Positions 1-64,000 of a stretch of DNA of 64,000 bases are shown here, piece after piece. Position numbers and translations under genes: made by a program. The notes below the pieces were generated by a model. That model ran no database searches. It had not been told where the DNA came from and was given only the letters and a program-made list of their open reading frames with translations. Every line of letters starts with the position of its first letter. Positions within the stretch are counted from its first letter, which is position 1. Source of the stretch: Bacillota bacterium (lineage in GTDB: Bacteria; Bacillota; Sulfobacillia; JAJZYS01; JAJZLH01); assembly GCA_021850485.1 (NCBI GenBank), contig JAJZLY010000025.1, positions 1 to 64,000 of the forward strand, in the 5' to 3' direction.

Positions 1-1
1 C

Positions 2-118
2 TTGCACACCAAGATCAAGCTGCTCAAACGCATCAGTTACGGCTTCACCAATCGGGACCGCTACCGCAAGAAGATGCTGCTCGCTTTCCTTCCCACCCTG
101 CCAACCCACAGTTATTGA
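2..118 (+). CDS. ISL3-family transposase, C-terminal fragment (partial)
   Basis: Reading from base 2 gives a 38-residue peptide ending in TGA. It contains HTKIKLLKRISYGF and a basic RDRYRKKM stretch, characteristic of the extreme C-terminus of ISL3 transposases (DDE superfamily). The N-terminal zinc/HTH region and the catalytic DDE residues lie outside the window. It is too short for the supplied ORF track. Whether the full gene is intact upstream cannot be judged. Confidence 0.7.
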   Translation: MHTKIKLLKRISYGFTNRDRYRKKMLLAFLPTLPTHSY

Positions 119-127
119 CACAGAGCC
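115..127. repeat. Terminal inverted repeat of the ISL3 element
   Basis: TTGACACAGAGCC lies directly over and after the transposase stop codon. Its complement GGCTCTGTGTCAA matches the ISL3-type terminal repeat. The element boundary is therefore placed at about base 127. Confidence 0.6.
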
Positions 128-136
128 AAAGAGGTC

Positions 137-163
137 TTGACCGATTGATCCGGGGCTGATAAC
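137..163 (+). promoter_or_regulatory. Candidate promoter for the arg operon
   Basis: TTGACC (5 of 6 matches to the -35 consensus) is followed 15 bases later by GATAAC (4 of 6 to -10). The spacer is short, so this is only a candidate. It lies immediately after the IS end and would start a leader of about 210 nt before argF. Transcription reading out of the IS is an alternative. Confidence 0.3.
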
Positions 164-234
164 GTCGCCCCTACGATGATGAGCATAGCGGTTGGATCGT
201 CCCTGTGCGCCATGGCCGCCTCAACCAGGAGGGC

Positions 235-333
235 CAGGGTGGAGCGCGCCCGGGCCATCCTCCGACTTAGCATCAGCTGAACTCGTTCGGCGATCAGGAG
301 GCCCGGGGCGACCGCCCCGGGCCTCCTTCCTTT
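235..333 (+). promoter_or_regulatory. argF leader attenuator, possibly T-box-like
   Basis: A perfect 15-bp inverted repeat (left arm 296-310, right arm 313-327) followed by a pyrimidine/T-rich run forms a terminator-like hairpin 50 bases before argF. An upstream segment, 249-263 (CCCGGGCCATCCTCC), nearly duplicates the right arm. Its CCCGGGCC (249-256) pairs perfectly with GGCCCGGG (300-307) of the left arm, so two exclusive structures exist. Directly before it, AGGGTGGAGCGCG (235-247) resembles the T-box core AGGGTGGNACCGCG with one base missing. I could not identify a specifier loop, so the attenuator is well supported but the T-box class is not. Confidence 0.45.
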
Positions 334-379
334 GCTGCCCAAGTTGGCAGGCGATCCGACGGAGACGAGGAGGTGCCCT

Positions 380-1294
380 ATGTTGTCCACCAAGACTCAT
401 CGCCACCTGTTATCCCTCGACGAGCTGACCGCCTCCGAGATCAGACAATTGCTGGCCACGGCCATCGCCTTGAAGGGACACAGGCTGCAGCTGGCCCAGG
501 GCCAGGTGCTCGGCTTGCTCTTCACCAAGCCCTCGACCCGCACCCGGGTGTCTTTCGAGGTGGCCATGGCGCAGCTCGGTGGCCAGTCGATGTTCTTGTC
601 CGCAGAGGCAATGCAACTGTCCAGAGGCGAGAGTCTGACCCACACAGCGCGCGTTCTCGGCCGCTACCTGAGCGTGATCGCCATGCGCACCCACGCCCAG
701 CAGGACGTCGACTTGGTCGCCGCCGAAAGTGGCATCCCGGTGATCAACGCCCTCACCGAACGCTTCCATCCGATGCAGGTGCTGGCTGACCTACTCACCG
801 TGCAATGCGCCAAGGGCCAGTTGGAAAGACTTACCTACGCCTACCTGGGCGACGGCAACAACATGGCCAACACCTGGGTGCTGGCTCAGGCGATCTTGGG
901 TCTGGAGTTGCGCGTCGCCACCCCGCCAGGCTTCGCACCGCACCCGGCTGTTCTGTCTCGGCCGCAGGTTGTCAGCCATCCGCCCCAGTTGTACACCGAC
1001 CCGCTGGCGGCCATCGACGGCGCGGACGTGGTGATCACCGACACCTGGGTCAGCATGGGCATGGAAGAAGAGGCAGACGAGCGTGCGCGGTTGTTCGCTC
1101 CCTATCAGGTGAACGCTGCGCTGATGTCCCATGCCGACTCAGACGCCATGTTCTTGCACTGTCTTCCGGCCCATGTCGGAGAAGAGGTCACCGAAGATGT
1201 GATCGAGGGACCCCACTCCGCTGTCTGGGAGGAGGCGGAAAATCGCCTGCATGTTCAAAAAGCTTGGCTGGCCACAGTACTAGGAGGTGCCTGA
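380..1294 (+). CDS. argF: Ornithine carbamoyltransferase
   Basis: Cytoplasmic enzyme joining carbamoyl phosphate to ornithine to give citrulline, the sixth step of arginine synthesis. The 304-residue product has the carbamoyl-phosphate loop STRTR near residue 50, the HPMQ motif near 130 and the ornithine-binding FLHCLPAH near 260, all in the expected order and at normal family length. The ATG at 380 is preceded by GAGGAGGT with 5-6 bases spacing; the ORF-track start at 332 is upstream of this site and lies in the leader hairpin region. argG follows after 3 bases, so argF-argG-argH form one operon that carries out ornithine to arginine. Catabolic use (arcB) is less likely given argG and argH. 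Confidence 0.95.
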   Translation: MLSTKTHRHLLSLDELTASEIRQLLATAIALKGHRLQLAQGQVLGLLFTKPSTRTRVSFEVAMAQLGGQSMFLSAEAMQLSRGESLTHTARVLGRYLSVIAMRTHAQQDVDLVAAESGIPVINALTERFHPMQVLADLLTVQCAKGQLERLTYAYLGDGNNMANTWVLAQAILGLELRVATPPGFAPHPAVLSRPQVVSHPPQLYTDPLAAIDGADVVITDTWVSMGMEEEADERARLFAPYQVNAALMSHADSDAMFLHCLPAHVGEEVTEDVIEGPHSAVWEEAENRLHVQKAWLATVLGGA

Positions 1295-1297
1295 TCG

Positions 1298-2500
1298 ATG
1301 CCAGAGATGGAAAAGACCGTAGTGTTGGCGTATTCCGGTGGCCTGGACACATCGGTGGCGATCCGTTGGCTGAAGGACACCTATGGCTACCAGGTGGTGG
1401 CACTCTCCTTGGATCTGGGTGAAACCACGGATGCTGCGACCCTGCGCACCAAGGCTTTGGCCATTGGCGCCAAGGCAGTGGTGATCGAAGACGCCAAGGC
1501 GGAATTCGCCGCTGAATTCTTAAAACCGGCGCTGTGGGCCAATGCGCTCTACCAGAAGGAATATCCACTGGCCACTGCTCTGGCCCGGCCGCTGATCGCC
1601 AAGCATCTGGTGGCCACCGCCCGCCAGTATGGTGCCCAGGCGGTGGCGCACGGTTGCACCGGCAAGGGCAACGACCAGGTCCGCTTCGACGTGGCGGTGG
1701 CCTCTTTGGCGCCGGACTTGGCGGTGGTGGCGCCGGTGCGGGAGTGGGCGTGGACCCGGGCCCAAGAGATCGCCTACGCTGAGGTGCACGGCATCCCGGT
1801 GCCGGCGACACTGGAGAACCCATACAGCGTTGATGCCAACTTGTGGGGCCGCTCGGTTGAAGGCGGCGTCTTGGAAGATCCTTGGGTTGAGCCACCGGCG
1901 GCCTGCTACGCCTGGACGACGGGGCCGGACGACTGGCCAGAAGCCGCTGAAGAGATCACCATCTCCTTTGCCGCTGGGGTGCCAGTTCAACTCAATGGCC
2001 AAACTATGACGCTTCACGCCCTGATCGCAGCGGTGGGGGAGCTGGCCGGACGGCACGGTGTCGGCCGGCTCGATCTGCTCGAAGATCGATTGGTCGGGAT
2101 CAAGAGCCGAGAGGTGTACGAGGCCCCGGCCGCGGTGACCCTGATCGCTGCCCACCGGGCGGCCGAGGCATTGACCTTGCCCAAAGACCTTTTGCAGCAC
2201 AAGGCTGGGATCGAAGACGTTCTGGCCCAGGCCGTCTACAACGGGCTGTGGTACAGTCCGTTGACCCGGGCCCTGTTGGCCTACCTGGAAGAGACCCAAA
2301 AGTCGGTCGAGGCTGAGGTCCGGCTGCGCCTGCATGCCGGCCAGGCGACCGTGATTGGCCGCCGCTCCGACTGTTCGCTGTATCGGTCAGATCTGGCCAC
2401 CTATGGTGAGGGCGATGCCTTTGACGCCACGGCCGCCGTGGGGTTCATCAAGATTTGGGGGCTGCCGATGAAGGCGGTGGCCACTGCCCATGGCCGGTAA
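1298..2500 (+). CDS. argG: Argininosuccinate synthase
   Basis: ATP-dependent condensation of citrulline and aspartate to argininosuccinate. The 400-residue protein opens with the PP-loop AYSGGLDTS (about residues 10-18), and carries CTGKGNDQVRFD near residue 118 and SVDANLWGRSVEGG near 180, signature blocks of ArgG. Length fits the 400-residue class. The ATG at 1298 follows the argF stop by three bases, with AGGAGGTGCC just before; a second in-frame ATG at 1307 is possible. The 3' end overlaps argH by 11 bases, indicating translational coupling within the arginine operon. Confidence 0.95.
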   Translation: MPEMEKTVVLAYSGGLDTSVAIRWLKDTYGYQVVALSLDLGETTDAATLRTKALAIGAKAVVIEDAKAEFAAEFLKPALWANALYQKEYPLATALARPLIAKHLVATARQYGAQAVAHGCTGKGNDQVRFDVAVASLAPDLAVVAPVREWAWTRAQEIAYAEVHGIPVPATLENPYSVDANLWGRSVEGGVLEDPWVEPPAACYAWTTGPDDWPEAAEEITISFAAGVPVQLNGQTMTLHALIAAVGELAGRHGVGRLDLLEDRLVGIKSREVYEAPAAVTLIAAHRAAEALTLPKDLLQHKAGIEDVLAQAVYNGLWYSPLTRALLAYLEETQKSVEAEVRLRLHAGQATVIGRRSDCSLYRSDLATYGEGDAFDATAAVGFIKIWGLPMKAVATAHGR

Positions 2501-3881
2501 GCTGTGGTCGGGCCGCCTGCCCGGCCAGTTGGACCCGGGGTTCGAGGCCTTCTCCTGTTCGCTGCCAGCTGACCTGCATCTGTTCGAACATGACCTGAAG
2601 GCGAGTATGGCCCACGTGCGGGCGCTGGGCCGGGCCCAGATGATCTCAGCTACAGACGCGCAGGCCCTGGAGGGGGCACTCCAAGATCTCCTGCAGGCCG
2701 GTGTTGACGCCTTCCCATGGACGGATCAGGACGAAGACCTGCACACGGCGATCGAGCGGGTGGTGGTGGAGCGGGTCGGCGAGGCGGGACTGCGCCTGCA
2801 CACAGGCCGCAGCCGCAACGACCAGGTGGCCACCGCCTCACACCTGTACGCCCATCAGGCTGGACAGGAATTAGCCGGTGAAGCCCTGGAATTCGCCCAG
2901 GCGGCCCTGACCCAGGCCCAGGCTGCTGGCGATCAGATCATCGTGGGCATGACCCACCTGCAGCCAGCGCAACCCGTTTTGCTCGCCCACCACCTATTGG
3001 CCTACGCCTGGATGGCGTCTCGGGATGCCGAGCGCTTTCTGACGGCAGCGGCCCGTTCTCGGCACTCCTCGCCCCTGGGGGCGGGTGCGCTGGCCGGCAC
3101 CGGCTTCGACCTAGATGTCGGTCAATGCGCCCTGGAGATGGGGTTTGCCGCTCCGTACGCCAACTCGATCGATGCCGTCTCCGACCGCGACTATCTAGCC
3201 GAGCTTACCTTCGCCTGCGCCCTCGCCACATCTCACCTGTCGCGGCTAGCGGAAGAACTGATCCTGTGGAGCCACCCCGCTTTTGGCCGGGTCCGGCTGG
3301 CAGATCAGTTTGTGACCGGCTCATCGATGATGCCGCAAAAGCGCAATCCGGACAGCGCCGAACTGGTCCGTGCCAAAAGTGGCAGCGTGATCGGCGATCT
3401 GGTCGGGGTGCTGTCTTTGCTCAAGGGATTGCCGCTGGCCTATATGCGCGACCTGCAAGAAGATAAGCCGCCCTTATACCATGCCGTGGAGACCACAAAG
3501 AACTCGCTGCGGATCATGACCGGCGCCCTTCAGACCGCCACCTTCATGCCCGCTGCACCGGCATATGGCGATCTCAGCCTGGCCACCGAACTGGCCGATC
3601 ACCTGGTCCGAGCTGGCATGCCCTTTCGCCAGGCGCACGCCATTGTCGGCCAGCTCAGTGCCACCGCCGAGGAGTTGGGCGGAAATTTCAGCCGGCTGAC
3701 CCGGGCCGAATTCAGCCAGGCCAGCTCGCTGTTCGGTGAGCACCTGGAGGTGGTGCTGGACCCCAAGCAGGCAATCGCCCGCCATCACAGCGTCGGCGGC
3801 AGCGCGCCCCAGGCGGTACGAGCGCAGATCGAGCGACTCGAATCCGTGCTCCAGAGCCTGCGCCAAGCGCTCGTCAGTTGA
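2490..3881 (+). CDS. argH: Argininosuccinate lyase
   Basis: Cleaves argininosuccinate to arginine and fumarate, the last step of the pathway. The 463-residue protein belongs to the fumarase/aspartase superfamily: the flexible signature loop GSSMMPQKRNPD is present near residue 280, along with TGRSRNDQVAT near residue 107 and the HLQPAQP block near 155. Length is normal. The ATG at 2490 lies inside the end of argG, so translation is probably coupled. Transcription of the arginine operon may end or overlap with the promoter candidate of rpsB located over its stop codon. Confidence 0.95.
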   Translation: MAGKLWSGRLPGQLDPGFEAFSCSLPADLHLFEHDLKASMAHVRALGRAQMISATDAQALEGALQDLLQAGVDAFPWTDQDEDLHTAIERVVVERVGEAGLRLHTGRSRNDQVATASHLYAHQAGQELAGEALEFAQAALTQAQAAGDQIIVGMTHLQPAQPVLLAHHLLAYAWMASRDAERFLTAAARSRHSSPLGAGALAGTGFDLDVGQCALEMGFAAPYANSIDAVSDRDYLAELTFACALATSHLSRLAEELILWSHPAFGRVRLADQFVTGSSMMPQKRNPDSAELVRAKSGSVIGDLVGVLSLLKGLPLAYMRDLQEDKPPLYHAVETTKNSLRIMTGALQTATFMPAAPAYGDLSLATELADHLVRAGMPFRQAHAIVGQLSATAEELGGNFSRLTRAEFSQASSLFGEHLEVVLDPKQAIARHHSVGGSAPQAVRAQIERLESVLQSLRQALVS

Positions 3882-3907
3882 GGGCACGACTGGTCGTGTG
3901 GTAGACT
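3878..3907 (+). promoter_or_regulatory. Candidate promoter for rpsB-tsf
   Basis: TTGAGG overlaps the argH stop region, followed after 18 bases by TAGACT. Both boxes keep the key bases of the sigma-A consensus. The 106-nt leader that would result ends in a strong GAGGAGGG ribosome site before rpsB. It could host S2 autoregulation, which is known for rpsB in other bacteria, but I see no specific structure. Confidence 0.4.
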
Positions 3908-4013
3908 CAGCACGAACCAATTCGCACGCTGGCTAAGGCACCCGGACGGTGGCCGTCAGGCTCCCGGGAACCAATGCGGTCGGCGGAGGTAAAACCGAGG
4001 AGGGATTCGGCGC

Positions 4014-4865
4014 GTGAGTTACATTTCCATGAAGCAGCTCCTAGAGGCGGGCGTGCACTTCGGCCACCAAACCAGACGGTGGAATCCGAAGATGCGCCCG
4101 TACATTTTTTCCGAGCGAAACGGCATCTACATCATCGATCTGCAGCAGACCGTGCGGATGGCAGAGGACGCCTACACCTACGTCCGGGACGCCGCCATGG
4201 GCGGTGGCCGGGTGCTGTTTGTCGGCACCAAGAAGCAGGCCCAGGAATCGATCCGCGAAGAGGCGATCCGCTGCGGCGAGTTCTTTGTGAACCAGCGCTG
4301 GCTGGGCGGCACCTTGACCAACTTCCAGACCATCCGCAAGCGGATCCAGCGGCTGATCGAGCTGGAAGAGATGGAGGCAACGGGCAAACTCGCCCGCCTC
4401 ACCAAGCGCGAGGTCAGCCGGCTGGCCGGTGAACAAGAGCGGCTGGAGAAGTTCCTGGGCGGCATCAAGGGGATGAGCAAACTTCCCCAGCTGCTGTTCG
4501 TGGTCGACCCCCGCAAGGAACACATCGCCGTGACCGAAGCCCGAGCCCTGGGCATCCCGATCGTGGCCATCGTCGACACCAACTGCGACCCGGACGAGAT
4601 CGACTTCATCATTCCTGGCAACGACGATGCCATTCGCTCGGTGCGGTTGATCGCCTCCAAGATGGCCGAGGCGATTTTGGAGGGCAAGCAGGGCGTGCAG
4701 GTGAGCGACGACGACCAAGAGGGCCAGGTGTGGACGGCCGAGACTGCGGAAGTAGACAACGAGGGCAGCGAGGACGCACCTGAAGAGGATGCTGATGTGG
4801 AGCCAGACAAGCCTGAGAGCTCGGACATCACGGCCGAGTTGTTTGGAGTCGAGGAGGAAGCCTAA
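4014..4865 (+). CDS. rpsB: 30S ribosomal protein S2
   Basis: Structural protein of the small subunit. The 283-residue product starts with [18 protein letters not shown] and contains the [10 protein letters not shown] and [11 protein letters not shown] blocks that define S2. The body is standard. After about residue 228 there is a roughly 55-residue highly acidic tail (many D and E), longer than in B. subtilis S2. The start is GTG at 4014 because GAGGAGGG lies 9 bases upstream; the internal ATG at 4029 would remove conserved residues. tsf follows one base after the stop, the classical rpsB-tsf pair. Confidence 0.95.
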
Positions 4866-4866
4866 G

Positions 4867-5493
4867 ATGGCGACGATTAGCGCCGACGTCGTGCGCCAGC
4901 TCAGAGAGCGGACCGGCGCCGGCATGATGGATTGCAAACGGGCGTTGGAACACGCTGCAGGTGATATGGAGGCGGCGGCGGATTTCCTGCGCAAGCAGGG
5001 CCTGGCGACCGCGGCCAAAAAGGCAGGCCGGGTGGCGGCTCAGGGTGTGGTCGAGGCGTACGTCCACGCCGGAGGCAGAATCGGCGTCCTGATTGAGGTC
5101 AACTGCGAGACGGACTTTGTCGCCAACACCGATGACTTTCGTCAGCTGTGTCACGATTTGGCCCTGCAGGTGGCTGCGTCCAGCCCGGCCTATGTGTCTC
5201 GGGAGCACGTGCCGCCAGAGGTGGCGGCCAAGGAAGCCGACATCCTGCGCGCCCAAGCCGAGCAGAGCGGCAAGCCTGCGCCAGTGATCGAGAAGATGGT
5301 AGAAGGACGTATCGCCAAGTTCTACGAAGAGGTCTGCCTATTGGAACAGCCCTTCATCCGCAGCCCGGAGATGACCGTCGGCACCCGGGTGGCCGAGACT
5401 GTGGCCAAGACCGGAGAGAACATTCAGATTCGCCGTTTTTCTCGCTTTGAGGTGGCCGAGGGACTGGAAGGCGCTGCGTCGACCCAAGGGTAA
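4867..5493 (+). CDS. tsf: Elongation factor Ts
   Basis: Nucleotide exchange factor that regenerates EF-Tu-GTP. The 208-residue protein contains the N-terminal UBA-like domain with RTGAGMMDCKRAL (residues 14-26) and the core block EVNCETDFVANTD near residue 78. At about 208 residues it is the short type that lacks the second half of the core domain, as in Thermus, rather than the roughly 290-residue B. subtilis form. The ORF track begins at 4789 inside rpsB; the ATG at 4867, right after the rpsB stop and with GAGGAGGAAG upstream, is the true start. Confidence 0.95.
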   Translation: MATISADVVRQLRERTGAGMMDCKRALEHAAGDMEAAADFLRKQGLATAAKKAGRVAAQGVVEAYVHAGGRIGVLIEVNCETDFVANTDDFRQLCHDLALQVAASSPAYVSREHVPPEVAAKEADILRAQAEQSGKPAPVIEKMVEGRIAKFYEEVCLLEQPFIRSPEMTVGTRVAETVAKTGENIQIRRFSRFEVAEGLEGAASTQG

Positions 5494-5536
5494 TTTCACG
5501 GTCGGGCAGGCGTAGCCGTCCGGGAAGGAGGCTCCA

Positions 5537-6280
5537 ATGGCAGACCAGCCCGCTTATCGGCGGATTGTGCTCAAGCTGTCCGGAGAGGCCCTGGCCGGAG
5601 GGCGCGGCTTCGGCATCGACCCGCAGACGGTCCGGTCGCTGGCCCAACAGGTGGCCACCGTGATCGCCCGCGGCGTCCAGGTCGGTGTGGTGGTCGGTGG
5701 CGGCAACTTCTGGCGGGGCACCGATGCCCAGGCTTCGGACATGGACAGGGCCAACGCCGATTACATGGGCATGCTGGCCACCGTGATCAATGCCCTTGCC
5801 TTGCAAGACGCCCTGGAGCACCAGGGCGTCGCCTGTCGAGTCCAAACCGCCATCGAGATGCGCTCAGTGGCCGAACCCTACATCCGGCGGCGGGCGATGC
5901 GGCATATGGAAAAAGGTCGGGTGGTGGTGTTCGCCGCCGGCAATGGCAACCCGTACTTTTCGACGGACACGACCGCCGCACTGCGGGCAGCAGAGATCGA
6001 GGCCGATGTGATGCTCAAGGCCACCCGGGAGGATGGCGTCTTCGACGCCGACCCGCGCACGCACCCCGAGGCTCGCAAGTTCACCACCATTGGCTACTTG
6101 GAAGTGTTGCAGCGGGGGCTCAAGGTGATGGACACCACCGCCATCTCCTTGTGCATGGACAACCAGATCCCGATCGTCGTGTTCAACGTGGAGACGGTCG
6201 GCAACATTCTCAGGGCCGTAATGGGCGAGCCGATTGGGACCGTTGTCGGCGGCGCACAAGAGGAGGGGGCCGGGCGATGA
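5537..6280 (+). CDS. pyrH: UMP kinase
   Basis: Phosphorylates UMP to UDP in pyrimidine nucleotide synthesis; bacterial hexameric amino-acid-kinase type. The 247-residue protein shows [14 protein letters not shown] at the N-terminus, the GGGNFWRG loop near residue 55, the [20 protein letters not shown] block near 73, and [12 protein letters not shown] near 160. The ATG follows AAGGAGG with 7 bases spacing. It overlaps the frr start by four bases (ATGA). The order rpsB-tsf-pyrH-frr is conserved across bacteria. Confidence 0.95.
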
Positions 6281-6831
6281 ATCCGATTTTGGCTGACATC
6301 GACAGCCGGATGGCCAAGTCGGTCGAGGTGACTCGCCACGAGATGTCTGGCGTCCGGGCTGGGCGGGCCTCTCCTGCCCTCTTGGAGCGGATCATGGTCG
6401 ACTACTATGGCAGTGCGATGCCACTGAACCAGGTGGCACAGATTCAGGTACCGGAGGCCAGGCTGCTCTTGATCCAGCCCTGGGACAAGAGCATTCTGCC
6501 TGAGGTCGAGCGGGCCTTGATGAAGTCGGATCTCGGCCTGACCCCGAACAACGACGGAGCGGTGATTCGCCTGCAGATCCCGCCGTTGACCGAAGAACGG
6601 CGCCGGGATCTGGTCAAGGTGGTCCACAAGAAGGCCGAAGAAGAGCGTGTGGCAATCCGCAATCTGCGCCGGGAGGCCATGGAACGGATCGGAAAGGAAC
6701 AAAAAGACGGCCGGCTGTCTGAGGATGAAGCATCTCGGCTGGAGACCGAGGTGCAGAAGCTGACCGACCACCACGTCGCTGAGGTGGACGCGCTCTTGCA
6801 GACCAAAGAACGCGACATCATGGAGGTCTAG
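6277..6831 (+). CDS. frr: Ribosome recycling factor
   Basis: Splits post-termination ribosomes together with EF-G. The 184-residue product matches the normal 185-residue length and shows the block [19 protein letters not shown] (residues 24-42), the [13 protein letters not shown] hinge block, and the C-terminal long helices rich in charged residues. The ORF track extends it upstream to 6151, but the ATG at 6277 overlapping the pyrH stop, with AGGAGGGGGC upstream, is right. uppS follows five bases later. Confidence 0.95.
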
Positions 6832-6836
6832 GTCGG

Positions 6837-7583
6837 GTGTCTGTCCCGCTCAGCGGGGAGCGGTCGCCGATCGCCCAGCATGTCGCCATCATCATGGACG
6901 GCAACGGCAGATGGGCAAAACGCCAGGGGCTGCCCCGAGCGGAAGGGCATCGGCGCGGCGTGCTCGCCCTCAAGGACATTGTGAAGGCCGCAAAGCCCCG
7001 CCAGATCAAGTATCTGACCGTCTACGCCTTCTCCACCGAAAATTGGCGGCGCCCTCAGGCCGAGATTGATGTGCTGATGGATCTGCTGGTGGAGTTTTTG
7101 GACTCAGAGATCGCCGAATTGCGATCTCAGGGAGTGAGACTGAGCGCCATCGGTCATCTGGAGGAGCTCCCTGAGCGCTGTCAGCAGAAGCTGGCGGAAG
7201 GGATGGCCGCCACCCGCCAGGGTCACGATCTGAGCCTCACTCTGGCCCTCAACTATGGCTCTCGCCGCGAGATCGTGGACGCGGCCCGCCAGCTGGCTGA
7301 GGCGGCGCAGCGAGGTGAGATTCAGCCGGCGGAGATCTCGGACGCCTTGTTCTCGGCCCATCTGAGCACCAAAGACCTGCCGGACCCGGACTTGATCATC
7401 CGCCCCTCAGGAGAATGGCGGCTGTCCAACTTTTTGCTCTGGCAGGCGGCGTACGCTGAGATCTATTCGACCGAGGTGCTGTGGCCGGACTTTGATGCCG
7501 CCCAGTTGGATCTGGCACTGGCCGCTTTTGCTCGCCGGGAGCGCCGGTACGGCGCGGTCAGCTCACGGGATGGCGGCTCGTGA
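6837..7583 (+). CDS. uppS: Undecaprenyl diphosphate synthase
   Basis: Cis-prenyltransferase that makes the C55 lipid carrier precursor for peptidoglycan. The 248-residue protein has the substrate loop HVAIIMDGNGRWAK (residues 15-28) with the catalytic Asp, YAFSTENWRRP near 65, and the C-terminal LPDPDLIIRPSGEWRLSNFL containing the second conserved block. The start is GTG at 6837; the ribosome site GGAGG sits about 10 bases upstream over the frr stop. Its last codons overlap cdsA by four bases. Confidence 0.94.
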   Translation: MSVPLSGERSPIAQHVAIIMDGNGRWAKRQGLPRAEGHRRGVLALKDIVKAAKPRQIKYLTVYAFSTENWRRPQAEIDVLMDLLVEFLDSEIAELRSQGVRLSAIGHLEELPERCQQKLAEGMAATRQGHDLSLTLALNYGSRREIVDAARQLAEAAQRGEIQPAEISDALFSAHLSTKDLPDPDLIIRPSGEWRLSNFLLWQAAYAEIYSTEVLWPDFDAAQLDLALAAFARRERRYGAVSSRDGGS

Positions 7584-8371
7584 ACGGGCTCGGCCAGCGG
7601 ACCCTGTCTCTGGTAATCGCCTTGCCCGTGATCATCGTCGCCGATCTGGTCAGCCCGTGGGCTCTCCTTGTTGTCATTTTGGGCTTTTACGTGATGGGTG
7701 CTCGGGAGATTCATGCCCTTGTGCGAGGTCTGGATGCGCGACCACAGTGGCTGATCAGCATCTTGGGCGGCGCCTTTTTGTTGATCGGGGTGCTCGGTGG
7801 AGTCAACGCATTCTTACCGATGACCATGGTGCTGCTGCTGGTGGCAGCGGCCTTGATCATGGTGACCGGCGAGACGGTGGGGGCGTCGCTGGGGTTTTTT
7901 CTCACCCTGTGGCTAGCCTGGCCCTTGGGTCTGGTGCTGGCCTTGCGGCTGGATAGTGTGGCGGTTAGCCTAGGCACCTTCGCCCTGATCTGGAGCGGCG
8001 ACATCGTGGCCTACCTGGTGGGCTCGGCCTTCGGCCGCCGCCGGATGGTGCCGCGCGTCTCGCCGGCCAAGACCTGGGAAGGCAGCGTTGCCGGGCTGAT
8101 GGCGTCAATCGCAGTCGGTGCCCTGGTCGCACCTTGGTTCGCCATATCCACCATCGCCGGGCTGGCGTTAGGATTGGTCACTGGCGTCTTGGCCCAGATG
8201 GGCGACCTATTTGAATCCTCGCTAAAGCGCCGGGCCAATCTGAAGGACTCCGGCACCTTTTTGCCCGGCCACGGCGGCATGCTCGATCGCATCGACTCGT
8301 TGCTGTTTGGAGTGGTCGCGGTCTTCTACTTCTTGCAGCTTCACATCCAGTCCCGGATTCCGGGTCACTGA
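7580..8371 (+). CDS. cdsA: Phosphatidate cytidylyltransferase
   Basis: Integral membrane enzyme converting phosphatidic acid and CTP to CDP-diacylglycerol for phospholipid synthesis. The 263-residue protein has about seven hydrophobic segments and ends with the family signature: SSLKRRANLKD then PGHGGMLDRIDSLLF (residues about 212-240). The start is GTG at 7580, overlapping the uppS stop (GTGA). It shares a TGATG junction with dxr, so uppS-cdsA-dxr-rseP are translated as a coupled string. Confidence 0.93.
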   Translation: MNGLGQRTLSLVIALPVIIVADLVSPWALLVVILGFYVMGAREIHALVRGLDARPQWLISILGGAFLLIGVLGGVNAFLPMTMVLLLVAAALIMVTGETVGASLGFFLTLWLAWPLGLVLALRLDSVAVSLGTFALIWSGDIVAYLVGSAFGRRRMVPRVSPAKTWEGSVAGLMASIAVGALVAPWFAISTIAGLALGLVTGVLAQMGDLFESSLKRRANLKDSGTFLPGHGGMLDRIDSLLFGVVAVFYFLQLHIQSRIPGH

Positions 8372-9531
8372 TGGCGCGCCGTCGGACTGCAGTTGCCGTG
8401 CTGGGGGCGACCGGATCGGTCGGCCGTCAGACATTGGAGGTGTGCACAGAGCTCGATCTCCCGGTGGTGGCTCTGGCCGCCCGTCAGCTCAGTGCCGAAT
8501 TGATAGACCTGGTGGAGCGCCATCGACCGGCGGTGGTGGCCATCACGGCGCCTTCACCTGCGCACGCCGTCCGTCTCCCGAAGGGGTGCCGCCTGATCTG
8601 CGGCTCTGACGCGCTGCGTCAGGTAGCCCTATTACCCAACGTGCAGCGGGTGGTGGTGGCGGTGCTTGGTTTGGCTGGCCTGGCGCCAACCCTGGCCGCC
8701 CTGCGCGCCGGCAAGGTGGTTGCACTAGCCACCAAAGAGGTGCTGGTGGCGGGCGGAGAGCTGGTGTCCCGGGCTGCCCGGCACGGCCAACTCCTGACCG
8801 TGGACTCCGAGCACGCCGCACTGTTTCAGTTGCTTGGCGGCAAGCCGTGGCGTCTGGGCCAAACACTGTGGCTGACAGCTTCTGGTGGTGCCCTGCGCGA
8901 CTGGCCCGAAGGCAAGCTGGCCACAGCCAGCCGAGACGATGTGTTACGCCACCCGACCTGGTCGATGGGCGACAAGATCACGGTGGATTCGGCCAATTTG
9001 ATGAACAAGGGGCTCGAGGTGATCGAGGCGCACCATCTGTTTGGTGCACCGTACAGTTCGATCCGAGTCGCTGTGCAGCGCGACTCCTATGCGCACGGTG
9101 CCATCGGGTTGGCGGACGGCAGTCTATTGCTGCAGGTTGCGGCTCCAGACATGCGGTTGCCGATCGCCAGAGCGCTGAGTTGGCCCGATGAGCCGCCTGT
9201 CCGTGAGCCGGCGCCCACTTTGCCAGAGCTGCCGTCGATCCGCTTCGAAGCCGTGTCCGAAAGCCGCTATCCGGCTTTGCAGCTGGCCTACAGCGTTGGT
9301 ACAATGGGTTCTCTAGCGCCGGCACTGCTCAGTTCCGCCAACGATGCGGCGGTGGCCATGTTTTTGAGCGGGCGCATCGGCTTCGATCAGATCGTCCCCT
9401 TGGTCGCTGCCACAGTCGCTGACGGCGATGCGTGGCGGCAGGTGCGGCTGACGCTCACCAACCTCAAGGCTGCCGACCGCTGGGCCAAACGCCGCGTCGG
9501 CGAGTTGGCTGGAGGAGGCGCATCGCACTGA
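8371..9531 (+). CDS. dxr: 1-deoxy-D-xylulose 5-phosphate reductoisomerase
   Basis: First committed step of the MEP isoprenoid pathway (DXP to MEP, NADPH). The 386-residue protein has the NADPH loop GATGSVGRQTLEV at residues 8-20, ATKEVLVAGGELV near 120, the metal-site block SEHAALFQLL near 148, and HPTWSMGDKITVDSANLMNK near 191. The start ATG overlaps the cdsA stop. ispG lies two genes downstream, so two MEP enzymes are in this run. The product feeds uppS substrates. Confidence 0.95.
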   Translation: MARRRTAVAVLGATGSVGRQTLEVCTELDLPVVALAARQLSAELIDLVERHRPAVVAITAPSPAHAVRLPKGCRLICGSDALRQVALLPNVQRVVVAVLGLAGLAPTLAALRAGKVVALATKEVLVAGGELVSRAARHGQLLTVDSEHAALFQLLGGKPWRLGQTLWLTASGGALRDWPEGKLATASRDDVLRHPTWSMGDKITVDSANLMNKGLEVIEAHHLFGAPYSSIRVAVQRDSYAHGAIGLADGSLLLQVAAPDMRLPIARALSWPDEPPVREPAPTLPELPSIRFEAVSESRYPALQLAYSVGTMGSLAPALLSSANDAAVAMFLSGRIGFDQIVPLVAATVADGDAWRQVRLTLTNLKAADRWAKRRVGELAGGGASH

Positions 9532-10550
9532 TCACGCTCTTGGCCTTTTTGCTGGCGGTCGGCGTCCTGATCGTGGTCCATGAGGGAGGGCACTTTCTGG
9601 TGGCTCGGGCCACCGGCATCGGTGTGCGCGAATTCGCGATCGGCTTTGGCAAGCGGCTGGTATCGGTCACCCGCGGCGGGACCCGCTATGCCATCAATAT
9701 GTTGCCGCTGGGCGGCTACGTGATGCTGGCCGGAATGGAGGGCACCGACGTCAAGCCGAGTCCTGACAACTTTCAGGCGCGCCCGCTGTGGGCCAGGCTT
9801 TTGACCATCTCGGCCGGACCGGTGGCCAACTACCTCTTGGCCGTGGTGCTGTTCGCCTGGGTGCTCGCCGGCTGGGGTATTCCCACCACCTCCGGGGCCG
9901 TGATCGGGCAAGTGCTGTCCGGATACCCGGCAGCTGCGGCCGGCGTCCGACCAGGAGACCGGGTGGTGGCGATGGATGGACACCGGATCACGACCTGGAG
10001 TCAGATCTCCAGCTTTGAGGCCACCGTCGGCACCCAACCGATCCATCTGCTGCTTGAGCGAAACGGGCACACGCTCACCGTGACCGTAACACCGGTGCAA
10101 GTTCCTGGCGCGCCGGCCCCGGAGATGGGGGTCACCGCAGCCGTCACCTACCACCCGATCAGCCTCGGCCGAGCCCTGGCCATCGGCTGGCAGGAGACGG
10201 CGGCCGCCATCGCAGCCACGGCGGCCGTGCTGTGGGGCGCAGCCGCCCACGGGGTGGCGCCGCCTCTGGTCGGGGTGGTCGGCATCGCCTCCTTGGCCGG
10301 GCAGAGTCTGGCCGTCGGCGTCAGCCAGTTCATCGTCTTTGCGGCCATTTTGTCGGTCAACCTGGCGCTGTTCAACCTGTTGCCGATCCCGCCCCTGGAC
10401 GGCTCTCGACTGGTGTTCATGGCCGTCGAGGGCATCCGTCGCAAACCGCTGTCTCGCTCCTTGGAGCTGGCGGTCAACGCCGTCGGGTTTTACCTGCTGA
10501 TCGCGGCGGCGGCCGTGCTGGCGGTTCACGATGTGACCGGGCGGCTGTAA
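9528..10550 (+). CDS. rseP: Site-2 protease, RseP/RasP family, apparent CTG start
   Basis: Membrane-embedded zinc metalloprotease that cleaves anti-sigma factors and other transmembrane substrates. The HEGGH zinc motif lies within the first membrane helix near residue 18, a PDZ domain spans about 120-190, and NLLPIPPLDG gives the third zinc ligand near 285. The ORF track extends upstream to 9432 inside dxr, but there is no in-frame ATG, GTG or TTG near a ribosome site. GGAGGAGG at 9511-9518 sits 9 bases before CTG at 9528, which overlaps the dxr stop as CTGA, mirroring the ATGA/GTGA junctions elsewhere. TTG at 9540 is an alternative with poor spacing. About 340 residues, normal for the family. 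Confidence 0.88.
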   Translation: MITLLAFLLAVGVLIVVHEGGHFLVARATGIGVREFAIGFGKRLVSVTRGGTRYAINMLPLGGYVMLAGMEGTDVKPSPDNFQARPLWARLLTISAGPVANYLLAVVLFAWVLAGWGIPTTSGAVIGQVLSGYPAAAAGVRPGDRVVAMDGHRITTWSQISSFEATVGTQPIHLLLERNGHTLTVTVTPVQVPGAPAPEMGVTAAVTYHPISLGRALAIGWQETAAAIAATAAVLWGAAAHGVAPPLVGVVGIASLAGQSLAVGVSQFIVFAAILSVNLALFNLLPIPPLDGSRLVFMAVEGIRRKPLSRSLELAVNAVGFYLLIAAAAVLAVHDVTGRL

Positions 10551-10572
10551 GATGGCATTGGAGGCGAGATAA

Positions 10573-11670
10573 ATGCTAGCGACCAGACGCACCAGCCGAC
10601 AGGTGGTGGTGGGCAAAAACCGGGCCAAGCCGGTACTGATTGGCGGCGGGGCCCCGATCAGCGTCCAGGGTATGACCAAGACGGATACAGAGGACCGCGA
10701 CGCCACCATCGATCAGATCCTGCGCATGGCGGACGCCGGATGCGAGATCGTTCGGGTCTCGGTGCCGACGCCGCAGGCGGCCGACCAGATGCCCGCCATC
10801 GTCAAGGCCAGCCCGATTCCGGTGGTTGCGGACATTCATTTCGACTGGCGCTTGGCTCTGCGCGCCCTCGATGCCGGCGTCGACAAGCTGCGCCTCAATC
10901 CAGGCAACATCGGCAGCCGCGAGAAGATCAAAGAGGTGGTGGAGCGCGCCCGCGAGCTGGGGGTGCCGATCCGGGTCGGCGTCAACTCCGGGTCGTTGGA
11001 GCGCGACATCTTGGAGAAGCACGGCTACCCCAAACCGGAGGCGTTGGTGGAAAGCGCCATCCGCCACCTGCACTACCTGGAGGACCTGAACCATCCCGAG
11101 GCCGTGGTGTCGGTCAAGGCCTCCAACGTGGTGACCATGATCGAGGCCTACCGCCTGCTGGCTGCCCAGGTCGATTACCCGTTGCACCTGGGAGTGACCG
11201 AGTCGGGAACCGTCCCCTCCGGTACGGTGCGCTCTTCGGTGGGACTGGGCGTACTGCTGGCGGAGGGCATCGGCGACACCATCCGCGTCTCTTTGGCCGG
11301 TGAGGTGGGCGAGGAGATCCGGGTCGCGCGCGAGCTCCTGAAGTCGCTGGATCTGCGGGTGTTTGGACCGACCGTCGTGGCCTGTCCGACCTGTTCTCGC
11401 TGTGACATCGACGTGATGAAGGTGGCGGCCGAGGTGGAGCAAAAGCTGAAGGGCGTCACCTTGCCCCTGCGCATCTCGGTGTTAGGGTGCGCCGTGAACG
11501 GCCCCGGCGAGGCGCGCGAGAGCGACATCGGCATTGCCGGCGGGCCGGGATTTGGCATCTTGTTCCGCCACGGCGAGAAGGTCGGACGGGTGGAGGAGCG
11601 GGACATGATCGATCGGCTGGTGGACGAGGTCAAGAAGATGGAACGCGAGGGCGTCACCCAGCATGGCTGA
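10573..11670 (+). CDS. ispG: 4-hydroxy-3-methylbut-2-enyl diphosphate synthase (flavodoxin/ferredoxin)
   Basis: Iron-sulfur enzyme making HMBPP from MEcPP in the MEP pathway. The 365-residue protein has the TIM-barrel block SVQGMTKTDTED near residue 26 and the C-terminal [4Fe-4S] ligands in ACPTCSRCDID near 275 and GCAVNGPGEARESDIGIAGG near 305. It is the short bacterial form without the plant-type insert. The start is ATG at 10573 with GGAGGCGAG upstream. It overlaps proS by eight bases. IspH, the next enzyme, is not in the window. Confidence 0.95.
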   Translation: MLATRRTSRQVVVGKNRAKPVLIGGGAPISVQGMTKTDTEDRDATIDQILRMADAGCEIVRVSVPTPQAADQMPAIVKASPIPVVADIHFDWRLALRALDAGVDKLRLNPGNIGSREKIKEVVERARELGVPIRVGVNSGSLERDILEKHGYPKPEALVESAIRHLHYLEDLNHPEAVVSVKASNVVTMIEAYRLLAAQVDYPLHLGVTESGTVPSGTVRSSVGLGVLLAEGIGDTIRVSLAGEVGEEIRVARELLKSLDLRVFGPTVVACPTCSRCDIDVMKVAAEVEQKLKGVTLPLRISVLGCAVNGPGEARESDIGIAGGPGFGILFRHGEKVGRVEERDMIDRLVDEVKKMEREGVTQHG

Positions 11671-13102
11671 GCGCTCGGGCTTCGTGCGCGAGATCACGCC
11701 GCCTGACGAAGACTACAGCCAGTGGTATCAGGACGTGGTGACCAAGGCCGATTTGGCCGATTACGGCCCGGTCAAGGGTTTCATCGTGATCAAACCGGCC
11801 GGTTATGCGCTGTGGGAGAACATCCAAGCGGGACTCGACCGCCGCTTCAAAGCCACTGGCCATGTCAACGCCTATTTCCCTTTGCTCATCCCGGAAAGCC
11901 TCCTGATCAAGGAGGCAGACCATGTCGCCGGCTTCACGCCGGAGGTGGCCTGGGTCACCCAAGGCGGCCAGGAGACGCTCAGCGAGCGCCTGGCCATCCG
12001 TCCCACCTCAGAAGTGATGGTGGGGGCGATGTACGCCAAATGGGTGCACAGCTACCGCGACCTGCCGATCTTGATCAACCAGTGGAACAACGTGGTGCGC
12101 TGGGAGAAGGTGACCCGGCCGTTTCTGCGCGGCACGGAGTTTTTGTGGCAAGAGGGTCACACCGCGCACGCCAGCGGCGACGAGGCCATGGCGGAGACCC
12201 TGCGCATGCTTGAGGTGTACCACGAGTTCTTGCAAACAGAACTCGCCATTCCCAGCCGGATCGGCCGCAAGTCCGAGTCGGAGAAGTTCGCTGGCGCCGA
12301 GATCACCTACTCACTAGAAGCCATGATGGGCGACAACCGGGCCCTGCAGGCCGGTACCTCACACTACTTTGGCACTCGTTTCGCCGATGCCTATGGCATT
12401 CGCTTCCTCGATCAAGATGGTGTAGAGAAGTCCGCATTCACCACTTCGTGGGGCATGTCGACCCGGGTGATCGGCGCCCTGATCATGGTCCATGGAGACG
12501 CCCGTGGCCTGGTCCTGCCCCCCAAGGTAGCCCCTACCCAGGTGGTGGTGGTGCCGATCGGGGCCAACGCCTCGACCGAGGTGGCAGCCGCCGCCCGTGC
12601 ACTGCAGGCCGATCTCTCCCTCAGCTTGCGGGTGCATTTGGACGATCGGCCCGAGTTCACGCCGGGGTGGAAGTTCAACGAGTGGGAGATGCGCGGCATC
12701 CCGTTGCGCCTAGAGCTCGGGCCGCGGGATCTGGCGGCCAGTCAGGTGGTGGCGGTGCGCAGAGACACCGGCGAAAAGCAGCCGCTACCCATCGCCGGTT
12801 TGGCAGGGCAGCTGAGCGCGCTGCTCGAAAGGATGCAAGGAGAACTGCTGGCGCGAGCGACGCGGCGACTGGCCGAGCACACCCACACGGCGGCCGACTA
12901 CGCGGTGGCGTTGCCGATTTTGACCGAGCGCCAGGGCTGGGTCGAAGCTGGCTGGTGTGGGTCCGAGGCCTGTGAGCAGCAGGTGAAGGCTGACAGCGGT
13001 GCGACCTTGCGCAACTTGCCGCTGGAGCAGAACGTTCCAGCCACGTGTCTGGTCTGTGGAGCCAAAGCTCACTATTTGGCACTTTGGGGGAGGGCCTATT
13101 GA
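11663..13102 (+). CDS. proS: Prolyl-tRNA synthetase, archaeal/eukaryal type
   Basis: Class II synthetase charging tRNA-Pro. The 479-residue protein is the short form without the bacterial INS editing insertion: it starts with DEDYSQWYQDVVTKADLADY, has the class II motif 2 region around RPFLRGTEFLWQEGHTAH (residues about 152-170) and the extra C-terminal domain. That tail contains GSEACEQQV and CLVCGAKA cysteine pairs like the zinc-binding tail of this type. This form occurs in archaea, eukaryotes and scattered bacteria including some Bacillota. A tRNA-Pro(GGG) is encoded further on in the window. Confidence 0.94.
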   Translation: MAERSGFVREITPPDEDYSQWYQDVVTKADLADYGPVKGFIVIKPAGYALWENIQAGLDRRFKATGHVNAYFPLLIPESLLIKEADHVAGFTPEVAWVTQGGQETLSERLAIRPTSEVMVGAMYAKWVHSYRDLPILINQWNNVVRWEKVTRPFLRGTEFLWQEGHTAHASGDEAMAETLRMLEVYHEFLQTELAIPSRIGRKSESEKFAGAEITYSLEAMMGDNRALQAGTSHYFGTRFADAYGIRFLDQDGVEKSAFTTSWGMSTRVIGALIMVHGDARGLVLPPKVAPTQVVVVPIGANASTEVAAAARALQADLSLSLRVHLDDRPEFTPGWKFNEWEMRGIPLRLELGPRDLAASQVVAVRRDTGEKQPLPIAGLAGQLSALLERMQGELLARATRRLAEHTHTAADYAVALPILTERQGWVEAGWCGSEACEQQVKADSGATLRNLPLEQNVPATCLVCGAKAHYLALWGRAY

Positions 13103-13779
13103 TCCAGCCTGCGGCACCTACGGCTGTGCCTGAGCCGATGGCCGAGAAGACCGAACGGATCTCGGCAGTGGTTCCGGCCTACAACGAGGAACGCTCGATC
13201 GGCGATGTGGTCCGCACTCTGCGGGCGCACCCCGCCATCGACGAGGTGATCGTGGTGTCCGATGGCTCGGAGGACGCCACGGCCACCGAGGCTCGGGCGG
13301 CAGGCGCCTTCGTGGTGGAGCTGCCGGAGAACCGGGGCAAAGGGGCCGCTCTGCGGACCGGTGCTGCGGTCAGCCATGGCAATGTGCTGCTGTTTTTAGA
13401 TGCGGATCTGATCGGCCTCACCCATCAACACATCGATCAGCTGCTGGAGGCTGTGGTCGCCCACGACAGCGACATGACGGTGGGCGTATTCGATCGCGGC
13501 CGCGGTCCCACCGATCTGGCCCAGGCGATCGCGCCGACCTTGTCCGGCCAGCGGGCCGTACGCAAGGAAGTGCTGGACCAGGTGGTCGACCTGGAGGCCT
13601 CCGGCTATGGCGCCGAGGTCGCCCTCACCCGGCACATGAAGCGGCACCGCTACCGGATCACCGAGGTGACCCTGGCCGAGATGAGCCATCACACCAAGGA
13701 AGAAAAGCGGGGCCTGATGAAGGGTTTTGCGGCCCGCATGCGCATGTACTGGGAGATCGTGAAGTACCTGGCCGATTAG
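13099..13779 (+). CDS. Family 2 glycosyltransferase (GpgS-like)
   Basis: Predicted nucleotide-sugar transferase of the GT-A fold. The N-terminus has ISAVVPAYNEERSI near residue 20, VIVVSDGSEDAT near 50, PENRGKGAALRTG near 78 and the metal-binding LLFLDADLIGL near 100. The pattern resembles glucosyl-3-phosphoglycerate synthase and other small soluble GT2 enzymes; acceptor and donor are not identifiable. There are no membrane segments. The start is taken as TTG at 13099, overlapping the proS stop (TTGA), because GGGGGAGGG lies 5-6 bases upstream; ATG at 13138 has no ribosome site. It sits between proS and polC, where B. subtilis has no such gene. Confidence 0.75.
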   Translation: MIQPAAPTAVPEPMAEKTERISAVVPAYNEERSIGDVVRTLRAHPAIDEVIVVSDGSEDATATEARAAGAFVVELPENRGKGAALRTGAAVSHGNVLLFLDADLIGLTHQHIDQLLEAVVAHDSDMTVGVFDRGRGPTDLAQAIAPTLSGQRAVRKEVLDQVVDLEASGYGAEVALTRHMKRHRYRITEVTLAEMSHHTKEEKRGLMKGFAARMRMYWEIVKYLAD

Positions 13780-13837
13780 CTGGGATCCCGGCTGAGGAGG
13801 GCTCTGGACGGATCTTGACGCATTTTGGGCGCAGGCG

Positions 13838-16800
13838 GTGCGAGACCACCTGCCAGCCCATGTTTGGGGTTTTGCCACCTCGGCGCAGCTGGCGCTAGAG
13901 GCGGAGGTTTTGGTCGCCTCGCTCAGCTCTGAGATCGCCCTGACCCTGGTCGCGCAGGCGACGGGGTGGGAGGGCCTGCGGCGCGCTGTACAACGAGAAT
14001 TTGCGGTGGAGCTCGTGCTGCGCCATGACGCCAGTCTTGAGGCGCCCCGCCAGGAGGCGCCGCGGGCCCCGGCTGCGCCGACAAAGGACACGTCGATCCG
14101 GCACGGCCGACCGGTGCGCGGCAAGGCGCTCACCCCTGGCCGGATGGAAGATGCAGAAGGACCAATCCGCCTGAGCGCGCGCCTGGTCACCGTCAGCTTA
14201 TCCAGCCGCCGAGACGGGGGTTGGACGCTGCGTATGCTGCTGACCGGGGGTGGCGATAGCGTGGTGGCCAAACTGTTCGGCCGCAGTGAAGAGGCTCCGC
14301 CTGAACTGGCGGCAGGGATGACCGTCGACCTGCATGGAGACCGCTCCTATGATCGCTACGAGCACCAGTGGACGGTGGTGGTCCGGGACCTGACGGCAAC
14401 TCCGGCGGCGGCGGGATCGTGGGCTGGGCGACGGCGGGTGGAGTGGCACCTGCACACCCGGATGTCCGCCATGGACGGCCTGATCGACCCTGAACAACTG
14501 ATGGACCAAGCGGCAAGGCTCGGCCTCAGCGGCGTGGTGCTGACCGATCACGGCGTGATCCAGGCCTTCCCAGAAGCCTACGAGAGCGCCATCCGTCACG
14601 GTGTGCGCCTTTATCTGGGTCTGGAAGCCTACGTGCGAGAGCGCGTTCAGCCGTACCTTGGCCGCGACCACCAGTGGCCGGAGACTGTGGTGGCCGTCGA
14701 TGTCGAGACCACCTCGCTGAGTCCTCTGACCGGCCAGGTGATCGAACTGGGCGCGGCCCGCATCACCCGCGGGCAGGTGGTGGACCGCTTCCAAACCCTG
14801 GTCCGGCCGACCGTCCCGGTCAGCGATGAAACCTACCGCCTGACCGGCATCGACAGCTCGGAGCTGGGGCGAGCACCGGAGCTGACCGAGGTCTGGCATC
14901 GTTTTCGCCAGTTTGTGGCCGATGATCTCTTGGTCGCCCACAATGCTGGCTTCGACCGGGGCTTCTTGCTGGCCACCGCCAGGCAGATGTCGGACCAGTG
15001 GAGTCCGTCATTCTTGGACACATTGGCGGTCGGCCGCCTACTGTTCCCGCACCTGCGCAGCCACCGTCTGCCCGACCTGGCGGCCCACCTTGGGGTGCGT
15101 CTGGAGGGACACCACCGGGCTGGCAGTGACGCCCAGGTGGTGGGCATGGCCAGCTGGGTGATGCGTGCCGCCTTTTTGGATCTGTCACCTGCGGCGTTGG
15201 CTTCGGCTGCCGCCATCGCCAGTGGCCTGGCCCGGCCGATGCACGTCCAAGTTGTCGCCCGCTCGCGGCCAGGACTGCGCCGGCTGTACCAACTGGTCAG
15301 CCGCTCCCATCTGGAGCGCTTCAGCCGAGTACCGACACTGATCTGGGACGACATCGCAGAAGATCGTGGTCAGCTCTTGGTCGGGGCCGCCGCCTGCGCC
15401 TCCGGTGAACTGGTGCGGGCCATGCTGCAAGGGGAGCCGGAAGAGGAGATCGCAGCCAGGGCCCGCCGGTACGACTACCTGGAAGTGCTGCCCACGGACC
15501 GTCTGCTCTCTGCCTGCGACCCCGGCTTTGGGCTCTCCGAATCGACCGCTCAGCTCCTGACCGGCCGGCTGGTCGACCTTGCCGCCCGGCTCGAGGTGCC
15601 GGCGGTGGCCGTCTGCGACGCCCACCATCTGGACGCGGAGCAAGAAACGTTGCGTCACATCTTGCACCGCAACAGTGGCGATGGCTGGCGCGGTGCGCAC
15701 CTGCGCGATCCACAGGCGATGCTGGACGGCCTCGCCCACCTCGGTGCAGATGTGGCCAGCAAACTGGTCTTCGATGCACCGGACCTTTTGGCCGAGCGCT
15801 TGGAGGCGAACTTGCGTCCGGTGCCGGAGGGTCTGCATGTGCCCAAGTTGCCAGGGGCGGGAGACGAGGTTAGTTCTCTGGCCCGAGCCCGCCTGGCCCT
15901 CTTGTACGGCAGCGAAGACGTGCCGCAGAGGCGGTTGCAGACCGAACTGGACGCCATCTTGGCGCACGACTTTGCGCCGATCTACCTGCTCGCCCGCCGC
16001 CTGACAGAAAAGGCGCGCCAAGATGGCGAACTGGTTGGTTCCAGGGGTTCCGTAGGATCGTCCTTCGTCGCCTTCTTACTCGAGATCAGCGAAGTCAATC
16101 CTCTGCCGCCGCACTGGCGTTGCCCAAAGTGCCGTACGGTGCAGTGGGCTGGCCCCGGCGTGGCCAGTGGCTTTGATCTGCCAAACCGCTCATGTGCCTG
16201 TGGGACACCGTTAGTTAAAGATGGACAGGAGATCCCGTTTGAGATCTTCTTGGGCTTTCGTGGCGATAAGGTGCCGGACATTGACCTGAACTTCTCTGGG
16301 CCCTATCAGTCTGAGATCCATCGCTTCGTGGAAGACCTGTTGGGCGGCGGTCAGGTGTATCGGGCCGGAACCATCTCGACGCTCGCTGAGCGAACAGCCT
16401 TTGGCCTGGTGCTGGGCTCGGTCGAGGACGCCAAGCAGGTGGTTCGTCAGGCGCACCTGGAGCACTTGGCCGCCGGCCTGGTGGGCGTGAAGCGGACGAC
16501 GGGCCAGCATCCGGGAGGCGTGATGATCGTTCCGGAAGATGTCGATGTGCATGACTTCACACCGTTGCAGCACCCAGCGGACGATCTGACATCGGCCACC
16601 GTGACCACACACTTTGACTACAATGCGCTCTCTCGCCGCCTGCTCAAGCTGGACCTCCTAGGCCACGACGACCCAACGGTGCTGCGCATGCTGCAGCGGC
16701 TGACTGGTCTGGACCCGGCTGCGGTGCCGCTCGATGATCCGGGCACCTTGTCGCTGTTTTCGTCCACCGATGCCCTGGGCTGCGGCCCTGAGGCGATCGG

Positions 16801-17695
16801 TGCGAATGTGGGCACGTTGGGCGTGCCGGAATTCGGAACCCGCTTCGTCCGGGGCATGCTGGAGATCACCCGCCCACAGACGTTCGGAGATCTGGTACGC
16901 ATTTCCGGCCTGTCTCACGGCACCGACGTCTGGGCCAACAACGCCCGGGAACTGATTCGCTCGCAGGTGGCCTCTTTGGCCGAAGTGGTGGCCACCCGAG
17001 ACGACATCATGTTGAACCTGATCGGGCGGGGGGCGCCGCCGGAGACCGCCTTTCGGCTGATGGAAGACCTGCGAAATGGCAAGGGCCTCAAGGAGTCCGA
17101 CCAATTCTTCCTGCGCTCATTGGGCACACCGGAATGGCTGATCGGGTCTTTGAAGAAAATGACCTATCTGTTCCCCAAAGCCCACGCCGCCGCCTATGTG
17201 ACGATGGCGGTTCGGATCGCCTACTTCAAGGTGCATCACCCACTGGCCTTTTACGCTTCCTACTTCTCGGTGCGCGCGGACGACTTGACGTTGGACCTGG
17301 TCAGCGCCGGTAACGCCCAGATCCGCCAGCAGATCTCCGATTTGGAGGCAAGAAAGGAGCCAACTGCCAAAGAGCGGTCTTTGCTCACGGTCTTAGAGGT
17401 GATCCGGGAGATGCAGGCCAGGGGTTTTGGATTTTGCCCGCTGGACATCAACCGCTCTTTGGCCACACAGTGCCAGCCGGAGGGAGACGACCGCCTGTTG
17501 CCACCGCTGGCCGTGTTGCCCGGCCTCGGTGCCCAAGGTGCTCTGGCCCTGGTTCAGGCGCGCCAAGAACAGCCCTTTGTCTCGGCAGAGGACCTGCAGG
17601 CGAGGGCTCGCCTCAGCCGGCCGCTGCTCGAGCGCTTGAAACGAGACGGCATCGTCGTCAGTGCCCAGGACAGTGACCAGCTTAGGCTGTTCTAA
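13838..17695 (+). CDS. polC: DNA polymerase III PolC-type alpha subunit with 3'-5' exonuclease
   Basis: Replicative polymerase of low-GC Gram-positives and relatives. Domain order: N-terminal region, OB fold (about 110-195), PHP domain starting RRVEWHLHTRMSAMDG near 200, DnaQ-like exonuclease inserted in PHP (VVAVDVETTSLSPLTG near 286), zinc motif CPKCRTVQ and CACG near 760-790, then PDIDLNFSG near 812 and the polymerase palm and fingers. At 1285 residues it is shorter than the 1437 of B. subtilis, mostly at the N-terminus. The GTG at 13838 lacks a ribosome site. The frame is open back to 13796, and GAGGAGG at 13794-13800 precedes an in-frame ACG at 13808, so the true start may be non-canonical. 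Confidence 0.93.
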   Translation: MRDHLPAHVWGFATSAQLALEAEVLVASLSSEIALTLVAQATGWEGLRRAVQREFAVELVLRHDASLEAPRQEAPRAPAAPTKDTSIRHGRPVRGKALTPGRMEDAEGPIRLSARLVTVSLSSRRDGGWTLRMLLTGGGDSVVAKLFGRSEEAPPELAAGMTVDLHGDRSYDRYEHQWTVVVRDLTATPAAAGSWAGRRRVEWHLHTRMSAMDGLIDPEQLMDQAARLGLSGVVLTDHGVIQAFPEAYESAIRHGVRLYLGLEAYVRERVQPYLGRDHQWPETVVAVDVETTSLSPLTGQVIELGAARITRGQVVDRFQTLVRPTVPVSDETYRLTGIDSSELGRAPELTEVWHRFRQFVADDLLVAHNAGFDRGFLLATARQMSDQWSPSFLDTLAVGRLLFPHLRSHRLPDLAAHLGVRLEGHHRAGSDAQVVGMASWVMRAAFLDLSPAALASAAAIASGLARPMHVQVVARSRPGLRRLYQLVSRSHLERFSRVPTLIWDDIAEDRGQLLVGAAACASGELVRAMLQGEPEEEIAARARRYDYLEVLPTDRLLSACDPGFGLSESTAQLLTGRLVDLAARLEVPAVAVCDAHHLDAEQETLRHILHRNSGDGWRGAHLRDPQAMLDGLAHLGADVASKLVFDAPDLLAERLEANLRPVPEGLHVPKLPGAGDEVSSLARARLALLYGSEDVPQRRLQTELDAILAHDFAPIYLLARRLTEKARQDGELVGSRGSVGSSFVAFLLEISEVNPLPPHWRCPKCRTVQWAGPGVASGFDLPNRSCACGTPLVKDGQEIPFEIFLGFRGDKVPDIDLNFSGPYQSEIHRFVEDLLGGGQVYRAGTISTLAERTAFGLVLGSVEDAKQVVRQAHLEHLAAGLVGVKRTTGQHPGGVMIVPEDVDVHDFTPLQHPADDLTSATVTTHFDYNALSRRLLKLDLLGHDDPTVLRMLQRLTGLDPAAVPLDDPGTLSLFSSTDALGCGPEAIGANVGTLGVPEFGTRFVRGMLEITRPQTFGDLVRISGLSHGTDVWANNARELIRSQVASLAEVVATRDDIMLNLIGRGAPPETAFRLMEDLRNGKGLKESDQFFLRSLGTPEWLIGSLKKMTYLFPKAHAAAYVTMAVRIAYFKVHHPLAFYASYFSVRADDLTLDLVSAGNAQIRQQISDLEARKEPTAKERSLLTVLEVIREMQARGFGFCPLDINRSLATQCQPEGDDRLLPPLAVLPGLGAQGALALVQARQEQPFVSAEDLQARARLSRPLLERLKRDGIVVSAQDSDQLRLF

Positions 17696-17722
17696 GCACC
17701 GTTTCCCTTTGCGCCAAGGCCG

Positions 17723-17731
17723 TGATAGAAT
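17723..17731 (+). promoter_or_regulatory. Extended -10 promoter for the rimP-nusA-infB operon
   Basis: TGATAGAAT is a TGn-extended -10 element (TAGAAT, 5 of 6). No good -35 lies at the right distance; TTTCCC at 17702 is the nearest with 18 bases spacing. Transcription would start near 17738, just before the leader hairpin. Confidence 0.5.
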
Positions 17732-17742
17732 CCGGTTGTGCG

Positions 17743-17770
17743 GACTGGAGTGGGCCTGCCCACTCCAGTC
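17743..17770 (+). promoter_or_regulatory. rimP leader hairpin
   Basis: GACTGGAGTGGGC and GCCCACTCCAGTC form a perfect 13-bp inverted repeat with a 2-base centre. It lies between the promoter and the rimP ribosome site and has no T run, so it is not an intrinsic terminator. Hairpins at this place before rimP-nusA occur in other bacteria. It would sit within a few bases of the transcript 5' end. Confidence 0.55.
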
Positions 17771-17793
17771 GGCATCAACGAGGGGGATGGCTG

Positions 17794-18258
17794 TTGACCG
17801 CGGGCTGGGTACCGGCCGGTGACCCGCTGGAACGGGCAGTCGCTGGCGTGGTCGAAGCCCATGGGCTCGAACTGTGGGAAGTCTGCCTCAGTGGTAGCGG
17901 CCGCAACGCTCGGGTCACCGTTACCGTCGATCGGCCCGGAGGTGTCGGCCTGCAACACCTTGAGGGGCTGAATGGGCCACTGGGCGTGGTGCTCGACCCC
18001 CTGGTTCCCTGGACAGGCGCCTACAGCCTGGACATTGAGTCTCCTGGCCCCTGCCGCCGCCTCCGCAACCTGGAGGACGTCCGGCGGTTTATCGGAGTGC
18101 CAGTGGCGATTTCTCTGCGCCAGCCCAAGGACGGCCGACGTCGCTTTAAGGGCGTGGTGGAGACCGTGTCCGACCTTGGTTTTGTGATTTCAGTGGCGCC
18201 TGCCCAGCACCTCGATCTGGTCTGGGACAGCATTCTGGAAGCGAGAGTCGATGGCTGA
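17794..18258 (+). CDS. rimP: Ribosome maturation factor RimP
   Basis: Assists late 30S assembly. The 154-residue product has the N-terminal alpha/beta domain (VVEAHGLELWEVCLSGSG) followed by the block YSLDIESPGPCRRL near 83 and the C-terminal SH3-like domain with SLRQPKDGRRRFKGVVE. Length is normal. The start is taken as TTG at 17794, six bases after AGGGGGA; the ORF-track start at 17722 is upstream of the promoter. It is the first gene of the rimP-nusA-ylxR-ylxQ-infB run. Confidence 0.92.
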   Translation: MTAGWVPAGDPLERAVAGVVEAHGLELWEVCLSGSGRNARVTVTVDRPGGVGLQHLEGLNGPLGVVLDPLVPWTGAYSLDIESPGPCRRLRNLEDVRRFIGVPVAISLRQPKDGRRRFKGVVETVSDLGFVISVAPAQHLDLVWDSILEARVDG

Positions 18259-18288
18259 GCCAGTGAAGGAGAGAGGGTTACAACTGCT

Positions 18289-19323
18289 ATGAACGAGGAA
18301 CTGGTCACAGCCCTGGATGTCCTGGAACGCGAGCGGGGCATCGACAAAGATGTGCTGCTGGAAGCCCTTGAGGCGGCTCTGGTGTCGGCCTTCAGGCGCA
18401 ACTTCGGTGCCACCCAGAACGTGCGGGTGGTGATTGATCGGTCTACCGGCGACATCCATGTCATCGGCCAAAGACGGGTGGTCGAAGAGGTCCAAGACGC
18501 CCGCATGGAGATCACTCTGGCCGAAGCTGCGGCGCTTTCGGCAGACTATCAGTTGGACGATATCGTCGAGACCGAGGTGACGCCCGGCGCTTTCGGCCGG
18601 ATCGCCGCCCAGACCGCCCGCCAGGTTGTGATGCAGCGGCTGCGCGAAGCCGAGCGCGGCATGATCTATGAGGAGTTTCACAGCCGGGAAGGCGACATCA
18701 TCTCCGGCGTCGTCCACCGCTACGAGCACCGCACCGCCTTCATGGATCTCGGCCGGGCGGAAGCGGTGTTGCTGCCATCGGAGCAGATTCCGGGCGAGTC
18801 GATCTTGCCGGGTGCGCGCATGAAGGCCTACGTCGTGGAAGTGCGCCGTACCACCAAGGGGCCGCAGATCATGATCTCCCGCACCCACCCCGGCCTGCTG
18901 CGCCGGCTGCTGGAGCTGGAAGTTCCGGAGATCCACGACGGCACCGTTGAGATCAAGGCTCTGGCCCGCGAGGCTGGCTCGCGCTCCAAGGTCGCGGTAG
19001 CGGCCCGAGTGGAGGGCGTCGATCCTGTGGGCGCCTGCGTTGGACAAAAGGCGGCCCGGATCACCGCCATCAGCCGGGAACTGGCGGATGAGAAGATCGA
19101 CATCATTGCCTGGGACGAAGAAGAGGTGCAGTTTGTCGCCCGCTCACTGGCTCCGGCCAAGGTGTTGTCGGTGGCGCTGGAGCCTGACGCCCGGGCGGCC
19201 CGGGTGGTGGTGGCCGACTACCAGCTGTCTCTGGCCATCGGCAAAGAGGGTCAAAACGCCCGCTTGGCGGCCAAGCTTACCGGCTGGAAGATTGACATCA
19301 AGAGCGAAGGAGGCCGGCCGTGA
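18289..19323 (+). CDS. nusA: Transcription termination/antitermination factor NusA
   Basis: RNA polymerase-associated factor controlling pausing, termination and antitermination. The 344-residue protein has the N-terminal polymerase-binding domain, an S1 domain (GDIISGVVHRYEHRTAFMDL near 133), and two KH domains (GVDPVGACVGQKAARI near 243; VVADYQLSLAIGKEGQNARL near 305). It ends after KH2, lacking the acidic C-terminal repeats of E. coli, as in Bacillota. The start is ATG at 18289 after GGAGAGAGGG. It overlaps ylxR by four bases. Confidence 0.95.
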   Translation: MNEELVTALDVLERERGIDKDVLLEALEAALVSAFRRNFGATQNVRVVIDRSTGDIHVIGQRRVVEEVQDARMEITLAEAAALSADYQLDDIVETEVTPGAFGRIAAQTARQVVMQRLREAERGMIYEEFHSREGDIISGVVHRYEHRTAFMDLGRAEAVLLPSEQIPGESILPGARMKAYVVEVRRTTKGPQIMISRTHPGLLRRLLELEVPEIHDGTVEIKALAREAGSRSKVAVAARVEGVDPVGACVGQKAARITAISRELADEKIDIIAWDEEEVQFVARSLAPAKVLSVALEPDARAARVVVADYQLSLAIGKEGQNARLAAKLTGWKIDIKSEGGRP

Positions 19324-19643
19324 ACACGCCCCGCCGGCAGCCGGAGCGCTCGTGTGTGGCCTGCGGTGTCAAGCGGCCCAAGCGTCAGCTTTACCGCGTG
19401 GTCCGTTCGCCCGATGGCGTCGTTGCCTTTGATCCCCTTGGTAAGGCGCCCGGGCGCGGTGCCTACTTGTGCGGCGAGGACGACTGCCTGAAGCGAGCGG
19501 CCGCCCGCCTCGCCCATGCGCTCGAGGTTGCGGTGGCGGAGGAGGTGATGGCCGATGTCAGGACCCAGATCCAAGCCCGCAGGAACAGCCCTGTCCATGG
19601 TCGGACTGGCGCTGAAAGCGGGTCAGTTGGCAGTCGGAACTGA
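19320..19643 (+). CDS. ylxR: YlxR family RNA-binding protein (DUF448)
   Basis: Small basic protein found between nusA and ylxQ/infB in Gram-positives; proposed nucleic-acid binder or regulator. The 107-residue product has the hallmark ERSCVACGVKRPKRQLYRVV (residues 9-28) and GRGAYLCGEDDC near 50, the YlxR fold core. The start is GTG at 19320, overlapping nusA. Its 3' part overlaps the ylxQ frame by 89 bases, unusually much for this window, so the last 30 residues may be poorly conserved. Confidence 0.88.
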   Translation: MNTPRRQPERSCVACGVKRPKRQLYRVVRSPDGVVAFDPLGKAPGRGAYLCGEDDCLKRAAARLAHALEVAVAEEVMADVRTQIQARRNSPVHGRTGAESGSVGSRN

Positions 19644-19917
19644 GGCTGTCACCGCCGCCTTGGGCCGCCATCGGGCCCATCTGGTAATCCTCGCCCAAGA
19701 CGTGTCAGATGGCAGTCGCCGGCGCATCGAACGGGAGGCGGAAGGAGTGCCGACCGTTCATCTGGCGGCAACGATGGAGACGATGGGTCTGGCGCTGGGC
19801 CGTAACCCGACCGGGGTGGCGGCTGTGCTGGATCACCATCTGGCCAAGGCGATCAGCCGACGTCAAGAGATGCTGGATGGAGGTGAGGGCGGCCCCAATG
19901 GCCGCCTCGTCGGATGA
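19555..19917 (+). CDS. ylxQ: L7Ae-family RNA-binding protein YlxQ
   Basis: L7Ae/L30e-fold protein, a putative kink-turn binder, at its standard position between ylxR and infB. The 120-residue product carries LSMVGLALKAGQLAVGTEAV near residue 13 and LVILAQDVSDGSRRRI near 43. The ATG at 19555 has GGAGGT eight bases upstream and lies inside ylxR; the ATG at 19597 would drop the overlap to 47 bases but lacks a ribosome site. It ends in a four-base overlap with infB. Confidence 0.85.
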   Translation: MSGPRSKPAGTALSMVGLALKAGQLAVGTEAVTAALGRHRAHLVILAQDVSDGSRRRIEREAEGVPTVHLAATMETMGLALGRNPTGVAAVLDHHLAKAISRRQEMLDGGEGGPNGRLVG

Positions 19918-22277
19918 GAGTACACGAACTGGCCAAAGAGCTGGCGATCGATTCCCGACGTCTGATTGCGCTGCTGAAACGGCTGGGCGTCGACGTCCGC
20001 AACCACATGTCAACGCTGGAGGATGACCAGGTTCAGCGCGTCCGGGACATCGTTTCTGGCAAGGCTGCAGCCGAGAGCGCCCCGGAACAAGAGGCCAAGC
20101 CAGCAGGAGGGTCGCCGGTCGGCGGCCAGCCGCCGGCCAAGCCGAAGCCAATGACAGTCGTGCGCAGCCCGCACGCTGCCGCCAATCCCATCCGGCCCCG
20201 CCAGCCACTGTCTTCGCCGCGCCCAGTCGGCGACCGGCCGACCTTCACTCCGTCCAGTGGGTTGCCTGCTGCACGCAGCACGAGCAGCTTCGGACCCCCT
20301 CCGTCGGCCAGCACGTTTCGGCCCACGACCGGCTTTGCCCCAACCGCCGAGCCGGCCGGTCCGGTCAGTTTCGAGCCGCCGCGGCGAGATGGGGGAAGGC
20401 CCTCCGGAAAAGATGAGCGCAACAGCCGCTCCACTTGGATGGAGCGCGAGGACCGCGGAAATCTGCGCAAGCTGACGCCGGTGCGTCGCAAGAAGTCGGC
20501 GCGCCCCAGCCAGCCGCGCCCGGACCGAACGGTCATCATCGATGGGCCGATGACGGTCTCCACTCTTTCGCAGCGCTTTGGCGTAGCAGCCGCTGAGATC
20601 ATCAAGCAGCTGATGCAACTGGGGATTTTGGCCACCATCAACCAGGAAGTAGATGCGGACACAGCCGAGGTGATGGCGGCCGAATTTGGCCTCAAAACCG
20701 AAGTGCGAGCAGCCAAACCTGACTTAGAAGAGACATTGGAGGCAGCCCAGGAGATCAATCCGGAGGCCCAGGAGACCCGGGCACCTGTGGTGACGGTGAT
20801 GGGTCACGTTGACCATGGTAAGACCTCACTTTTGGACGCCTACCGAGAGACGCGGGTCACCCAGCAAGAGGCAGGCGGGATCACCCAGCATATCGGTGCC
20901 TACACCGTCTCCCTGCACGGCAAGAAGATCGTCTTCCTGGACACACCGGGGCATGAAGCCTTCACCGCCATGCGGGCGCGTGGTGCGGGGTTGACCGACA
21001 TCGCCGTGCTGGTGGTGGCAGCGGACGACGGCGTGATGCCACAAACGGTGGAAGCGATCAGCCATGCCAAGGCGGCGGGCGTGCCGATCGTCGTTGCCAT
21101 GAACAAGATGGACCGGCCCGATGCCAACCCGGAGCGGCTGAGGCAGCAGTTGTCGGAACACGGGCTGATCTCCGAAGAGTGGGGCGGCGAGACGATCATG
21201 GTGCCGGTTTCGGCCAAGACGGGCGAAGGGCTCGACCAGTTGCTGGAGATGTTGCTGCTGGTGGCTGAGGTGTTGGACCTGAAGGCCGATCCGACCCAGG
21301 CTGCGCGCGGCACCGTGATCGAGGCGCAACTGGACAAGGGCCGTGGTCCGGTGGCTACTGTCTTGGTCCAAAACGGCACCTTGCACGTAGGCGACATCTT
21401 TGTGGCCGGCTCGGTGTTTGGCCGGGTGCGGGCCCTATTCGACGACAAAGGCAAGGCCATCAAGCGCGCCGGTCCGGCCACGCCGGTCGAGGTGGTGGGC
21501 TCTGCAGATCTGCCGGACAGCGGCGATCGCCTCGTGGTGGTCACTGACGAGCGTCTGGCCCGCCAGGTGGCCGACCAACGGGCCCAGCGCGACCGCCTCG
21601 AGTCTAGTGCCGGCATCTCGCGGGGCTCTTTGGAGGAGCTTTACGCCAAGATTGCCGAGGGCGACGTGCGAGAGCTGAAGATGGTCCTTAAGGGCGACGT
21701 ACACGGTTCTGTGGAAGCGGTAAAAGAGGCACTCGGCCGGCTCGCTCGCCAAGACGTGCACGTGCAGGTGCTGCACGACGGTGTCGGCGCCATCAACGAG
21801 TCGGACATCACGCTGGCGTCGGCCTCGCAGGCTGTGGTCGTTGGCTTCAATGTCCGGCCGACGCCCAGCGCCAAACGTCTGGCCGATGTCGAAGGCGTGG
21901 AGATTCGCACCTACCGGGTGATCTACGAGTTGCTCGAGGAGATTGAGGCGGCCATGAAGGGGCTTTTGGCGCCGACCTTGCGCGAGGTGATCCTCGGGCA
22001 CGCTGAGGTTCGCCAGGTCTTCCACGTGTCCAAGATTGGCACCGTCGCCGGGTTATATGTAACCGATGGCAAGCTGGCCCGCAGTGCTTCGGTGCGGCTG
22101 GTGCGCGATGGGACGATCGTCCACGAGGGCAAGGTGGATTCACTGCGCCGTTTCAAGGACGACGCCCGCGAAGTGACTGCTGGTATGGAGTGCGGGCTGA
22201 CTCTGGACAAGTTCAACGACTTCAAGGTGGGAGACACCCTGGAGGTCTTGACCGTGGAGGAGGTTCCGGTCACCTAG
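19914..22277 (+). CDS. infB: Translation initiation factor IF-2
   Basis: GTPase that brings initiator tRNA to the 30S subunit. The 787-residue protein has an N-terminal IF2_N module ([18 protein letters not shown]), a low-complexity Pro/Ser/Ala/Arg linker (about 55-195), a second IF2_N module near 207, then the G domain with [12 protein letters not shown] near 296, DTPGHE near 342 and NKMDRPDAN near 396, followed by domains II-IV. Length is normal for Gram-positives. The start ATG overlaps ylxQ. The gene is followed by 281 bases without a gene. Confidence 0.95.
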
Positions 22278-22558
22278 GGCCGCGCTTGACCCAAGTTCCG
22301 ACACGGCCCTCGCCAACACGGGCCGCCCGTGTAGAGGACAAGTGGACGGTCAGCAGGAAACTTCTCTCGCGGCTGAAGACCCGCCTTGGACCGGCCGCAG
22401 CCACGGCTTGGGGCCAGGACTGACGCCGGCGCCTGGCTCTTGGCCGGTGCCCAGCCCCGTGCGCTTCTCTTGGCTCCCGACCGCAGGCTGGCGTCGGCCA
22501 TGTCGGTTCCGGGAGATCCCGTAAGCCTAGAGGTTGACCTGAAGTAGTGGGGGAGACC
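22278..22558. other. Non-coding gap between infB and rbfA
   Basis: No supported ORF on either strand. An 8-bp near-perfect palindrome (ACACGGGC/GCCCGTGT, 22316-22332) without a T run lies near the infB end. In B. subtilis this position holds ylxP (DUF503); none of its motifs are seen. A promoter for rbfA is not obvious. Confidence 0.5.
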
Positions 22559-22906
22559 ATGCCGGAACGCCGCCAGCGACTCGCTGCCGAGATTCAAGAC
22601 GTCGTCGCAGCCTGTCTGGGCACGCTTTCTGACCCGCGCCTTGGCTTTGTCAGCGTGGTGCGGGTGGAGGTGAGCCGCGACTTGGCTGTGGCGGACATCT
22701 ACGTCAGTGTCTTGGGCGACGACGAGGCGTGGACGTCCTCGGCCAAGGCCCTGAAATCGGCAACCAGTTTGGTGCGGCGCAAGGTCGCCGAGCGCGTGCA
22801 GCTGCGCAAGGCGCCCGACGTGCGGTGGAAGATGGATCCTTCGCTGGTCAACAGCCAACGCATCGACCATCTGCTGTCCGAGATTCACCGTCAGGGGAAG
22901 CCATGA
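22559..22906 (+). CDS. rbfA: Ribosome-binding factor A
   Basis: Cold-shock associated 30S maturation factor with a KH-like fold. The 115-residue product has the family core DPRLGFVSVVRVEVSRDL near residue 24, ADIYVSVLG near 44 and a C-terminal HLLSEIHRQ. The ATG at 22559 follows GGGGGAG by four to five bases; the GTG at 22547 in the ORF track lies within that ribosome site. The stop overlaps nrnA (ATGA). Confidence 0.93.
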   Translation: MPERRQRLAAEIQDVVAACLGTLSDPRLGFVSVVRVEVSRDLAVADIYVSVLGDDEAWTSSAKALKSATSLVRRKVAERVQLRKAPDVRWKMDPSLVNSQRIDHLLSEIHRQGKP

Positions 22907-23871
22907 TCACCGCGCCCCAGGCGATTGAGCAGTCGCGCCGCCTTCTGCTGTGTCTGCACGCCAAACCAGATGGCGATTCCGTCGGCAGCAACCTGGCGAT
23001 GGCACTGGCGCTGGCAAGCCTCGGCAAACAGGTGCTGGTGGTGAGCGCAGATCCGCTACCCGATATCTACAGCTTCTTGCCTGGAGCAGGGGCCATTGGC
23101 TCCTGGCAACAAGCGACCCCGGGCGCCTACGACGCGGTGCTCGCCTTGGATTGCGCCGAGGCCGAGCGCACCGGCGCCCCACTCGACCTGCACAGCTACG
23201 CACCACTCGTGATCAATGTCGACCACCACCGCACCAACCCGCGCTTTGGCGATGTGAACCTGGTGGACCCGGCGGCGGCGGCGGCCGGAGAGTTGGTCAT
23301 GGACCTGTTGGACAGCCTGCATGTGGTGATCGACCAGGAGATCGCGCTGTGCCTGTACACAGCCATCGCCACCGATACGGGCCGCTTCAGCTATGACTCA
23401 ACTACCGCCGAGACCCATCGCAAGGCCGCCCGCCTGCTTGACGCCGGCGTCGATGTCGGTGAGGTGACGACCCGGGTATACGAGAGCTTGCCCTTGGCCA
23501 CGCTGCACCTGCTCGGCATGGCCCTGACTAGCCTGAGCGTCCACGCCGCGGGCCAGATCGCCGTCATGCGGCTGGATGCGGCCAGCGTGCAACGCGCCGC
23601 CTTGAGCGGACGCGACGGCGAGTCGTACGAAATCGTCGGCTTCGCCCGCAGTGTGCGCTCTGCCAAGGTCGGCGTCTTGCTGCGCGAGGAAGAGGGCACG
23701 GTGCGGGTCAGTCTACGGGCGCGTCCTGGCGTCGATGTCAGCCAGGTGGCACACGACCTGGGCGGCGGCGGCCATCCACAAGCGGCCGGCATCACACTGT
23801 CCGACTGTACGGTGGAGGAGGCTGAGGCGATCTTGGTGCACCGACTCGCCGACATGCTCACCCAGGCATGA
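22903..23871 (+). CDS. nrnA: DHH-family oligoribonuclease/pAp phosphatase NrnA-like
   Basis: Predicted manganese-dependent phosphoesterase that degrades nano-RNA and/or 3'-phosphoadenosine 5'-phosphate (activity known for B. subtilis NrnA). The 322-residue protein shows the DHH-domain blocks KPDGDSVGSNLAMALAL near 24, LALDCAEAERTG near 82, INVDHHRTNPRFGD near 103, and the DHHA1 block GGGGHPQAAG near 287. Position between rbfA and truB is common in Bacillota. The start is ATG at 22903; the track start at 22729 lies in rbfA. c-di-AMP-derived pApA hydrolysis is a possible further role. Confidence 0.9.
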   Translation: MITAPQAIEQSRRLLLCLHAKPDGDSVGSNLAMALALASLGKQVLVVSADPLPDIYSFLPGAGAIGSWQQATPGAYDAVLALDCAEAERTGAPLDLHSYAPLVINVDHHRTNPRFGDVNLVDPAAAAAGELVMDLLDSLHVVIDQEIALCLYTAIATDTGRFSYDSTTAETHRKAARLLDAGVDVGEVTTRVYESLPLATLHLLGMALTSLSVHAAGQIAVMRLDAASVQRAALSGRDGESYEIVGFARSVRSAKVGVLLREEEGTVRVSLRARPGVDVSQVAHDLGGGGHPQAAGITLSDCTVEEAEAILVHRLADMLTQA

Positions 23872-24731
23872 AAGACGGCTTCGTCGTGCTGTGGAAGCCG
23901 CCGGGCCCAACGTCCCACGATCTGGTGCAGTTTAGCCGGCGGCGCCTGGGCGTCCGTTGCGGCCACCTCGGCACCCTCGATCCCCTGGCCTCGGGCATCC
24001 TGGCCGTGGCCGTCGGGCGCGGACGGCGCTTGATCCAGTATCTGGTCGGGCTCGACAAGTCGTACTGGAGTGAGATCTGGTTCGGCCTTGCCACCGCCAC
24101 CGGAGATCTGGCCGGCGAGCTGAGCGCGCAGGTCCAGGCCACCGAGTTGACCGAGAGGCAAGTCTGGGACGGCATCAGCGGGCTGATCGGGACCCACAGC
24201 CAGCGGGTGCCGCTCGCTTCCGCCGTCAAGGTGGCGGGCAAACCTCTCTATGAGCGCTTTCGCAAGGGCGAGCAGGTGGTCGCGCCGCTGCGCCCGGTGA
24301 CCGTCCACCAGGCTCGCTTGCTGGCATTCTTGCCCGGCCCGGTCGCGCGCGCCGCCGTGCTCTGGGAGGTCTCATCTGGCACCTACATCCGCACCCTGGC
24401 CGAAGAACTGGGTGCGGCCTGCGCCCTGCCAGCCACCTTGGCCAGCTTGGTGCGCTTGCGAGTCGGCCCGTTCGGCGATGGGCAGGCGATCAGCCTCGGC
24501 GAACTGGATTCGGCCGCGGTCCTGCCGCTGGCCTACCCATTTTCCAGCTGGCCCAGCTGGATCGTAGACGGACCAACCGCCAAGCGGATCCAACAGGGAC
24601 AGCAGGTGCCGGTCGACCCGGCGGTGCCAGCGGGGCTGAGTGTGGCCATCTCCGAGACAAGCGGCCAACTGTGGGCGATCGGTCGCAGGGAGGCCGCACA
24701 TTGGCGGGCCCTGACCGTCGTGGGCGAGTGA
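23868..24731 (+). CDS. truB: tRNA pseudouridine-55 synthase
   Basis: Makes pseudouridine 55 in the T loop of tRNAs. The 287-residue product has KPPGPTSHDLVQ near residue 9 and the catalytic block CGHLGTLDPLASGILAVAVG (Asp near residue 40), then YIRTLAEELGAACALPATL near 170 and a short C-terminal PUA-like region. The start ATG overlaps nrnA. The stop overlaps ribF (TGATG). Confidence 0.94.
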   Translation: MKDGFVVLWKPPGPTSHDLVQFSRRRLGVRCGHLGTLDPLASGILAVAVGRGRRLIQYLVGLDKSYWSEIWFGLATATGDLAGELSAQVQATELTERQVWDGISGLIGTHSQRVPLASAVKVAGKPLYERFRKGEQVVAPLRPVTVHQARLLAFLPGPVARAAVLWEVSSGTYIRTLAEELGAACALPATLASLVRLRVGPFGDGQAISLGELDSAAVLPLAYPFSSWPSWIVDGPTAKRIQQGQQVPVDPAVPAGLSVAISETSGQLWAIGRREAAHWRALTVVGE

Positions 24732-25690
24732 TGGATCTCTGGCTCGACCTGCCGGCACGCTCAGCGCAGCCGCAAGCCTGTGCCCTCGGCAACTTCGACG
24801 GAGTGCATCTTGGCCACCAGGCCGTGATCGCCGAGATGATCGCTGCTGGCCCTGAACTCGCCGCCGGTGCCCTAGTCCTAGATCCCCACCCCAGGCAGGT
24901 GCTGCACCCCGACCAGCCCCTGTCGCTGCTCACCACCATGCAAGAACGGGCCGGCCTGTTGACCGCCTACGGAGTTGAGCGTTGCTATCGGTTACCCTTC
25001 ACCGACCAGGTGCGCACCATGTCGGCCGAGGCCTTTGTGGTCGAGATCCTCAAAGAGCGGCTTGATGCCCGCATGGTTGCCGTCGGGCGCAACTACCGGT
25101 TCGGCTATCGGGCTCAGGGCGACGTCAGTGTGCTGCGCCGCCTGGGCCGGCTACGCGGCATCGAGGTGGTTGTCGCCAAGCAGCTGCGCCTGGGCGGGCA
25201 GCCGATCTCCGCCAGCATGATCCGCCGCCAGTTGGCCGCGGGTCAGCTGGCCATGGCCAGCCGCAGGCTCGGACGCTACTACCAAAGCGGAGGAACGGTC
25301 GTTGCCGGCGATCGCCGCGGAACCGCCATCGGTTTTCCCACAGCCAATTTGCGCCTGCCCGATTTCAAGGTTCTGCCGCAAGACGGCATCTACGCAGCCT
25401 GGGCCAAGGCGGAAGGTGAGGACTGGCTGCCAGCTGCCGTCCACCTCGGCCCGCGACCGATGTTCGGACCGACGCCCGTGCTCGAGGTGCACCTAATCGG
25501 CGGCGCAGGTGATCTCTATGGCCGGCATATGGAAGTGGCGTGGGTGCGCCGCCTGCGCGCCGCTGCCCGCTACGCCGATGTGTCCGCCTTGGTCCGTCAG
25601 ATCGGAAAAGACGTGCGCTCGGCCCTCGAAGTCCTCGGTCGACTGCCGCCTCCGGCGTCGTGGCAAGTTGAAGGCCAGCCGCCGTTGTGA
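24731..25690 (+). CDS. ribF: Bifunctional riboflavin kinase/FAD synthetase
   Basis: Converts riboflavin to FMN and FMN to FAD. The 319-residue protein has the nucleotidyltransferase domain with ALGNFDGVHLGHQAVI near residue 17 and GRNYRFGYRAQGD near 118, and the C-terminal flavokinase domain with GDRRGTAIGFPTANLRLP near 194 and DGIYAAWAK near 218. The ATG at 24731 overlaps the truB stop. truB-ribF-rpsO is the standard Bacillota order. Its products supply FMN precursor (FAD) used by ApbE encoded further downstream. Confidence 0.94.
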   Translation: MDLWLDLPARSAQPQACALGNFDGVHLGHQAVIAEMIAAGPELAAGALVLDPHPRQVLHPDQPLSLLTTMQERAGLLTAYGVERCYRLPFTDQVRTMSAEAFVVEILKERLDARMVAVGRNYRFGYRAQGDVSVLRRLGRLRGIEVVVAKQLRLGGQPISASMIRRQLAAGQLAMASRRLGRYYQSGGTVVAGDRRGTAIGFPTANLRLPDFKVLPQDGIYAAWAKAEGEDWLPAAVHLGPRPMFGPTPVLEVHLIGGAGDLYGRHMEVAWVRRLRAAARYADVSALVRQIGKDVRSALEVLGRLPPPASWQVEGQPPL

Positions 25691-25818
25691 TAGGTTTTCC
25701 CTTGATCGATATCCGAAATCGCCTTCATCGGCGCAAGTCCGCACTCTGGGCTGAGGGATGCTCCACCCCCTAGCGCGGTGTGACGGGAAGCCATGCAGGC
25801 AAAGGGAGGACGTAGCGG

Positions 25819-26085
25819 TTGGCAGAGACGAGTTCCAAGCAGTCCGTGATCGGTGCCTATGAGCGCCATGCGGGAGACACCGGGTCCCCGGAGGTTCAGA
25901 TCGCACTCTTGACAGGGCGGATCACCGCCCTGACCGAGCACCTCAAGGTGCACAAGAAGGATTTCCACTCCCGGCGCGGTTTGCTGCAGATGGTCGGCCA
26001 GCGCAGGCGGCTTTTGACCTACCTCCATCGCAAGGACGCCGCTAGGTACCTGGCTTTGGTTGAGCGGTTGGGTCTGAGACACTGA
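25819..26085 (+). CDS. rpsO: 30S ribosomal protein S15
   Basis: Primary 16S rRNA-binding protein, 88 residues, normal length. The [19 protein letters not shown] block (residues 14-32) and [20 protein letters not shown] near 50 are characteristic. The start is TTG at 25819 with GGGAGG nine bases upstream; no ATG or GTG alternative exists. The 128-base gap before it may hold an S15-responsive leader, known in other bacteria, but no specific fold was recognised. Confidence 0.94.
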
Positions 26086-26089
26086 CAAG

Positions 26090-26113
26090 CCAGCAGCGGC
26101 CGACCGCTGCTGG
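26090..26113 (+). promoter_or_regulatory. rpsO-pnp intergenic hairpin
   Basis: CCAGCAGCGG and CCGCTGCTGG form a perfect 10-bp stem with a four-base loop between rpsO and pnp. There is no T run, so it is unlikely to terminate. In E. coli a processed stem-loop before pnp mediates RNase III cleavage and PNPase autoregulation; the same role here is inference from position. Confidence 0.55.
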
Positions 26114-26147
26114 TCCGTGTATGGGCAGAAGAAGGAAGGGCAAAGAA

Positions 26148-28277
26148 ATGGATCAAGTGCATTCCGAAGAGATCATGTGGGGCGGACGCCCACTACGCAT
26201 CGAGACTGGCCGCTTGGCCGGTCTGGCCAATGGAGCAGTGCTGGTGACGTACGGGGAGACCGCGGTGTTGGTCACCGCCTGTGTGGCGGACGAGCCTAGG
26301 CCCGGTGCAGACTTTTTCCCCTTGACCGTCGACTATGAGGAACGCTTGTACTCAGTAGGGCGCATCCCAGGCGGCTTCATCAAGCGAGAGGGGCGGGGAG
26401 CGGACCGCACCACTCTGGCCTGTCGCCTGACCGACCGGCCGATCCGGCCGCTTTTTCCCAAGGGCGTGCGCAACGAGGTCCAGGTGATCGCCACCGTGCT
26501 TTCGGTTGACCACGACTGCCCTTCCGAAGTGCCAGGAATCATCGGTGCATCGGCTGCCCTCACCATCTCCGACATTCCGTTTGCCGGCCCGATTGCGGCC
26601 TGCGTGGTGGGCATGAAGGACGGCCGCTACATCTTGAACCCAACTGTTGCTGACACAGCAGGCAGCGTGATCGACCTGACCGTGGCTGGCTCCGCAGATG
26701 CCGTGATCATGATTGAGGCTGGTGCGCAGGAGGTCCCGGAGTCGGAGATTTTAGGGGCCATCCGCTTCGGCCACGATGCCATGCAGGCTGTGATCGAGAT
26801 GCAACAGAGGCTAGCCGCCAAGGCTGGCAAGGCCAAGATGACGTTGCCACTGTTCACGGTGCCTGCTGACCTGGCAGAAGCGGTTCGCCAACAGGCAGGG
26901 GACAAGATCAAGGTCGCCGTGCGCAACGCCGACAAGGACGCCCGGGATATGGCCCTGTCTTCGCTTGAAGCAGAGACCAAACAGGCCCTGGCCGAGCGCT
27001 TCCCAGAAGCTGGCGATCAGCTGGGTGATGCCTTTCACGCGTTGCTGAAGAGTGAAGTGCGGCGAGCCATCTTGGAAGAGGGCATCCGCCCGGACGGTCG
27101 CAAGAGCGACGAGATCCGCCCGATCTGGTGCCAGGCCGGCGTACTGCCGCGCACCCATGGCACCGGGCTATTCACCCGTGGCCAGACTCAGGTGCTCAGC
27201 GTGTGTACGCTCGGTTCCCTGTCCGACATTCAGCGCCTGGACAACATCGGGATCGAGGAAGAAAAGCGCTACATGCACCACTACAACTTTCCGCCGTTTT
27301 CCACCGGCGAGGCCCGCCCGATGCGCGGCCCCAGCCGCCGCTCGATCGGACACGGTGCGCTGGCTGAACGGGCGCTGCAGCCTGTGATCCCCGACGTTGA
27401 CAAATTCCCCTACGCCATCCGGGTGGTCTCGGAAGTCCTTTCCTCCAATGGTTCCACCTCGATGGGATCGGTGTGCGGCTCGACCCTCTCCCTGATGGAC
27501 GCCGGTGTGCCGATCAGCGCCCCTGTTGCCGGTGTGGCGATGGGCTTGGTCAAGGAGCAAGACAAGGTTGCCATCTTGACCGACATCCAGGGCATGGAAG
27601 ACGACCTCGGCGACATGGACTTCAAGGTCGCCGGCACTGCCAAGGGCGTCACCGCCATCCAGATGGATATCAAAATCGGTGGCCTGGCAGATCAGATCTT
27701 GGAGCGCGCCGTAGAGCAAGCTCGCCAAGGCCGCATGTTCATCCTCGGGAAAATGCTCGAAGTCTTGCCCAGCCATCGCACCGAGATGTCGCCGCACGCT
27801 CCCCGGGTGCTGATCGTGAAGGTGCCTCAGGACAAGATCCGAGAGGTGATCGGCCCTGGAGGCAAGATCATCAACGGCATCATCGACAAGACCAAGGTCG
27901 GCAACCTGCGGGTCGAGATCAACATCGAAGACGACGGCACCATCTACATCAACGCCGTGAACAGGGATGCCGGTGAGGCCGCCAAGCGGATGATCCTGGC
28001 GATCGTCAAGGAGCCGGAGGTGGGCGAGGTCTACCTGGGCAAGGTGGTGCGGCTGATGACCTTTGGCGCCTTCGTCGAACTCACACCCGGCAAGGACGGA
28101 TTGGTGCACATCTCCCAGTTCTCAGACCAGCGCATCAATAAAGTGGAAGATGTGGTGTCCGTCGGCGACGAGATCTGGGTCAAGGTGATCGAGGTGGATA
28201 GCATGGGCAGAGTCAACTTGTCCCACAAAGAAGCCTTGCGCGGTCACCCGGAGCGGGAGCGGGCCCCTCGCTCCTGA
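26148..28277 (+). CDS. pnp: Polyribonucleotide nucleotidyltransferase (PNPase)
   Basis: Trimeric phosphorolytic 3'-5' exoribonuclease of mRNA decay. The 709-residue product has two RNase PH-like domains ([20 protein letters not shown] near 78; [16 protein letters not shown] near 441), a KH domain ([15 protein letters not shown] near 565) and an S1 domain ([20 protein letters not shown] near 632). Domain set and length are complete. The ATG at 26148 follows AAGGAAGGG by about 8 bases; ATG 26121 in the track has no such site. It lies downstream of rpsO as usual. Confidence 0.95.
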
Positions 28278-28348
28278 AGGAACTTGGGCCCCAGTCGGTA
28301 ATGCTGACAGGGGCTGTCCACTCTTGCGTCGCGATTGGGGACTAGGCA

Positions 28349-29608
28349 GTGGCCGATATCCGCATCCTCTCCAACGGCGTAACGCTGGTTGCGGAGCGCG
28401 ATCCGCATAGCCTGAGCGCCGCCTACGGCGTGTTCATCCGGGCCGGGTCGTGTCTGGAGCACCCGGAGCAGCATGGCATCTCGCACCTGATCGAGCACAT
28501 GGCCTTCAAGGCGACGAAGGGGTTGTCTGGTCAGCAGATCGCCCACGCCATCGACGATCTGGGCGGCGATTTGAACGCCTATACATCCAAGGAGTTCACC
28601 GTCTTCTACAGCCGGGTGCTGCCACACCGCGGACAGGCGGCGTTGCGGTTGCTGGCTGATCTGGCGCTTCAGCCGCGCTTTGATAGTCAGGACTTAAATC
28701 GCGAGCGGCAAGTTGTCGTCGAGGAGATCCGGCTTTTGGAAGATGCCCCGGACGAGTTAGTGCACGACCTTTTGGAGGGCACGGTCTTCCGTGGGCACGC
28801 CCTGTCGTCGCCGGTTCTGGGCCGAGTCGAAAACGTGCTGGCCTTCGAGGCGTCTGACATGGTGGACTTCTATCGGGCCCACTACCATGGCGCCAATACG
28901 GTGGTGTCAGCGGCCGGTGCTATCGACAGTCAGCAGTTTTTCGACCAGGCCGAGCTGCTGTTTTCCGCCATGCCACCAGGTCAGCCGGTGACGCCGGTGG
29001 CAGCGCCGACGCCTAGCCGTGGCATGGAGATTCGCGAGCGGGCGTCTGGCGAGTTGCACGTGACCATCGGTGGCCAGGCGGTGCCGCTGTGTGACCCCAG
29101 CGTATACGCCATGCAACTACTTTTGGCGATCATGGGCGGCGGTCCTAGCTCCCGGCTCTTCCAGCGGCTGCGTGAAGAGGCGGGCATCTCGTATTCCGTA
29201 TACGCCTATGATGCCCTCTACTCGGTGGCCGGGATGTTCGGCGTCTACCTGGATCTGGCACCGGAGTCCTTGCGTCAGGCCATGACCATGGTCGGGGAAG
29301 TACTGACCAGCCTGCGCCTGCGCCCGGCAGACAGCGAGGAACTGCACCGAGCCAAGGAACAGGTGTCCGCCGGGTTCATCCTCGGTCTGGAGACCACCTA
29401 CAACCGGATGGAGCGAAACGGTGCCAGTCTGTTGCTGTTGGGCCGGATTCCGACTGTAGAAGAGGTACTGGCCAAAATTCGCGAAGTCTCAGCTGAGCAG
29501 GTTCAGGCTGTCGCCGAGGCGCTGTTGAAGCCAGAACGACTGTCCATGGCGGCCGTCGGCCCGTGGCCCGAGGAGGTGACGGTGGAGGATTGGACGTTCT
29601 TGTCCTGA
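28349..29608 (+). CDS. M16-family zinc metallopeptidase
   Basis: Insulinase/mitochondrial processing peptidase-like enzyme, equivalent in position to B. subtilis mlpA/ymxG. The 419-residue protein has the inverted zinc motif HLIEH in ISHLIEHMAFKATKG near residue 46 and the downstream glutamate block REVVVEEIRLLEDAPDE-like sequence near 120, then the inactive second domain. The actual sequence near 120 reads RQVVVEEIRLLEDAPDE. No signal peptide, so cytoplasmic. The start is GTG at 28349. It overlaps dut by 19 bases. Confidence 0.9.
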   Translation: MADIRILSNGVTLVAERDPHSLSAAYGVFIRAGSCLEHPEQHGISHLIEHMAFKATKGLSGQQIAHAIDDLGGDLNAYTSKEFTVFYSRVLPHRGQAALRLLADLALQPRFDSQDLNRERQVVVEEIRLLEDAPDELVHDLLEGTVFRGHALSSPVLGRVENVLAFEASDMVDFYRAHYHGANTVVSAAGAIDSQQFFDQAELLFSAMPPGQPVTPVAAPTPSRGMEIRERASGELHVTIGGQAVPLCDPSVYAMQLLLAIMGGGPSSRLFQRLREEAGISYSVYAYDALYSVAGMFGVYLDLAPESLRQAMTMVGEVLTSLRLRPADSEELHRAKEQVSAGFILGLETTYNRMERNGASLLLLGRIPTVEEVLAKIREVSAEQVQAVAEALLKPERLSMAAVGPWPEEVTVEDWTFLS

Positions 29609-30015
29609 TCTCCGGTCCTGGTGCGGACCCGGTCTACGCTACCACCGGTGCAGCCGGCGCTGATCTGCGCGCCTACTTGCCAACGGCTGTTTCGCTTGCA
29701 GCGCAAAGCCAGGCTCTGATTCCGACCGGCATCTTCGTGGCCATTCCGGAGGGCTACGTCGGGGACATCCGCGGCCGCTCCGGGCTCGCCCTCCACCACC
29801 GGCTGCGTGTGCACCCCGGCACGATTGATTCCGACTATCGCGGCGAGATCCAGGTTCTGATCGAAAACGGCTCTGATATTGCCTTCACGGTTGAACCGGG
29901 AGCCCGGATCGCCCAACTGGTGATCCACCCGGTGGCCAAGGCGGCATTTGCGCGCGCTCCTCTCGGCGAGACCGATCGTCAGGACGGGGGCTTCGGACAC
30001 ACCGGACGCGACTGA
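29590..30015 (+). CDS. dut: Deoxyuridine 5'-triphosphate nucleotidohydrolase
   Basis: Hydrolyses dUTP to dUMP and prevents uracil incorporation. The 141-residue trimeric-type dUTPase shows all five motifs: GAAGADLRA near 17, GRSGLAL near 61, VHPGTIDSDYRGEI near 72, GARIAQLVI near 103 and the C-terminal DRQDGGFGHTG. The start is taken as TTG at 29590, about 10 bases after AGGAGGTGA and within the end of the M16 gene; the GTG at 29563 lies before that site. In B. subtilis this chromosomal position holds ymxH and the dipicolinate genes instead. Confidence 0.92.
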   Translation: MDVLVLISGPGADPVYATTGAAGADLRAYLPTAVSLAAQSQALIPTGIFVAIPEGYVGDIRGRSGLALHHRLRVHPGTIDSDYRGEIQVLIENGSDIAFTVEPGARIAQLVIHPVAKAAFARAPLGETDRQDGGFGHTGRD

Positions 30016-30170
30016 GGTCAACGCAGCGGGACTCGCATGGATGCGCAGGAGTCCTGACGCGCTTAGAGAATGCCGTCGCTTAGGTTCAGTCGGAGCGGAC
30101 GCGGGGGAGGGATGTTGCCGAGCGCCGGTGTCGCTCGCCTGATTCAGGATTCAATTGTGGGAGGGATTCT
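30016..30170. other. Intergenic region upstream of the permease
   Basis: 155 bases without a gene. It includes the small palindrome-like CCTGATTCAGG near 30141-30151, which could be an operator, and ends in GGGAGGG before the permease start. No convincing promoter was found. Confidence 0.3.
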
Positions 30171-31763
30171 GTGAGCGCACATGCGTCGGGGCTGAAGCGC
30201 GAGCTCAGCTTTCTCGACTTACTCATGGCCTCGATGGGTGGAATCATCGGTTCCGGCTGGCTGTTCGGCTCCATGTACGGAGCGAACATCGCAGGCCCGG
30301 CGGCGATCCTCTCTTGGATCATTGGTGGAATTGCCGTCTTGGTCATCGGCCTCGTCTTCGCCGAACTGGGCGGCGCCCTGCCGCAGGCTGGTGGCATTGT
30401 CCGCTACCCCCAGTACTCGCACGGCCCGTTCGTCAGTGTGATCATGGGCATGGCGGCGATTGTCGCCTACGCCTCGGTGCCTCCGATCGAGGCATTGGCC
30501 GCCATTCAGTACGGCGCCTACTACGTGCCTGGGCTGTTCGTCAATGGCTCTGCCACAGGGCTCGGCCTATTCGTGGCGGCCTTGCTCATGGTGCTGTTCT
30601 TCTTCCTGAACTACTACGGCGTCAAGGCGTTCGCCCGGATCAACACCCCGTGGACGCTGCTGAAGATCGCGATCCCGGCACTCGCCATCATCGTCATCCT
30701 GATCACCACCGTCCACGGTGCGAACTTCAGCGCCCAGGGCGGATTCATGCCGTACGGCGCCTCATCTGTGCTGTCGGCGGTGCCATTGGGCGGCATTGTC
30801 TTCTCATACCTAGGCTTCCGGCAGGCCCTAGACCTGGCCGGGGAAGCCAAGAACCCGCAGCGCGACGTGCCCCGGGCCGTGATCACGGCCATCTTGATCG
30901 GCATCGTCATCTACGTGTTGCTGCAGGTGGTGTTCATCGGAGCCCTCCCGGCTGGCGACATCGCCGGCGGCTGGGCCAAACTCTCCTTGAGCTCTCCCTT
31001 CGCCGACCTGGCACTGGCCCTCGGCTTGGGCTGGCTATCTGTGATCTTGTTCGCTGACGCGGTCTGGTCGCCGACCGGTACCGGCAACGTCTACTTCGCA
31101 TCCACCTCCCGCATCGCTTACGCGCTGAGCCAAAACCGCTACACACCGAAGGCTCTGGGCAGAATCAACGCGGCCGGCGTGCCGTGGGTGGCGCTGATCG
31201 TCACCTTCATCCTGGGCCTGTTGTTCCTGTTGCCCTTCCCGGCCTGGAGCAAGCTGGTCGGTATCGTGTCCTCGGCCACCGTCTTCACGTACATGATCGG
31301 GCCGGTCGCCGCAGCGACGCTGCGCCGCACCATGCCTAACCTGCACCGGCCGTTCACCCTGCAAGGGCTCGGCTTTTGGGCACCGGCCGCCTTCGTGATC
31401 GGTTCTCTGATCATCTACTGGACCGGCTGGGCACTGGACTCAGTGATCCTGCTGGTCGTTTTGATCTTGGTCGTCGCCGTTGCCATCTACACAGCAGTCA
31501 GCGCCAATGCCGACAAGGCGATCTTGTCCGCAAAAAACCTGGGGGCTGGTACCTGGCTCATCGTCTACATGCTGGTCATGCTGGCCATGACCCGCTTTGG
31601 CTCTGCCAACTTCGGCGCCCCCAACCCGGTGATCGCCTTCCCGCTAGACCTGGTGGTGGTGATCATCGTCTCTTTGATCTTCTACTACTGGGGTGTCGCC
31701 AGTGGGTACAGAACTCCGGACGCCGAGAACCACGGCAAGGAAGAGGCTGTCTCCGGCAAGTAG
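30171..31763 (+). CDS. APC-superfamily amino acid permease
   Basis: Predicted proton- or sodium-coupled amino-acid importer. The 530-residue protein has about 12-14 hydrophobic segments; the first contains GGIIGSGWLFGSMYGA near residue 24, the glycine-rich helix 1 motif of APC transporters, and helix 6-7 region reads GGIVFSYLGFRQALDLAGEAKNPQRD-like around 208 (quoted in part). Substrate cannot be assigned. The start is GTG at 30171 after GGGAGGGATT. It stands alone between dut and asd, with its own hairpin after it, so it may be a separate unit inserted into an otherwise conserved order. Confidence 0.85.
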   Translation: MSAHASGLKRELSFLDLLMASMGGIIGSGWLFGSMYGANIAGPAAILSWIIGGIAVLVIGLVFAELGGALPQAGGIVRYPQYSHGPFVSVIMGMAAIVAYASVPPIEALAAIQYGAYYVPGLFVNGSATGLGLFVAALLMVLFFFLNYYGVKAFARINTPWTLLKIAIPALAIIVILITTVHGANFSAQGGFMPYGASSVLSAVPLGGIVFSYLGFRQALDLAGEAKNPQRDVPRAVITAILIGIVIYVLLQVVFIGALPAGDIAGGWAKLSLSSPFADLALALGLGWLSVILFADAVWSPTGTGNVYFASTSRIAYALSQNRYTPKALGRINAAGVPWVALIVTFILGLLFLLPFPAWSKLVGIVSSATVFTYMIGPVAAATLRRTMPNLHRPFTLQGLGFWAPAAFVIGSLIIYWTGWALDSVILLVVLILVVAVAIYTAVSANADKAILSAKNLGAGTWLIVYMLVMLAMTRFGSANFGAPNPVIAFPLDLVVVIIVSLIFYYWGVASGYRTPDAENHGKEEAVSGK

Positions 31764-31781
31764 CCGACACCGTCTTTTCAC

Positions 31782-31811
31782 CCAGGGGCCGGGCATCCGC
31801 CCGGCCCCTGG
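31782..31811 (+). terminator. Hairpin after the permease gene
   Basis: CCAGGGGCCGGGC and GCCCGGCCCCTGG form a perfect 13-bp stem with an ATCC loop, 18 bases after the permease stop. The following bases CCTGTCGG have no T run, so termination may depend on other factors; the very GC-rich stem and position still suggest a terminator or mRNA 3'-end stabiliser. Confidence 0.55.
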
Positions 31812-31879
31812 CCTGTCGGATACGCCGTGTCTCGATCAGGTAAGGTAAGATGGCGATGTTTGGCCAGAGAGGAGACACC

Positions 31880-32869
31880 ATGGCGGACCTAAACGTCGGC
31901 GTACTCGGAGCCAGCGGAATGGTTGGCCAGGAGATCCTGGTCGTGCTCGGGGAACGGTCGTTCCCAGTCGCCGATCTGCGCCTGGCCGCGTCCCAGCGTT
32001 CTGCCGGGGATCGACTGTTGGCATTGGGGCGCAGGATTCCGGTGACGGAGCCGGATCACGCCTTTTTTAGGGGTCTGGATTTGATCTTTTCAGCCGTCTC
32101 AGCCGACGTGGCGCGTCGCCTGTTCCCACTCGCTCAGGCCGCCGGTGCTGTGATGATCGATAAGTCGAACGCCTTTCGCATGGACCCAGCTGTCCCCTTG
32201 GTCGTGCCTGAAGTCAACCCGACAGCCCTGGCCGGGCATCCGTCGCTTGTCGCCTCGCCCAACTGCTCGACCATTCCCTTGGTTATGGTGCTGGACCAGC
32301 TGCGCCGGCTGGCCGACATCGAGCGTGTGGACGTGGCCACCTACCAGGCGGTTTCTGGCACCGGCCGCGACGCGGTGGCCGAGTTGACGGCTGAGATCGC
32401 CGGACTCCAGCCTGATCCGTCCATCTACCCAAGGCCGATCGCGTTCAACGTGCTGCCGTTGGTTGACACGCTAGGCGACGGCGGCCACAGCCTCGAAGAA
32501 GAGAAGCTGCGCCTGGAGAGCCGTAAGGTACTGGCCGAACCAGAACTGCGCATCAGTTCGACTGCGGTGCGGGTACCGGTCTATCGAGGCCACAGTGAGG
32601 CAATCACGGTCACGTTGCGGCGCGAGGTGCCCCTAACGGACCTGCACGACGCGCTCGCCACGGCGCCGGGACTGCGCATGGTCGAGCCGCCGGAATTGCC
32701 GACTCCGATTGATGCCGACGGCAATGACCTGGTGTGGGTGGGCCGATTACGCCTGGACCCGGACGATGCTCGTCGGGTGATGCTGTTTTTGGTCACGGAC
32801 AACCTGCGCAAAGGTGCGGCCACCAACGCCGTCCAGATCGCTGAGACCTTATGGGGGTTGGGCGGTTGA
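31880..32869 (+). CDS. asd: Aspartate-semialdehyde dehydrogenase
   Basis: Reduces aspartyl phosphate to aspartate semialdehyde, the branch point for lysine, DAP, threonine and methionine. The 329-residue product has the NADP motif GVLGASGMVGQEIL near residue 7, the catalytic cysteine in ASPNCSTIPLV near 125 and the YQAVSGTGRDAV block near 153. The ATG at 31880 follows GAGAGGAG; the track start at 31850 is upstream. The stop overlaps the lysC start (TTGA). asd-lysC-dapA matches B. subtilis asd-dapG-dapA. Confidence 0.95.
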   Translation: MADLNVGVLGASGMVGQEILVVLGERSFPVADLRLAASQRSAGDRLLALGRRIPVTEPDHAFFRGLDLIFSAVSADVARRLFPLAQAAGAVMIDKSNAFRMDPAVPLVVPEVNPTALAGHPSLVASPNCSTIPLVMVLDQLRRLADIERVDVATYQAVSGTGRDAVAELTAEIAGLQPDPSIYPRPIAFNVLPLVDTLGDGGHSLEEEKLRLESRKVLAEPELRISSTAVRVPVYRGHSEAITVTLRREVPLTDLHDALATAPGLRMVEPPELPTPIDADGNDLVWVGRLRLDPDDARRVMLFLVTDNLRKGAATNAVQIAETLWGLGG

Positions 32870-34101
32870 GAGTCATCGTGCAGAAGTTCGGCGGCACCTC
32901 ACTGGCGACGCCTGCCAGCCGGCAGATCGCCGTCCAACTGGTCCGTCGGGCCCAGGCAGAAGGCTTTTCAGTGGTGGTCGTCGTCTCGGCGATGGGGCGG
33001 CGCGGCGATCCGTACGCCACCGATACCCTGCTCGATCTGGTCGGCCCAGACTTGCCGGTCAGTGCGGCGGAGCGCGACCGACTGCTGTCCGTGGGTGAGC
33101 TGATCAGCGCCGTGGTGATGAGCGGTGAGCTGCGCCGCCACCAGTTGGAGCCAGTGGTGATGAGCGGCGGCGAGGCGGGCATCGTGACCGATAGCGACCA
33201 TGGCCAGGCCCACATCATCTCGGTCGATCCAAGACCTCTGCTGACCGCTTTGAACGCCGCTCGAGTACCAGTGGTTGCCGGTTTTCAGGGCGTGGCGAAA
33301 GACGGTCAGGTCACCACCTTGGGCCGAGGCGGCAGCGACACCTCTGCAGCCGCACTCGGCGTTGCCCTGGCGGCAGAGCGGGTGGAGATCTACACGGATG
33401 TGCCGGGCGTGATGAGCGCAGACCCCCGGCAGGTGCCTGCCGCCCGGGTGGTGGAGCGCGCCGACTACGAAGAGGTGTTCCAGCTGGCCTCGCTCGGCGC
33501 CAAGGTGATTCACCCTAGAGCGATCGAGGTTGCCCGTCAAACCGCCACCCCGCTTGAGGTCCGCCAGCTGACCAGCGAACCGGGGCCTTTTACCCGGATC
33601 GGACCGACCGTCGAGACCGCGGACGTCTGGCAGAACCGCAGGCCCGAGAGTTCGGTGGTCGGGGTCTCGGTGGTCGGCGATCTCACCCACCTGCGGGTGG
33701 GCGGCGCCAACTTGACCGCCCAAGCCATCCGCCGCCTGTTCGCGCGGCTGGCCGCGGCCAAGGTGTCCGTGGACATGATCAACGTCTTTCCAGAACAGGT
33801 GGCGGTCGCAATCCGCCAGCAGGACTGGCCGACCGCGCAAGACGCCCTGGCCGAGGAGGCCCTCTCCATCGAGTGCAGATCAAACACCGCCAAGGTGTCC
33901 GTTGTGGGGACAGCCATCCACGGGCTGCCAGGGGTGATGAGCCTGGTGGTCGAAACCTTGGTCCAGGCCGAGGTACCGATTTTGGCCACCTCTGACTCCC
34001 ACCAGTCGATTTCCTGTCTGGTCCCGGCTGAGGGCGCCACCACTGCTGCCAGCGCTCTGCACCGGGCCTTTGGACTAGGCGGCGATGGGCCCGCAACGTA
34101 A
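32866..34101 (+). CDS. dapG: Aspartate kinase
   Basis: Phosphorylates aspartate, the first step of the aspartate family pathway. The 411-residue protein begins RVIVQKFGGTSLATP with the KFGGTS nucleotide motif, has GRGGSDTSAAALGVAL near residue 158 and DVPGVMSADPR near 185, and ends with two ACT domains (about 265-405) that usually give feedback control. The start is TTG at 32866 overlapping the asd stop; the ATG at 32851 lies in asd and is less well placed. By position it corresponds to B. subtilis dapG (DAP-sensitive isozyme), but the effector cannot be read from sequence. Confidence 0.93.
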   Translation: MRVIVQKFGGTSLATPASRQIAVQLVRRAQAEGFSVVVVVSAMGRRGDPYATDTLLDLVGPDLPVSAAERDRLLSVGELISAVVMSGELRRHQLEPVVMSGGEAGIVTDSDHGQAHIISVDPRPLLTALNAARVPVVAGFQGVAKDGQVTTLGRGGSDTSAAALGVALAAERVEIYTDVPGVMSADPRQVPAARVVERADYEEVFQLASLGAKVIHPRAIEVARQTATPLEVRQLTSEPGPFTRIGPTVETADVWQNRRPESSVVGVSVVGDLTHLRVGGANLTAQAIRRLFARLAAAKVSVDMINVFPEQVAVAIRQQDWPTAQDALAEEALSIECRSNTAKVSVVGTAIHGLPGVMSLVVETLVQAEVPILATSDSHQSISCLVPAEGATTAASALHRAFGLGGDGPAT

Positions 34102-34113
34102 GGAGGATTGGGC

Positions 34114-35004
34114 ATGATCACGGGACGGGTCCTGACGGCCATGGTCACTCCGTTCGGGCCAGATCTCAGCTTGGATCTGAAGCGGGCCCAAGCCCTGGCC
34201 GAACGCTTGGTGCGTTCTGGGTCCGACGGGCTGGTGCTGGCCGGAACCACCGGTGAGTCACCGACGCTGACCGAGGGGGAAAAGCTCTCCTTGTTCTCGG
34301 CGGTGCTGGAGGCGGTGGGTGATCGGGCGGTGGTGATCGCCAACACCGGCACCAACGACACCGTGCGTTCAGCCGCCTTCAGCCGCCAGGCCGCCGCCAC
34401 CGGCGTCCATGGCCTGATGGCGGTCGTCCCGTATTACAACAAGCCCTCTCAGGCGGGCATGCTGGCGCACTTCGAGACCATCTCGGCGGCCACTGACCTG
34501 CCGCTGATGGTCTATAACGTGCCATCGCGCACGGCCAGCAACCTGCTGCCCGAGACAGCGTCCGAATTGGCCAGCCGCTGCCCCAACGTCGCGGCTGTGA
34601 AAGAGGCGAGCGGGACCGTCGATCAGGCGGCAGAGCTGTGCCGCCTGCTACCCAGCCGCGTCGCCGTCTACTCCGGCGACGATAGCCTGACCCTGCCGCT
34701 GCTGGCGGTTGGCGCGTGCGGCGTTGTCTCGGTGGCCAGCCACCTGGTCGGCGAGCGCATTCAGCAGATGATCGAGGACTTCTTCTCCCAGCGCCATGCC
34801 GAGGCGACTGCCCACCACCGCCAGCTTCTGCCTCTATTTCGCGGATTGTTTGCCGCTCCGAACCCCTGCCCGGTCAAGGCCGCTTTGGCCATGTGCGGGT
34901 TTGCGGTCGGTGAGGGACGGTTGCCGTTGGTTGCGCTCAGCGCCAAGGAGAAAGAAGGACTCCGGAGTCTTCTGGCAGATCTCGGACTCCTGCCGACTGC
35001 CTGA
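34114..35004 (+). CDS. dapA: 4-hydroxy-tetrahydrodipicolinate synthase
   Basis: Condenses pyruvate and aspartate semialdehyde, the first lysine/DAP-specific step. The 296-residue TIM-barrel protein has LAGTTGESPTLTEGEK near residue 41 (Thr-Thr pair of the proton relay), PYYNKPSQAGML with the catalytic Tyr near 108, and the Schiff-base Lys in VAAVKEASGTVDQ near 165. The ATG at 34114 is seven bases after AGGAGG. It closes the asd-dapG-dapA operon. Confidence 0.95.
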   Translation: MITGRVLTAMVTPFGPDLSLDLKRAQALAERLVRSGSDGLVLAGTTGESPTLTEGEKLSLFSAVLEAVGDRAVVIANTGTNDTVRSAAFSRQAAATGVHGLMAVVPYYNKPSQAGMLAHFETISAATDLPLMVYNVPSRTASNLLPETASELASRCPNVAAVKEASGTVDQAAELCRLLPSRVAVYSGDDSLTLPLLAVGACGVVSVASHLVGERIQQMIEDFFSQRHAEATAHHRQLLPLFRGLFAAPNPCPVKAALAMCGFAVGEGRLPLVALSAKEKEGLRSLLADLGLLPTA

Positions 35005-35029
35005 GCGCGCCTGGCGTCTTGCGGCGGCG

Positions 35030-35060
35030 ATGACGCATCGCGCTGTCTGGCGCTTATACT
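35030..35060 (+). promoter_or_regulatory. Candidate promoter for the heme/ApbE operon
   Basis: TATACT (5 of 6 to -10) at 35055-35060 with ATGACG 19 bases upstream. It lies between dapA and the membrane protein gene and would give a leader of about 30 nt, ending in a GGGAAGGGGGGG ribosome site. The weak -35 makes this a moderate candidate. Confidence 0.4.
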
Positions 35061-35098
35061 CAGACTCATACCAGAGGTGCCGGGAAGGGGGGGTGGTG

Positions 35099-35818
35099 GT
35101 GAAAGTTGGGCGGCTACCCCTGTGGGTGGCGCTTGTCAGTTGGTGCGCCATGCTGGTGCTGATTGGGCTGGTCACCGCCTACGCCGTGCCGCTGCACTCT
35201 GCCTTTTGGCTTCGGATGCTCCCCTGGCTGTTGGCCCGCACCTCCGGCCTGGCTGCCTTTGTGTTGCTCACCTTGATCGTCGTGCTGGGCATTTTGCTCT
35301 CACATCCTCGCAATCTGGTGGAGTGGAAATTCTCCAAGATCATCATCGTCTGGCACCGCTATCTCACCGTCTTGACCTTTGGCCTGGTCGCCCTGCACAT
35401 TGGGGCGATCATCGCCGACTCCTATGCCAAAGTGGGCCTTTTGGGGGCGGCCATCCCCGGGCTGTCCGCCTATCGCACCTTGCCCGTGGCCCTGGGCACC
35501 ATTACCCTTTACGGTATGATCCTGCTGACTACCACAGCCGCCAATCCGAAGTGGCTGGGCGGGGCCCGCTGGCTGACGGTGCATCGTTTTTCCATCGCCG
35601 TTTTTGTCGTAGCCTGGATGCATGGGGTGCTGGCCGGAACGGACACGCTGGCTTTCACGCCTATGTACATTCTGGCTGGCGGTGCTGTCGGTTTTGCGTA
35701 CGCCGGACGCTGGTGGATTGACCGGACGCTGCCACCGCGACCGGACCCTGGGCCTGCCCGCACTGCCCCACTAGAGCGTACGGACGGTACGAGTGCGATC
35801 CCCGGGGGTACAAGCTGA
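35099..35818 (+). CDS. Ferric reductase-like transmembrane heme protein
   Basis: Predicted multi-spanning membrane cytochrome b-type protein of the ferric-reductase/NOX transmembrane superfamily. The 239-residue product has about six hydrophobic segments and four helix-embedded histidines in VWHRYLTV, ALHIGAI, TVHRFSI and WMHGVLAG, the arrangement expected to ligate two hemes. It has no cytoplasmic FAD/NADPH domain. Three tandem GTG codons (35093, 35096, 35099) can start; 35099 has the best spacing from GAAGGGGGG. The track ORF extends wrongly into dapA. The stop overlaps the next gene (TGATG). With two small anchored proteins and ApbE it likely exchanges electrons with an extracytoplasmic flavin; this is inference. 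Confidence 0.8.
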   Translation: MKVGRLPLWVALVSWCAMLVLIGLVTAYAVPLHSAFWLRMLPWLLARTSGLAAFVLLTLIVVLGILLSHPRNLVEWKFSKIIIVWHRYLTVLTFGLVALHIGAIIADSYAKVGLLGAAIPGLSAYRTLPVALGTITLYGMILLTTTAANPKWLGGARWLTVHRFSIAVFVVAWMHGVLAGTDTLAFTPMYILAGGAVGFAYAGRWWIDRTLPPRPDPGPARTAPLERTDGTSAIPGGTS

Positions 35819-36201
35819 TGAGACGTGGACTACGGCAGATCCTGGTGGTGACAGGGGTGGTCTCGGCGCTGGCCGCCGGCAGCGACGCACTGCTGGTGGC
35901 GCAGCATGAGCCGCCGCCGACCACGGTCGCCCGCACCGCCAGTCAACTCAGCCAGGTGTTGGCCAAGCAACAACAGGTGAATGCCACGCTGACTGCCACC
36001 ATCAGCGCTCAGGCCACGAGCAGCGTACAGTTGACTGCTCAGGCCCAGAGCTTGGAAGCGCAGATTGCCACAGGAATGGCTGCACTCAAACGGATGAACC
36101 TGGCCTCACCTTCGGTTTTGGCTCCGGTGGTCAAGGCTCAGACTGTAACCGGGGCCTCTGGGGGCGGAGGAGGGGACACCAGCAGTGGCGGAGACAACTG
36201 A
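35818..36201 (+). CDS. Small membrane-anchored coiled-coil protein with TGASG tail (1)
   Basis: Unrecognised 127-residue protein. Residues about 6-28 are a hydrophobic anchor (ILVVTGVVSALAAGS region). Residues 38-100 are Ala/Gln/Leu/Thr-rich with heptad character (SQLSQVLAKQQQVNATL), likely an extracytoplasmic coiled coil. The C-terminus is a flexible Gly/Ser tail containing TVTGASGGGGG. TGAS resembles the end of the ApbE flavinylation sequon Dxx(S/T)GA(T/S), without the Asp and without an FMN_bind domain. It is tightly coupled to the heme protein before it and to a similar small gene after it (17-base overlap). Function unknown; an FMN-carrying wire protein is a hypothesis. Confidence 0.7.
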   Translation: MRRGLRQILVVTGVVSALAAGSDALLVAQHEPPPTTVARTASQLSQVLAKQQQVNATLTATISAQATSSVQLTAQAQSLEAQIATGMAALKRMNLASPSVLAPVVKAQTVTGASGGGGGDTSSGGDN

Positions 36202-36577
36202 CGGCGTCCAGTGGCATCGGTTGCGCCTTGGCGTCGGTGCGGTGGCGGTTGCCTATACCGTGTTACTGCAGCCAGTAGCGAGCAGCCTGCGAGCCCTGGA
36301 TGCCTCCTACACCCGCCAAGCTCAGATGGTCCACGAAATTCAGGTTTTGGAACGAAAAAACCTCAGTTTGGAAGCAACCATCAAGCGGGCCGATCAGAGC
36401 CTGCACAATAAGGCTCGGGTGCTGGCCCAGCTGTCGGCCCAACTCGCCGCCATCCAGCGCCAGGAGCAAACCATTTCCGCACAGATTCAAATCTCAGCCG
36501 GACCGACTGTGACCTTGCCCAGCACGGGCGGCAGCTTGCAGCCGGTCACCACCACTGGGGCCTCTGGTAAACCATGA
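36185..36577 (+). CDS. Small membrane-anchored coiled-coil protein with TGASG tail (2)
   Basis: Unrecognised 130-residue protein with the same plan as its neighbour: hydrophobic anchor at residues about 14-35 (GVGAVAVAYTVLLQPVA), a coiled coil at 38-100 (HEIQVLERKNLSLEATIK), then a Ser/Thr/Pro/Gly tail ending PVTTTGASGKP at the extreme C-terminus. Overall sequence identity to the first small protein is low apart from the TGASG tail. The start is GTG at 36185 inside the previous gene; the stop overlaps the apbE start (ATGA). The coiled coils could pair the two proteins. Confidence 0.7.
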   Translation: MAETTDGVQWHRLRLGVGAVAVAYTVLLQPVASSLRALDASYTRQAQMVHEIQVLERKNLSLEATIKRADQSLHNKARVLAQLSAQLAAIQRQEQTISAQIQISAGPTVTLPSTGGSLQPVTTTGASGKP

Positions 36578-37515
36578 CCGAAGCCGCTCCCGGGGACTTT
36601 CGCTGGCGGGCGATGGCGTCGCCAGTTCAGCTCTTGGTGCCGGACCTGCCCGCTGATCTAGGCCGCGTGCTTGCCTCGGCCGTCGCCCGGGATCTGCTGG
36701 ACAGCGAGCAGGCGATGTCCCGATTTTGGGCGAGTAGTGATCTGTGGCGTGCGAATAGTTCCTTGGGCGAGTGGGTGACTGTTCCCAGGCGGCTGGTTCA
36801 GGCCCTGGCATTGGCCGAGCGGGCCCGGCGCATCACGAATGGTTTGTTCGATGCAGCAGTGCTGACCACACTGGAAGCATACGGCTATCCGGGAGCCCCA
36901 CTTCCTGCGTCTCAATATCAGCCGCCAAACGGCGCCCGAGTTCGACTTGCTCCTCGTCAGGGACTGGCCCGCCTGGAGCAGCCGATCGACCTGGGCGGTA
37001 TCGGCAAGGGCCTGGCCCTGCGCTGGGCTGGACGGATTGCCAGCGAACAGACTCAGACGTTTCTCCTCAACGCCGGCGGCGACATCGTGATGAAGGGCGG
37101 CGGCGGAGACGGGGCTGGCTGGCTGGTGGGCGTAGAGGATCCGTTCGACCTCGCGGCCGTGCGCGCAGTACTGCGCCTGAGCGGCGACCTGGCTTGTTGC
37201 ACCTCATCATTGGCCCGCAGGCGCTGGCTACGAGAAGGCCGCCAGGTTCACCACCTGATTGACCCGCGTACCCAACAGCCAGCCGAGGTCGACCTGATGG
37301 CCGTGACGGTGGTCGGGCCGGATCCTGCTTGGGCTGAGGTGTACTCCAAGGTGCTCTTCATGCATGGCTCGGACGCGATCGCCGAGAGGGCAGGGCAATG
37401 GGCCGTTTTGTGGATCGATGCCGAGGGCCGCATCGGCTGGACCGAGGCCATGCAGCCGCTGATTGCAGCCCTCAGTCCGGTGCCTAAACCCGAGGCGTCC
37501 TTGCCACAAGGGTAG
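36574..37515 (+). CDS. apbE: FAD:protein FMN transferase, ApbE family
   Basis: ApbE enzymes transfer FMN from FAD to Ser/Thr of target proteins. The 313-residue product shows AMASPVQLLVPD near residue 13, EQAMSRFWASSDLWRAN near 48, DLGGIGKGLALRW near 138, LLNAGGDIVMKGGG near 160 and HHLIDPRTQQPAEV near 228, the standard family blocks. The late metal-site segment reads WAEVYSKVLF where many family members have A-D-x-x-S-T. No signal peptide or lipobox is present, unlike many exported ApbE proteins. It is last in a four-gene coupled operon whose most likely targets are the two TGASG-tailed small proteins, since no FMN_bind-domain gene occurs in the window. Confidence 0.88.
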   Translation: MTEAAPGDFRWRAMASPVQLLVPDLPADLGRVLASAVARDLLDSEQAMSRFWASSDLWRANSSLGEWVTVPRRLVQALALAERARRITNGLFDAAVLTTLEAYGYPGAPLPASQYQPPNGARVRLAPRQGLARLEQPIDLGGIGKGLALRWAGRIASEQTQTFLLNAGGDIVMKGGGGDGAGWLVGVEDPFDLAAVRAVLRLSGDLACCTSSLARRRWLREGRQVHHLIDPRTQQPAEVDLMAVTVVGPDPAWAEVYSKVLFMHGSDAIAERAGQWAVLWIDAEGRIGWTEAMQPLIAALSPVPKPEASLPQG

Positions 37516-37529
37516 CGATGTGCCATAGT
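37501..37529 (+). promoter_or_regulatory. Promoter for rnjA
   Basis: TTGCCA (5 of 6) and, after 17 bases, CATAGT (4 of 6) preceded by the extended -10 TGC. It overlaps the apbE stop. The resulting leader is about 175 nt long before the rnjA GTG. Confidence 0.5.
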
Positions 37530-37711
37530 GTCGGCAGGTTGATCAGATCGGACTGAACCTTCGGCATGGCCGGAGGATGGAGGCGAGACCTGTCGCTGGG
37601 GATGGTCCCCGGCCTGTCGCCGTGTGAGCGGCAGGTAAGGGTTGCAACCGCCTGCTCGGTGCAGGTGGCTACGGTGAATGTGTGCACAGACCCAATTTGA
37701 GGAGGAGAATT
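37530..37711 (+). promoter_or_regulatory. Long structured leader of rnjA
   Basis: About 180 bases lie between the promoter and the rnjA start. They contain several short inverted repeats, for example GGGGA-TGG-TCCCC at 37598-37610, and repeated CCTGTCGC-like segments, suggesting secondary structure. No known riboswitch family was recognised and no intrinsic terminator is seen. Autoregulation of RNase mRNAs through 5' leaders is known in other bacteria. Confidence 0.3.
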
Positions 37712-39376
37712 GTGCCCAAGAAGGATCGGCTGCGTGTCATTGCGCTGGGCGGACTCGGCGAGATTGGCAAGAACATGATGGTTTACGAGTATGACGACGA
37801 GATCGTGGTGATCGACGCCGGACTGGCTTTTCCTGACGACGACATGTTTGGCATCGACTATGTGATTCCCGACATCTCCTATCTGGTCGAGAACAAGGAC
37901 AAGGTACGCGGCATCTTTTTGACCCACGGCCATGAGGACCACATCGGCGCCCTACCCTACGTGCTGCAGCAGCTGGACGTGCCGATTTTCACCGGCCGCC
38001 TCACCCTGGGCATGATCAAGCGCAAGCTGCAAGAGCACGGCCTAGCCCCGAACAAGGACTCGCGAGAGATCAATCCGGGCGAGTTGATCCGCTTCAAGCA
38101 CCTGGCTCTAGTCGCCTTTCGGGTCAACCACTCGATCCCGGACGCGGTCGGCTTCCTGATCGACACACCGGTTGGTCGGATCGTCCACACCGGTGACTTC
38201 AAATTCGATCAAACACCGGTGGACGGCCAGGTGGCTGACTTTTTCCGGCTGACTGAGATCGGCCAAAAAGGTGTCCTGGCCTTGTTTGCAGATTCCACCA
38301 ACGCCGAGCGGCCTGGCTTCACGGGCTCAGAAAAAGCCGTGGGCGGCGTGCTGGAAGACGTGATCCGGGCGGCCACCGGCCGCGTGTTCGTGGCCTCGTT
38401 CGCCTCCAATGTGCACCGCATTCAACAGGTCATCTCGGTCGCTGCCAAGTTGGGGCGCAAGGTGGCCATTTTAGGGCGCTCGATGGAGAACGTGGTCAGC
38501 GTGGCCATCGAGCTTGGCTATCTGCAAGTGCCTGAGGCCACGATCATTCCGATCGACGAGGTGTCACGCTTCACCCCGGCCCAACTGGTGATCCTCACCA
38601 CCGGCTCCCAAGGCGAGCCGATGGCGGCGCTCTCCCGGATGGCCAGCGCCGAACACAAGCGAATCGAGATCGTCACCGGCGACACCGTGATCATCGCCGC
38701 CACCCCGATTCCGGGCAACGAGCGACTTGTCGGCAAAACCATCAACAACCTCTACAAGCGGGGCGCCACAGTGGTGAACAGTGCAATGGCCGGCGTCCAC
38801 GTGTCGGGACACGCCAGCCAAGAGGAATTGAAACTGATGCACACGTTCATCCGACCGAAGTTTTTCATTCCGGTGCACGGTGAGTATCGCCACCTGATCC
38901 GCCATCGCCAGCTGGCAGAGGCCATGGGCATGCCCCGCGAGAACATCCTGATCGGCGACAACGGCAGCGTGTTCGAGTTCACCAAGGACAGTGCGGAGAT
39001 TTCCGGACGGGTGCAGGCCGGCCCGGTGTTCATCGACGGCTTGGGCGTCGGCGACGTCGGCCATATTGTGCTCAGAGATCGCAAGTTGCTGGCGGAAGAC
39101 GGCGTGATCGTCGTGGTCCTGGCCATCGACCGCAGCTCCAACCAGCTGATCGGCGGCCCGGACATCGTCAGCCGTGGCTTTGTCTACGTGAGGGAGTCAG
39201 ACGCCCTATTGGACGAGGCCAAGCAGCGGATCCGCGACAGCATCGAGCAGGCTGACTCCCAGGTGGTAGGGGATTGGTCGAACCTCAAGGGACTGGTCCG
39301 GGAGACGCTGGGCCGCTTTCTGTACGAAAAGACCCGCCGCCGTCCGATGATCCTGCCGATCGTGGTCGAGGCTTAG
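37712..39376 (+). CDS. rnjA: Ribonuclease J
   Basis: Metallo-beta-lactamase/beta-CASP ribonuclease with endo- and 5'-3' exonuclease activity in mRNA decay and rRNA processing. The 554-residue protein begins RLRVIALGGLGEIGKNM and has the zinc motif THGHEDHIGALPYV near residue 70, HTGDFKFDQTPVDG near 160, the beta-CASP domain, and HVSGHASQEELKLM near 364. Length is normal. The GTG at 37712 follows GAGGAGGAG; the track start at 37682 lies before the ribosome site. It occupies the position of B. subtilis rnjB (ymfA) after dapA. Whether it is the J1 or J2 type cannot be settled here. Confidence 0.93.
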   Translation: MPKKDRLRVIALGGLGEIGKNMMVYEYDDEIVVIDAGLAFPDDDMFGIDYVIPDISYLVENKDKVRGIFLTHGHEDHIGALPYVLQQLDVPIFTGRLTLGMIKRKLQEHGLAPNKDSREINPGELIRFKHLALVAFRVNHSIPDAVGFLIDTPVGRIVHTGDFKFDQTPVDGQVADFFRLTEIGQKGVLALFADSTNAERPGFTGSEKAVGGVLEDVIRAATGRVFVASFASNVHRIQQVISVAAKLGRKVAILGRSMENVVSVAIELGYLQVPEATIIPIDEVSRFTPAQLVILTTGSQGEPMAALSRMASAEHKRIEIVTGDTVIIAATPIPGNERLVGKTINNLYKRGATVVNSAMAGVHVSGHASQEELKLMHTFIRPKFFIPVHGEYRHLIRHRQLAEAMGMPRENILIGDNGSVFEFTKDSAEISGRVQAGPVFIDGLGVGDVGHIVLRDRKLLAEDGVIVVVLAIDRSSNQLIGGPDIVSRGFVYVRESDALLDEAKQRIRDSIEQADSQVVGDWSNLKGLVRETLGRFLYEKTRRRPMILPIVVEA

Positions 39377-39427
39377 GGGCACACAGGCTCCATCGCACTC
39401 GGCCAGCACCATCGAATCGCCTTGGGG

Positions 39428-39455
39428 CGCCGGCGGTCACACCTGGCCGCCGGCG
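39428..39455 (+). terminator. Weak hairpin between rnjA and ftsK
   Basis: CGCCGGCGG and CCGCCGGCG form a perfect 9-bp stem with a 10-base loop, 51 bases after rnjA. There is no T run. It may be a factor-dependent terminator or only a stable 3' structure. The remaining 180-base gap contains no other gene. Confidence 0.35.
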
Positions 39456-39557
39456 GTGCATTGCTGACAGGCGGCTTTGCTACCGGGAAGGGACCAATCA
39501 GCCTGGCACGAACTCTTGAGACGCCCCAATTTCAGCCGCTTCGCGAGGAGACACCTC

Positions 39558-41711
39558 TTGGCAACTCGCAAGACCCGCTCTAAGCGATCCCGCGCTCCGG
39601 CCCATCTGGTGAGCCGGCAGCGCCGGCAACTCCCCAGCGCCTACTGGGGCTTTTTCGGCTTGGCCGCAGGTGCCCTGGCCCTGGTCTTCTTAATCGACCC
39701 CGGAGGGGCCTTAGGGCAGGGAGTTTCGCTGCTGCTGACTCGCACCTTTGGCCTGGCTGCCGATGTGATGGCCGCCTTGCTCTTGGTACTGGGGCTAGTG
39801 CGCTTGATTGGCCGGGCACCGACGCACGTGGCCGAGCGGGTGGCCGCCTGGCTGCTGACCCTGGCCTGGTTCCCGGTGGTGGCGGTGGCGGCACTGGGGC
39901 ACAGCGGTGGAGGCGCCTACGGTCAAGCGGTGTGGCGAGCCCTGGCGCTATTGGCTGGAGCGGGTGGCCGGGTGGTGCTGATCGTGCTCTGGCCGCTGCT
40001 TGCCACCTTGCTATGGGACCACTTGTGGCCGGCGAAACTCGCCCGTGCGATCAGTGCTCGGCCGCGTCCGGTGCGCCGGGAACCGGTCCCACCGCGGTCA
40101 TCCGATCCGGCAGCGCCAGAGCCGGCACTTGACGTAGAACGTCCCACCGATGTCCTCGGTCCCACCTTCGGCGCCCAAGGCACCGGCGGACTGTTCCGCC
40201 GTAAGCCGCAGGCCAGCTCCGAACCGGCCGCCGCTGAGATCGACGATCCGGGGCCCCCGCCTGTAGTGGTCGATTTCCCCCAAGCTCGGCAAATGGGCAT
40301 TGACCTCTTGCCGCCGCTCACTCTGCTGGAAGCACCCGGAGCGCTGCGCGCGGCTCCCGACCCGGCTGGCCGGGCCAGACTGCTCAAGGACACGCTGGCC
40401 AGTTTCGGCGTTGAGGTGAAGGTCCTGGACACAGTGTCTGGCCCGGCGATCACCCGCTTTGAGGTACAGCCGGCCGCAGGCGTCAAGGTGAGCCGGGTGC
40501 TGGCCCTGGCCGACGACATCGCGCTGGCCATGGCCGCCCAAGATGTGCGCATCGAGGCCCCGATCCCTGGCAAGGCGGCCATCGGCATCGAGGTGCCGAA
40601 CACGGAGGTCTCTCCCGTGCTGCTACGGGAAGTCTTGGAGGCACCCGTTTTCCAGACCTCTCCCAGCCGGCTGACCATCGCCCTGGGCAAGGACATTACC
40701 GGCCGGCCCCTGGTGGCCGCCCTGGACCGCATGCCGCACCTGCTGATCGCTGGCGCCACCGGTTCTGGCAAGAGCATGCTGCTCAACTGCATCATCCTGA
40801 GCCTGCTCTTTCGCAACCGGGCGGCCGAAACCCAGTTTGTGATGATCGACCCCAAAGGTGTCGAACTGGCACAGTTCGCCCACATCCCGCACCTTTTGCA
40901 CCCGGTGGTCACCGACGTCCGCCAGGCGGCCAAGGTGTTGCGCCACATGCTGCGCACCATGGACGAACGCTACCGCCTGTTCGCTGAGGCCGGCGTGCGC
41001 GACCTGGAACGGTACAACGAAACCCTCAGTCAGCCGCTGCCCACCATCGTGGTCGTGATCGACGAACTGGCTGACCTGATGATGGTATCTCCCGTCGAGG
41101 TGGAGGAGTCCATCTGCCGCCTGGCCCAGATGGCACGGGCCGCCGGCATCCACCTGGTGGTGGCGACGCAGCGGCCGTCGGTGGATGTGATCACCGGTCT
41201 GATCAAGGCCAACATCCCATCGCGCATCGCCTGTGCGGTGTCCTCGCAGGCCGACTCCCGCACCATCCTCGACCAAAATGGCGCCGAGAAGCTGCTGGGC
41301 CGGGGTGACATGCTGTACTCACCAATCGGGCGGGCCAAGCCGGTGCGGGCTCAGGGTGCCTATGTGGCAGATGATGACCTGGCGGCGGTGGTCTCATTCT
41401 TGCGCCAACAGGGCTCGCCTCATTTCGACCAGGGTCTGCAGCAGGCCGCCGCCCAGGTCGATGAGGAAGACGAGGAGGCCCTCGATCCGTTATTCTTTAA
41501 GTCACTGCGGGTGGCGGTGGAGTCGCATCAGATCTCAGCCTCCTTGTTGCAACGCCGCCTGCGCGTCGGCTACGCCCATGCGGCCCGGATCGTCGAACAG
41601 CTGGAACGCAAGGGCTACGTGGGACCAGCCGACGGCGCTCGCCCCCGTGAAGTGCGCCTGAGCATCGCCGACTACGAGCAGCTGGTCGCTGACCGTGACG
41701 AGGCGGACTAA
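39558..41711 (+). CDS. ftsK: DNA translocase FtsK/SpoIIIE
   Basis: Septum-associated dsDNA pump for chromosome segregation. The 717-residue protein has a basic N-terminus, four membrane segments between about residues 35 and 155, a Pro/Arg linker, and the RecA-like motor with Walker A GATGSGKSM near 397 and Walker B VVVIDELADLMM near 496. A C-terminal winged-helix gamma domain (SASLLQRRLRVGYAHAARIV near 660) recognises orienting sequences. The TTG at 39558 has GAGGAG seven bases upstream; the track start at 39477 is upstream. Position matches B. subtilis spoIIIE, but the sequence alone cannot separate vegetative from sporulation roles. Confidence 0.93.
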   Translation: MATRKTRSKRSRAPAHLVSRQRRQLPSAYWGFFGLAAGALALVFLIDPGGALGQGVSLLLTRTFGLAADVMAALLLVLGLVRLIGRAPTHVAERVAAWLLTLAWFPVVAVAALGHSGGGAYGQAVWRALALLAGAGGRVVLIVLWPLLATLLWDHLWPAKLARAISARPRPVRREPVPPRSSDPAAPEPALDVERPTDVLGPTFGAQGTGGLFRRKPQASSEPAAAEIDDPGPPPVVVDFPQARQMGIDLLPPLTLLEAPGALRAAPDPAGRARLLKDTLASFGVEVKVLDTVSGPAITRFEVQPAAGVKVSRVLALADDIALAMAAQDVRIEAPIPGKAAIGIEVPNTEVSPVLLREVLEAPVFQTSPSRLTIALGKDITGRPLVAALDRMPHLLIAGATGSGKSMLLNCIILSLLFRNRAAETQFVMIDPKGVELAQFAHIPHLLHPVVTDVRQAAKVLRHMLRTMDERYRLFAEAGVRDLERYNETLSQPLPTIVVVIDELADLMMVSPVEVEESICRLAQMARAAGIHLVVATQRPSVDVITGLIKANIPSRIACAVSSQADSRTILDQNGAEKLLGRGDMLYSPIGRAKPVRAQGAYVADDDLAAVVSFLRQQGSPHFDQGLQQAAAQVDEEDEEALDPLFFKSLRVAVESHQISASLLQRRLRVGYAHAARIVEQLERKGYVGPADGARPREVRLSIADYEQLVADRDEAD

Positions 41712-41744
41712 ACCCGGCCCCAAGACGAAGAGGAGGATCTGACA

Positions 41745-42197
41745 GTGGATGTACTGGCGCGCCTGAGTGCCCTCGGACTGACGCTTCCGCCCGTCCCCAA
41801 GCCGGTGGCGGCCTATGTGCCGGCGGTGCGGGTTGGCGATCTGGTGTATACCTCAGGACAGCTGCCGTTTCGTGATGGCAAGCTGGTCGCAACCGGCCTG
41901 GTGCCAATCGATGTGTCGGTGGAGGAGGCCTATCAGGCCTGTCGTATCTCGGTGCTCAACGCCTTGGCCGCCGTGGCGATGGTCGCAGACCTCGATCAGG
42001 TGCGCCAAGTGGTGCGCGTTGGCGGCTTTGTCGCTGCAGACGCCAGCTTTCATGACCATCCCAAGGTGGTCAACGGTGCCAGCGATCTGCTGATGGAGAT
42101 CTGGCAGCAGGCCGGACAGCACGCCCGCACCGCCGTCGGTGTGGCGTCCTTGCCGCTTGGCGCCCCGGTGGAAATTGAGATGGTCGTTCAGCTGTGA
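41745..42197 (+). CDS. RidA/YjgF-family protein
   Basis: Member of the Rid superfamily, which includes imine/enamine deaminases. The 150-residue protein has YVPAVRVGDLVYTSGQLPFRD-type sequence near residue 24 (quoted in part: DLVYTSGQLPF) and ends with LPLGAPVEIEMVVQL. It belongs to the longer, about 150-residue, subgroup; the classical RidA Arg-binding pattern near the C-terminus is replaced by GVASLPLGAPVE, so deaminase activity is uncertain. The start is GTG at 41745 after AGAGGAGGATC. It overlaps rluB by four bases. Confidence 0.85.
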   Translation: MDVLARLSALGLTLPPVPKPVAAYVPAVRVGDLVYTSGQLPFRDGKLVATGLVPIDVSVEEAYQACRISVLNALAAVAMVADLDQVRQVVRVGGFVAADASFHDHPKVVNGASDLLMEIWQQAGQHARTAVGVASLPLGAPVEIEMVVQL

Positions 42198-43114
42198 ACC
42201 AATCCCGCCGCCTGCACGTTGTGATGGCCCAGTCTGGCGTTGGATCGCGCCGCACCTGCGAGGCCTTGATCGCGGATGGGCAGGTGCACGTCAACGGCGA
42301 GATGGTGGAACAGCAGGGGATGCTGGTCAATCCGTTCAAAGACGCCATCACCGTTTCCGGCAAGCCCCTGCCACCACCGCCTACGGTCCCGGCTGTATTG
42401 CTCTATTACAAGCCCCGCGGTGTGGTCACCACCATGTCCGACCCCGAGGGCCGTCCGTCCGTCGGCGACCTGATCGCCCGCCTGGACCGCCGGCTGTTTC
42501 CGGTTGGCCGCTTGGACCGGGACAGTGAAGGGCTGATGATTCTGACCGACCACGGCGAACTGGCCCGCCGGCTGGGCCACCCGTCATTCGGTGTCGCCCG
42601 CACCTACCTGGTGACCGTCTCCGGGCGCCCCAGCGCCGCCACCTTGCGCGCCATCGCCAGTGGAGTCAAGCTTCCAGACTTCCACACGGCGCCGACCGAG
42701 GTCGTGATGGTGCAACAAGGAGCGGACCGGGCCCGTCTCTACCTGACCCTGACCGAGGGCCGCAACCGGGAGATCCGCCGCCTGTTCGAGCACTTCGGGC
42801 ACGAGGTCTTGAAACTGCGCCGGACCACGATCGGCCCGCTGGAGGATCCGACCATGGTGCCGGGATCGTACCGGCCGCTGAGCATCGCCGAGACCCGCGC
42901 CCTGTTCTCTGCGGTCGACCTTAAGCCCGGCCAGCTCAGCGAGACGCAAGCCACCGTTCGCCTCCGCCTGATCGCCCCCGGCCACCTCGCCAAACCGATC
43001 GGCAGCCGGCCTCGATCTCTACTCCCGGCCGGCGCCCGCCGGCGCCCCCCGACGGGTGCCCCTGCCGTCTTCACTCGGCCGACGTCGCCTCCGAAGGCCG
43101 ATCACCATGCCTGA
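42194..43114 (+). CDS. rluB: 23S rRNA pseudouridine synthase RluB/RsuA family
   Basis: Modifies uridines in rRNA. The 306-residue protein has an N-terminal S4 RNA-binding domain (GSRRTCEALIADGQVHVNG near residue 16) and the RsuA/RluB/E/F catalytic block PVGRLDRDSEGLMILTD near 100 with the catalytic Asp, followed by RNREIRRLFEHFGHEVLKL near 194. The last 60 residues form a Pro/Arg-rich tail. The GTG start overlaps the RidA stop. B. subtilis rluB lies elsewhere. Specific target position is inferred from family only. Confidence 0.88.
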   Translation: MNQSRRLHVVMAQSGVGSRRTCEALIADGQVHVNGEMVEQQGMLVNPFKDAITVSGKPLPPPPTVPAVLLYYKPRGVVTTMSDPEGRPSVGDLIARLDRRLFPVGRLDRDSEGLMILTDHGELARRLGHPSFGVARTYLVTVSGRPSAATLRAIASGVKLPDFHTAPTEVVMVQQGADRARLYLTLTEGRNREIRRLFEHFGHEVLKLRRTTIGPLEDPTMVPGSYRPLSIAETRALFSAVDLKPGQLSETQATVRLRLIAPGHLAKPIGSRPRSLLPAGARRRPPTGAPAVFTRPTSPPKADHHA

Positions 43115-43631
43115 GCGCGCTCTGTTAATCATTGACCTACTAGAGGATTTCATCTCGCCGGGTGGGGCGCTGACCCTGGGAGCGGCCGGAGAGCGCGCCT
43201 GTGCTGCCGCCGGACGAGCCCTCACTGAGTGGCGTCTAAGCGGCGGATTGGTGATCCACCTGACGGACGCTCATCGCCCCGACGATCCCGAATTTGCGGT
43301 GTGGCCGGTGCACTGCGTGGTCGGTACCACCGGCGCCAAGATCCGTCCTGAGGTGACGCCACAGAGCGGCGAACTGGTCTTGCCCAAGCAGCACTTTTCG
43401 GCGTTTTATCAAACCGAACTGGACGAGACGCTCCGCCAACATCAGGTGCGGTCCGTCACCCTGTGCGGGGTGTGCACCAACATCTGTGTGCTCTATACTG
43501 CCGCCGATGCCCAGATGCGCGGCTTTGCGATCGAGGTGCTGGCCGATGCCTGTGCCGGCACGACGCGAGAAGCCCACCAGTTCGCCCTGGGCGAGATGGA
43601 GTCGACGCTCGGTGCCGGGATCTTGAGGTGA
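43107..43631 (+). CDS. pncA: Nicotinamidase/isochorismatase-family hydrolase
   Basis: Predicted to hydrolyse nicotinamide to nicotinate. The 174-residue cysteine hydrolase has the catalytic Asp block ALLIIDLLEDFI near residue 6, the metal/active-site stretch HLTDAHRPDDPEF near 49 and the catalytic Cys in TLCGVCTNICVLYTA near 115. The PncA reading is favoured because the next gene is a nicotinate phosphoribosyltransferase, giving a two-step NAD salvage route. The ATG at 43107 overlaps the rluB stop region by 8 bases; the track start at 43056 lies within rluB. Confidence 0.85.
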   Translation: MPERALLIIDLLEDFISPGGALTLGAAGERACAAAGRALTEWRLSGGLVIHLTDAHRPDDPEFAVWPVHCVVGTTGAKIRPEVTPQSGELVLPKQHFSAFYQTELDETLRQHQVRSVTLCGVCTNICVLYTAADAQMRGFAIEVLADACAGTTREAHQFALGEMESTLGAGILR

Positions 43632-43654
43632 GAGAGACAAAGGAGAGTCGCCAC

Positions 43655-44719
43655 GTGGAACGTCTGGACGGCGAGCGGCCGATCGGGGAGTTCACTGTCT
43701 CACCAAGACGGCTGAACGGTGCTACTTCACAAGAGATCGTGGCCGGGGCCACCTCCGATGTGTACTTTGCCCGCGGCTTGGACATCTTGCGTCGTCTGGG
43801 GCGAGAGCGCACCGTGGTCACCGCCGAGGTGTTCAGCCGCCAGCCTGGCGTTTTGTGCGGCGTAGATGAGGTCGTGGAACTTTTGCGCCAAGCCGGCGCC
43901 AAGGTGCAGGTCGAAGCCCTGGCTGAAGGTGCGTTGTTCGCAGCTAAGGAGCCGCTGATGCGCCTTAGCGGCCCCTACTGCGAGTTCGCCGTCTATGAGA
44001 CAGCGATCTTAGGCATGCTGGCTTCGGCCAGCGCCTGGGCCACTGCGGCCCGAGCCTTTCGGGAGGCGGTACCGGCCGACCGGCCGGTGATCGGGTTCGG
44101 CGCCCGCCATCTGCACCCGGCAGTCGTCGGCGTGTTTGACCGGGCCACCCGGGTCGGCGGGCTGGACGGCGTGTCGTCGATCTTGGGGGCACGCCTGAGT
44201 GGCGTGCAGCCAGTCGGCACCATGCCTCATGCTGCCCTGCTGATCGCAGGCGATACCTTGTCCGTGGCCCAGGTGCTCACCACCACCGCACCCAAGGGCG
44301 CCCGCACCGTCTTGGTTGACACCTTTCACGACGAAGTCGAGGAAACGCTGGCCATCGTGCGCAGCCTGGGCGATCAGGTGGACGGTGTGCGCCTGGACAC
44401 ACCTGCAGAGCGCGGCGGCGTGCAGCCTGATCTGGTGCGCGAGCTAAAGGCAAGGCTGGCTCAAGAGGGCTTTTCTGCGGTGTCTGTGATGGTCTCGGGC
44501 GGACTCAGCCCGGAGCGCGCTGTCGAGCTGGCGGCCGCTGGCGCCGATGCCTTCGGCGTCGGCCACGCCATCTCCAAGGCGGCTCCCCTGGATATGACGC
44601 TCGACTTGAAGGTGGTGGACGGCAAGCCGGTGGCCAAACGAGGCCGCATTCCCGGTTTGACCGCCAGTGCGAGACTGCGCCCACAGCCGCTTGGCGTAAC
44701 GGACCAGCAGCAGCTATGA
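43655..44719 (+). CDS. pncB: Nicotinate phosphoribosyltransferase
   Basis: Joins nicotinate with PRPP to give nicotinate mononucleotide for NAD salvage. The 354-residue type II PRT-fold protein has GATSDVYFARGLDIL near residue 30, FGARHLHPAV near 148, GVQPVGTMPHAAL near 183, LVDTFHDEVEE near 218 and VMVSGGLSPERAVELAAAGAD near 277, the usual family blocks. It is at the short end for the family (some are 450-550). The GTG at 43655 follows AAAGGAGAG by about eight bases; the track ORF extends into pncA. It overlaps the first M42 gene by four bases. Confidence 0.9.
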   Translation: MERLDGERPIGEFTVSPRRLNGATSQEIVAGATSDVYFARGLDILRRLGRERTVVTAEVFSRQPGVLCGVDEVVELLRQAGAKVQVEALAEGALFAAKEPLMRLSGPYCEFAVYETAILGMLASASAWATAARAFREAVPADRPVIGFGARHLHPAVVGVFDRATRVGGLDGVSSILGARLSGVQPVGTMPHAALLIAGDTLSVAQVLTTTAPKGARTVLVDTFHDEVEETLAIVRSLGDQVDGVRLDTPAERGGVQPDLVRELKARLAQEGFSAVSVMVSGGLSPERAVELAAAGADAFGVGHAISKAAPLDMTLDLKVVDGKPVAKRGRIPGLTASARLRPQPLGVTDQQQL

Positions 44720-45753
44720 CCGCCAAGGAGTGGCTGGAGTGGCTGGCGCTGCGACCTGCCGCCTCCGGCTTGGAACGCCCGGTGCTAGACGAGATCGCTC
44801 AGCGGGTCAGTGCCTGGACTGATGAGTCGCACCTGGATGCCGCCGGCAATTTGGTGCTGATCCGCCACGGTCAGGGCCAAGGGCCCTTGCTGCTGCTGGC
44901 CGCACACATCGACCAAATCTGCCTGTGGGTGAAAGACATATTGCCCGGTGGGTTCTTGCAGGTGGTCGCCCCCGGCATCCACCCTCAGGTTCTGCCCGGC
45001 GCCAGGGTGCAGATCGGCGAGTTCCAGGGCGTCATCGCCATGACGCCGCCGCACCTGCGCCGGACTGCACCAAGCGCAACAGACTCTGGCTCTGATCTGG
45101 TGGCGGTCGACCTGGGTGAGACCGAGGAAACTGTGCGGGGGGCGGTCCGCCCCGGTGACCCAGTCTTTTTCGCCGCCGTCTCCAGCGGCATGGGGGAAGA
45201 CCGCTTCACTGGTGCCGGTCTAGACAATCGGGCTTCGGTTACCGCCACTTTGTTGGCCCTGGAATCGCTGGTTGGCCTCTCACCTTGGGTTGATCTGGCC
45301 GTGGTGCTGACCAGCAGCGAGGAGGCCGGCCTGATCGGGGCGTCAGCGGCGGGTGTGGGGTTGCACCCCGACTTGGCGCTGGCCGTGGATGTGACGTATG
45401 GCCGCGGGCTCGACACCCCGGTCGACCTCACCGTGCCGCTCGGGCATGGGCCGGCCATCGGCCGCGGTCCCAACTGCCATCTCGGCCTCGAACGATTTTT
45501 GATCCGGGCTGCGCGCCATGCCCGATTGCCCTTTCAGGTGGAAGTGATGGCCGGCAATTCCGGCACCGACGCCTGGGCCCTCCAGGTCTCCGCTGGCGGC
45601 GTCCGCACCGGCACCGTGTCCGTGCCGCTCTTGTACATGCACACCCCGGCCGAGGTGGTTTCGTTGGCGGACATCCGGTGCACGGCCAGTCTGCTGGGCG
45701 AGGCCGTCCAGCTTTTGGACCAAGACAGCTATCAGGAGATCGTCCAATGGTGA
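44716..45753 (+). CDS. M42-family metallopeptidase (1)
   Basis: Predicted cobalt/zinc aminopeptidase or endoglucanase-like peptidase of the M42 (TET) family. The 345-residue product keeps the di-metal ligand blocks: AAHIDQICLWV near residue 60, GAGLDNRASVTATL near 170, SSEEAGLIGASAAG near 198 and LAVDVTYGRG near 222, with a late His in YMHTPAEVVSL near 315. Such proteins form large tetrahedral dodecamers that trim peptides. It is first of three tandem overlapping paralogues (7 and 10 bases overlap) behind pncA-pncB. Confidence 0.88.
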   Translation: MTAKEWLEWLALRPAASGLERPVLDEIAQRVSAWTDESHLDAAGNLVLIRHGQGQGPLLLLAAHIDQICLWVKDILPGGFLQVVAPGIHPQVLPGARVQIGEFQGVIAMTPPHLRRTAPSATDSGSDLVAVDLGETEETVRGAVRPGDPVFFAAVSSGMGEDRFTGAGLDNRASVTATLLALESLVGLSPWVDLAVVLTSSEEAGLIGASAAGVGLHPDLALAVDVTYGRGLDTPVDLTVPLGHGPAIGRGPNCHLGLERFLIRAARHARLPFQVEVMAGNSGTDAWALQVSAGGVRTGTVSVPLLYMHTPAEVVSLADIRCTASLLGEAVQLLDQDSYQEIVQW

Positions 45754-46757
45754 TCGCCGATCTCTCCTTGGCCCGCGCCATCAGCGGCCACGAGGGCGAA
45801 GTGCGCAAGCTGCTGCAATCATTGCTGCCGCCAGGCATCGATCGGGTGGTGGTCGACCCTCTGGGCAATCTGCTGGTCGGCCAAGGCTTGGCCAAAGCCG
45901 GTCCCACCGTGTTGTTCGCCGCGCACATGGACGAGGTCGGCATGATGGTGACCGGATTTCGCCCGGACGGCCAACTGCTGATCCGACCGGTCGGCGGGGT
46001 CGACCCCACCGTGTTGCCCGGAAAGGCGGTGCTGGTCGGTCCAGACCCCCTGGTTGGCGTGATCGGACTTGCCCGCCAGCCAGCCAGCCGGGCCGGCGAT
46101 GCCCCAGCTGCCCCGCGCTACGACGATCTCGCCGTCGACATTGGTGCGCGCGATGCCGCCCAGGCCGAACGCTGGGTCAGACTCGGCGCCATGGTCACCT
46201 TTCACACCGCCTTTTCGGAAGGAACTCATTGCTACCAAGGCAAGGCGCTGGACGATCGGGTCGGCTGCTTCGTCGGCCTGCAGGTTCTGGCCGAACCCGC
46301 TCCCTCGCCGCGCTGGGTGGCCTTCACCGTCCAAGAGGAGCTGGGCCTGCGTGGGGCCAGCGTGTTGGCGACGGCGCTGCGGCCTGATCTGGCCATCATC
46401 TTGGAAGGCACGGTGGCCAATGACGTGCCGACCGGAGCTGTGGGCCAGCAGGTGTCTGAACTCGGCGGCGGACCGGTATTGTCCGTCCTCGACCGTGGCA
46501 CCTTGGTCGATCCGGCCATGCGGACGGCAATTGCCCAGGTGGCATCGGGCCGCGGCCTGAAGGTCCAAGACCGGCGGACGACCGGTGGCCAAAACGACGC
46601 AGCAGCCTTGTGGCCGCACGGTGTGCGGGCAGCCGCGATGGCAGCTCCATGTCGCTACATCCACTCGCCTTGCGCCATCACCGGCATTCAAGACGTGGAG
46701 GCGATGCGGCTGTTGGCTGCCGCTCTTAGCCAAGAGGCGGGGAGGTTATGCCAGTGA
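45747..46757 (+). CDS. M42-family metallopeptidase (2)
   Basis: Second tandem M42 gene, 336 residues. It has the most canonical motifs: AAHMDEVGMMVTGF near residue 57, GKALDDRVGCFVG near 167, TVQEELGLRGASVLA near 195 and the late RYIHSPCAITGIQD near 305, so all metal ligands and the catalytic Glu are present. The ATG at 45747 overlaps the previous stop; the track start at 45678 is internal to it. Most likely an active aminopeptidase. Confidence 0.9.
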   Translation: MVIADLSLARAISGHEGEVRKLLQSLLPPGIDRVVVDPLGNLLVGQGLAKAGPTVLFAAHMDEVGMMVTGFRPDGQLLIRPVGGVDPTVLPGKAVLVGPDPLVGVIGLARQPASRAGDAPAAPRYDDLAVDIGARDAAQAERWVRLGAMVTFHTAFSEGTHCYQGKALDDRVGCFVGLQVLAEPAPSPRWVAFTVQEELGLRGASVLATALRPDLAIILEGTVANDVPTGAVGQQVSELGGGPVLSVLDRGTLVDPAMRTAIAQVASGRGLKVQDRRTTGGQNDAAALWPHGVRAAAMAAPCRYIHSPCAITGIQDVEAMRLLAAALSQEAGRLCQ

Positions 46758-47635
46758 TCGAACAGGCCCTGCAAGAAATCCTCGCTGACCGGTCACCGGT
46801 TGGTGGCGAGAGCGCGCACCTGGCGCACCTGGCTGAGGCCATGGGCGTGAAGGACTGGCATCAGACCGGGGTCGGCCATCTCCAGGTGGGTGCGCAGTCA
46901 CCCCGCTGGTGGGTGGCCGTCGGCATCGACGAGCCCACGCTGCTGCTCACCGGCGAAGGCACTGACCAGTCCTGGGGCTTTGCCTCCTACGGCATGCCCA
47001 AAGATGCAACGCTGCTGCGCCAGCGAGAGCTTCGCCACCAAAGCGGACAGCTTGTCACCATCGTCGGGCCGGAGTCGGCCGACGCATCGGCACTCAAATT
47101 GTGCCCCGGTCAGCCACAGGCACCAGCCGGAGCCACCTGGGCAGTGTGGCCCAACTCGTGTGCGCTCCACGGCAATCGGGTGGTGGGGCCCGGTGCAGGT
47201 GGCCGCCTGTTGGCGGCGGCGACCATGGCTGCGCTGGCGACAGGCAACGGATCTGTGGGCGCCATTTTCGTGCGGATGAGCCGATTTTCGGCCAAGTGCC
47301 TGACCGACCTCTTACTCAGTCCAGCCGTGTCAGGCGTCATCTGGCTTGGTGCCATGGCGGGAACAGACGCTGACCTCGGGCATGGCGCCTATCACCTGCG
47401 GGCACCTGCCCTGCCTGGCGATCTGGCACTGGACCACCGGCTGGGCGGCTTGGCCGCTCGTTTTGTAGACAAAGACGCCCTGCCGCCCTTTGCCCTGGAG
47501 ATCCGCCGGGCGGGCCGGGTCGAGTTTGGCTTAGGCCTGGTCGTCACTCACGGCGGCGAGGCTCAGGAGACAGCGTGCCTGTCAGATGGTGAGGCGCTAG
47601 CGCAGCAGCTCGTCGAGATCGCCGCCATGGGGTGA
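46748..47635 (+). CDS. Degenerate M42-like protein (probable pseudoenzyme)
   Basis: Third of the tandem set, 295 residues. Its overall plan follows the M42 fold (VIEQALQEILADRSPVGGES at the N-terminus), but the metal sites are lost. Where relatives have AHMDE it reads AVGIDEPTL, the LDDR block is GPGAGGRLLAAA, and no EE pair follows. The reading frame is intact with normal codon use, so it is not a decayed gene. A structural or regulatory subunit of a mixed complex with its two neighbours is a reasonable guess. Relationship to M42 is inferred from context and N-terminal similarity, not from catalytic motifs. Confidence 0.65.
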   Translation: MPVIEQALQEILADRSPVGGESAHLAHLAEAMGVKDWHQTGVGHLQVGAQSPRWWVAVGIDEPTLLLTGEGTDQSWGFASYGMPKDATLLRQRELRHQSGQLVTIVGPESADASALKLCPGQPQAPAGATWAVWPNSCALHGNRVVGPGAGGRLLAAATMAALATGNGSVGAIFVRMSRFSAKCLTDLLLSPAVSGVIWLGAMAGTDADLGHGAYHLRAPALPGDLALDHRLGGLAARFVDKDALPPFALEIRRAGRVEFGLGLVVTHGGEAQETACLSDGEALAQQLVEIAAMG

Positions 47636-47707
47636 TAATTTCCCTCTGGATGTGCCATCCTAGCGGTAGATGAGCCCAGCCAGACGGCCCACACGGGAGG
47701 TTTCACC

Positions 47708-49063
47708 ATGAGCCGGACCCTGAAGTCCATCGATCTCAAGACCGCTGTGCCTGGCCCGAAATCCCAGGCCATTTTGGCGCGCATCGCCAAGGCCGTCCCC
47801 CGGGCCGCCACGCCGTGGGCGCCGATCGCGATCGCCAAGGCGCACGGGTCATTGCTGCAAGACGTCGACGGCAACACCTTCATCGACGTGACGGGCGGCA
47901 TCGGCGTCCTCAACGTCGGCCACACCCATGAGCGCGTGGTGGCGGCGATTAAGGACCAGGCCGATCAGTTCTTGCACACCGACTTCACGCTCTTGCCATA
48001 TGGCGCCTACGTCGATGTGGCAGAGCGGCTCAATGCCAGATTCCCGGGCGCTGTGCCGGCCAAGGCCATCTTCTTTAACTCTGGAGCAGAGGCCGTGGAG
48101 AACGCCGTCAAGATCGCCAAGGTGGCAACCGGGCGGCGGGCGATCATCTCGTTTGAAGGCGGCTTCCACGGCCGCACCTTGATGGCGATGACCTTGACCT
48201 CCAAGCCCAAGCCGTACAAGGCTGGCCTGGGTTCGTTCGCGCCCGACGTCTACAAGGCGCCCTTCCCGTATAGCTACCGTTGCCCGATCGGCGCGCATGA
48301 GGTCGACCACGTTTGCGGACAAGCCTGCTATGAGCAGATCGCCCACCTGTTCAAGGTTCAAGTCGATCCATCTGAGGTTGCCGCGATCATTGTTGAGCCG
48401 GTGCAGGGCGAGGGCGGCTTTGTGGTGCCTCCGCCGGACTTCTTGCGCTACTTGCGGGACCTGACCACCGCCCACGGCATCATGCTGATCTGTGACGAGG
48501 TGCAGACTGGATTTGGCCGCACCGGCACCTTCTTCGCCTGTGAACAGTCCGGGGTGGTGCCGGATCTGATCACCATCGCTAAGTCGGTCGCCGACGGGCT
48601 GCCTCTTTCCGGTGTGATCGGCAAGAGCGAGGTGATCGACGCCCCCGGCGACTCCACCATCGGCGGCACCTACGTCGGCAATCCGGTGGCCTGCCGGGCG
48701 GCATCGGCGGTTTTGGACGTCTTCGATGAGGAGGACCTGCTCAGCCAGGGGCGGCGACTGGGCGTGCAGATGCGAGCCCGGCTTGAGGCGATGGCCGACC
48801 GCTTTCCGCAGATCGGCCAGGTGCGCGGTCTGGGACCGATGCTGGCGATCGAACTGGTGGAGGACCGAGCCACCAAGACGCCTGCAGCCAAGCTCACAAG
48901 CCGGGTGCAACGGCGGGCTCTGAGCCTTGGCTTGCTCATGCTCAAGGCCGGTATCTACGACAATGTGTTACGTTTTCTGGCGCCACTGAACACGCCGCCG
49001 GCGATCGCCGACGAAGCCATGGACGTTTTGGAAGAGGCACTGGCTGTGGAGGTCGTATCCTGA
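47708..49063 (+). CDS. gabT: 4-aminobutyrate aminotransferase-type class III aminotransferase
   Basis: PLP enzyme expected to move the terminal amino group of GABA (or a similar omega-amino acid) to 2-oxoglutarate. The 451-residue product has FFNSGAEAVENAVKIA near residue 118, FEGGFHGRTLMAMTLT near 152, LICDEVQTGFGRTG near 259 and the PLP lysine in TIAKSVADGLPLSG near 291. The RCPIGAHEVDHVC insertion near 195 is typical of the GabT group. The ATG at 47708 has GGGAGG upstream. It follows the M42 set after a 72-base gap and may be transcribed alone. Confidence 0.88.
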   Translation: MSRTLKSIDLKTAVPGPKSQAILARIAKAVPRAATPWAPIAIAKAHGSLLQDVDGNTFIDVTGGIGVLNVGHTHERVVAAIKDQADQFLHTDFTLLPYGAYVDVAERLNARFPGAVPAKAIFFNSGAEAVENAVKIAKVATGRRAIISFEGGFHGRTLMAMTLTSKPKPYKAGLGSFAPDVYKAPFPYSYRCPIGAHEVDHVCGQACYEQIAHLFKVQVDPSEVAAIIVEPVQGEGGFVVPPPDFLRYLRDLTTAHGIMLICDEVQTGFGRTGTFFACEQSGVVPDLITIAKSVADGLPLSGVIGKSEVIDAPGDSTIGGTYVGNPVACRAASAVLDVFDEEDLLSQGRRLGVQMRARLEAMADRFPQIGQVRGLGPMLAIELVEDRATKTPAAKLTSRVQRRALSLGLLMLKAGIYDNVLRFLAPLNTPPAIADEAMDVLEEALAVEVVS

Positions 49064-49175
49064 GCACGGATTCGCTCGGCAGCTTGCCTTGCCCAGATTG
49101 GCCCGTTCACTCGGCTGGTTGCCCCTCTGTCTTGTGTGATCAATCGGCGAACTGCCGAGAGGAGGACATCTGGGC
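49064..49175. other. Intergenic region between gabT and the DedA gene
   Basis: 112 bases, no ORF. It contains CTCGGCAG and CTGCCGAG (49076-49083 and 49152-49159), distant inverted copies that could pair across the gap. The DedA ribosome site GAGAGGAGG overlaps the second copy, so pairing would mask it; this is only a possibility. Confidence 0.3.
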
Positions 49176-49766
49176 GTGACGCACCTGGTCAACTCCCTGA
49201 CCAACGCCGGGCCCCTAGGTGTGTTCTTGGGCATGATCGGTGAGAGTGCCGGGGTGCCGTTGCCGTCCGAGGTGCTGTTGCCGTTCGCTGGCTTCTTGGT
49301 GTTGACTGGCCGGATCGCGTTCATGACCGTGCTCTTGATCGCCATCGCCGCCCAGGTGATCGGCTCGCTGATCGGCTACGCCATCGGATATTTCGGTGGC
49401 CGGCCGCTGGTCGCCCGCCTCAGCCGGCTGTTTGGAGATCACGGCGTGGAGCGGGCCGAGGCCTGGTTTTCCCGCCACGGTCGGGCGTCTGTATTCTGGG
49501 GGCGGTTTTTGCCGGTGGTGCGCACCTACATCAGCTGGCCAGCCGGACTGGCCCGGATGCCGATCGGGCCGTTTTTGGCCTACACCATCTTGGGGTCGAT
49601 CCCGTGGTCGGTGGTGCTGATCTATGCCGGCATCTTACTGGGCGCGTCCTGGGCCAAGCTGGGCGGTCCTGGTCAGGATATCAGCCTCGTGGTGGCCGCG
49701 GTCATCGTCGTGGTGGTTGTCTACCTGGTGGCGCGCCGCCGACACAGATTGCCCAGCCAACCGTGA
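49176..49766 (+). CDS. DedA-family membrane protein
   Basis: DedA/SNARE-associated (VTT) family integral membrane protein; members flip phospholipids or undecaprenyl phosphate and support membrane homeostasis. The 196-residue protein has the N-terminal re-entrant block MIGESAGVPLPSEVLLPFAG near residue 20 and the family signature FWGRFLPVVRTYISWPAG near 108, with about four to five hydrophobic stretches. The start is GTG at 49176, nine bases after GGAGGA. The end overlaps cmk by four bases (GTGA). Confidence 0.9.
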   Translation: MTHLVNSLTNAGPLGVFLGMIGESAGVPLPSEVLLPFAGFLVLTGRIAFMTVLLIAIAAQVIGSLIGYAIGYFGGRPLVARLSRLFGDHGVERAEAWFSRHGRASVFWGRFLPVVRTYISWPAGLARMPIGPFLAYTILGSIPWSVVLIYAGILLGASWAKLGGPGQDISLVVAAVIVVVVVYLVARRRHRLPSQP

Positions 49767-50398
49767 AGATCGCCATCGACGGCCCGGCTGGTGCCGGCAA
49801 GTCGACGGTGGCAACCGCACTGGCCCGCCGTTTGGGCTTCGTCCACCTGGATAGCGGCGCCCTCTACCGGGCGCTGGCGGTGATGGCGTTACGCCAGGCT
49901 GTGGATCCGGCCTCCGAGCGCGACCTCGTCCACCTGCTTGGGACCGTGCAGCTGACCCCGCTGCCGGACGGCGTGGCGGTAGACGGACTGGAGCTGGATC
50001 AGGAGCTGCGCACGCCGGCCGTTGATGCGGTGGTCTCCAAAGTGGCCCAGCACCCTGCGGTTCGCGCGGCCATGGTTCAGATCCAGCGCCAGTGGGGGCA
50101 GGGCCGAGACGTCGTCGCCGACGGCCGGGACATTGGCACGGTGGTCTGGCCCGATGCCGAGGTCAAGATTTTCCTGACCGCCAGCTTGGCGGCGCGCGCC
50201 GACCGCCGGGCCACCGAGCAGGGCGGATTGGAACGGCTTCAGGTGGAACAGGAGATCGCCCGTCGGGATGAGAAAGACAGCGACCGACCGGTAGGCCCAC
50301 TGCGAGTGGCACCGCACGCCGTGGTGGTGGACACCACCGCCCTGACAGTGGAGGAGGTCGTCGACCGCTTGGTGAACATCGTGCGGCCGTTGGCGTGA
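49763..50398 (+). CDS. cmk: Cytidylate kinase
   Basis: Phosphorylates CMP and dCMP. The 211-residue protein has the P-loop IAIDGPAGAGKSTVATALA at residues 3-21, DSGALYRALAVMAL near 34, VADGRDIGTVVWPDAEVK near 119 and the LID region RRDEKDSDRPVGPL near 172. The GTG at 49763 overlaps the DedA stop; the track start at 49604 lies inside DedA. cmk-plsC-rpsA is a conserved block of Bacillota, here without the ispH gene often found in it. Confidence 0.94.
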   Translation: MKIAIDGPAGAGKSTVATALARRLGFVHLDSGALYRALAVMALRQAVDPASERDLVHLLGTVQLTPLPDGVAVDGLELDQELRTPAVDAVVSKVAQHPAVRAAMVQIQRQWGQGRDVVADGRDIGTVVWPDAEVKIFLTASLAARADRRATEQGGLERLQVEQEIARRDEKDSDRPVGPLRVAPHAVVVDTTALTVEEVVDRLVNIVRPLA

Positions 50399-51000
50399 TG
50401 CGCATCCCCAAGGGTGAAGGCATTGGTCTCACCTACAGCGTGATCTGGACCGGGGCCCGCATCTTGTTCGGCATCTTGTTTTCGATCCGGGTAGAAGGGC
50501 TTGAGCACGTTCCGGCCAGCGGACCTGCCATCATCTCGCCGAACCACCGCACGGCCTGGGACCCGCCGGTGGTCTCCACGCTGATCACCCGGCCGCTTCG
50601 GCACATGGCTAAGGCCGAGTTGTTCCCTTGGCTGGGGTTTGTCTTACACCGAATCGGCACCTATCCGGTGCGGCGCCAGGCCGTTGACATGCACGCGATC
50701 CGGCACAGTCTGACCTTGTTGCGCGCCGGCCGGCTGATTTGCATTTTCCCCGAGGGCACTCGAAATCGCAGCGGCCAACTCGGGCCAGCCAAGAGCGGTG
50801 CGGCCCGGCTCAGCGTTCAGACGGGAGCCCCCGTGATCCCAGTCGGCATCTCCGGTCACTACGGTTTACGCCAGCGGGTGACCTTCCGCTTCGGCCCGCC
50901 GGTCACCCTGCACGACGATGACCAAGACGACAAGCGGATCATGGATGCCATCGCCGGGCTGATCGCAGGAGGGCCGCCCACACCGCCGCCCCTGGCCTGA
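50398..51000 (+). CDS. plsC: 1-acyl-sn-glycerol-3-phosphate acyltransferase
   Basis: Acylates lysophosphatidic acid to phosphatidic acid, the substrate of CdsA encoded earlier. The 200-residue protein has the HX4D motif in SPNHRTAWDPPVV near residue 44 and FPEGTRNRSGQLGPAKSG near 118. The start is ATG at 50398 (TGATG junction with cmk); GTG at 50395 is equally placed. One N-terminal hydrophobic stretch suggests membrane association. The rpsA promoter begins two bases after its stop. Confidence 0.93.
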   Translation: MRIPKGEGIGLTYSVIWTGARILFGILFSIRVEGLEHVPASGPAIISPNHRTAWDPPVVSTLITRPLRHMAKAELFPWLGFVLHRIGTYPVRRQAVDMHAIRHSLTLLRAGRLICIFPEGTRNRSGQLGPAKSGAARLSVQTGAPVIPVGISGHYGLRQRVTFRFGPPVTLHDDDQDDKRIMDAIAGLIAGGPPTPPPLA

Positions 51001-51001
51001 T

Positions 51002-51030
51002 TTGACATCCCGCCGGCCCCCACCTATGAT
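51002..51030 (+). promoter_or_regulatory. Strong sigma-A type promoter for rpsA
   Basis: TTGACA (6 of 6), a 17-base spacer, and TATGAT (5 of 6): the best housekeeping-type promoter seen in the window. Transcription should start near 51037, leaving a leader of about 140 nt that contains an intrinsic terminator. Confidence 0.8.
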
Positions 51031-51036
51031 GAGTCG

Positions 51037-51146
51037 GTAGCCCCACGGTACTCGCAACGGCCACCCGATTCAGACCATCGACGGCGACAAGCGGTCACGG
51101 TTGTGAGAACGGATCAGGGGCTGTAAAGCCCCCGTTTTTTGTTTTT
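51037..51146 (+). terminator. Leader terminator/attenuator before rpsA
   Basis: GGGGCT (51117-51122) and AGCCCC (51127-51132) form a stem followed by CG and a TTTTTTGTTTTT run, a convincing intrinsic terminator located downstream of the rpsA promoter and upstream of its coding region. The beginning of the leader carries another AGCCCC (51039-51044), able to pair with the same GGGGCT and prevent the terminator. The region is therefore either an attenuation switch for rpsA or the gene of a roughly 105-nt small RNA with partial readthrough. No known leader family was recognised. Confidence 0.6.
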
Positions 51147-51177
51147 GGCCAACGTCCTGGAAGGTGAGGCGGACACA

Positions 51178-52542
51178 GTGGAATCAACCAACGAGTCCCC
51201 GGTCGACGGCACCTTGCCGTTGGGCCCAGACGAAAAGGCGATCGAGCAGACGCCCGAGTCGGCGTCTAGCGAAGCCTCCGTCCCCGAGGCCGTTTCTACT
51301 AAGCCTGCGCCAGCCAAGAAGAAGGCAAGCAAGGCGGCCGCCAAGGATGCGGTCGCGCCTGAGTCGGAACCGGTGGCCGCTGACCTGGAGGTTCAATCCG
51401 CGCTGGACGCTGAAGTGCCGACCATCCAGCCCGGCGATCTGGTCGAGGGCAAAGTGGTTGAGTTGCACGCAGATCACGCCTTGGTCGATGTCGGGTACAA
51501 GTCTGAGGGATTCCTGCCCTTGGACGAGATCTCCCACCAGCCGATCACCCATCCCAAAGAGGCTCTCGCTGTCGGCGACGTGATCCAAGTCCTGGTCCTG
51601 CGTAACGACGGTGAAGAAGATGTCCTGCGCCTATCCAAGCGGCGAGCCGACGAGCGGGCCGTCTACGAACAGTTGCAAGAGGCGATGGCCGCCAAGACCA
51701 TCTTGGAGGCGCCAGTGACCGAGGTGGTCAAGGGCGGCCTGGTGGTCAACGTCGGCATCCGCGGTTTTGTACCCGCCTCCCAGGTAGAGCGGGGCTTCAT
51801 TGAGGACCTCAGCGGTTACGCTGGCCAAACACTGCGCTTGCAAGTGATTGAGGTGGATCGCCGCAAACGGCGGGTCATCTTGTCCCACCGCAAGGTGGTC
51901 GAGGCCGAGCGGGCCCAAGTCAAAGGGAAGTTGTGGGACACACTGGCCGAAGGGCAGCGGCTGAGCGGACGGGTGAAGAGCCTGACCGACTTCGGTGCCT
52001 TTATCGACCTGGGCGGCGTCGACGGTCTACTGCACATTTCGGAGATGAGCTGGAGCCGGGTGCGTCACCCTTCCGAGGTGCTGAAAGAAGGGGAGACGGT
52101 CGAGGTGGCCGTCTTGCGGTTAGACCGCGAGAAGGGTCGGGTATCGCTCGGCCTCAAACAGGTGCATGCCAACCCCTGGCAGGACATCGACCGCCGCTTC
52201 CCAGAGGGCTCGATCGTCAAGGGCGAGGTGGCCCGGCTCACCCCGTTCGGCGCCTTCATCAGCCTGGAGCCAGGTGTAGACGGATTGGTCCACATCAGCC
52301 ATCTCAGCGACGAGCGGATTGAACGTCCGGATGAGGTGGTCAAGATTGGCGACCAGATCCGGGTCAAGGTGCTGCGGGTCGATCCCGATCTGCAGCGCAT
52401 CTCGCTGAGCCTCAAGGAAGTGGCAGGCCCTGGGGTGGCAACTGTCTCCAGCCGGTCGGCCGGGGAGTCAAAAGCCACCATCGCCGACCTGTTGGACGAG
52501 GAGACCAAGCAGACCCTGGAGTCTGGCGAAGACGCCGACTAG
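51178..52542 (+). CDS. rpsA: S1 RNA-binding protein / ribosomal protein S1 homologue
   Basis: Multi-S1-domain protein (YpfD/RpsA type) that binds mRNA and probably the 30S subunit. The 454-residue protein has an acidic, Ala/Lys-rich N-terminal extension of about 80 residues, then four S1 domains: DLVEGKVVELHADHALVDVG near 87, a degenerate second with GGLVVNVGIRGFVPASQ near 183, RLSGRVKSLTDFGAFIDLGG near 260 and VKGEVARLTPFGAFISLEPG near 347. GTG at 51178 lies eight bases after AAGGTGAGG; the TTG at 51139 in the track is inside the terminator. It has its own strong promoter. Confidence 0.92.
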   Translation: MESTNESPVDGTLPLGPDEKAIEQTPESASSEASVPEAVSTKPAPAKKKASKAAAKDAVAPESEPVAADLEVQSALDAEVPTIQPGDLVEGKVVELHADHALVDVGYKSEGFLPLDEISHQPITHPKEALAVGDVIQVLVLRNDGEEDVLRLSKRRADERAVYEQLQEAMAAKTILEAPVTEVVKGGLVVNVGIRGFVPASQVERGFIEDLSGYAGQTLRLQVIEVDRRKRRVILSHRKVVEAERAQVKGKLWDTLAEGQRLSGRVKSLTDFGAFIDLGGVDGLLHISEMSWSRVRHPSEVLKEGETVEVAVLRLDREKGRVSLGLKQVHANPWQDIDRRFPEGSIVKGEVARLTPFGAFISLEPGVDGLVHISHLSDERIERPDEVVKIGDQIRVKVLRVDPDLQRISLSLKEVAGPGVATVSSRSAGESKATIADLLDEETKQTLESGEDAD

Positions 52543-52545
52543 GGT

Positions 52546-52830
52546 CTACGACCCCTGGTCGTGCTCCGCAACCTGTGATGCCTTTGGGAAACGGTCGGGC
52601 TGCAACACCGGGGCCTCGACCGTTTCCGGTTCGTGGCCCAAGGCCGCCCGTTGCAGCCGGCCGTACACCTGGGGTGAGAAGGCGTCGTAGAGATCGAATA
52701 CCTTGGCCACCAGCACCGGCGGACCGACCTTGGCCCGCACCGATTTGGTCAGGCCCAACTCTCGCAAGGTGACCAGCCGGCGGCCGTCTCGGTCGGCAAA
52801 GTCGAAGTGGACCACGGTCCAGTCGGCCAC
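52546..52830 (-). CDS. Hypothetical 94-residue protein
   Basis: Minus-strand gene between rpsA and der; not recognised. The start is set to GTG at 52830 because on the minus strand AAGGAGGTC lies just before it; the track ATG at 52848 is upstream of this ribosome site. The product begins ADWTVVHFDFADRDGRRLV and has a central alpha/beta-looking stretch (VGPPVLVAKVFDLYDAFSP) and no membrane segment or Cys motif. Its 3' end is 3 bases from the rpsA stop (convergent), and it is divergent from der, so the 86-base gap to der should hold promoters for both directions. Confidence 0.65.
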   Translation of the reverse strand: MADWTVVHFDFADRDGRRLVTLRELGLTKSVRAKVGPPVLVAKVFDLYDAFSPQVYGRLQRAALGHEPETVEAPVLQPDRFPKASQVAEHDQGS

Positions 52831-52916
52831 GGGCGACCTCCTTCGCATCAGTGAACACCTCTCCTAGACCATAGCCAATTTGGCGATATCCGACCAGCGA
52901 AAAGGAGGAGCTTGAG

Positions 52917-54245
52917 GTGGCCCTGCCGCTTGTGTCGATCGTCGGTCGGCCCAACGTGGGCAAGTCCACCTTGTTCAACCGGCTGGTCAGCCAGCAGGTG
53001 GCCTTGGTCGAAGACCTGCCAGGCGTCACCCGCGACCGGCTGATGCGTGAGACCAGTTGGTTGGAGCGGCCGTTCATGGTGGCCGACACCGGCGGACTGG
53101 CCGGGGAAGAACTAGGCCCATGGACCGCTGCCGTACGCCAGCAGGTGGAGGCAGCGATCGCCGAGAGTGCGCTGGTGGTGATGGTGATCGACGCCCGCAC
53201 CGGTGTGCTGGCTGAGGACCAAGAGGTGGCCGAACTGGTCCGCCGCACCGCCCGATCAGTGCTGCTGGTCGCCAACAAGGTGGAATCTCTGAAGGTCGAC
53301 ATCTCGGACGGCTATCGGCTGGGACTGGGCGAGCCGCTACCCGTCTCCGCTGCCCACGGTCTCGGCGTCGGCGATCTGCTGGACGCCATCATCAGCCACC
53401 TGCCCGAGGGCGAGGCCCCGCAGGCGGACGAGGCCAGCTTGCGGCTGGCCATCTTGGGCCGCCCCAACACCGGGAAATCCACCTTGCTGAATCGGCTGCT
53501 CGGCGAAGAGCGCAGTGTGGTCAGCACGGCGCCTGGCACCACCGTCGACCCGGTGGACGCCCTGTTCCACTATCAGAACCAGACCTGGGTGCTGGTCGAT
53601 ACCGCCGGCGTGCGTCGGCGCAGCCGGATCAGTGCCCACCTGGAGAGCCGGATGGTGACCCGCAGCCTGGAAGTGGTGGAGCGAGCCGACCTGGCGGTAT
53701 TGGTGATCGAGGCGGCAGAGGGCTTGACCGAGCAAGACGCCCGGCTGGCCCACCGCGTGATCGAACGGGGCCGGGGCCTGCTGATCGCCCTCAACAAGTG
53801 GGATCTGGTGACCGAGGAGGGCCTCAGCGAGCGGGAGGCCACCGACCGCATCCGAGAGGAACTGCCGGACATTCCGTTCGCACCGGTCAAGGCCATCTCG
53901 GCCGTGACCGGCTGGCATGTGGGCCGCCTGCTCCGCACGGTCGATTCAATGCGACAGCAGCTGAACCACCGGGTGTCCACGCCGGATCTGACCCGGCTGA
54001 TCCAGCGCCTGTTGCAAGAGGATCCGCCGCCGGCCATCGGCGGCAAGCGGCTGAAGATCTTCTACGCCACCCAGGTTGGCATCAGGCCGCCCACCTTCAC
54101 TTTTTTCTGCAATCACCCGCAGGCGGTTTCCCAGGGCTATCTGCGCCACCTGGAGCGGCGGTTGAGAGACGAGGCGGAGATGGCTGACATTCCCCTGCGC
54201 ATGTACTTTCGCCGGCGTACCGGTGGCCACCGCGACGAGATCTGA
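52917..54245 (+). CDS. der: Ribosome-associated GTPase Der (EngA)
   Basis: Essential tandem GTPase for 50S assembly. The 442-residue protein has G domain 1 with GRPNVGKSTLFNRL near residue 9 and DLPGVTRDRLM near 32, G domain 2 with GRPNTGKSTLLNRLLGEERS near 180 and NKWDLVTEEG near 296, and a C-terminal KH-like domain containing KRLKIFYATQVGIRPPTF near 379. Length is normal. The start is GTG at 52917 with AAAGGAGGAG upstream. In B. subtilis der is likewise near the cmk-ypfD block. Confidence 0.95.
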   Translation: MALPLVSIVGRPNVGKSTLFNRLVSQQVALVEDLPGVTRDRLMRETSWLERPFMVADTGGLAGEELGPWTAAVRQQVEAAIAESALVVMVIDARTGVLAEDQEVAELVRRTARSVLLVANKVESLKVDISDGYRLGLGEPLPVSAAHGLGVGDLLDAIISHLPEGEAPQADEASLRLAILGRPNTGKSTLLNRLLGEERSVVSTAPGTTVDPVDALFHYQNQTWVLVDTAGVRRRSRISAHLESRMVTRSLEVVERADLAVLVIEAAEGLTEQDARLAHRVIERGRGLLIALNKWDLVTEEGLSEREATDRIREELPDIPFAPVKAISAVTGWHVGRLLRTVDSMRQQLNHRVSTPDLTRLIQRLLQEDPPPAIGGKRLKIFYATQVGIRPPTFTFFCNHPQAVSQGYLRHLERRLRDEAEMADIPLRMYFRRRTGGHRDEI

Positions 54246-54288
54246 TCGCTAGCCTGCCGCTTGGCGGTGGACTATACTGAATCTGTTG

Positions 54289-54365
54289 CGGGCTGTGGCG
54301 CAGATTGGTAGCGCGCTACCTTGGGGTGGTAGAGGTCGTGGGTTCGAATCCCGCCAGTCCGACCA
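54289..54365 (+). tRNA. tRNA-Pro (anticodon GGG), CCA encoded
   Basis: A complete cloverleaf can be folded by hand. The acceptor stem is CGGGCTG/CAGTCCG (one G-T pair), the D stem GCGC/GCGC, and the anticodon stem CTACC/GGTAG with loop TTGGGGT giving anticodon GGG. The variable loop has 5 nt, and the T stem GTGGG/CCCGC carries loop TTCGAAT. Discriminator A is followed by an encoded CCA (54363-54365). It decodes CCC/CCU. TATACT at 54273-54278 is a -10 box without a clear -35. The gene sits 43 bases after der. Confidence 0.95.
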
Positions 54366-54369
54366 GTTT

Positions 54370-54397
54370 GGCCCTCGCCTGCGGGCGAGGGCCTTTT
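54370..54397 (+). terminator. Intrinsic terminator of tRNA-Pro
   Basis: GGCCCTCGCC and GGCGAGGGCC form a perfect 10-bp stem with a TGCG loop, followed by TTTTC, five bases after the tRNA CCA end. It also abuts the convergent minus-strand gene and could serve it in reverse. Confidence 0.8.
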
Positions 54398-55227
54398 CAT
54401 CCTCCTTGCAGTCGTGCTTCTAGCCGTTTGAGCTTGTCCAGGTCCCGCTCATAGGCGATCAGCACCCGGTCGGCGTAAAAGGCGGCCACATCCAGAGCCC
54501 GCCCCACCGCGCTCTCGGGAACATCCAAGCCGTAGAGCTCGATCATCCACGGGCTGCCCGCCAGCCGGTCCACGAAGCCGTGGGCGATGTCTTCCACCCA
54601 ATAAGTGGTGGAGTAGGTGAGATCGTAGATCGGCGTGATGAAGGCATCCACCAGGCTCTTCAGGAGGTCCACGTTAAGGCCGAAGCGGTCCTCCAAGTGT
54701 CCGGGATAGGGATCGGGGTAGAGCGTCAGATAGAGGCTGCCGGGAACGATCTGGCGCACCTCTTCGACGAAGCTGGTCAGCGTCTGTTGACGGTAGGCGG
54801 ACCAGTCTAAGCCGCTTGCCGCCATGCCGGCCACACAGGCCGGGCAGTAGCAATAGCCCTGGCGGGCATAGGTGACGTCGTCCAGCCGCAGGTCCGAGCC
54901 GCCGCTGGCCTCCAGCGCTCGGCGCACCCAGTCACGAGCCAGTTGCCGTACCGCCGGCTGACTGGGGCAGATGGCGGTCCAGTCGAAGTAGCGACTGGCG
55001 CGGGTGGCGGGCGTGCCGGCTTGGTCGATTTGGATCCACTCCGGGTGGGCTTTGCCCAGTCGGTTGTCGCCAAAACAAGAGACCATCGGGATGGCGCCCA
55101 GTGGCTGGGCGACCCAGGCGCCGCTGACGTCCTTGACCTCCCAGAAGGCAGGGGAGAAGGCCCCCACATGCTCCTTGTAGCGGGTGACGACGCCTAAGCG
55201 TCTGGCATTGGCGCCAGCTTCACTCAC
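54397..55227 (-). CDS. Hypothetical protein, possible TIM-barrel glycosidase-like
   Basis: 276-residue soluble protein on the minus strand. Blocks such as RLDDVTYARQGYCYCPAC (residues about 115-132), SLYLTLYPDPYPGH near 168 and DAFITPIYDLTYSTTYW near 200 suggest a beta/alpha barrel resembling bacterial glycoside-hydrolase-like proteins of unknown substrate. The YCYCPAC cysteines could bind metal or form a disulfide. No signal peptide. The GTG at 55227 overlaps the stop of the acetyltransferase upstream (GTGA), so the two genes are coupled; the track start at 55269 lies within that gene. Family assignment is tentative. Confidence 0.6.
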   Translation of the reverse strand: MSEAGANARRLGVVTRYKEHVGAFSPAFWEVKDVSGAWVAQPLGAIPMVSCFGDNRLGKAHPEWIQIDQAGTPATRASRYFDWTAICPSQPAVRQLARDWVRRALEASGGSDLRLDDVTYARQGYCYCPACVAGMAASGLDWSAYRQQTLTSFVEEVRQIVPGSLYLTLYPDPYPGHLEDRFGLNVDLLKSLVDAFITPIYDLTYSTTYWVEDIAHGFVDRLAGSPWMIELYGLDVPESAVGRALDVAAFYADRVLIAYERDLDKLKRLEARLQGG

Positions 55228-55820
55228 TGGCCGAGCCTGGCCAGCAGCCTGGCCTCCACGGCTGGCCACTGATCGGCGGTGATGGAAAACAGCGTGGTAT
55301 CCCGAGAAGAGCCGTCTGGCCGCACCTGGTAGGCGCGTAGCGTGCCCTCGTAGATCGCCCCCAGCTTCCTGATGCCGGCCTGCGAATGCACGTTGAGGGC
55401 ATCAGTCTTCAACTGGACGCGGCGGGCCTGCCACTGCGCGAACGCATAGCGCAACAGGAGCAACTTGGTCTCAGGATTGACCTTTGTGCCCCAGACCCGT
55501 GGGTGGTACCAGGTACCGCCTATCTCCAGACGATGATTAGGCCGGCTCACCTCCAGATACCGGCTGGAGCCGATGACTTGGCCATCGGCCAGAAGCCGGA
55601 CCGCAAACGCCGATCCAGTACCAGCCTGACGATAGGCGAGCGCTGTCCGCACATAGGCATCGACCGCACTGCGGCTGTCCAGCCGCTCCAGCATCAGGGG
55701 CCAGATCTCAGCTGCCTGAGCCGCGCCCCACAGTTCCTGGATGTGCGCCTCGGCCAGTGGTTCGAGCCTGACCAGGCGGCCCTCTAGGACTCCCGGATCC
55801 GGACAGTCGACCAACGTCAC
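55224..55820 (-). CDS. GNAT-family N-acetyltransferase
   Basis: Predicted acetyl-CoA dependent transferase of the RimJ/RimL-like GNAT branch. The product of about 198 residues begins with LEGRLVRLEPLAEAHIQELW and has FAVRLLADGQVIGSSRYLEV near 75, IGGTWYHPRVWGTKVNPETK near 100 and NVHSQAGIRKLGAIYEGTLR near 143, the acetyl-CoA fold pattern of this group. Substrate unknown. GTG at 55820 lies six bases after GGGGGG; ATG at 55826 touches that run and is an alternative. It is first of a two-gene minus-strand unit. Confidence 0.8.
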   Translation of the reverse strand: MTLVDCPDPGVLEGRLVRLEPLAEAHIQELWGAAQAAEIWPLMLERLDSRSAVDAYVRTALAYRQAGTGSAFAVRLLADGQVIGSSRYLEVSRPNHRLEIGGTWYHPRVWGTKVNPETKLLLLRYAFAQWQARRVQLKTDALNVHSQAGIRKLGAIYEGTLRAYQVRPDGSSRDTTLFSITADQWPAVEARLLARLGQ

Positions 55821-56135
55821 GGTCATCCCCCCGACATCATGTGATACAGACGGCCTGTCCTGGCCGTCGATGGGACTGGGCGGCAACGAAGGGGACAAGC
55901 ACGGTAGGCGGCGCCGGTAGTTCAGGGCGCGATACCTCTAAGGAACTATGTACGAATTAGCGTATCTCAGGGCCGGAGCTGGGAGAAGAGGTCACGGCAC
56001 AGACAGCGGCAGGGACACACGATCTCGCCACTGAACCGATGTCACGGCCAGCCCGGTGGTGGGAACCAATGCGCCAGGCTGAGGATCTCACCGATAGGAC
56101 GTGTGCGGACAATCCTGGCCGAGGGAGGATGGAAC
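55821..56135. other. Divergent intergenic region
   Basis: About 315 bases between the divergent acetyltransferase and the first lipoprotein. No supported ORF. Visibly more AT than the surroundings around 55930-55965. Promoters for both directions are expected here, but no clear boxes were identified. Confidence 0.4.
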
Positions 56136-57332
56136 ATGCGCTCTGTGCCCAACATGCGAGCCGCAGCCGGCATCGTGCTCGCTGCGCTCACCTTCCTACT
56201 CACGGCATGTGGAGCGAATCTAAGTGCGTCTGCACCCAGAACATCTGGGCCCGTCGTCAGAATCGCCGGGACGGCTGTCACCATCACTGCGTCGTTTTTC
56301 CTAAACTCCACCGATGGTTGGGCGGTGGGTACATTTCTGGGCAACAGCGGGCTCACAGCAAACTTCCTTGTGCGCACCACGAATGGTGGTCGGTCTTGGG
56401 CTCAGTTGTCTACCGGCAACATCCAGATAACTGACCTGCAGTTCATTACTCCCGAGGTGGGGTTCGCCTTGGCGTCAGCGGGTGAGCAATCGGTTTCTGT
56501 CTGGCGCTCGACCAACGCAGGCGCTTCCTGGCGACAGATTTTCTCCTTCCCGGCCTCGCCCGGCCCGAGCGCTTTCACGGTCCTCCATTTTACGAGCCCT
56601 GCTTGGGGCTTTGCCTCACAGGGCCGTTCGGTGGTGTTCATCACCGGAGATGGAACGCAGTTGTCGCCACATCTCATCAGTGGTCCCACCCAACCGCTCC
56701 TCACCGTATTCCAGAATCCAGCCAATGCCATTGTGGTTGGCGCTGAGAGCATCTCGACTGTGACTTCAACAAGTCTCGCCCCAAGCGTCGTTGCCGTGGT
56801 CGCTCATCGCACTTACCGTCTGCCGGAGGCCACTGTTGCCTTCGCGGTGGCCCGTGGTTATAGCGATCCGATCCTGTCCGCTTCGGTCGCCGACTGGGGA
56901 GCCAGTCGGGTTTGGGTGACGTTGCAACTAAACCGTTGCTCGACCGCCAGTTGTCCCAGTCTGCTCTTGCAGTCGGCCAACGCTGGCGGCTCCTGGCAGG
57001 TACTCAGCCAAGCCGGTGACTCGCTCATCCCCGGTATCACTGCCCAAGAGGAGAGGGACATGGCGACCGCAAGCCTGATCGCCACTAGTCCGGCAAATCT
57101 GATCGGTACCTCAGTCGGCCAGTTCCTGGTCGGGAGTTCAAACTCGGGCGATTCCTGGAGCACCCTCAGCACCATGGCCCTGGGCCTGGCGGATGGCAAT
57201 GCGTTCGTCCCACTTGGAGCCGATCACTTCGTCGTCACGACGGCTGACCGGATCTTCCTCGTCTCTCGCAGCTTCAAGGTCTGGCGGACGCTCTTGACGC
57301 TGCGGTCGAATAGGCCCTCCGGGTCACCTTGA
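56136..57332 (+). CDS. Lipoprotein with propeller-like (BNR-type) repeats (1)
   Basis: 398-residue secreted lipoprotein. The N-terminus is a signal peptide (GIVLAALTFLLTACGAN) with lipobox LTAC, Cys near residue 24. The mature part contains repeats of the type NSTDGWAVG / TTNGGRSWAQLS, STNAGASWRQI, SANAGGSWQVLS and SSNSGDSWSTLS. These are the xxGGxSW turns found in sialidase/photosynthesis-system HCF136-like beta-propellers. Ligand unknown. The ATG at 56136 follows GAGGGAGGA; the track start at 56103 lies before it. It is paralogous in design to the next gene. Confidence 0.75.
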   Translation: MRSVPNMRAAAGIVLAALTFLLTACGANLSASAPRTSGPVVRIAGTAVTITASFFLNSTDGWAVGTFLGNSGLTANFLVRTTNGGRSWAQLSTGNIQITDLQFITPEVGFALASAGEQSVSVWRSTNAGASWRQIFSFPASPGPSAFTVLHFTSPAWGFASQGRSVVFITGDGTQLSPHLISGPTQPLLTVFQNPANAIVVGAESISTVTSTSLAPSVVAVVAHRTYRLPEATVAFAVARGYSDPILSASVADWGASRVWVTLQLNRCSTASCPSLLLQSANAGGSWQVLSQAGDSLIPGITAQEERDMATASLIATSPANLIGTSVGQFLVGSSNSGDSWSTLSTMALGLADGNAFVPLGADHFVVTTADRIFLVSRSFKVWRTLLTLRSNRPSGSP

Positions 57333-57538
57333 CCGGCCGCGACATCGCGCCAGACAATATGCAAGCCCCCCCGAGGGCAACTCCGAACCACCACCTGACG
57401 CATCTTCCGATCGTGACTCGTTCCTGCGAGCGTCGTACCCTGCCACGCAACGTAGCACGACTGAGACGACACGCAACGGATCCGAGATTGGGGGAGAGGC
57501 TCTTTGCGTCAGCTCTTCGTAAGCCACTCGTGGCAACT

Positions 57539-58780
57539 GTGATACGGAGCGACATCAGCAGACCAGGTCGCCAGCCTCCGTGCCTAGTCCGCCGCCTATC
57601 ACCACTCACCATTGGTGTGCTCTTCCTGGGCTTGCTCTTGAGTGGGTGTGGAAGCGCCCCCCCTGCCGCTAGGCCGTTGCCGACCAAGCACCAAGTCCAG
57701 CCTGCCGAAGACCCTGCATGGCTCCAAATGTCCAGCGTCCAAGAAGGCTGGGGAGTTGCGTCAAGCGGTGCGATCCTTGTGACCAGCAATGGCGGCGAGA
57801 GCTGGGCCAAGGTCGGACCTCGACTGCCGCCGGGGTTCCAGATGCAAGGAGAGGGACTCGTCAACGCCTGGCAGCCAAACGGCGCGAACGAGTTTTTCTT
57901 CCTGAATGCTGACCAGGCCTGGGTGGCGGCTTGGTCACCAAGCGCTGTGTTGATCTTCGCCACCAAGAACCGGGGAGCAAGTTGGACGAGCAGCCGCATC
58001 TTGCTTCCGGACAATCTCGGATTTAACGACCCACTCTTCTTTACTTCCTCGCAGACCGGCTACCTCGTGATCGGACCACCGGCGATGCAGACCACGGCGA
58101 TCGGCATTCTGGCCACGTCCAACGGCGGAGCTACCTGGCATGTGGCGGGCAAGGCGTCAGGTACGCCTCTGCCGCTCTCCGCGAGCCTGCCGATCACCCG
58201 GGTGATCGGCTTCTCGGCCGGTGCCATCTGGGCGGTGAACAGCTTATCGAACCCTCCTCAGCTCTTCATGAGCCGGACAGGCGGACTGTCATGGACCAAG
58301 GTGCAGGTGCCGCTTCCTGATGGCGCGGCAGCCATGTCGATCACAGCCGACGGCCTCATCTCCTCCCAATCCGGTGCACAACCTGTGGTCTTCATGTCGG
58401 CGTCATCAGATACGAGCACGGCGGTGTGGACAGCTGCACTTGGCTCGCCCGAACACCAATTAGGTAGCATGGTCTCATGGAACGCCGCATCGTTTCCGGC
58501 GCCCGGCGGGCCTGTGCCATACTCTTCGTTCGGTAGCGGCGGTGTGGTGGTGGCTGGGCCAGGCACATTGGCCGTCTCGGTTAGCGCTGGGCGGTCCTGG
58601 CAGATGGTCCAGCCTGCGTCGTCTGGGTACCTCGACGTATACGAAATTGACTTCGTGAATGTCTTGGATGGTTGGGCCCTCTCGAGCAGCAGTGGCTCAC
58701 AACCCCCGAGTCCTGGTTTGTGTCGCGTTCTTCACACAACCGATGGTGGAGTCCACTGGACATGTGTCTTTCCACGCTGA
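57539..58780 (+). CDS. Lipoprotein with propeller-like (BNR-type) repeats (2)
   Basis: About 413 residues. A signal peptide (TIGVLFLGLLLSGCGSAPP) ends in lipobox LLSGC near residue 35. The mature domain repeats the GWxxxS ... TSNGGESWAKVG, TKNRGASWTSS, TSNGGATWHVAG, SRTGGLSWTKVQ and TTDGGVHWTCVF pattern, so a six- or seven-bladed propeller is likely. The start is uncertain: the track ORF runs back to 57329, but GTG at 57530 or 57539 gives a normal signal peptide; neither has a good ribosome site. It lies directly downstream of the similar lipoprotein, probably a duplication. Confidence 0.7.
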   Translation: MIRSDISRPGRQPPCLVRRLSPLTIGVLFLGLLLSGCGSAPPAARPLPTKHQVQPAEDPAWLQMSSVQEGWGVASSGAILVTSNGGESWAKVGPRLPPGFQMQGEGLVNAWQPNGANEFFFLNADQAWVAAWSPSAVLIFATKNRGASWTSSRILLPDNLGFNDPLFFTSSQTGYLVIGPPAMQTTAIGILATSNGGATWHVAGKASGTPLPLSASLPITRVIGFSAGAIWAVNSLSNPPQLFMSRTGGLSWTKVQVPLPDGAAAMSITADGLISSQSGAQPVVFMSASSDTSTAVWTAALGSPEHQLGSMVSWNAASFPAPGGPVPYSSFGSGGVVVAGPGTLAVSVSAGRSWQMVQPASSGYLDVYEIDFVNVLDGWALSSSSGSQPPSPGLCRVLHTTDGGVHWTCVFPR

Positions 58781-59345
58781 TCGTGACAACAAGACGTAAG
58801 GTGAACGTTGTGTGCCAGGAGCGGGCGAGTAGCCTGAATCACCGGTCGACCGATCCTTACCATTCTGGCTCCAGCCCAGTTGCTGCCGCAGCCTGTGAAT
58901 CGGGCCGGAACTCACCGCCACCCGTGGCCAAGATGGCATCAAGAAGTCGGCATAGCGAGGTCATCAAGTCATGGTTGAGGGCCAGTTGCCACACGCCGTG
59001 AGGCGGCGATTCAGGTGGTGGTGCGACAAGCGGACTCTCGCCCCAAACTCCCTATGTCGCGATGGCTGATCCGGCGGTCACCGCACACCTGGCCCAGGAC
59101 ACGGCCGAGATGGCTGCCGTGGGAGTGGACCAACGTTCGACGATCATCTCCGAAAGTGCCACTCCTGACCGGGCCATCGTCTTTGGACCTGGGCCTATGA
59201 ACTGCGGGCGGTCCTTTCCAGCGCCATACTGCCCGGTGAGGGGCACTTCCTAGTCCACAGCGCGGCTCATCCGTATCTGCTTGACGCCGCTTTCAGGTTG
59301 CGATCCGATAGGAGGGACCCGCCGGTGAGATCAGGGGGACAAGCC
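58781..59345. other. Long gap without a supported gene
   Basis: About 560 bases with only short, unconvincing ORFs on both strands, none with a ribosome site or recognisable motif. It could be remnant DNA of lost genes. The final part contains TAGGAGGG (59309-59316) and AGGGGG before the two possible starts of the aminotransferase. Confidence 0.45.
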
Positions 59346-60605
59346 ATGCAACCAACGGACGACAGCATCCTCGATCTGATGGCCAGCTTCATGAACCCGG
59401 GCTTGGCCAGGAGCTTTCGGTTCATGGGCCTGACCGCCTATGAGGTTTCGGCTGAGGGCGCCTGGGTGACCGCCTCGGACGGCTTTCGCTATCTGGACTT
59501 CTCCAGCGGCTACGGCGTGATGGTGCACGGCTACCGGCACCCCCGGCTTGTGGAGGCGGCCAAACGCCAACTCGACCACCTGGCGCTGTCGTCACGGGTG
59601 CTGCCCTCTCGCCAGGCGTCCGAGCTGGCCGCCCTGTTGGCCGACGTTACCCCCGGCGACCTCACCTATTCGTTTTTCTCCAACTCCGGGGCCGAGGCGA
59701 TCGAGGGAGCGATCAAATTCGCCCGGGTGGCCACCGGTCGTACGCATATGGTCGCCACCACCGGCGCTTTTCACGGCAAGACCATGGGGGCGCTGACGGC
59801 CAGTGGCCGAGATCTCTACCAGCGCCCGTTTAGGCCGCTGGTGCCTGATTTCACCCACGTGCCCTACGGCGACTTGGCGGCCGCCGAAGCGGTAATCGGG
59901 CCGCAGACAGCGGCCGTGATCGTGGAGCCGATCCAGGGCGAGGGTGGGGTAGTGGTGCCGCCCGCTGGCTATCTGAGCGGGCTGCAGCGGGCCTGTCGCA
60001 AACACGGCGCGCTGCTGGTGATGGACGAGGTGCAAACCGGCATGGGCCGCACCGGCAAGCTGTGGGCCTGTATGCATGAGGGGATCGAGCCAGACCTGAT
60101 GGTCATGGCCAAAGGCTTGGGCGGCGGCATTTTGCCCATTGGCGCCACCATCGGCACACCCAGGGCGATGGCTTTTTGGGATGAGATGCCCCTGATCCAT
60201 ACCTCGACCTTCGGCGGCAACCCGCTGGCCACAGCGGTGGCGGCAGAGGCGATCCGGGTGATTGCAGAAGAGGGTCTGGCCGAGCGCGCCCAAGTGCTGG
60301 GCAACCGCCTGGCCCGGGTCGGCATAGAGTTGGCTCAGGCTCATCCGGATGTGGTCAAAGAGGTGCGCGGCCGCGGCCTGATGGCTGGCTTGGAGGTGGC
60401 CCACGAAGGCTTGGGCGGGGCCTTGATGTTTGAGCTGTTCCAGCGCCACATGCTGGCGGTCTACACCTTGAACAATCCGCTGGTGATCCGGCTGATGCCG
60501 CCTTTGGTCATCTCCGATCAAGACTTCGAAGACGGCCTCTCCCGGCTGCAAGAGGCGGTTCAAGCCGTCTCCTTGGTGGCCAGCGAACTGACGGGGGGTG
60601 CCTAG
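59346..60605 (+). CDS. Class III aminotransferase, putrescine aminotransferase-like
   Basis: PLP-dependent omega-aminotransferase. The 419-residue protein has an N-terminal FMNPGLARSFRFMGL stretch resembling putrescine aminotransferases, FFSNSGAEAIEGAIKFARVA near residue 113, FHGKTMGALTASG near 142, LVMDEVQTGMGRTGKLWAC near 224 and the PLP lysine in MVMAKGLGGGILPIG near 257. The preference for putrescine is inferred from the N-terminal segment and the nearby polyamine gene speH; acetylornithine or GABA remain possible. ATG 59346 follows AGGGGG; GTG 59325, eight bases after GGAGGG, is an alternative start. It abuts the next gene. Confidence 0.85.
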   Translation: MQPTDDSILDLMASFMNPGLARSFRFMGLTAYEVSAEGAWVTASDGFRYLDFSSGYGVMVHGYRHPRLVEAAKRQLDHLALSSRVLPSRQASELAALLADVTPGDLTYSFFSNSGAEAIEGAIKFARVATGRTHMVATTGAFHGKTMGALTASGRDLYQRPFRPLVPDFTHVPYGDLAAAEAVIGPQTAAVIVEPIQGEGGVVVPPAGYLSGLQRACRKHGALLVMDEVQTGMGRTGKLWACMHEGIEPDLMVMAKGLGGGILPIGATIGTPRAMAFWDEMPLIHTSTFGGNPLATAVAAEAIRVIAEEGLAERAQVLGNRLARVGIELAQAHPDVVKEVRGRGLMAGLEVAHEGLGGALMFELFQRHMLAVYTLNNPLVIRLMPPLVISDQDFEDGLSRLQEAVQAVSLVASELTGGA

Positions 60606-60606
60606 C

Positions 60607-61041
60607 GTGCCCCACGTCGAAAAGAGCCGGGTCCTGCCCTTGCCCTATGAGCGGGTGTGGCAGGCGGTGGCCAATGTCGAGGCGTTTTCTAGCTTCATGA
60701 AGAGCGTGGACTCGATCACTGTTTTGGAAAAGCGCCAGAACTACTCCCGAGAAAAATGGGTGGCCCGTCTGCGCGGAGCACCCTTTCGCTGGGAGGAAGA
60801 GGACTTTCACTACCCTGAGGAAGGCCGCATCGCCTATCGGCAGACCCAGGGTGATCTCAAGCAGTTCGAGGGGGAGTGGCGCCTGGAGCGCACGGCGGAG
60901 GGCACACGGGTGACCTTCACCTGCGACTTCGACTTTGGCATCCCGATGATTTCCACCCTGCTCAACCCGGTCGCCAGTTTGCTGATCGGAGAGAATATCG
61001 ACGCCATGTTGGATGGCATCGCCGTGGCGTCTCAGGGATGA
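60607..61041 (+). CDS. SRPBCC/START-like (polyketide cyclase-type) protein
   Basis: 144-residue protein of the START/Bet v 1-like superfamily, close to the COQ10/cyclase group that binds hydrophobic ligands. It begins HVEKSRVLPLPYERVWQAVA, has WVARLRGAPFRWEEEDFHY near 50, GEWRLERTAEGTRVTFTCDF near 88 and a C-terminal helix. Ligand and role are unknown. GTG at 60607 lies about eight bases after GGGGGG; GTG at 60598 is an alternative. It overlaps the following glycosyltransferase by four bases. Confidence 0.8.
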   Translation: MPHVEKSRVLPLPYERVWQAVANVEAFSSFMKSVDSITVLEKRQNYSREKWVARLRGAPFRWEEEDFHYPEEGRIAYRQTQGDLKQFEGEWRLERTAEGTRVTFTCDFDFGIPMISTLLNPVASLLIGENIDAMLDGIAVASQG

Positions 61042-62090
61042 AGGTGCTGATGGTGCTGCGGCCGATGGCCGGGGGCATGCGCACGGTGACAGATCAATAC
61101 ATGACGCTGCTGGTTGCCGCCGGGGTCGAGGTGGTGGCGGCCGGACCGAGAGGATCATTGCCGCCCAATGTGCCCGGCCAGGCCCTGGAGATGTTCCCCT
61201 ACGGTCGCTCCAGCCGGCAGCTGGTGGAACTTGCCGCGTCTTTCCGACCGGATCTCTTGCACGCCCACGGCCTGCAAGCTGGGCTGGCCAGCCTCAGCTG
61301 CCCGGTGCCGATCGTCTACACCCTGCATGGCTTTGCGCCCAGCGGCCCGGTCGGTGGGCTGTTTCGGATTCTAGAGGCCAGGGTGATGCGCCAGGCCAAG
61401 GCCTTGTCTGCGACCTCAGCCAAGTTGGCTGCAGACGCTGCCCAGCGCAGTGGACGGGCGGTCAGTACGCTGCCGGTGGCGGTGTCGCTGCCGGCAAACA
61501 CCCAGCGTCGCCAGCAGTCGGCAGGACCCGTGCTCGGCATCTTGGCCCGGCTGACAGCGGAGAAGGGGCTCGACGTTGCGCTCTCGGCATTCGCCCGGTT
61601 TCTCAGGGCCGAGCCGGATGCCCGCCTGCTGATCGGCGGCGACGGCCCCTTGGCCGGTGCTCTGAGCCAGCTGGTGGTCGCCAGCGGGCTACAGGATCAG
61701 GTGCAGTTTTTGGGTTGGGTCGAGCCCGCGACCTTCTACCGCCAGATCGACCTCTACACCCAGCCGTCCCGACAAGAGGGCCTGGGATTGGCCGCCCGAG
61801 AGGCGGTGGCCTGGGGCCTGCCAGTGGTGGCCAGTGAGGTGGGCGGTCTGCCGGAAGCGTGCGGCGATGGACTTTGGGCCCGCTATGTGCCGCCAGGCGA
61901 TGCCACGGCTCTGGCCACTGCCTGGCAGGAGATGCTGGCCCTGGATCAAACTCAGCTGGCCGAGGCCGGGCGGCGATGGGCGCACTCAGTGGCCGGCCCA
62001 GACGCGGTCAGCCAGGCACTGTTTGCCCTCTACCGGCTGGCCCTTTTGGAGTCTCCGATAGAGCGAGGAAAACAGAGATTACCGGCCTGA
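61038..62090 (+). CDS. Family 4 glycosyltransferase
   Basis: GT-B fold transferase of 350 residues. The N-terminal acceptor domain starts MKVLMVLRPMAGGMRTV with a glycine-rich loop and has DLLHAHGLQAGLASL near 75. The C-terminal donor domain has LGILARLTAEKGLDVALSAF near 167, LLIGGDGPLAGAL near 198 and QPSRQEGLGLAAREAVAWG near 240 (the EX7E motif). Substrate unknown; could act in exopolysaccharide or lipid glycosylation. The start is ATG at 61038 overlapping the SRPBCC stop; the track start at 60876 is internal to it. Confidence 0.85.
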   Translation: MKVLMVLRPMAGGMRTVTDQYMTLLVAAGVEVVAAGPRGSLPPNVPGQALEMFPYGRSSRQLVELAASFRPDLLHAHGLQAGLASLSCPVPIVYTLHGFAPSGPVGGLFRILEARVMRQAKALSATSAKLAADAAQRSGRAVSTLPVAVSLPANTQRRQQSAGPVLGILARLTAEKGLDVALSAFARFLRAEPDARLLIGGDGPLAGALSQLVVASGLQDQVQFLGWVEPATFYRQIDLYTQPSRQEGLGLAAREAVAWGLPVVASEVGGLPEACGDGLWARYVPPGDATALATAWQEMLALDQTQLAEAGRRWAHSVAGPDAVSQALFALYRLALLESPIERGKQRLPA

Positions 62091-62174
62091 GACTGAGGAA
62101 CAAGGAGCCAGCCAAGGAGCCACTCCGACAGACGTCGACTCACCCGGCCTGGCCGCAGAATTTCCCCGCTTGCG

Positions 62175-62202
62175 TTGACATATGGGGGACGTTTGCTACC
62201 AT
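62175..62202 (+). promoter_or_regulatory. Promoter for speH
   Basis: TTGACA (6 of 6), 16 bases, then TACCAT (4 of 6) with an extended TGC just before it. The leader to the speH ATG is about 33 nt and contains GGGACGGGGG as ribosome site. Confidence 0.65.
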
Positions 62203-62241
62203 GAGTACTGATCTTGAACCGGGAGGGGGCTGGGACGGGGG

Positions 62242-62613
62242 ATGGACGCACTCGGCCGCCACATCCTGGTAGAGGCCGATGGCTGCGACAGCCAACTGCT
62301 CAACGACCCGAACCAAGTGGAAAATATCATGGTTACCGCTGCTCTCAAGTCCGGTGCAGAGGTACGCGAAGTCACCTTTCACCGATTCAGTCCACAGGGC
62401 GTGAGCGGCGTTGTTGTGATCTCGGAGTCCCATCTGGCGATCCACACCTGGCCGGAGTTCGGCTATGCGGCGGTGGACGTCTTCACCTGCGGCGACCGGG
62501 TTGATCCCTGGGAGGCCGTTACCTACATCTTGGAACGCTTTGGCGCCACTCAGTACACAACCCAAGAGGTGGCTCGGGGCAAGACCAGGACCATCAAGGC
62601 CATCGCCAAGTAG
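62242..62613 (+). CDS. speH: S-adenosylmethionine decarboxylase proenzyme
   Basis: Pyruvoyl enzyme that makes decarboxylated SAM, the aminopropyl donor for spermidine. The 123-residue product is the short bacterial class (SpeH). The self-cleavage site is in [20 protein letters not shown] near residue 57 (cleavage expected between Glu and Ser of ESH), and the catalytic Cys is in [12 protein letters not shown] near 80. The N-terminal [12 protein letters not shown] is typical. It is a single-gene unit with its own promoter and terminator. MTA produced by the pathway is the substrate of mtnP nearby. Confidence 0.95.
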
Positions 62614-62616
62614 ACA

Positions 62617-62649
62617 ACGGGCCCCGGCCGATGGCCGGGGCCCGTTTCC
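62617..62649 (+). terminator. Terminator between speH and ndk
   Basis: ACGGGCCCCGGCC and GGCCGGGGCCCGT form a perfect 13-bp stem with a three-base loop, followed by a short TT and CCC. The stem is very strong; the T run is short. Confidence 0.65.
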
Positions 62650-62668
62650 CAGAATCAGGAGGGATCGC

Positions 62669-63130
62669 GTGCAGCGGACGTTCGTGATGGTGAAACCGGA
62701 TGGAGTCGGCCGTGGCCTGACCGGCACGGTGATCGCCCGGCTGGAGCGCCGTGGCTTGCGGCTGGTCGGCATGAAGTTACTGCAGATCCCGCCGGAGTTG
62801 GCGGCCAAGCATTACGCCGCCCACCAGGCCAAGCCCTTTTATCCAGGGCTGATCCGATTCATCACCTCTGGACCGGTCGTGGCCATGGTCTGGGAGGGTG
62901 ACGACGCCATTTCGCAGGTGCGGACCATGATGGGTCCGACCGATCCCGGTAAGGCGCCCCCTGGCACCATCCGGGGCGACTTCGCCCTCACCATCGACTG
63001 CAATGTGATCCATGGCTCTGATGGGCCTGATGCGGCCGCCAGCGAGATCGCCCTCTATTTCAGTGCGGCGGAACTCGTTTCCGTGCCCCGACCGGAAGAG
63101 TCATGGATCTATCCCCAGACCTCGCGCTGA
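62669..63130 (+). CDS. ndk: Nucleoside diphosphate kinase
   Basis: Transfers gamma-phosphate between nucleoside triphosphates and diphosphates. The 153-residue protein begins [18 protein letters not shown] and has [21 protein letters not shown] near 54, [10 protein letters not shown] near 100 and the phospho-histidine in [16 protein letters not shown] near 115. Length is normal. The GTG at 62669 follows AGGAGGG; the track start at 62465 lies within speH. Its 3' end overlaps mtnP by 28 bases. Confidence 0.95.
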
Positions 63131-63924
63131 TCGCTGGCACCGGCATTGAGGCCTGGCCCTGGCAAGGGGCCAGGCCCTATGTGGTGCCCACCCCCTACGG
63201 CGACGTTTCACTGCAGGTGGCCCGCTTCGCCGGCCAAGACCTGGTGGTGATGGCCCGCCATGGCGCCGGCCACAGCGTGCCGCCGCACCGCGTGAACAGC
63301 CGGGGCATGATCTGGGCGCTGAAGAGCTTGGGTGTGACCAAGGTGGTGGCCTCATCTGCGGTGGGAGCGGTGGACCCCTCCTTGCACCCCGGTGATCTGC
63401 GGGTCATCGACGACCTGCTCGACTTCACCCGCCAGCGGCCGTTGACGTTTTTCGACGCGCCTGGTCAGGTCCGGCACGTGGACATGACGGCCGCCTATTG
63501 CCCCACCTTGTCCGGGTTGCTGAAACGGGCCACCGGCCAGCCGGAGACGATGGCGCCTTTGGTTTACGCCGCGATGGAAGGGCCCCGCTTTGAGACACCA
63601 GCCGAGATCCGAGCACTGGCCAAACTAGGCGCCCATGTGGTGGGCATGACCCAGTCACCGGAGGTGACCTTGGCCCGCGAGGCCGGCCTTTGCTACGCGG
63701 CGGTGGCTGTCATCACCAATCCGGCGGCTGGTCTCAGCACGGAAGCGGTGGAAGAGGCGGCCATTTACGCCGTCTTGGCCAAGGCGCTGGGCCGCTTCCA
63801 GCAGTCTTTTTCAGACTTCCTGGACCTGCTTGGCCACGAGAAGCGCTGCCAGCTGTGCCCAGACGCTGCGCCTGGGCTGTTCCCTCGTCTCGGACTGGAC
63901 GGGCGAATCGAAGGGGGGGACTGA
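63103..63924 (+). CDS. mtnP: S-methyl-5'-thioadenosine phosphorylase
   Basis: Phosphorolysis of MTA to adenine and methylthioribose 1-phosphate. The 273-residue member of the type I purine phosphorylase (MTAP) group has [11 protein letters not shown] near residue 7, [21 protein letters not shown] near 50, [17 protein letters not shown] near 85, [17 protein letters not shown] near 155 and [20 protein letters not shown] near 180. The Met-Thr-Gln motif is typical for MTAP over inosine phosphorylase, though dual specificity is possible. It overlaps ndk and precedes ahcY, linking polyamine by-products to SAM recycling. Confidence 0.88.
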
Positions 63925-63926
63925 CC

Positions 63927-64000
63927 ATGACTGAAGGAGACCTGCGCATCGACTGGGCCGCATCACGGATGCCGGTACTGGGCGCGATTCGCAAGGATTT
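63927..64000 (+). CDS. ahcY: Adenosylhomocysteinase, N-terminal fragment (runs off window)
   Basis: The last 74 bases encode TEGDLRIDWAASRMPVLGAI, which matches the start of S-adenosylhomocysteine hydrolases (pattern LRI-W-A---MPVL--IR). The ATG at 63927 follows AAGGGGGGG and comes two bases after the mtnP stop. The enzyme would split SAH into adenosine and homocysteine, in keeping with speH and mtnP. Only 24 residues are visible, so the call rests on this short signature. Confidence 0.7.
   Translation, partial: MTEGDLRIDWAASRMPVLGAIRKD

Follow-up and report, generated by a model that had tools for sequence, protein, structure and literature searches.

What does an FAD:protein FMN transferase of the ApbE family flavinylate when its genome offers none of four familiar substrate domains? 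This question is raised by four tightly packed plus-strand genes in the window (the whole stretch of 64,000 nucleotides analyzed here), which encode a membrane cytochrome, two small proteins (P1 and P2) and an ApbE. The genome, 1.6 Mb in size and with an estimated completeness of 97%, contains no other ApbE. A search covering four substrate domains (FMN_bind, NqrB/RnfD, DUF2271 and DUF3570) found none of them in the genome or in P1 and P2. When the whole genome was searched at DNA level with a degenerate pattern for DxxSGAT, 44 matches came back compared to 37 for a reversed-pattern control; this is near chance level, so that no alternative substrate is obvious. The situation is not unique, as about 4% of surveyed genomes carry apbE yet no known substrate (PMC8238504).

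Results and Discussion

Organization of the locus

All four genes overlap or abut their neighbors (the cytochrome stop and the P1 start share position 35818). The features are as follows:

35108-35818, plus strand: ferric-reductase-like / MsrQ-like two-heme membrane cytochrome (homology from about 35108; open frame from 34796)
35818-36201, plus strand: P1, 127 amino acids, with an N-terminal hydrophobic/signal segment, a coiled-coil-like middle, a Gly/Asp-rich C-terminus and candidate tail sequon 1 (from translation and orthologues)
36139-36162, plus strand: P1 tail motif Q-T-V-T-G-A-S-G (from the sequence), predicted FMN acceptor Ser codon TCT at 36157-36159
36166-36175, plus strand: Shine-Dalgarno-like GGAGGAGGGG for P2, lying within the Gly codons behind the P1 tail motif (from the sequence)
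36185-36577, plus strand: P2, 130 amino acids, GTG start, with an N-terminal membrane anchor, one long helix, a flexible linker and candidate terminal sequon 2 (from translation and AlphaFold model)
36545-36574, plus strand: P2 tail V-T-T-T-G-A-S-G-K-P, the last residues of the protein (from the sequence); codon TCT at 36563-36565 encodes the predicted FMN acceptor Ser
36574-37515, plus strand: ApbE family FAD:protein FMN transferase (PF02424, E 4e-43), its start overlapping the P2 stop (ATGA)

The tails of P1 and P2

P1 ends in AQTVTGASGGGGGDTSSGGDN and P2 in QPVTTTGASGKP. As a preliminary description of this DNA had stated, the two proteins resemble each other at their C-termini only: one single BLASTP comparison gave no significant similarity (E 0.09), and its best alignment terminates in the common TGASG. 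Neither protein matches a Pfam or NCBIfam family above cut-off, and no Pfam family was found for P2 in 28 homologues; matches to GAS, GspM, SlyX and similar families were rejected as sub-threshold coiled-coil matches. Both tails contain the acceptor motif [S/T]GA[S/T], which is kept among orthologues. The Asp that the strict sequon places three residues before the first Ser/Thr is missing, and Gln (P1) and Val (P2) stand in its place, just as first described. The AlphaFold model of P2 consists of a single helix (residues 10-103) followed by residues 104-130 without secondary structure (pLDDT about 61), in agreement with the earlier view of the tail as unstructured; the P2 tail is thus predicted to lack structure.

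The N-termini of P1 and P2 resemble signal or anchor segments preceded by positive charge, which argues for a location of the tails outside the membrane. Twin Arg residues are present in two P1 orthologues (TRRLL and FRRAL) and in several P2 proteins (RR), and the window genome encodes TatC. The carriers may be exported by Tat, but the twin Arg is not shared by all orthologues.

Within the order, the same four-gene set was found in two genomes, where the P1/P2 tails read ATTGASG/TTTGASG. In two further genomes (loci L119 and L120) cytochrome-P1-P2 or P1-P2 are located on a contig separate from the ApbE orthologue, and the tails read AVTGASG/ATSGASG and TVTGASG/TTSGASG. Both tails retain [T/S]GASG although the orthologous bodies are only about 30-34% identical: in P1 (four orthologous loci) TGASG is 100% identical versus 30% for the body, and in P2 (five orthologous loci) 88% versus 34%. 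The P2 TGASG varies only by an exchange of its initial T for S, which fits [S/T]GA[S/T]. From two genomes of the same genus ApbE, cytochrome and P2 are missing together.

Tails across phyla

For a broader view 80 loci from many phyla were collected by ApbE similarity alone; the tail was never used as a query. One or two small tail proteins are encoded in 38 of the 80, mostly directly upstream of apbE, and the linkage recurs over three phyla (Bacillota, Actinomycetota and Chloroflexota). The check proposed at the outset, whether the tail is kept in homologues while the rest drifts, thus gave a positive answer both within the order and across these phyla. The consensus is P-x-x-[H/Q/N/D]-[A/T]-T-T-G-A-S or a close variant, also written P-x-[V/T]-[H/Q]-[A/T]-T-T-G-A-S-[G/S]. 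P2-type proteins end 0-7 residues past the tail Ser, and most P1-type proteins continue past the motif for 11-62 residues that are acidic or rich in Gly. Among 274 ORFs whose ends lie just upstream of ApbE-related genes, 38 carry the strict motif [ST]GA[ST] in their last 25 residues, versus 24 out of 3528 ORFs elsewhere (Fisher p 7e-29, only indicative because the ORFs are not independent). Antisense ORFs at this place number 259, and a single one of them has the motif. The suspicion that two copies next to apbE are no accident is hereby substantiated.

A set of 59 curated tails was chosen by a pattern fixing [S/T]-x-A-[S/T] and mostly requiring a nearby Pro, so that conservation of those columns is partly circular. 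The columns left free by the pattern show His/Gln at position -3 (the Asp position) in 38 of 59 tails, Ala/Thr at -2 in 55 and Gly at +1 in 45; in the remaining 14 tails K, R, S, T or H replaces the Gly. In detail, position -3 is occupied by H (26), Q (12), A (5), S (4), D (3), N (3) and others. Asp is found in both tails of L053 and in P1 of L040 (3 of the 59), and additionally in both tails of L062, where A is replaced by S. Absence of the Asp is therefore a recurrent feature of the tail proteins. Some P1 homologues lack the motif (L044, L051, L058, L064, L075 and L079).

Tails also occur on other proteins. In L037 (2330-2932) and L072 (3307-3606) a protein type unlike P1 and P2 is encoded near ApbE and ends in PAVHASSGASG and KVHAKTGASG, respectively, an apparent independent gain of the tail. 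In Alicyclobacillus tolerans (L055, 5388-5798) a small PepSY-like protein with an internal VNTGASG is encoded directly upstream of apbE, possibly a further type of substrate.

The ApbE lineage and its farther relatives

The window ApbE matches PF02424 with 148 bits, retrieves solved ApbE structures in profile searches and carries HHLIDPRT, in accordance with the HxIDP motif. No signal peptide or lipobox was found; the N-terminus is not hydrophobic, and the start is set by the ATGA overlap with P2. Judged by eye, most relatives likewise lack a signal peptide. Cytosolic ApbEs are known besides the extracytosolic type. The ADxxxT of solved ApbEs (ADALST in TM1553), whose Asp and Thr we take to be the metal ligands of known ApbEs, reads AEVYSK in the window, and most of L036-L104 likewise have Glu/Lys at the aligned positions (AEVxSK). 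We rejected the idea that this exchange is peculiar to tail loci, since loci that do not belong to the TGAS group, those of Streptomyces among them, show it as well.

In the ApbE tree all labelled tail loci fall into one group of 47 rows (support 98/95), together with nine unlabelled rows; none of the 28 rows outside bears a TGAS-type label. Among the unlabelled rows, L039 comes from a genome (G005) whose tails lie elsewhere (L120), L062 has the GSS form of the tail, L092 and L065 are truncated where their contigs end, and L081 and L067 have the tails TTKASGR and TGGSGKP. Residues at FDP[R/T] and TS[S/G] differ between this group and the farther loci described next; in the window ApbE the former site has Ala. 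Such differences would suit a shift in the recognized tail, but ancestry is a confounder.

Farther loci (Streptomyces, Nocardia, Chloroflexota and Patescibacteria) encode small proteins ending in T-[R/K/H]-x-S. Examples beside apbE/cytochrome are VTRSSGS, TTTRAS, RTHAS, PRTRMS and RKTKTS, on small transmembrane proteins that often have an Asp-rich partner. The motif lies at or near the C-terminus in L090, L100 and L101 (Streptomyces), L104 (Nocardia), L077, L103, L093, L086, L099, L102, L110 and L081. These proteins may represent a wider family of Ser-terminal tails. In the Patescibacteria loci (L086, L099, L102, L106 and L110) a PF01794-like cytochrome accompanies a signal-less ApbE, and most of these loci encode tail-like proteins; Patescibacteria (candidate-phyla-radiation) have been reported to be poor in extracytosolic flavinylation.

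The initial idea that the tail may serve as a sequon is supported by this conservation, which makes TGAS a candidate ApbE sequon. More forms of the motif exist than first assumed, as illustrated by the replaceable Gly.

The cytochrome

At family level the cytochrome corresponds to the MsrQ-like type that Meheust et al. described (PMC8238504). The window protein alone has no Pfam match at E<=0.01, PF01794 included; it aligns full-length with the homologue adjoining P1-P2 in related genomes, and among 39 homologues PF01794 matches 16 and the b561-like PF01292 five. Their 39-row alignment contains invariant W, R and G as well as four His, H83/H97 and H159/H172, in pairs 14 and 13 residues apart. 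The closest PDB matches of the AlphaFold model (pLDDT 89) are the NADPH oxidases SpNOX and NOX5, STEAP and cytochrome b561, with weak E-values (best 0.047).

Proposed mechanism

A TGAS tail that is conserved while the protein bodies drift, beside a flavin-attaching enzyme, probably marks flexible flavin-carrying arms. We therefore propose that the four genes form a flavin-based electron-transfer unit in which the tail Ser is flavinylated by ApbE and the arms are served by the cytochrome, and we assign this reading a probability of roughly 0.7. It draws on the gene set, the peptide-level conservation of the tails, their linkage to one ApbE clade, the structure prediction for the P2 tail and the invariant His pairs. 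The signal-less ApbE would transfer FMN from FAD to the Ser of the T-G-A-S tails of P1 and P2; given the missing signal peptide, FMN would be attached before export, unless the topology is reversed. Each of the two proteins would then form a tethered flavin arm outside the membrane, with the tail presumably facing outward. In P2 a flexible linker would join the membrane anchor and long helix to the FMN at the C-terminus; in P1 the FMN would come after a signal/anchor segment and a helix and be followed by an acidic end. The two-heme MsrQ-like cytochrome would supply these arms with electrons, to be passed on to an extracellular acceptor.

The chemistry appears plausible from what is known of ApbE. 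Exchange of the Asp for Ala in a known substrate has a minor effect only, and Thr is preferred as acceptor over Ser, which is accepted less well (PMC12052999). A tag of 7 residues at a protein terminus was flavinylated (Tong et al., described in PMC12052999), and the FMN reductase of L. lactis has natural sequons on an unstructured C-terminal extension (PMC11334425). Several points count against the proposal: the Asp is absent from both window tails, the Gly is variable and farther relatives show T-[R/K]-x-S, the acceptor is Ser in spite of the preference of ApbE for Thr, the metal-ligand positions of the enzyme are altered, some P1 homologues are without the motif, and the ApbE is signal-less although its carriers look exported.

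In a more general form the proposal would describe widespread redox carriers without a flavin-binding fold: a tethered helix with FMN-Ser on a disordered arm, two arms per cytochrome, and a signal-less ApbE lineage reading a shifted [H/Q/N/D]xxT-[G/K/R]-A-S (T-[R/K]-x-S in Streptomyces/Patescibacteria). We regard the odds of this generalization as slightly better than even.

Alternative explanations

The tail could instead be a docking or assembly peptide for ApbE or the cytochrome that is not itself flavinylated, with ApbE serving another protein. Such a role would agree with the altered metal-ligand positions and with the fact that the invariant in the widest set is T-x-x-S, not the full sequon. 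It is nevertheless unlikely, as the four known substrate domains are absent elsewhere in the genome, [S/T]GA[S/T] with an occasional Asp is the ApbE acceptor motif, and loci with two tails, often placed right at the last residue, suit acceptors better than one docking site. Still less credit is due to another modification or a sorting signal that keeps the tail while the adjacency of apbE is incidental. O-glycosylation of Thr/Ser/Pro-rich linkers would be an example, and Actinomycetota linkers are indeed rich in Pro/Ala/Ser/Thr; yet only the terminal motif is conserved and the linker is not, and the linkage to apbE is repeated over three phyla.

It is highly improbable that the likeness of the tails arose as a side effect of signals in the DNA (ribosome-binding site, overlapping-gene coupling) or of low-complexity Gly/Ser/Thr tails: the genes do overlap and GGAGGAGGGG, 9 bases ahead of the P2 GTG start at 36185, may have caused the poly-Gly of P1, but not its TGAS, and the idea is contradicted by codon diversity (43 TGAS/SGAS tails are spelled by 38 different 12-mers with synonymous codons throughout, hence selection acts on the peptide), by a distance from motif to gene end that varies from 0 to 62 codons and by the near absence of the motif from antisense ORFs. 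Flavinylation of the tails by ApbE remains the preferred reading.

Relation to known systems

MsrQ-like flavinylation systems, common in Actinobacteria, also combine apbE with a PF01794-type two-heme membrane cytochrome; they typically include an FMN-binding-domain protein, in whose place the window has two small tail proteins and of which the genome has none (PMC8238504). Lactococcus FMN_red, which is flavinylated (Huang et al. 2024, PMC11334425), likewise has its sequon(s) on an unstructured C-terminal extension, there next to a flavin-binding fold of a kind not seen in P1 and P2. The engineered flavin tag (Tong et al., described in PMC12052999) demonstrates that a short terminal motif is enough for ApbE; it is artificial and includes the Asp, whereas the tails, mostly with His/Gln, would be its natural counterpart. 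With FMN_bind proteins (NqrC, RnfG; PF04205) P1 and P2 have the [S/T]GA[S/T] acceptor motif and, as proposed here, the role of an extracytosolic redox carrier in common, but they are without an FMN_bind domain or folded flavin site, and their motif is C-terminal.

Conclusions

Both the enzyme and the cytochrome belong to known types. In the literature that could be searched, which excludes subscription papers and preprints, the substrate class is not described: apart from FMN_red, no comparable ApbE substrate, C-terminal or disordered, was found. That such substrates were overlooked fits the removal of ApbE genes without a signal peptide from the 2021 survey (PMC8238504). If our reading is true, the tail proteins represent a substrate class missed by profile searches because almost only the last ten residues are conserved. 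They would also be natural short tags, possibly independent of the Asp, and would imply that a flavin mounted on a flexible arm can serve electron transfer even where no folded site binds it, in the way known from lipoyl and biotinyl arms.

Follow-up and report, generated by a model that had tools for sequence, protein, structure and literature searches.

In the window, i.e. the whole 64-kb stretch of DNA analysed here, the region upstream of rpsA extends from plsC, which stops at position 51000, to rpsA itself, which encodes 30S ribosomal protein S1. The rpsA product scores 440.9 bits against NF005208/PRK06676 (cut-off 368) and is matched by PF00575 in four stretches, i.e. a true S1 of the Bacillota type, containing four S1 domains. 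Both this S1 family and the order of the genes are consistent with a Bacillota-type bacterium. Translation of rpsA starts at GTG 51178, downstream of a Shine-Dalgarno (SD) region that lies outside the hairpin of an intrinsic terminator. Counted from a transcription start predicted near 51037, the untranslated leader would be ~140 nt long. The features of this region are listed below. G000 denotes the genome of the window, and G001 and G002 denote two sister species of the same genus.

51002–51030, + strand: near-consensus housekeeping promoter, with a transcription start predicted near 51037 (strict scan and conservation)
51039–51044, + strand: 5′ AGCCCC, the first proposed antiterminator arm, able to pair with 51117–51122
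51059–51122, + strand: conserved leader core of 64 nt, a candidate sensor domain (three-species comparison)
51059–51071, + strand: candidate conserved antiterminator 5′ arm, GGCC-A-CC-C-GAUUC, forming 11 pairs with 51111–51122
51073–51102, + strand: candidate inner hairpin, GACC-AUC-GAC-G-GC-loop-GC-G-GUC-AC-GGUU (thermodynamic prediction)
51111–51122, + strand: switch strand GGAUCAGGGGCU, common to the antiterminator and the terminator, invariant in three species
51117–51146, + strand: intrinsic terminator with stem arms GGGGCT (51117–51122) and AGCCCC (51127–51132), loop GTAA, then CG-TTTTTTGTTTTT (strict scan)
51159–51169, + strand: SD region GGAAGGTGAGG (read from the sequence; largely kept in the sister species)
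51178–52542, + strand: rpsA, 30S ribosomal protein S1, 454 aa

Promoter and terminator of the rpsA leader

The initial annotation had described a TTGACA-17-TATGAT promoter and, shortly downstream, a good intrinsic terminator made of GGGGCT/AGCCCC and a T run. Both are present as described. The promoter, with TTGACA at 51002–51007, a 17-nt spacer and TATGAT at 51025–51030, is the sole strict promoter on both strands of the 64-kb window, and 40 dinucleotide shuffles of the window contained none. Similarly, the terminator is the single strict one on both strands of the window, with a mean of 0.025 in 40 dinucleotide shuffles, and in these shuffles promoter and terminator never occurred jointly. 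The pair is not due to chance. A looser scan for terminator-like sites found no excess. Strict U-tract terminators are rare, with four in 184 kb of the window's contig (G000:C25; shuffled mean 0), and most genes here therefore probably end another way, such as Rho. At 54289–54393 of the window, a likely terminator, the GC-rich hairpin GGCCCTCGCCTGCGGGCGAGGGCC-TTTT, lies behind a tRNA gene.

The promoter is kept before rpsA in both sister species (TTGACA-17-TAT[GC]AT), and in two other families of the order rpsA has TTGACA at the corresponding position, with 17–18 spacing. The three genus genomes have identical terminator stems and differ in the loop, but a strong U-tract is limited to G000, where it scores 5.39, compared with about 2.5 in the sister genomes. 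Because both sisters have an interrupted U-tract (TTGTCGTGTTT or TTGTCGTATTT), efficient intrinsic termination is not conserved in the genus. Strong termination in the sister species is unlikely, although weak termination is possible, considering that T-box hairpins with scores as low as 2.7–2.8 also occur in these genomes.

As assessed by a scan of the whole 1.61-Mb genome, TTGACA-N16-18-TATNAT occurs at six sites, and the reversed control pattern at none. One of these near-consensus promoters precedes a SAM riboswitch and its terminator, and another precedes a T-box leader and its terminator, upstream of a trpE-like gene. Others precede rpsU-, greA- and ArsR-like genes (names read from translations). 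The U-tracts of the clearer SAM and T-box terminators of the genome score 4.5–5.3, and that of rpsA scores 5.4. Like the SAM riboswitch (RF00162) and the T-box (RF00230), the rpsA leader has a TTGACA promoter, a conserved putative sensor and a T-run terminator, but its core is unrelated to theirs in sequence and, having no Rfam match, displays neither the aptamer nor the T-box motif. No other circumstantial evidence for attenuation is as strong as this layout, which is that of two known attenuators. G000 has two SAM riboswitches with T-run terminators (G000:C17:72989-73105 and G000:C2:111850-111946), the T-box leader upstream of the trpE-like gene lies at G000:C20:83389-83645, and in each of the three genus genomes there are nine T-box matches, the majority below the Rfam gathering score.

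A conserved core located only before rpsA

The leader was compared in the three genus genomes, in each of which it lies before rpsA; in G002, a contig end separates the leader from most of the gene. Between species, 60–62 of the 64 core columns are identical (94–97%). The corresponding values are 10–17 of 26 columns for the stretch 5′ of the core, and 12–15 of 21 for the stretch behind the hairpin. In the same genomes, 4-fold degenerate sites of rpsA are 53–64% identical and second codon positions are 88–91% identical; constraint on the core therefore exceeds that on the coding sequence of rpsA. The aptamer of a genuine SAM riboswitch is identical in 89–93 of 97 columns (92–96%) in these three genomes, and the core is about as strongly conserved. 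When 154 class genomes and 399 phylum genomes were searched with a covariance model of the core, only these three matched, each with one copy, which is always before rpsA. A consistent place upstream of an r-protein gene, as expected of an r-leader, is thus seen in 3/3 genomes with the core, and a single r-protein gene downstream is the basis on which r-leader ligands have been assigned (PMC7247131). Because the core hardly varies (about 5 of its 64 columns differ, with one consistent G-U to A-U change and one broken inner pair), it is without covariation support.

Other candidates were considered and rejected. Two weak BLAST matches lack the full core: the sequence at G000:C25:64918 and its orthologues reads as protein-coding, and that at G002:C14:23378 adjoins a transposase-like end. 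The genome itself gives no match elsewhere that would suggest rRNA mimicry by the leader. A coding core was suggested by one frame that keeps the peptide ATRFRPSTA(T/K)SGHGCENGSGA, with three of four differences on third positions, but it was ruled out by the lack of an in-frame ATG/GTG/TTG after the start site and by an early stop in G002. We estimate that three of four third-position changes in some frame would be expected by chance about one-third of the time. Direct reading of the three sequences revealed no conserved ORF with ATG/GTG/TTG past the predicted start, such as a leader-peptide attenuator would have.

Possible alternative pairings of the switch strand

It had been proposed that AGCCCC, at the beginning of the leader, could pair with GGGGCT and thereby disarm the terminator. 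This AGCCCC is present at 51039–51044, and the pairing stands in G000 and G002, but it is destroyed in G001. A second pairing, which involves the core, is possible in all three. It joins GGCC-A-CC-C-GAUUC to GGAUC-A-GGGGCU (51111–51122), with all 11 pairs possible in 3/3 species and one G-U to A-U change. Pairings as good were found in 24–32 of 300 shuffles, i.e. it is better than only about 90% of them, and its role as an antiterminator is only suggestive. Because the folding model prefers the AGCCCC pairing in shortened transcripts of G000 and G002, both antiterminators remain candidates.

The predicted inner hairpin has 9/9 pairs in two species and 8/9 in G001, where one pair is broken. When each state was enforced, the ensemble energies of the terminator and antiterminator were 1.8–3.6 kcal/mol apart in all three species. 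In this model, such a small gap is as expected for a switch, although it is not proof of one. The folding energy of the leader is unremarkable (z = -0.52).

Probable regulation of rpsA and rival explanations

It is very probable that rpsA is preceded here by a functional RNA leader that acts in cis. Because it combines its own promoter, a conserved RNA and a stop signal laid out like the known switches of the genome, S1 production is probably adjusted by this leader. The most likely reading is that of a lineage-specific r-protein leader, which would work by transcription attenuation and have S1 as its probable ligand. In brief, (i) RNA polymerase would start at the rpsA promoter and make the conserved core, (ii) the switch strand would either pair upstream, forming the antiterminator and allowing read-through into rpsA, or (iii) pair downstream with AGCCCC, forming the terminator, and (iv) a regulator bound to the core would decide between the two. 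The most likely regulator would be S1 itself, an excess of which over ribosomes may favour the terminator form. We lean towards this combination of a cis-acting leader, transcription attenuation and S1 as the most likely regulator. Taken separately, attenuation is likely in G000, where the complete attenuator layout is found (a promoter, a leader and an intrinsic terminator, all ahead of the start codon; both sisters have a weak U-tract), and S1 as the ligand is our leading guess, which we advance tentatively.

Transcription-attenuating r-protein leaders likewise consist of a promoter belonging to the r-protein gene, a conserved core and a terminator, and those known concern r-proteins other than S1. 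Gammaproteobacterial S1 is known to repress its own synthesis (PMC10931766); this autoregulation is translational and depends on lacking a canonical SD, as stated in a review of r-protein function up to 2023 (PMC10931766). The E. coli autogenous leader is likewise a structured rpsA leader, which makes S1 feedback an obvious hypothesis, but it exerts translational control through a special fold without a canonical SD (PMC10931766), whereas the leader in the window has a good SD, at 51159–51169, and a terminator. In EPEC, shortened rpsA transcripts with a premature 3′ terminus also occur, in stationary phase, but that case is proteobacterial, and both termination and processing are possible mechanisms (PMC10687069). 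S1 is absent from 20 newer r-leaders (PMC7247131). No described S1 leader with attenuation was found in the open-licence literature, and Rfam 15 gives no match at the rpsA leader above the gathering score. This agrees with the initial annotation, which knew of no such leader for rpsA in Bacillota; the leader appears to be previously undescribed. Attenuation of rpsA, one of the two readings originally put forward, holds as the best one on account of core conservation, the layout shared with two known attenuators and the lack of an Rfam match. The restriction of a strong U-tract to G000 speaks against it, as does the translational mode of E. coli S1 autoregulation, which operates without a good SD, unlike here (PMC10931766).

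A different rpsA leader is found in nine genomes of a sister family (f4), at the same place after plsC and about 150–170 nt before rpsA. It has a TTGACA-18-TATGCT promoter and four hairpins (P1–P4), and its helices are 97% paired, with three pairs changed on both sides among the nine genomes. Judged from sequence, this is a second, distinct leader, supported by covariation and unknown to Rfam. Both leaders have in common their place after plsC, a TTGACA promoter and a GC hairpin before a good SD, but the f4 leader differs in sequence and structure and has no U-tract (scores of 1.6–2.6). Homology between the two was suggested by the shared words GAUUC, CGAC, GYGAAAAG and GUCGU. We do not claim it, because the only hit of the f4 covariance model among the three leaders is one of 8.1 bits (E 3.1), in G002. 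A U-tract/CGACGGC pairing, like that of f4 P3, can form in G002, in part in G001 and not at all in G000. In a third family (G003, one sequence), a TTGACA promoter and possible hairpins precede rpsA. Separate lineage-specific leaders for one gene have been reported for other ribosomal proteins, and the rpsA pattern resembles this (PMC7247131).

That the core is as strictly conserved as a metabolite aptamer in the same genomes, and that S1 has no known need for a strict sequence target (PMC10931766), would also suit a riboswitch-like leader responding to a small molecule or to a protein other than S1, e.g. a growth-rate signal. We consider this unlikely, since rpsA is the one gene that carries the core, no Rfam riboswitch matches it, and the existence of a different leader for rpsA in the sister family resembles r-leader behaviour. 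A structured, genus-conserved leader acting on translation or mRNA stability, with the U-run of G000 being incidental, would account for the sisters keeping the hairpin without a U-tract and for the f4 leader being structured without one. This is improbable, because the genome very rarely has a U-run of 11/12 immediately after a GC stem, and such a run, if incidental, would be harmful upstream of an r-protein gene; in addition, the SD is outside the hairpin. We give similarly little credence to a separate trans-acting sRNA of ~105 nt, running from its own promoter to the terminator, with rpsA expressed mainly by read-through or from an upstream cmk-plsC promoter. Although G000 has a complete promoter-terminator unit and the core is highly conserved, the sisters have a poorer terminator, there is no copy away from rpsA, and the promoter is kept at the same place before rpsA in three families of the order.

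Attenuation by an r-protein leader would have wider implications, considering that detailed knowledge of S1 feedback is confined to gammaproteobacteria, in which the control is translational. The rpsA leader would allow one to ask whether the four-domain S1 of Bacillota-type bacteria self-regulates at all, and the compact core directly before the terminator would offer a defined RNA for examining how S1, described in E. coli as having low sequence preference, can recognise one RNA. In its strongest form, which we regard as somewhat unlikely, the leader would be a direct S1 sensor and the first S1-controlled transcription attenuator, replaced in the sister family by an unrelated S1-responsive leader. 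S1 feedback would then have arisen several times in a single order, each time with a different RNA.

Two minor observations concern the rpsA gene. In G001, the rpsA frame stays open across the whole leader and there is an ATG inside the terminator loop; automatic annotation may therefore set the rpsA start too early. In many genomes of the class, S1 lies in an open frame of 700–900 codons, where it is probably fused to IspH, whereas the order of the window has a separate rpsA.
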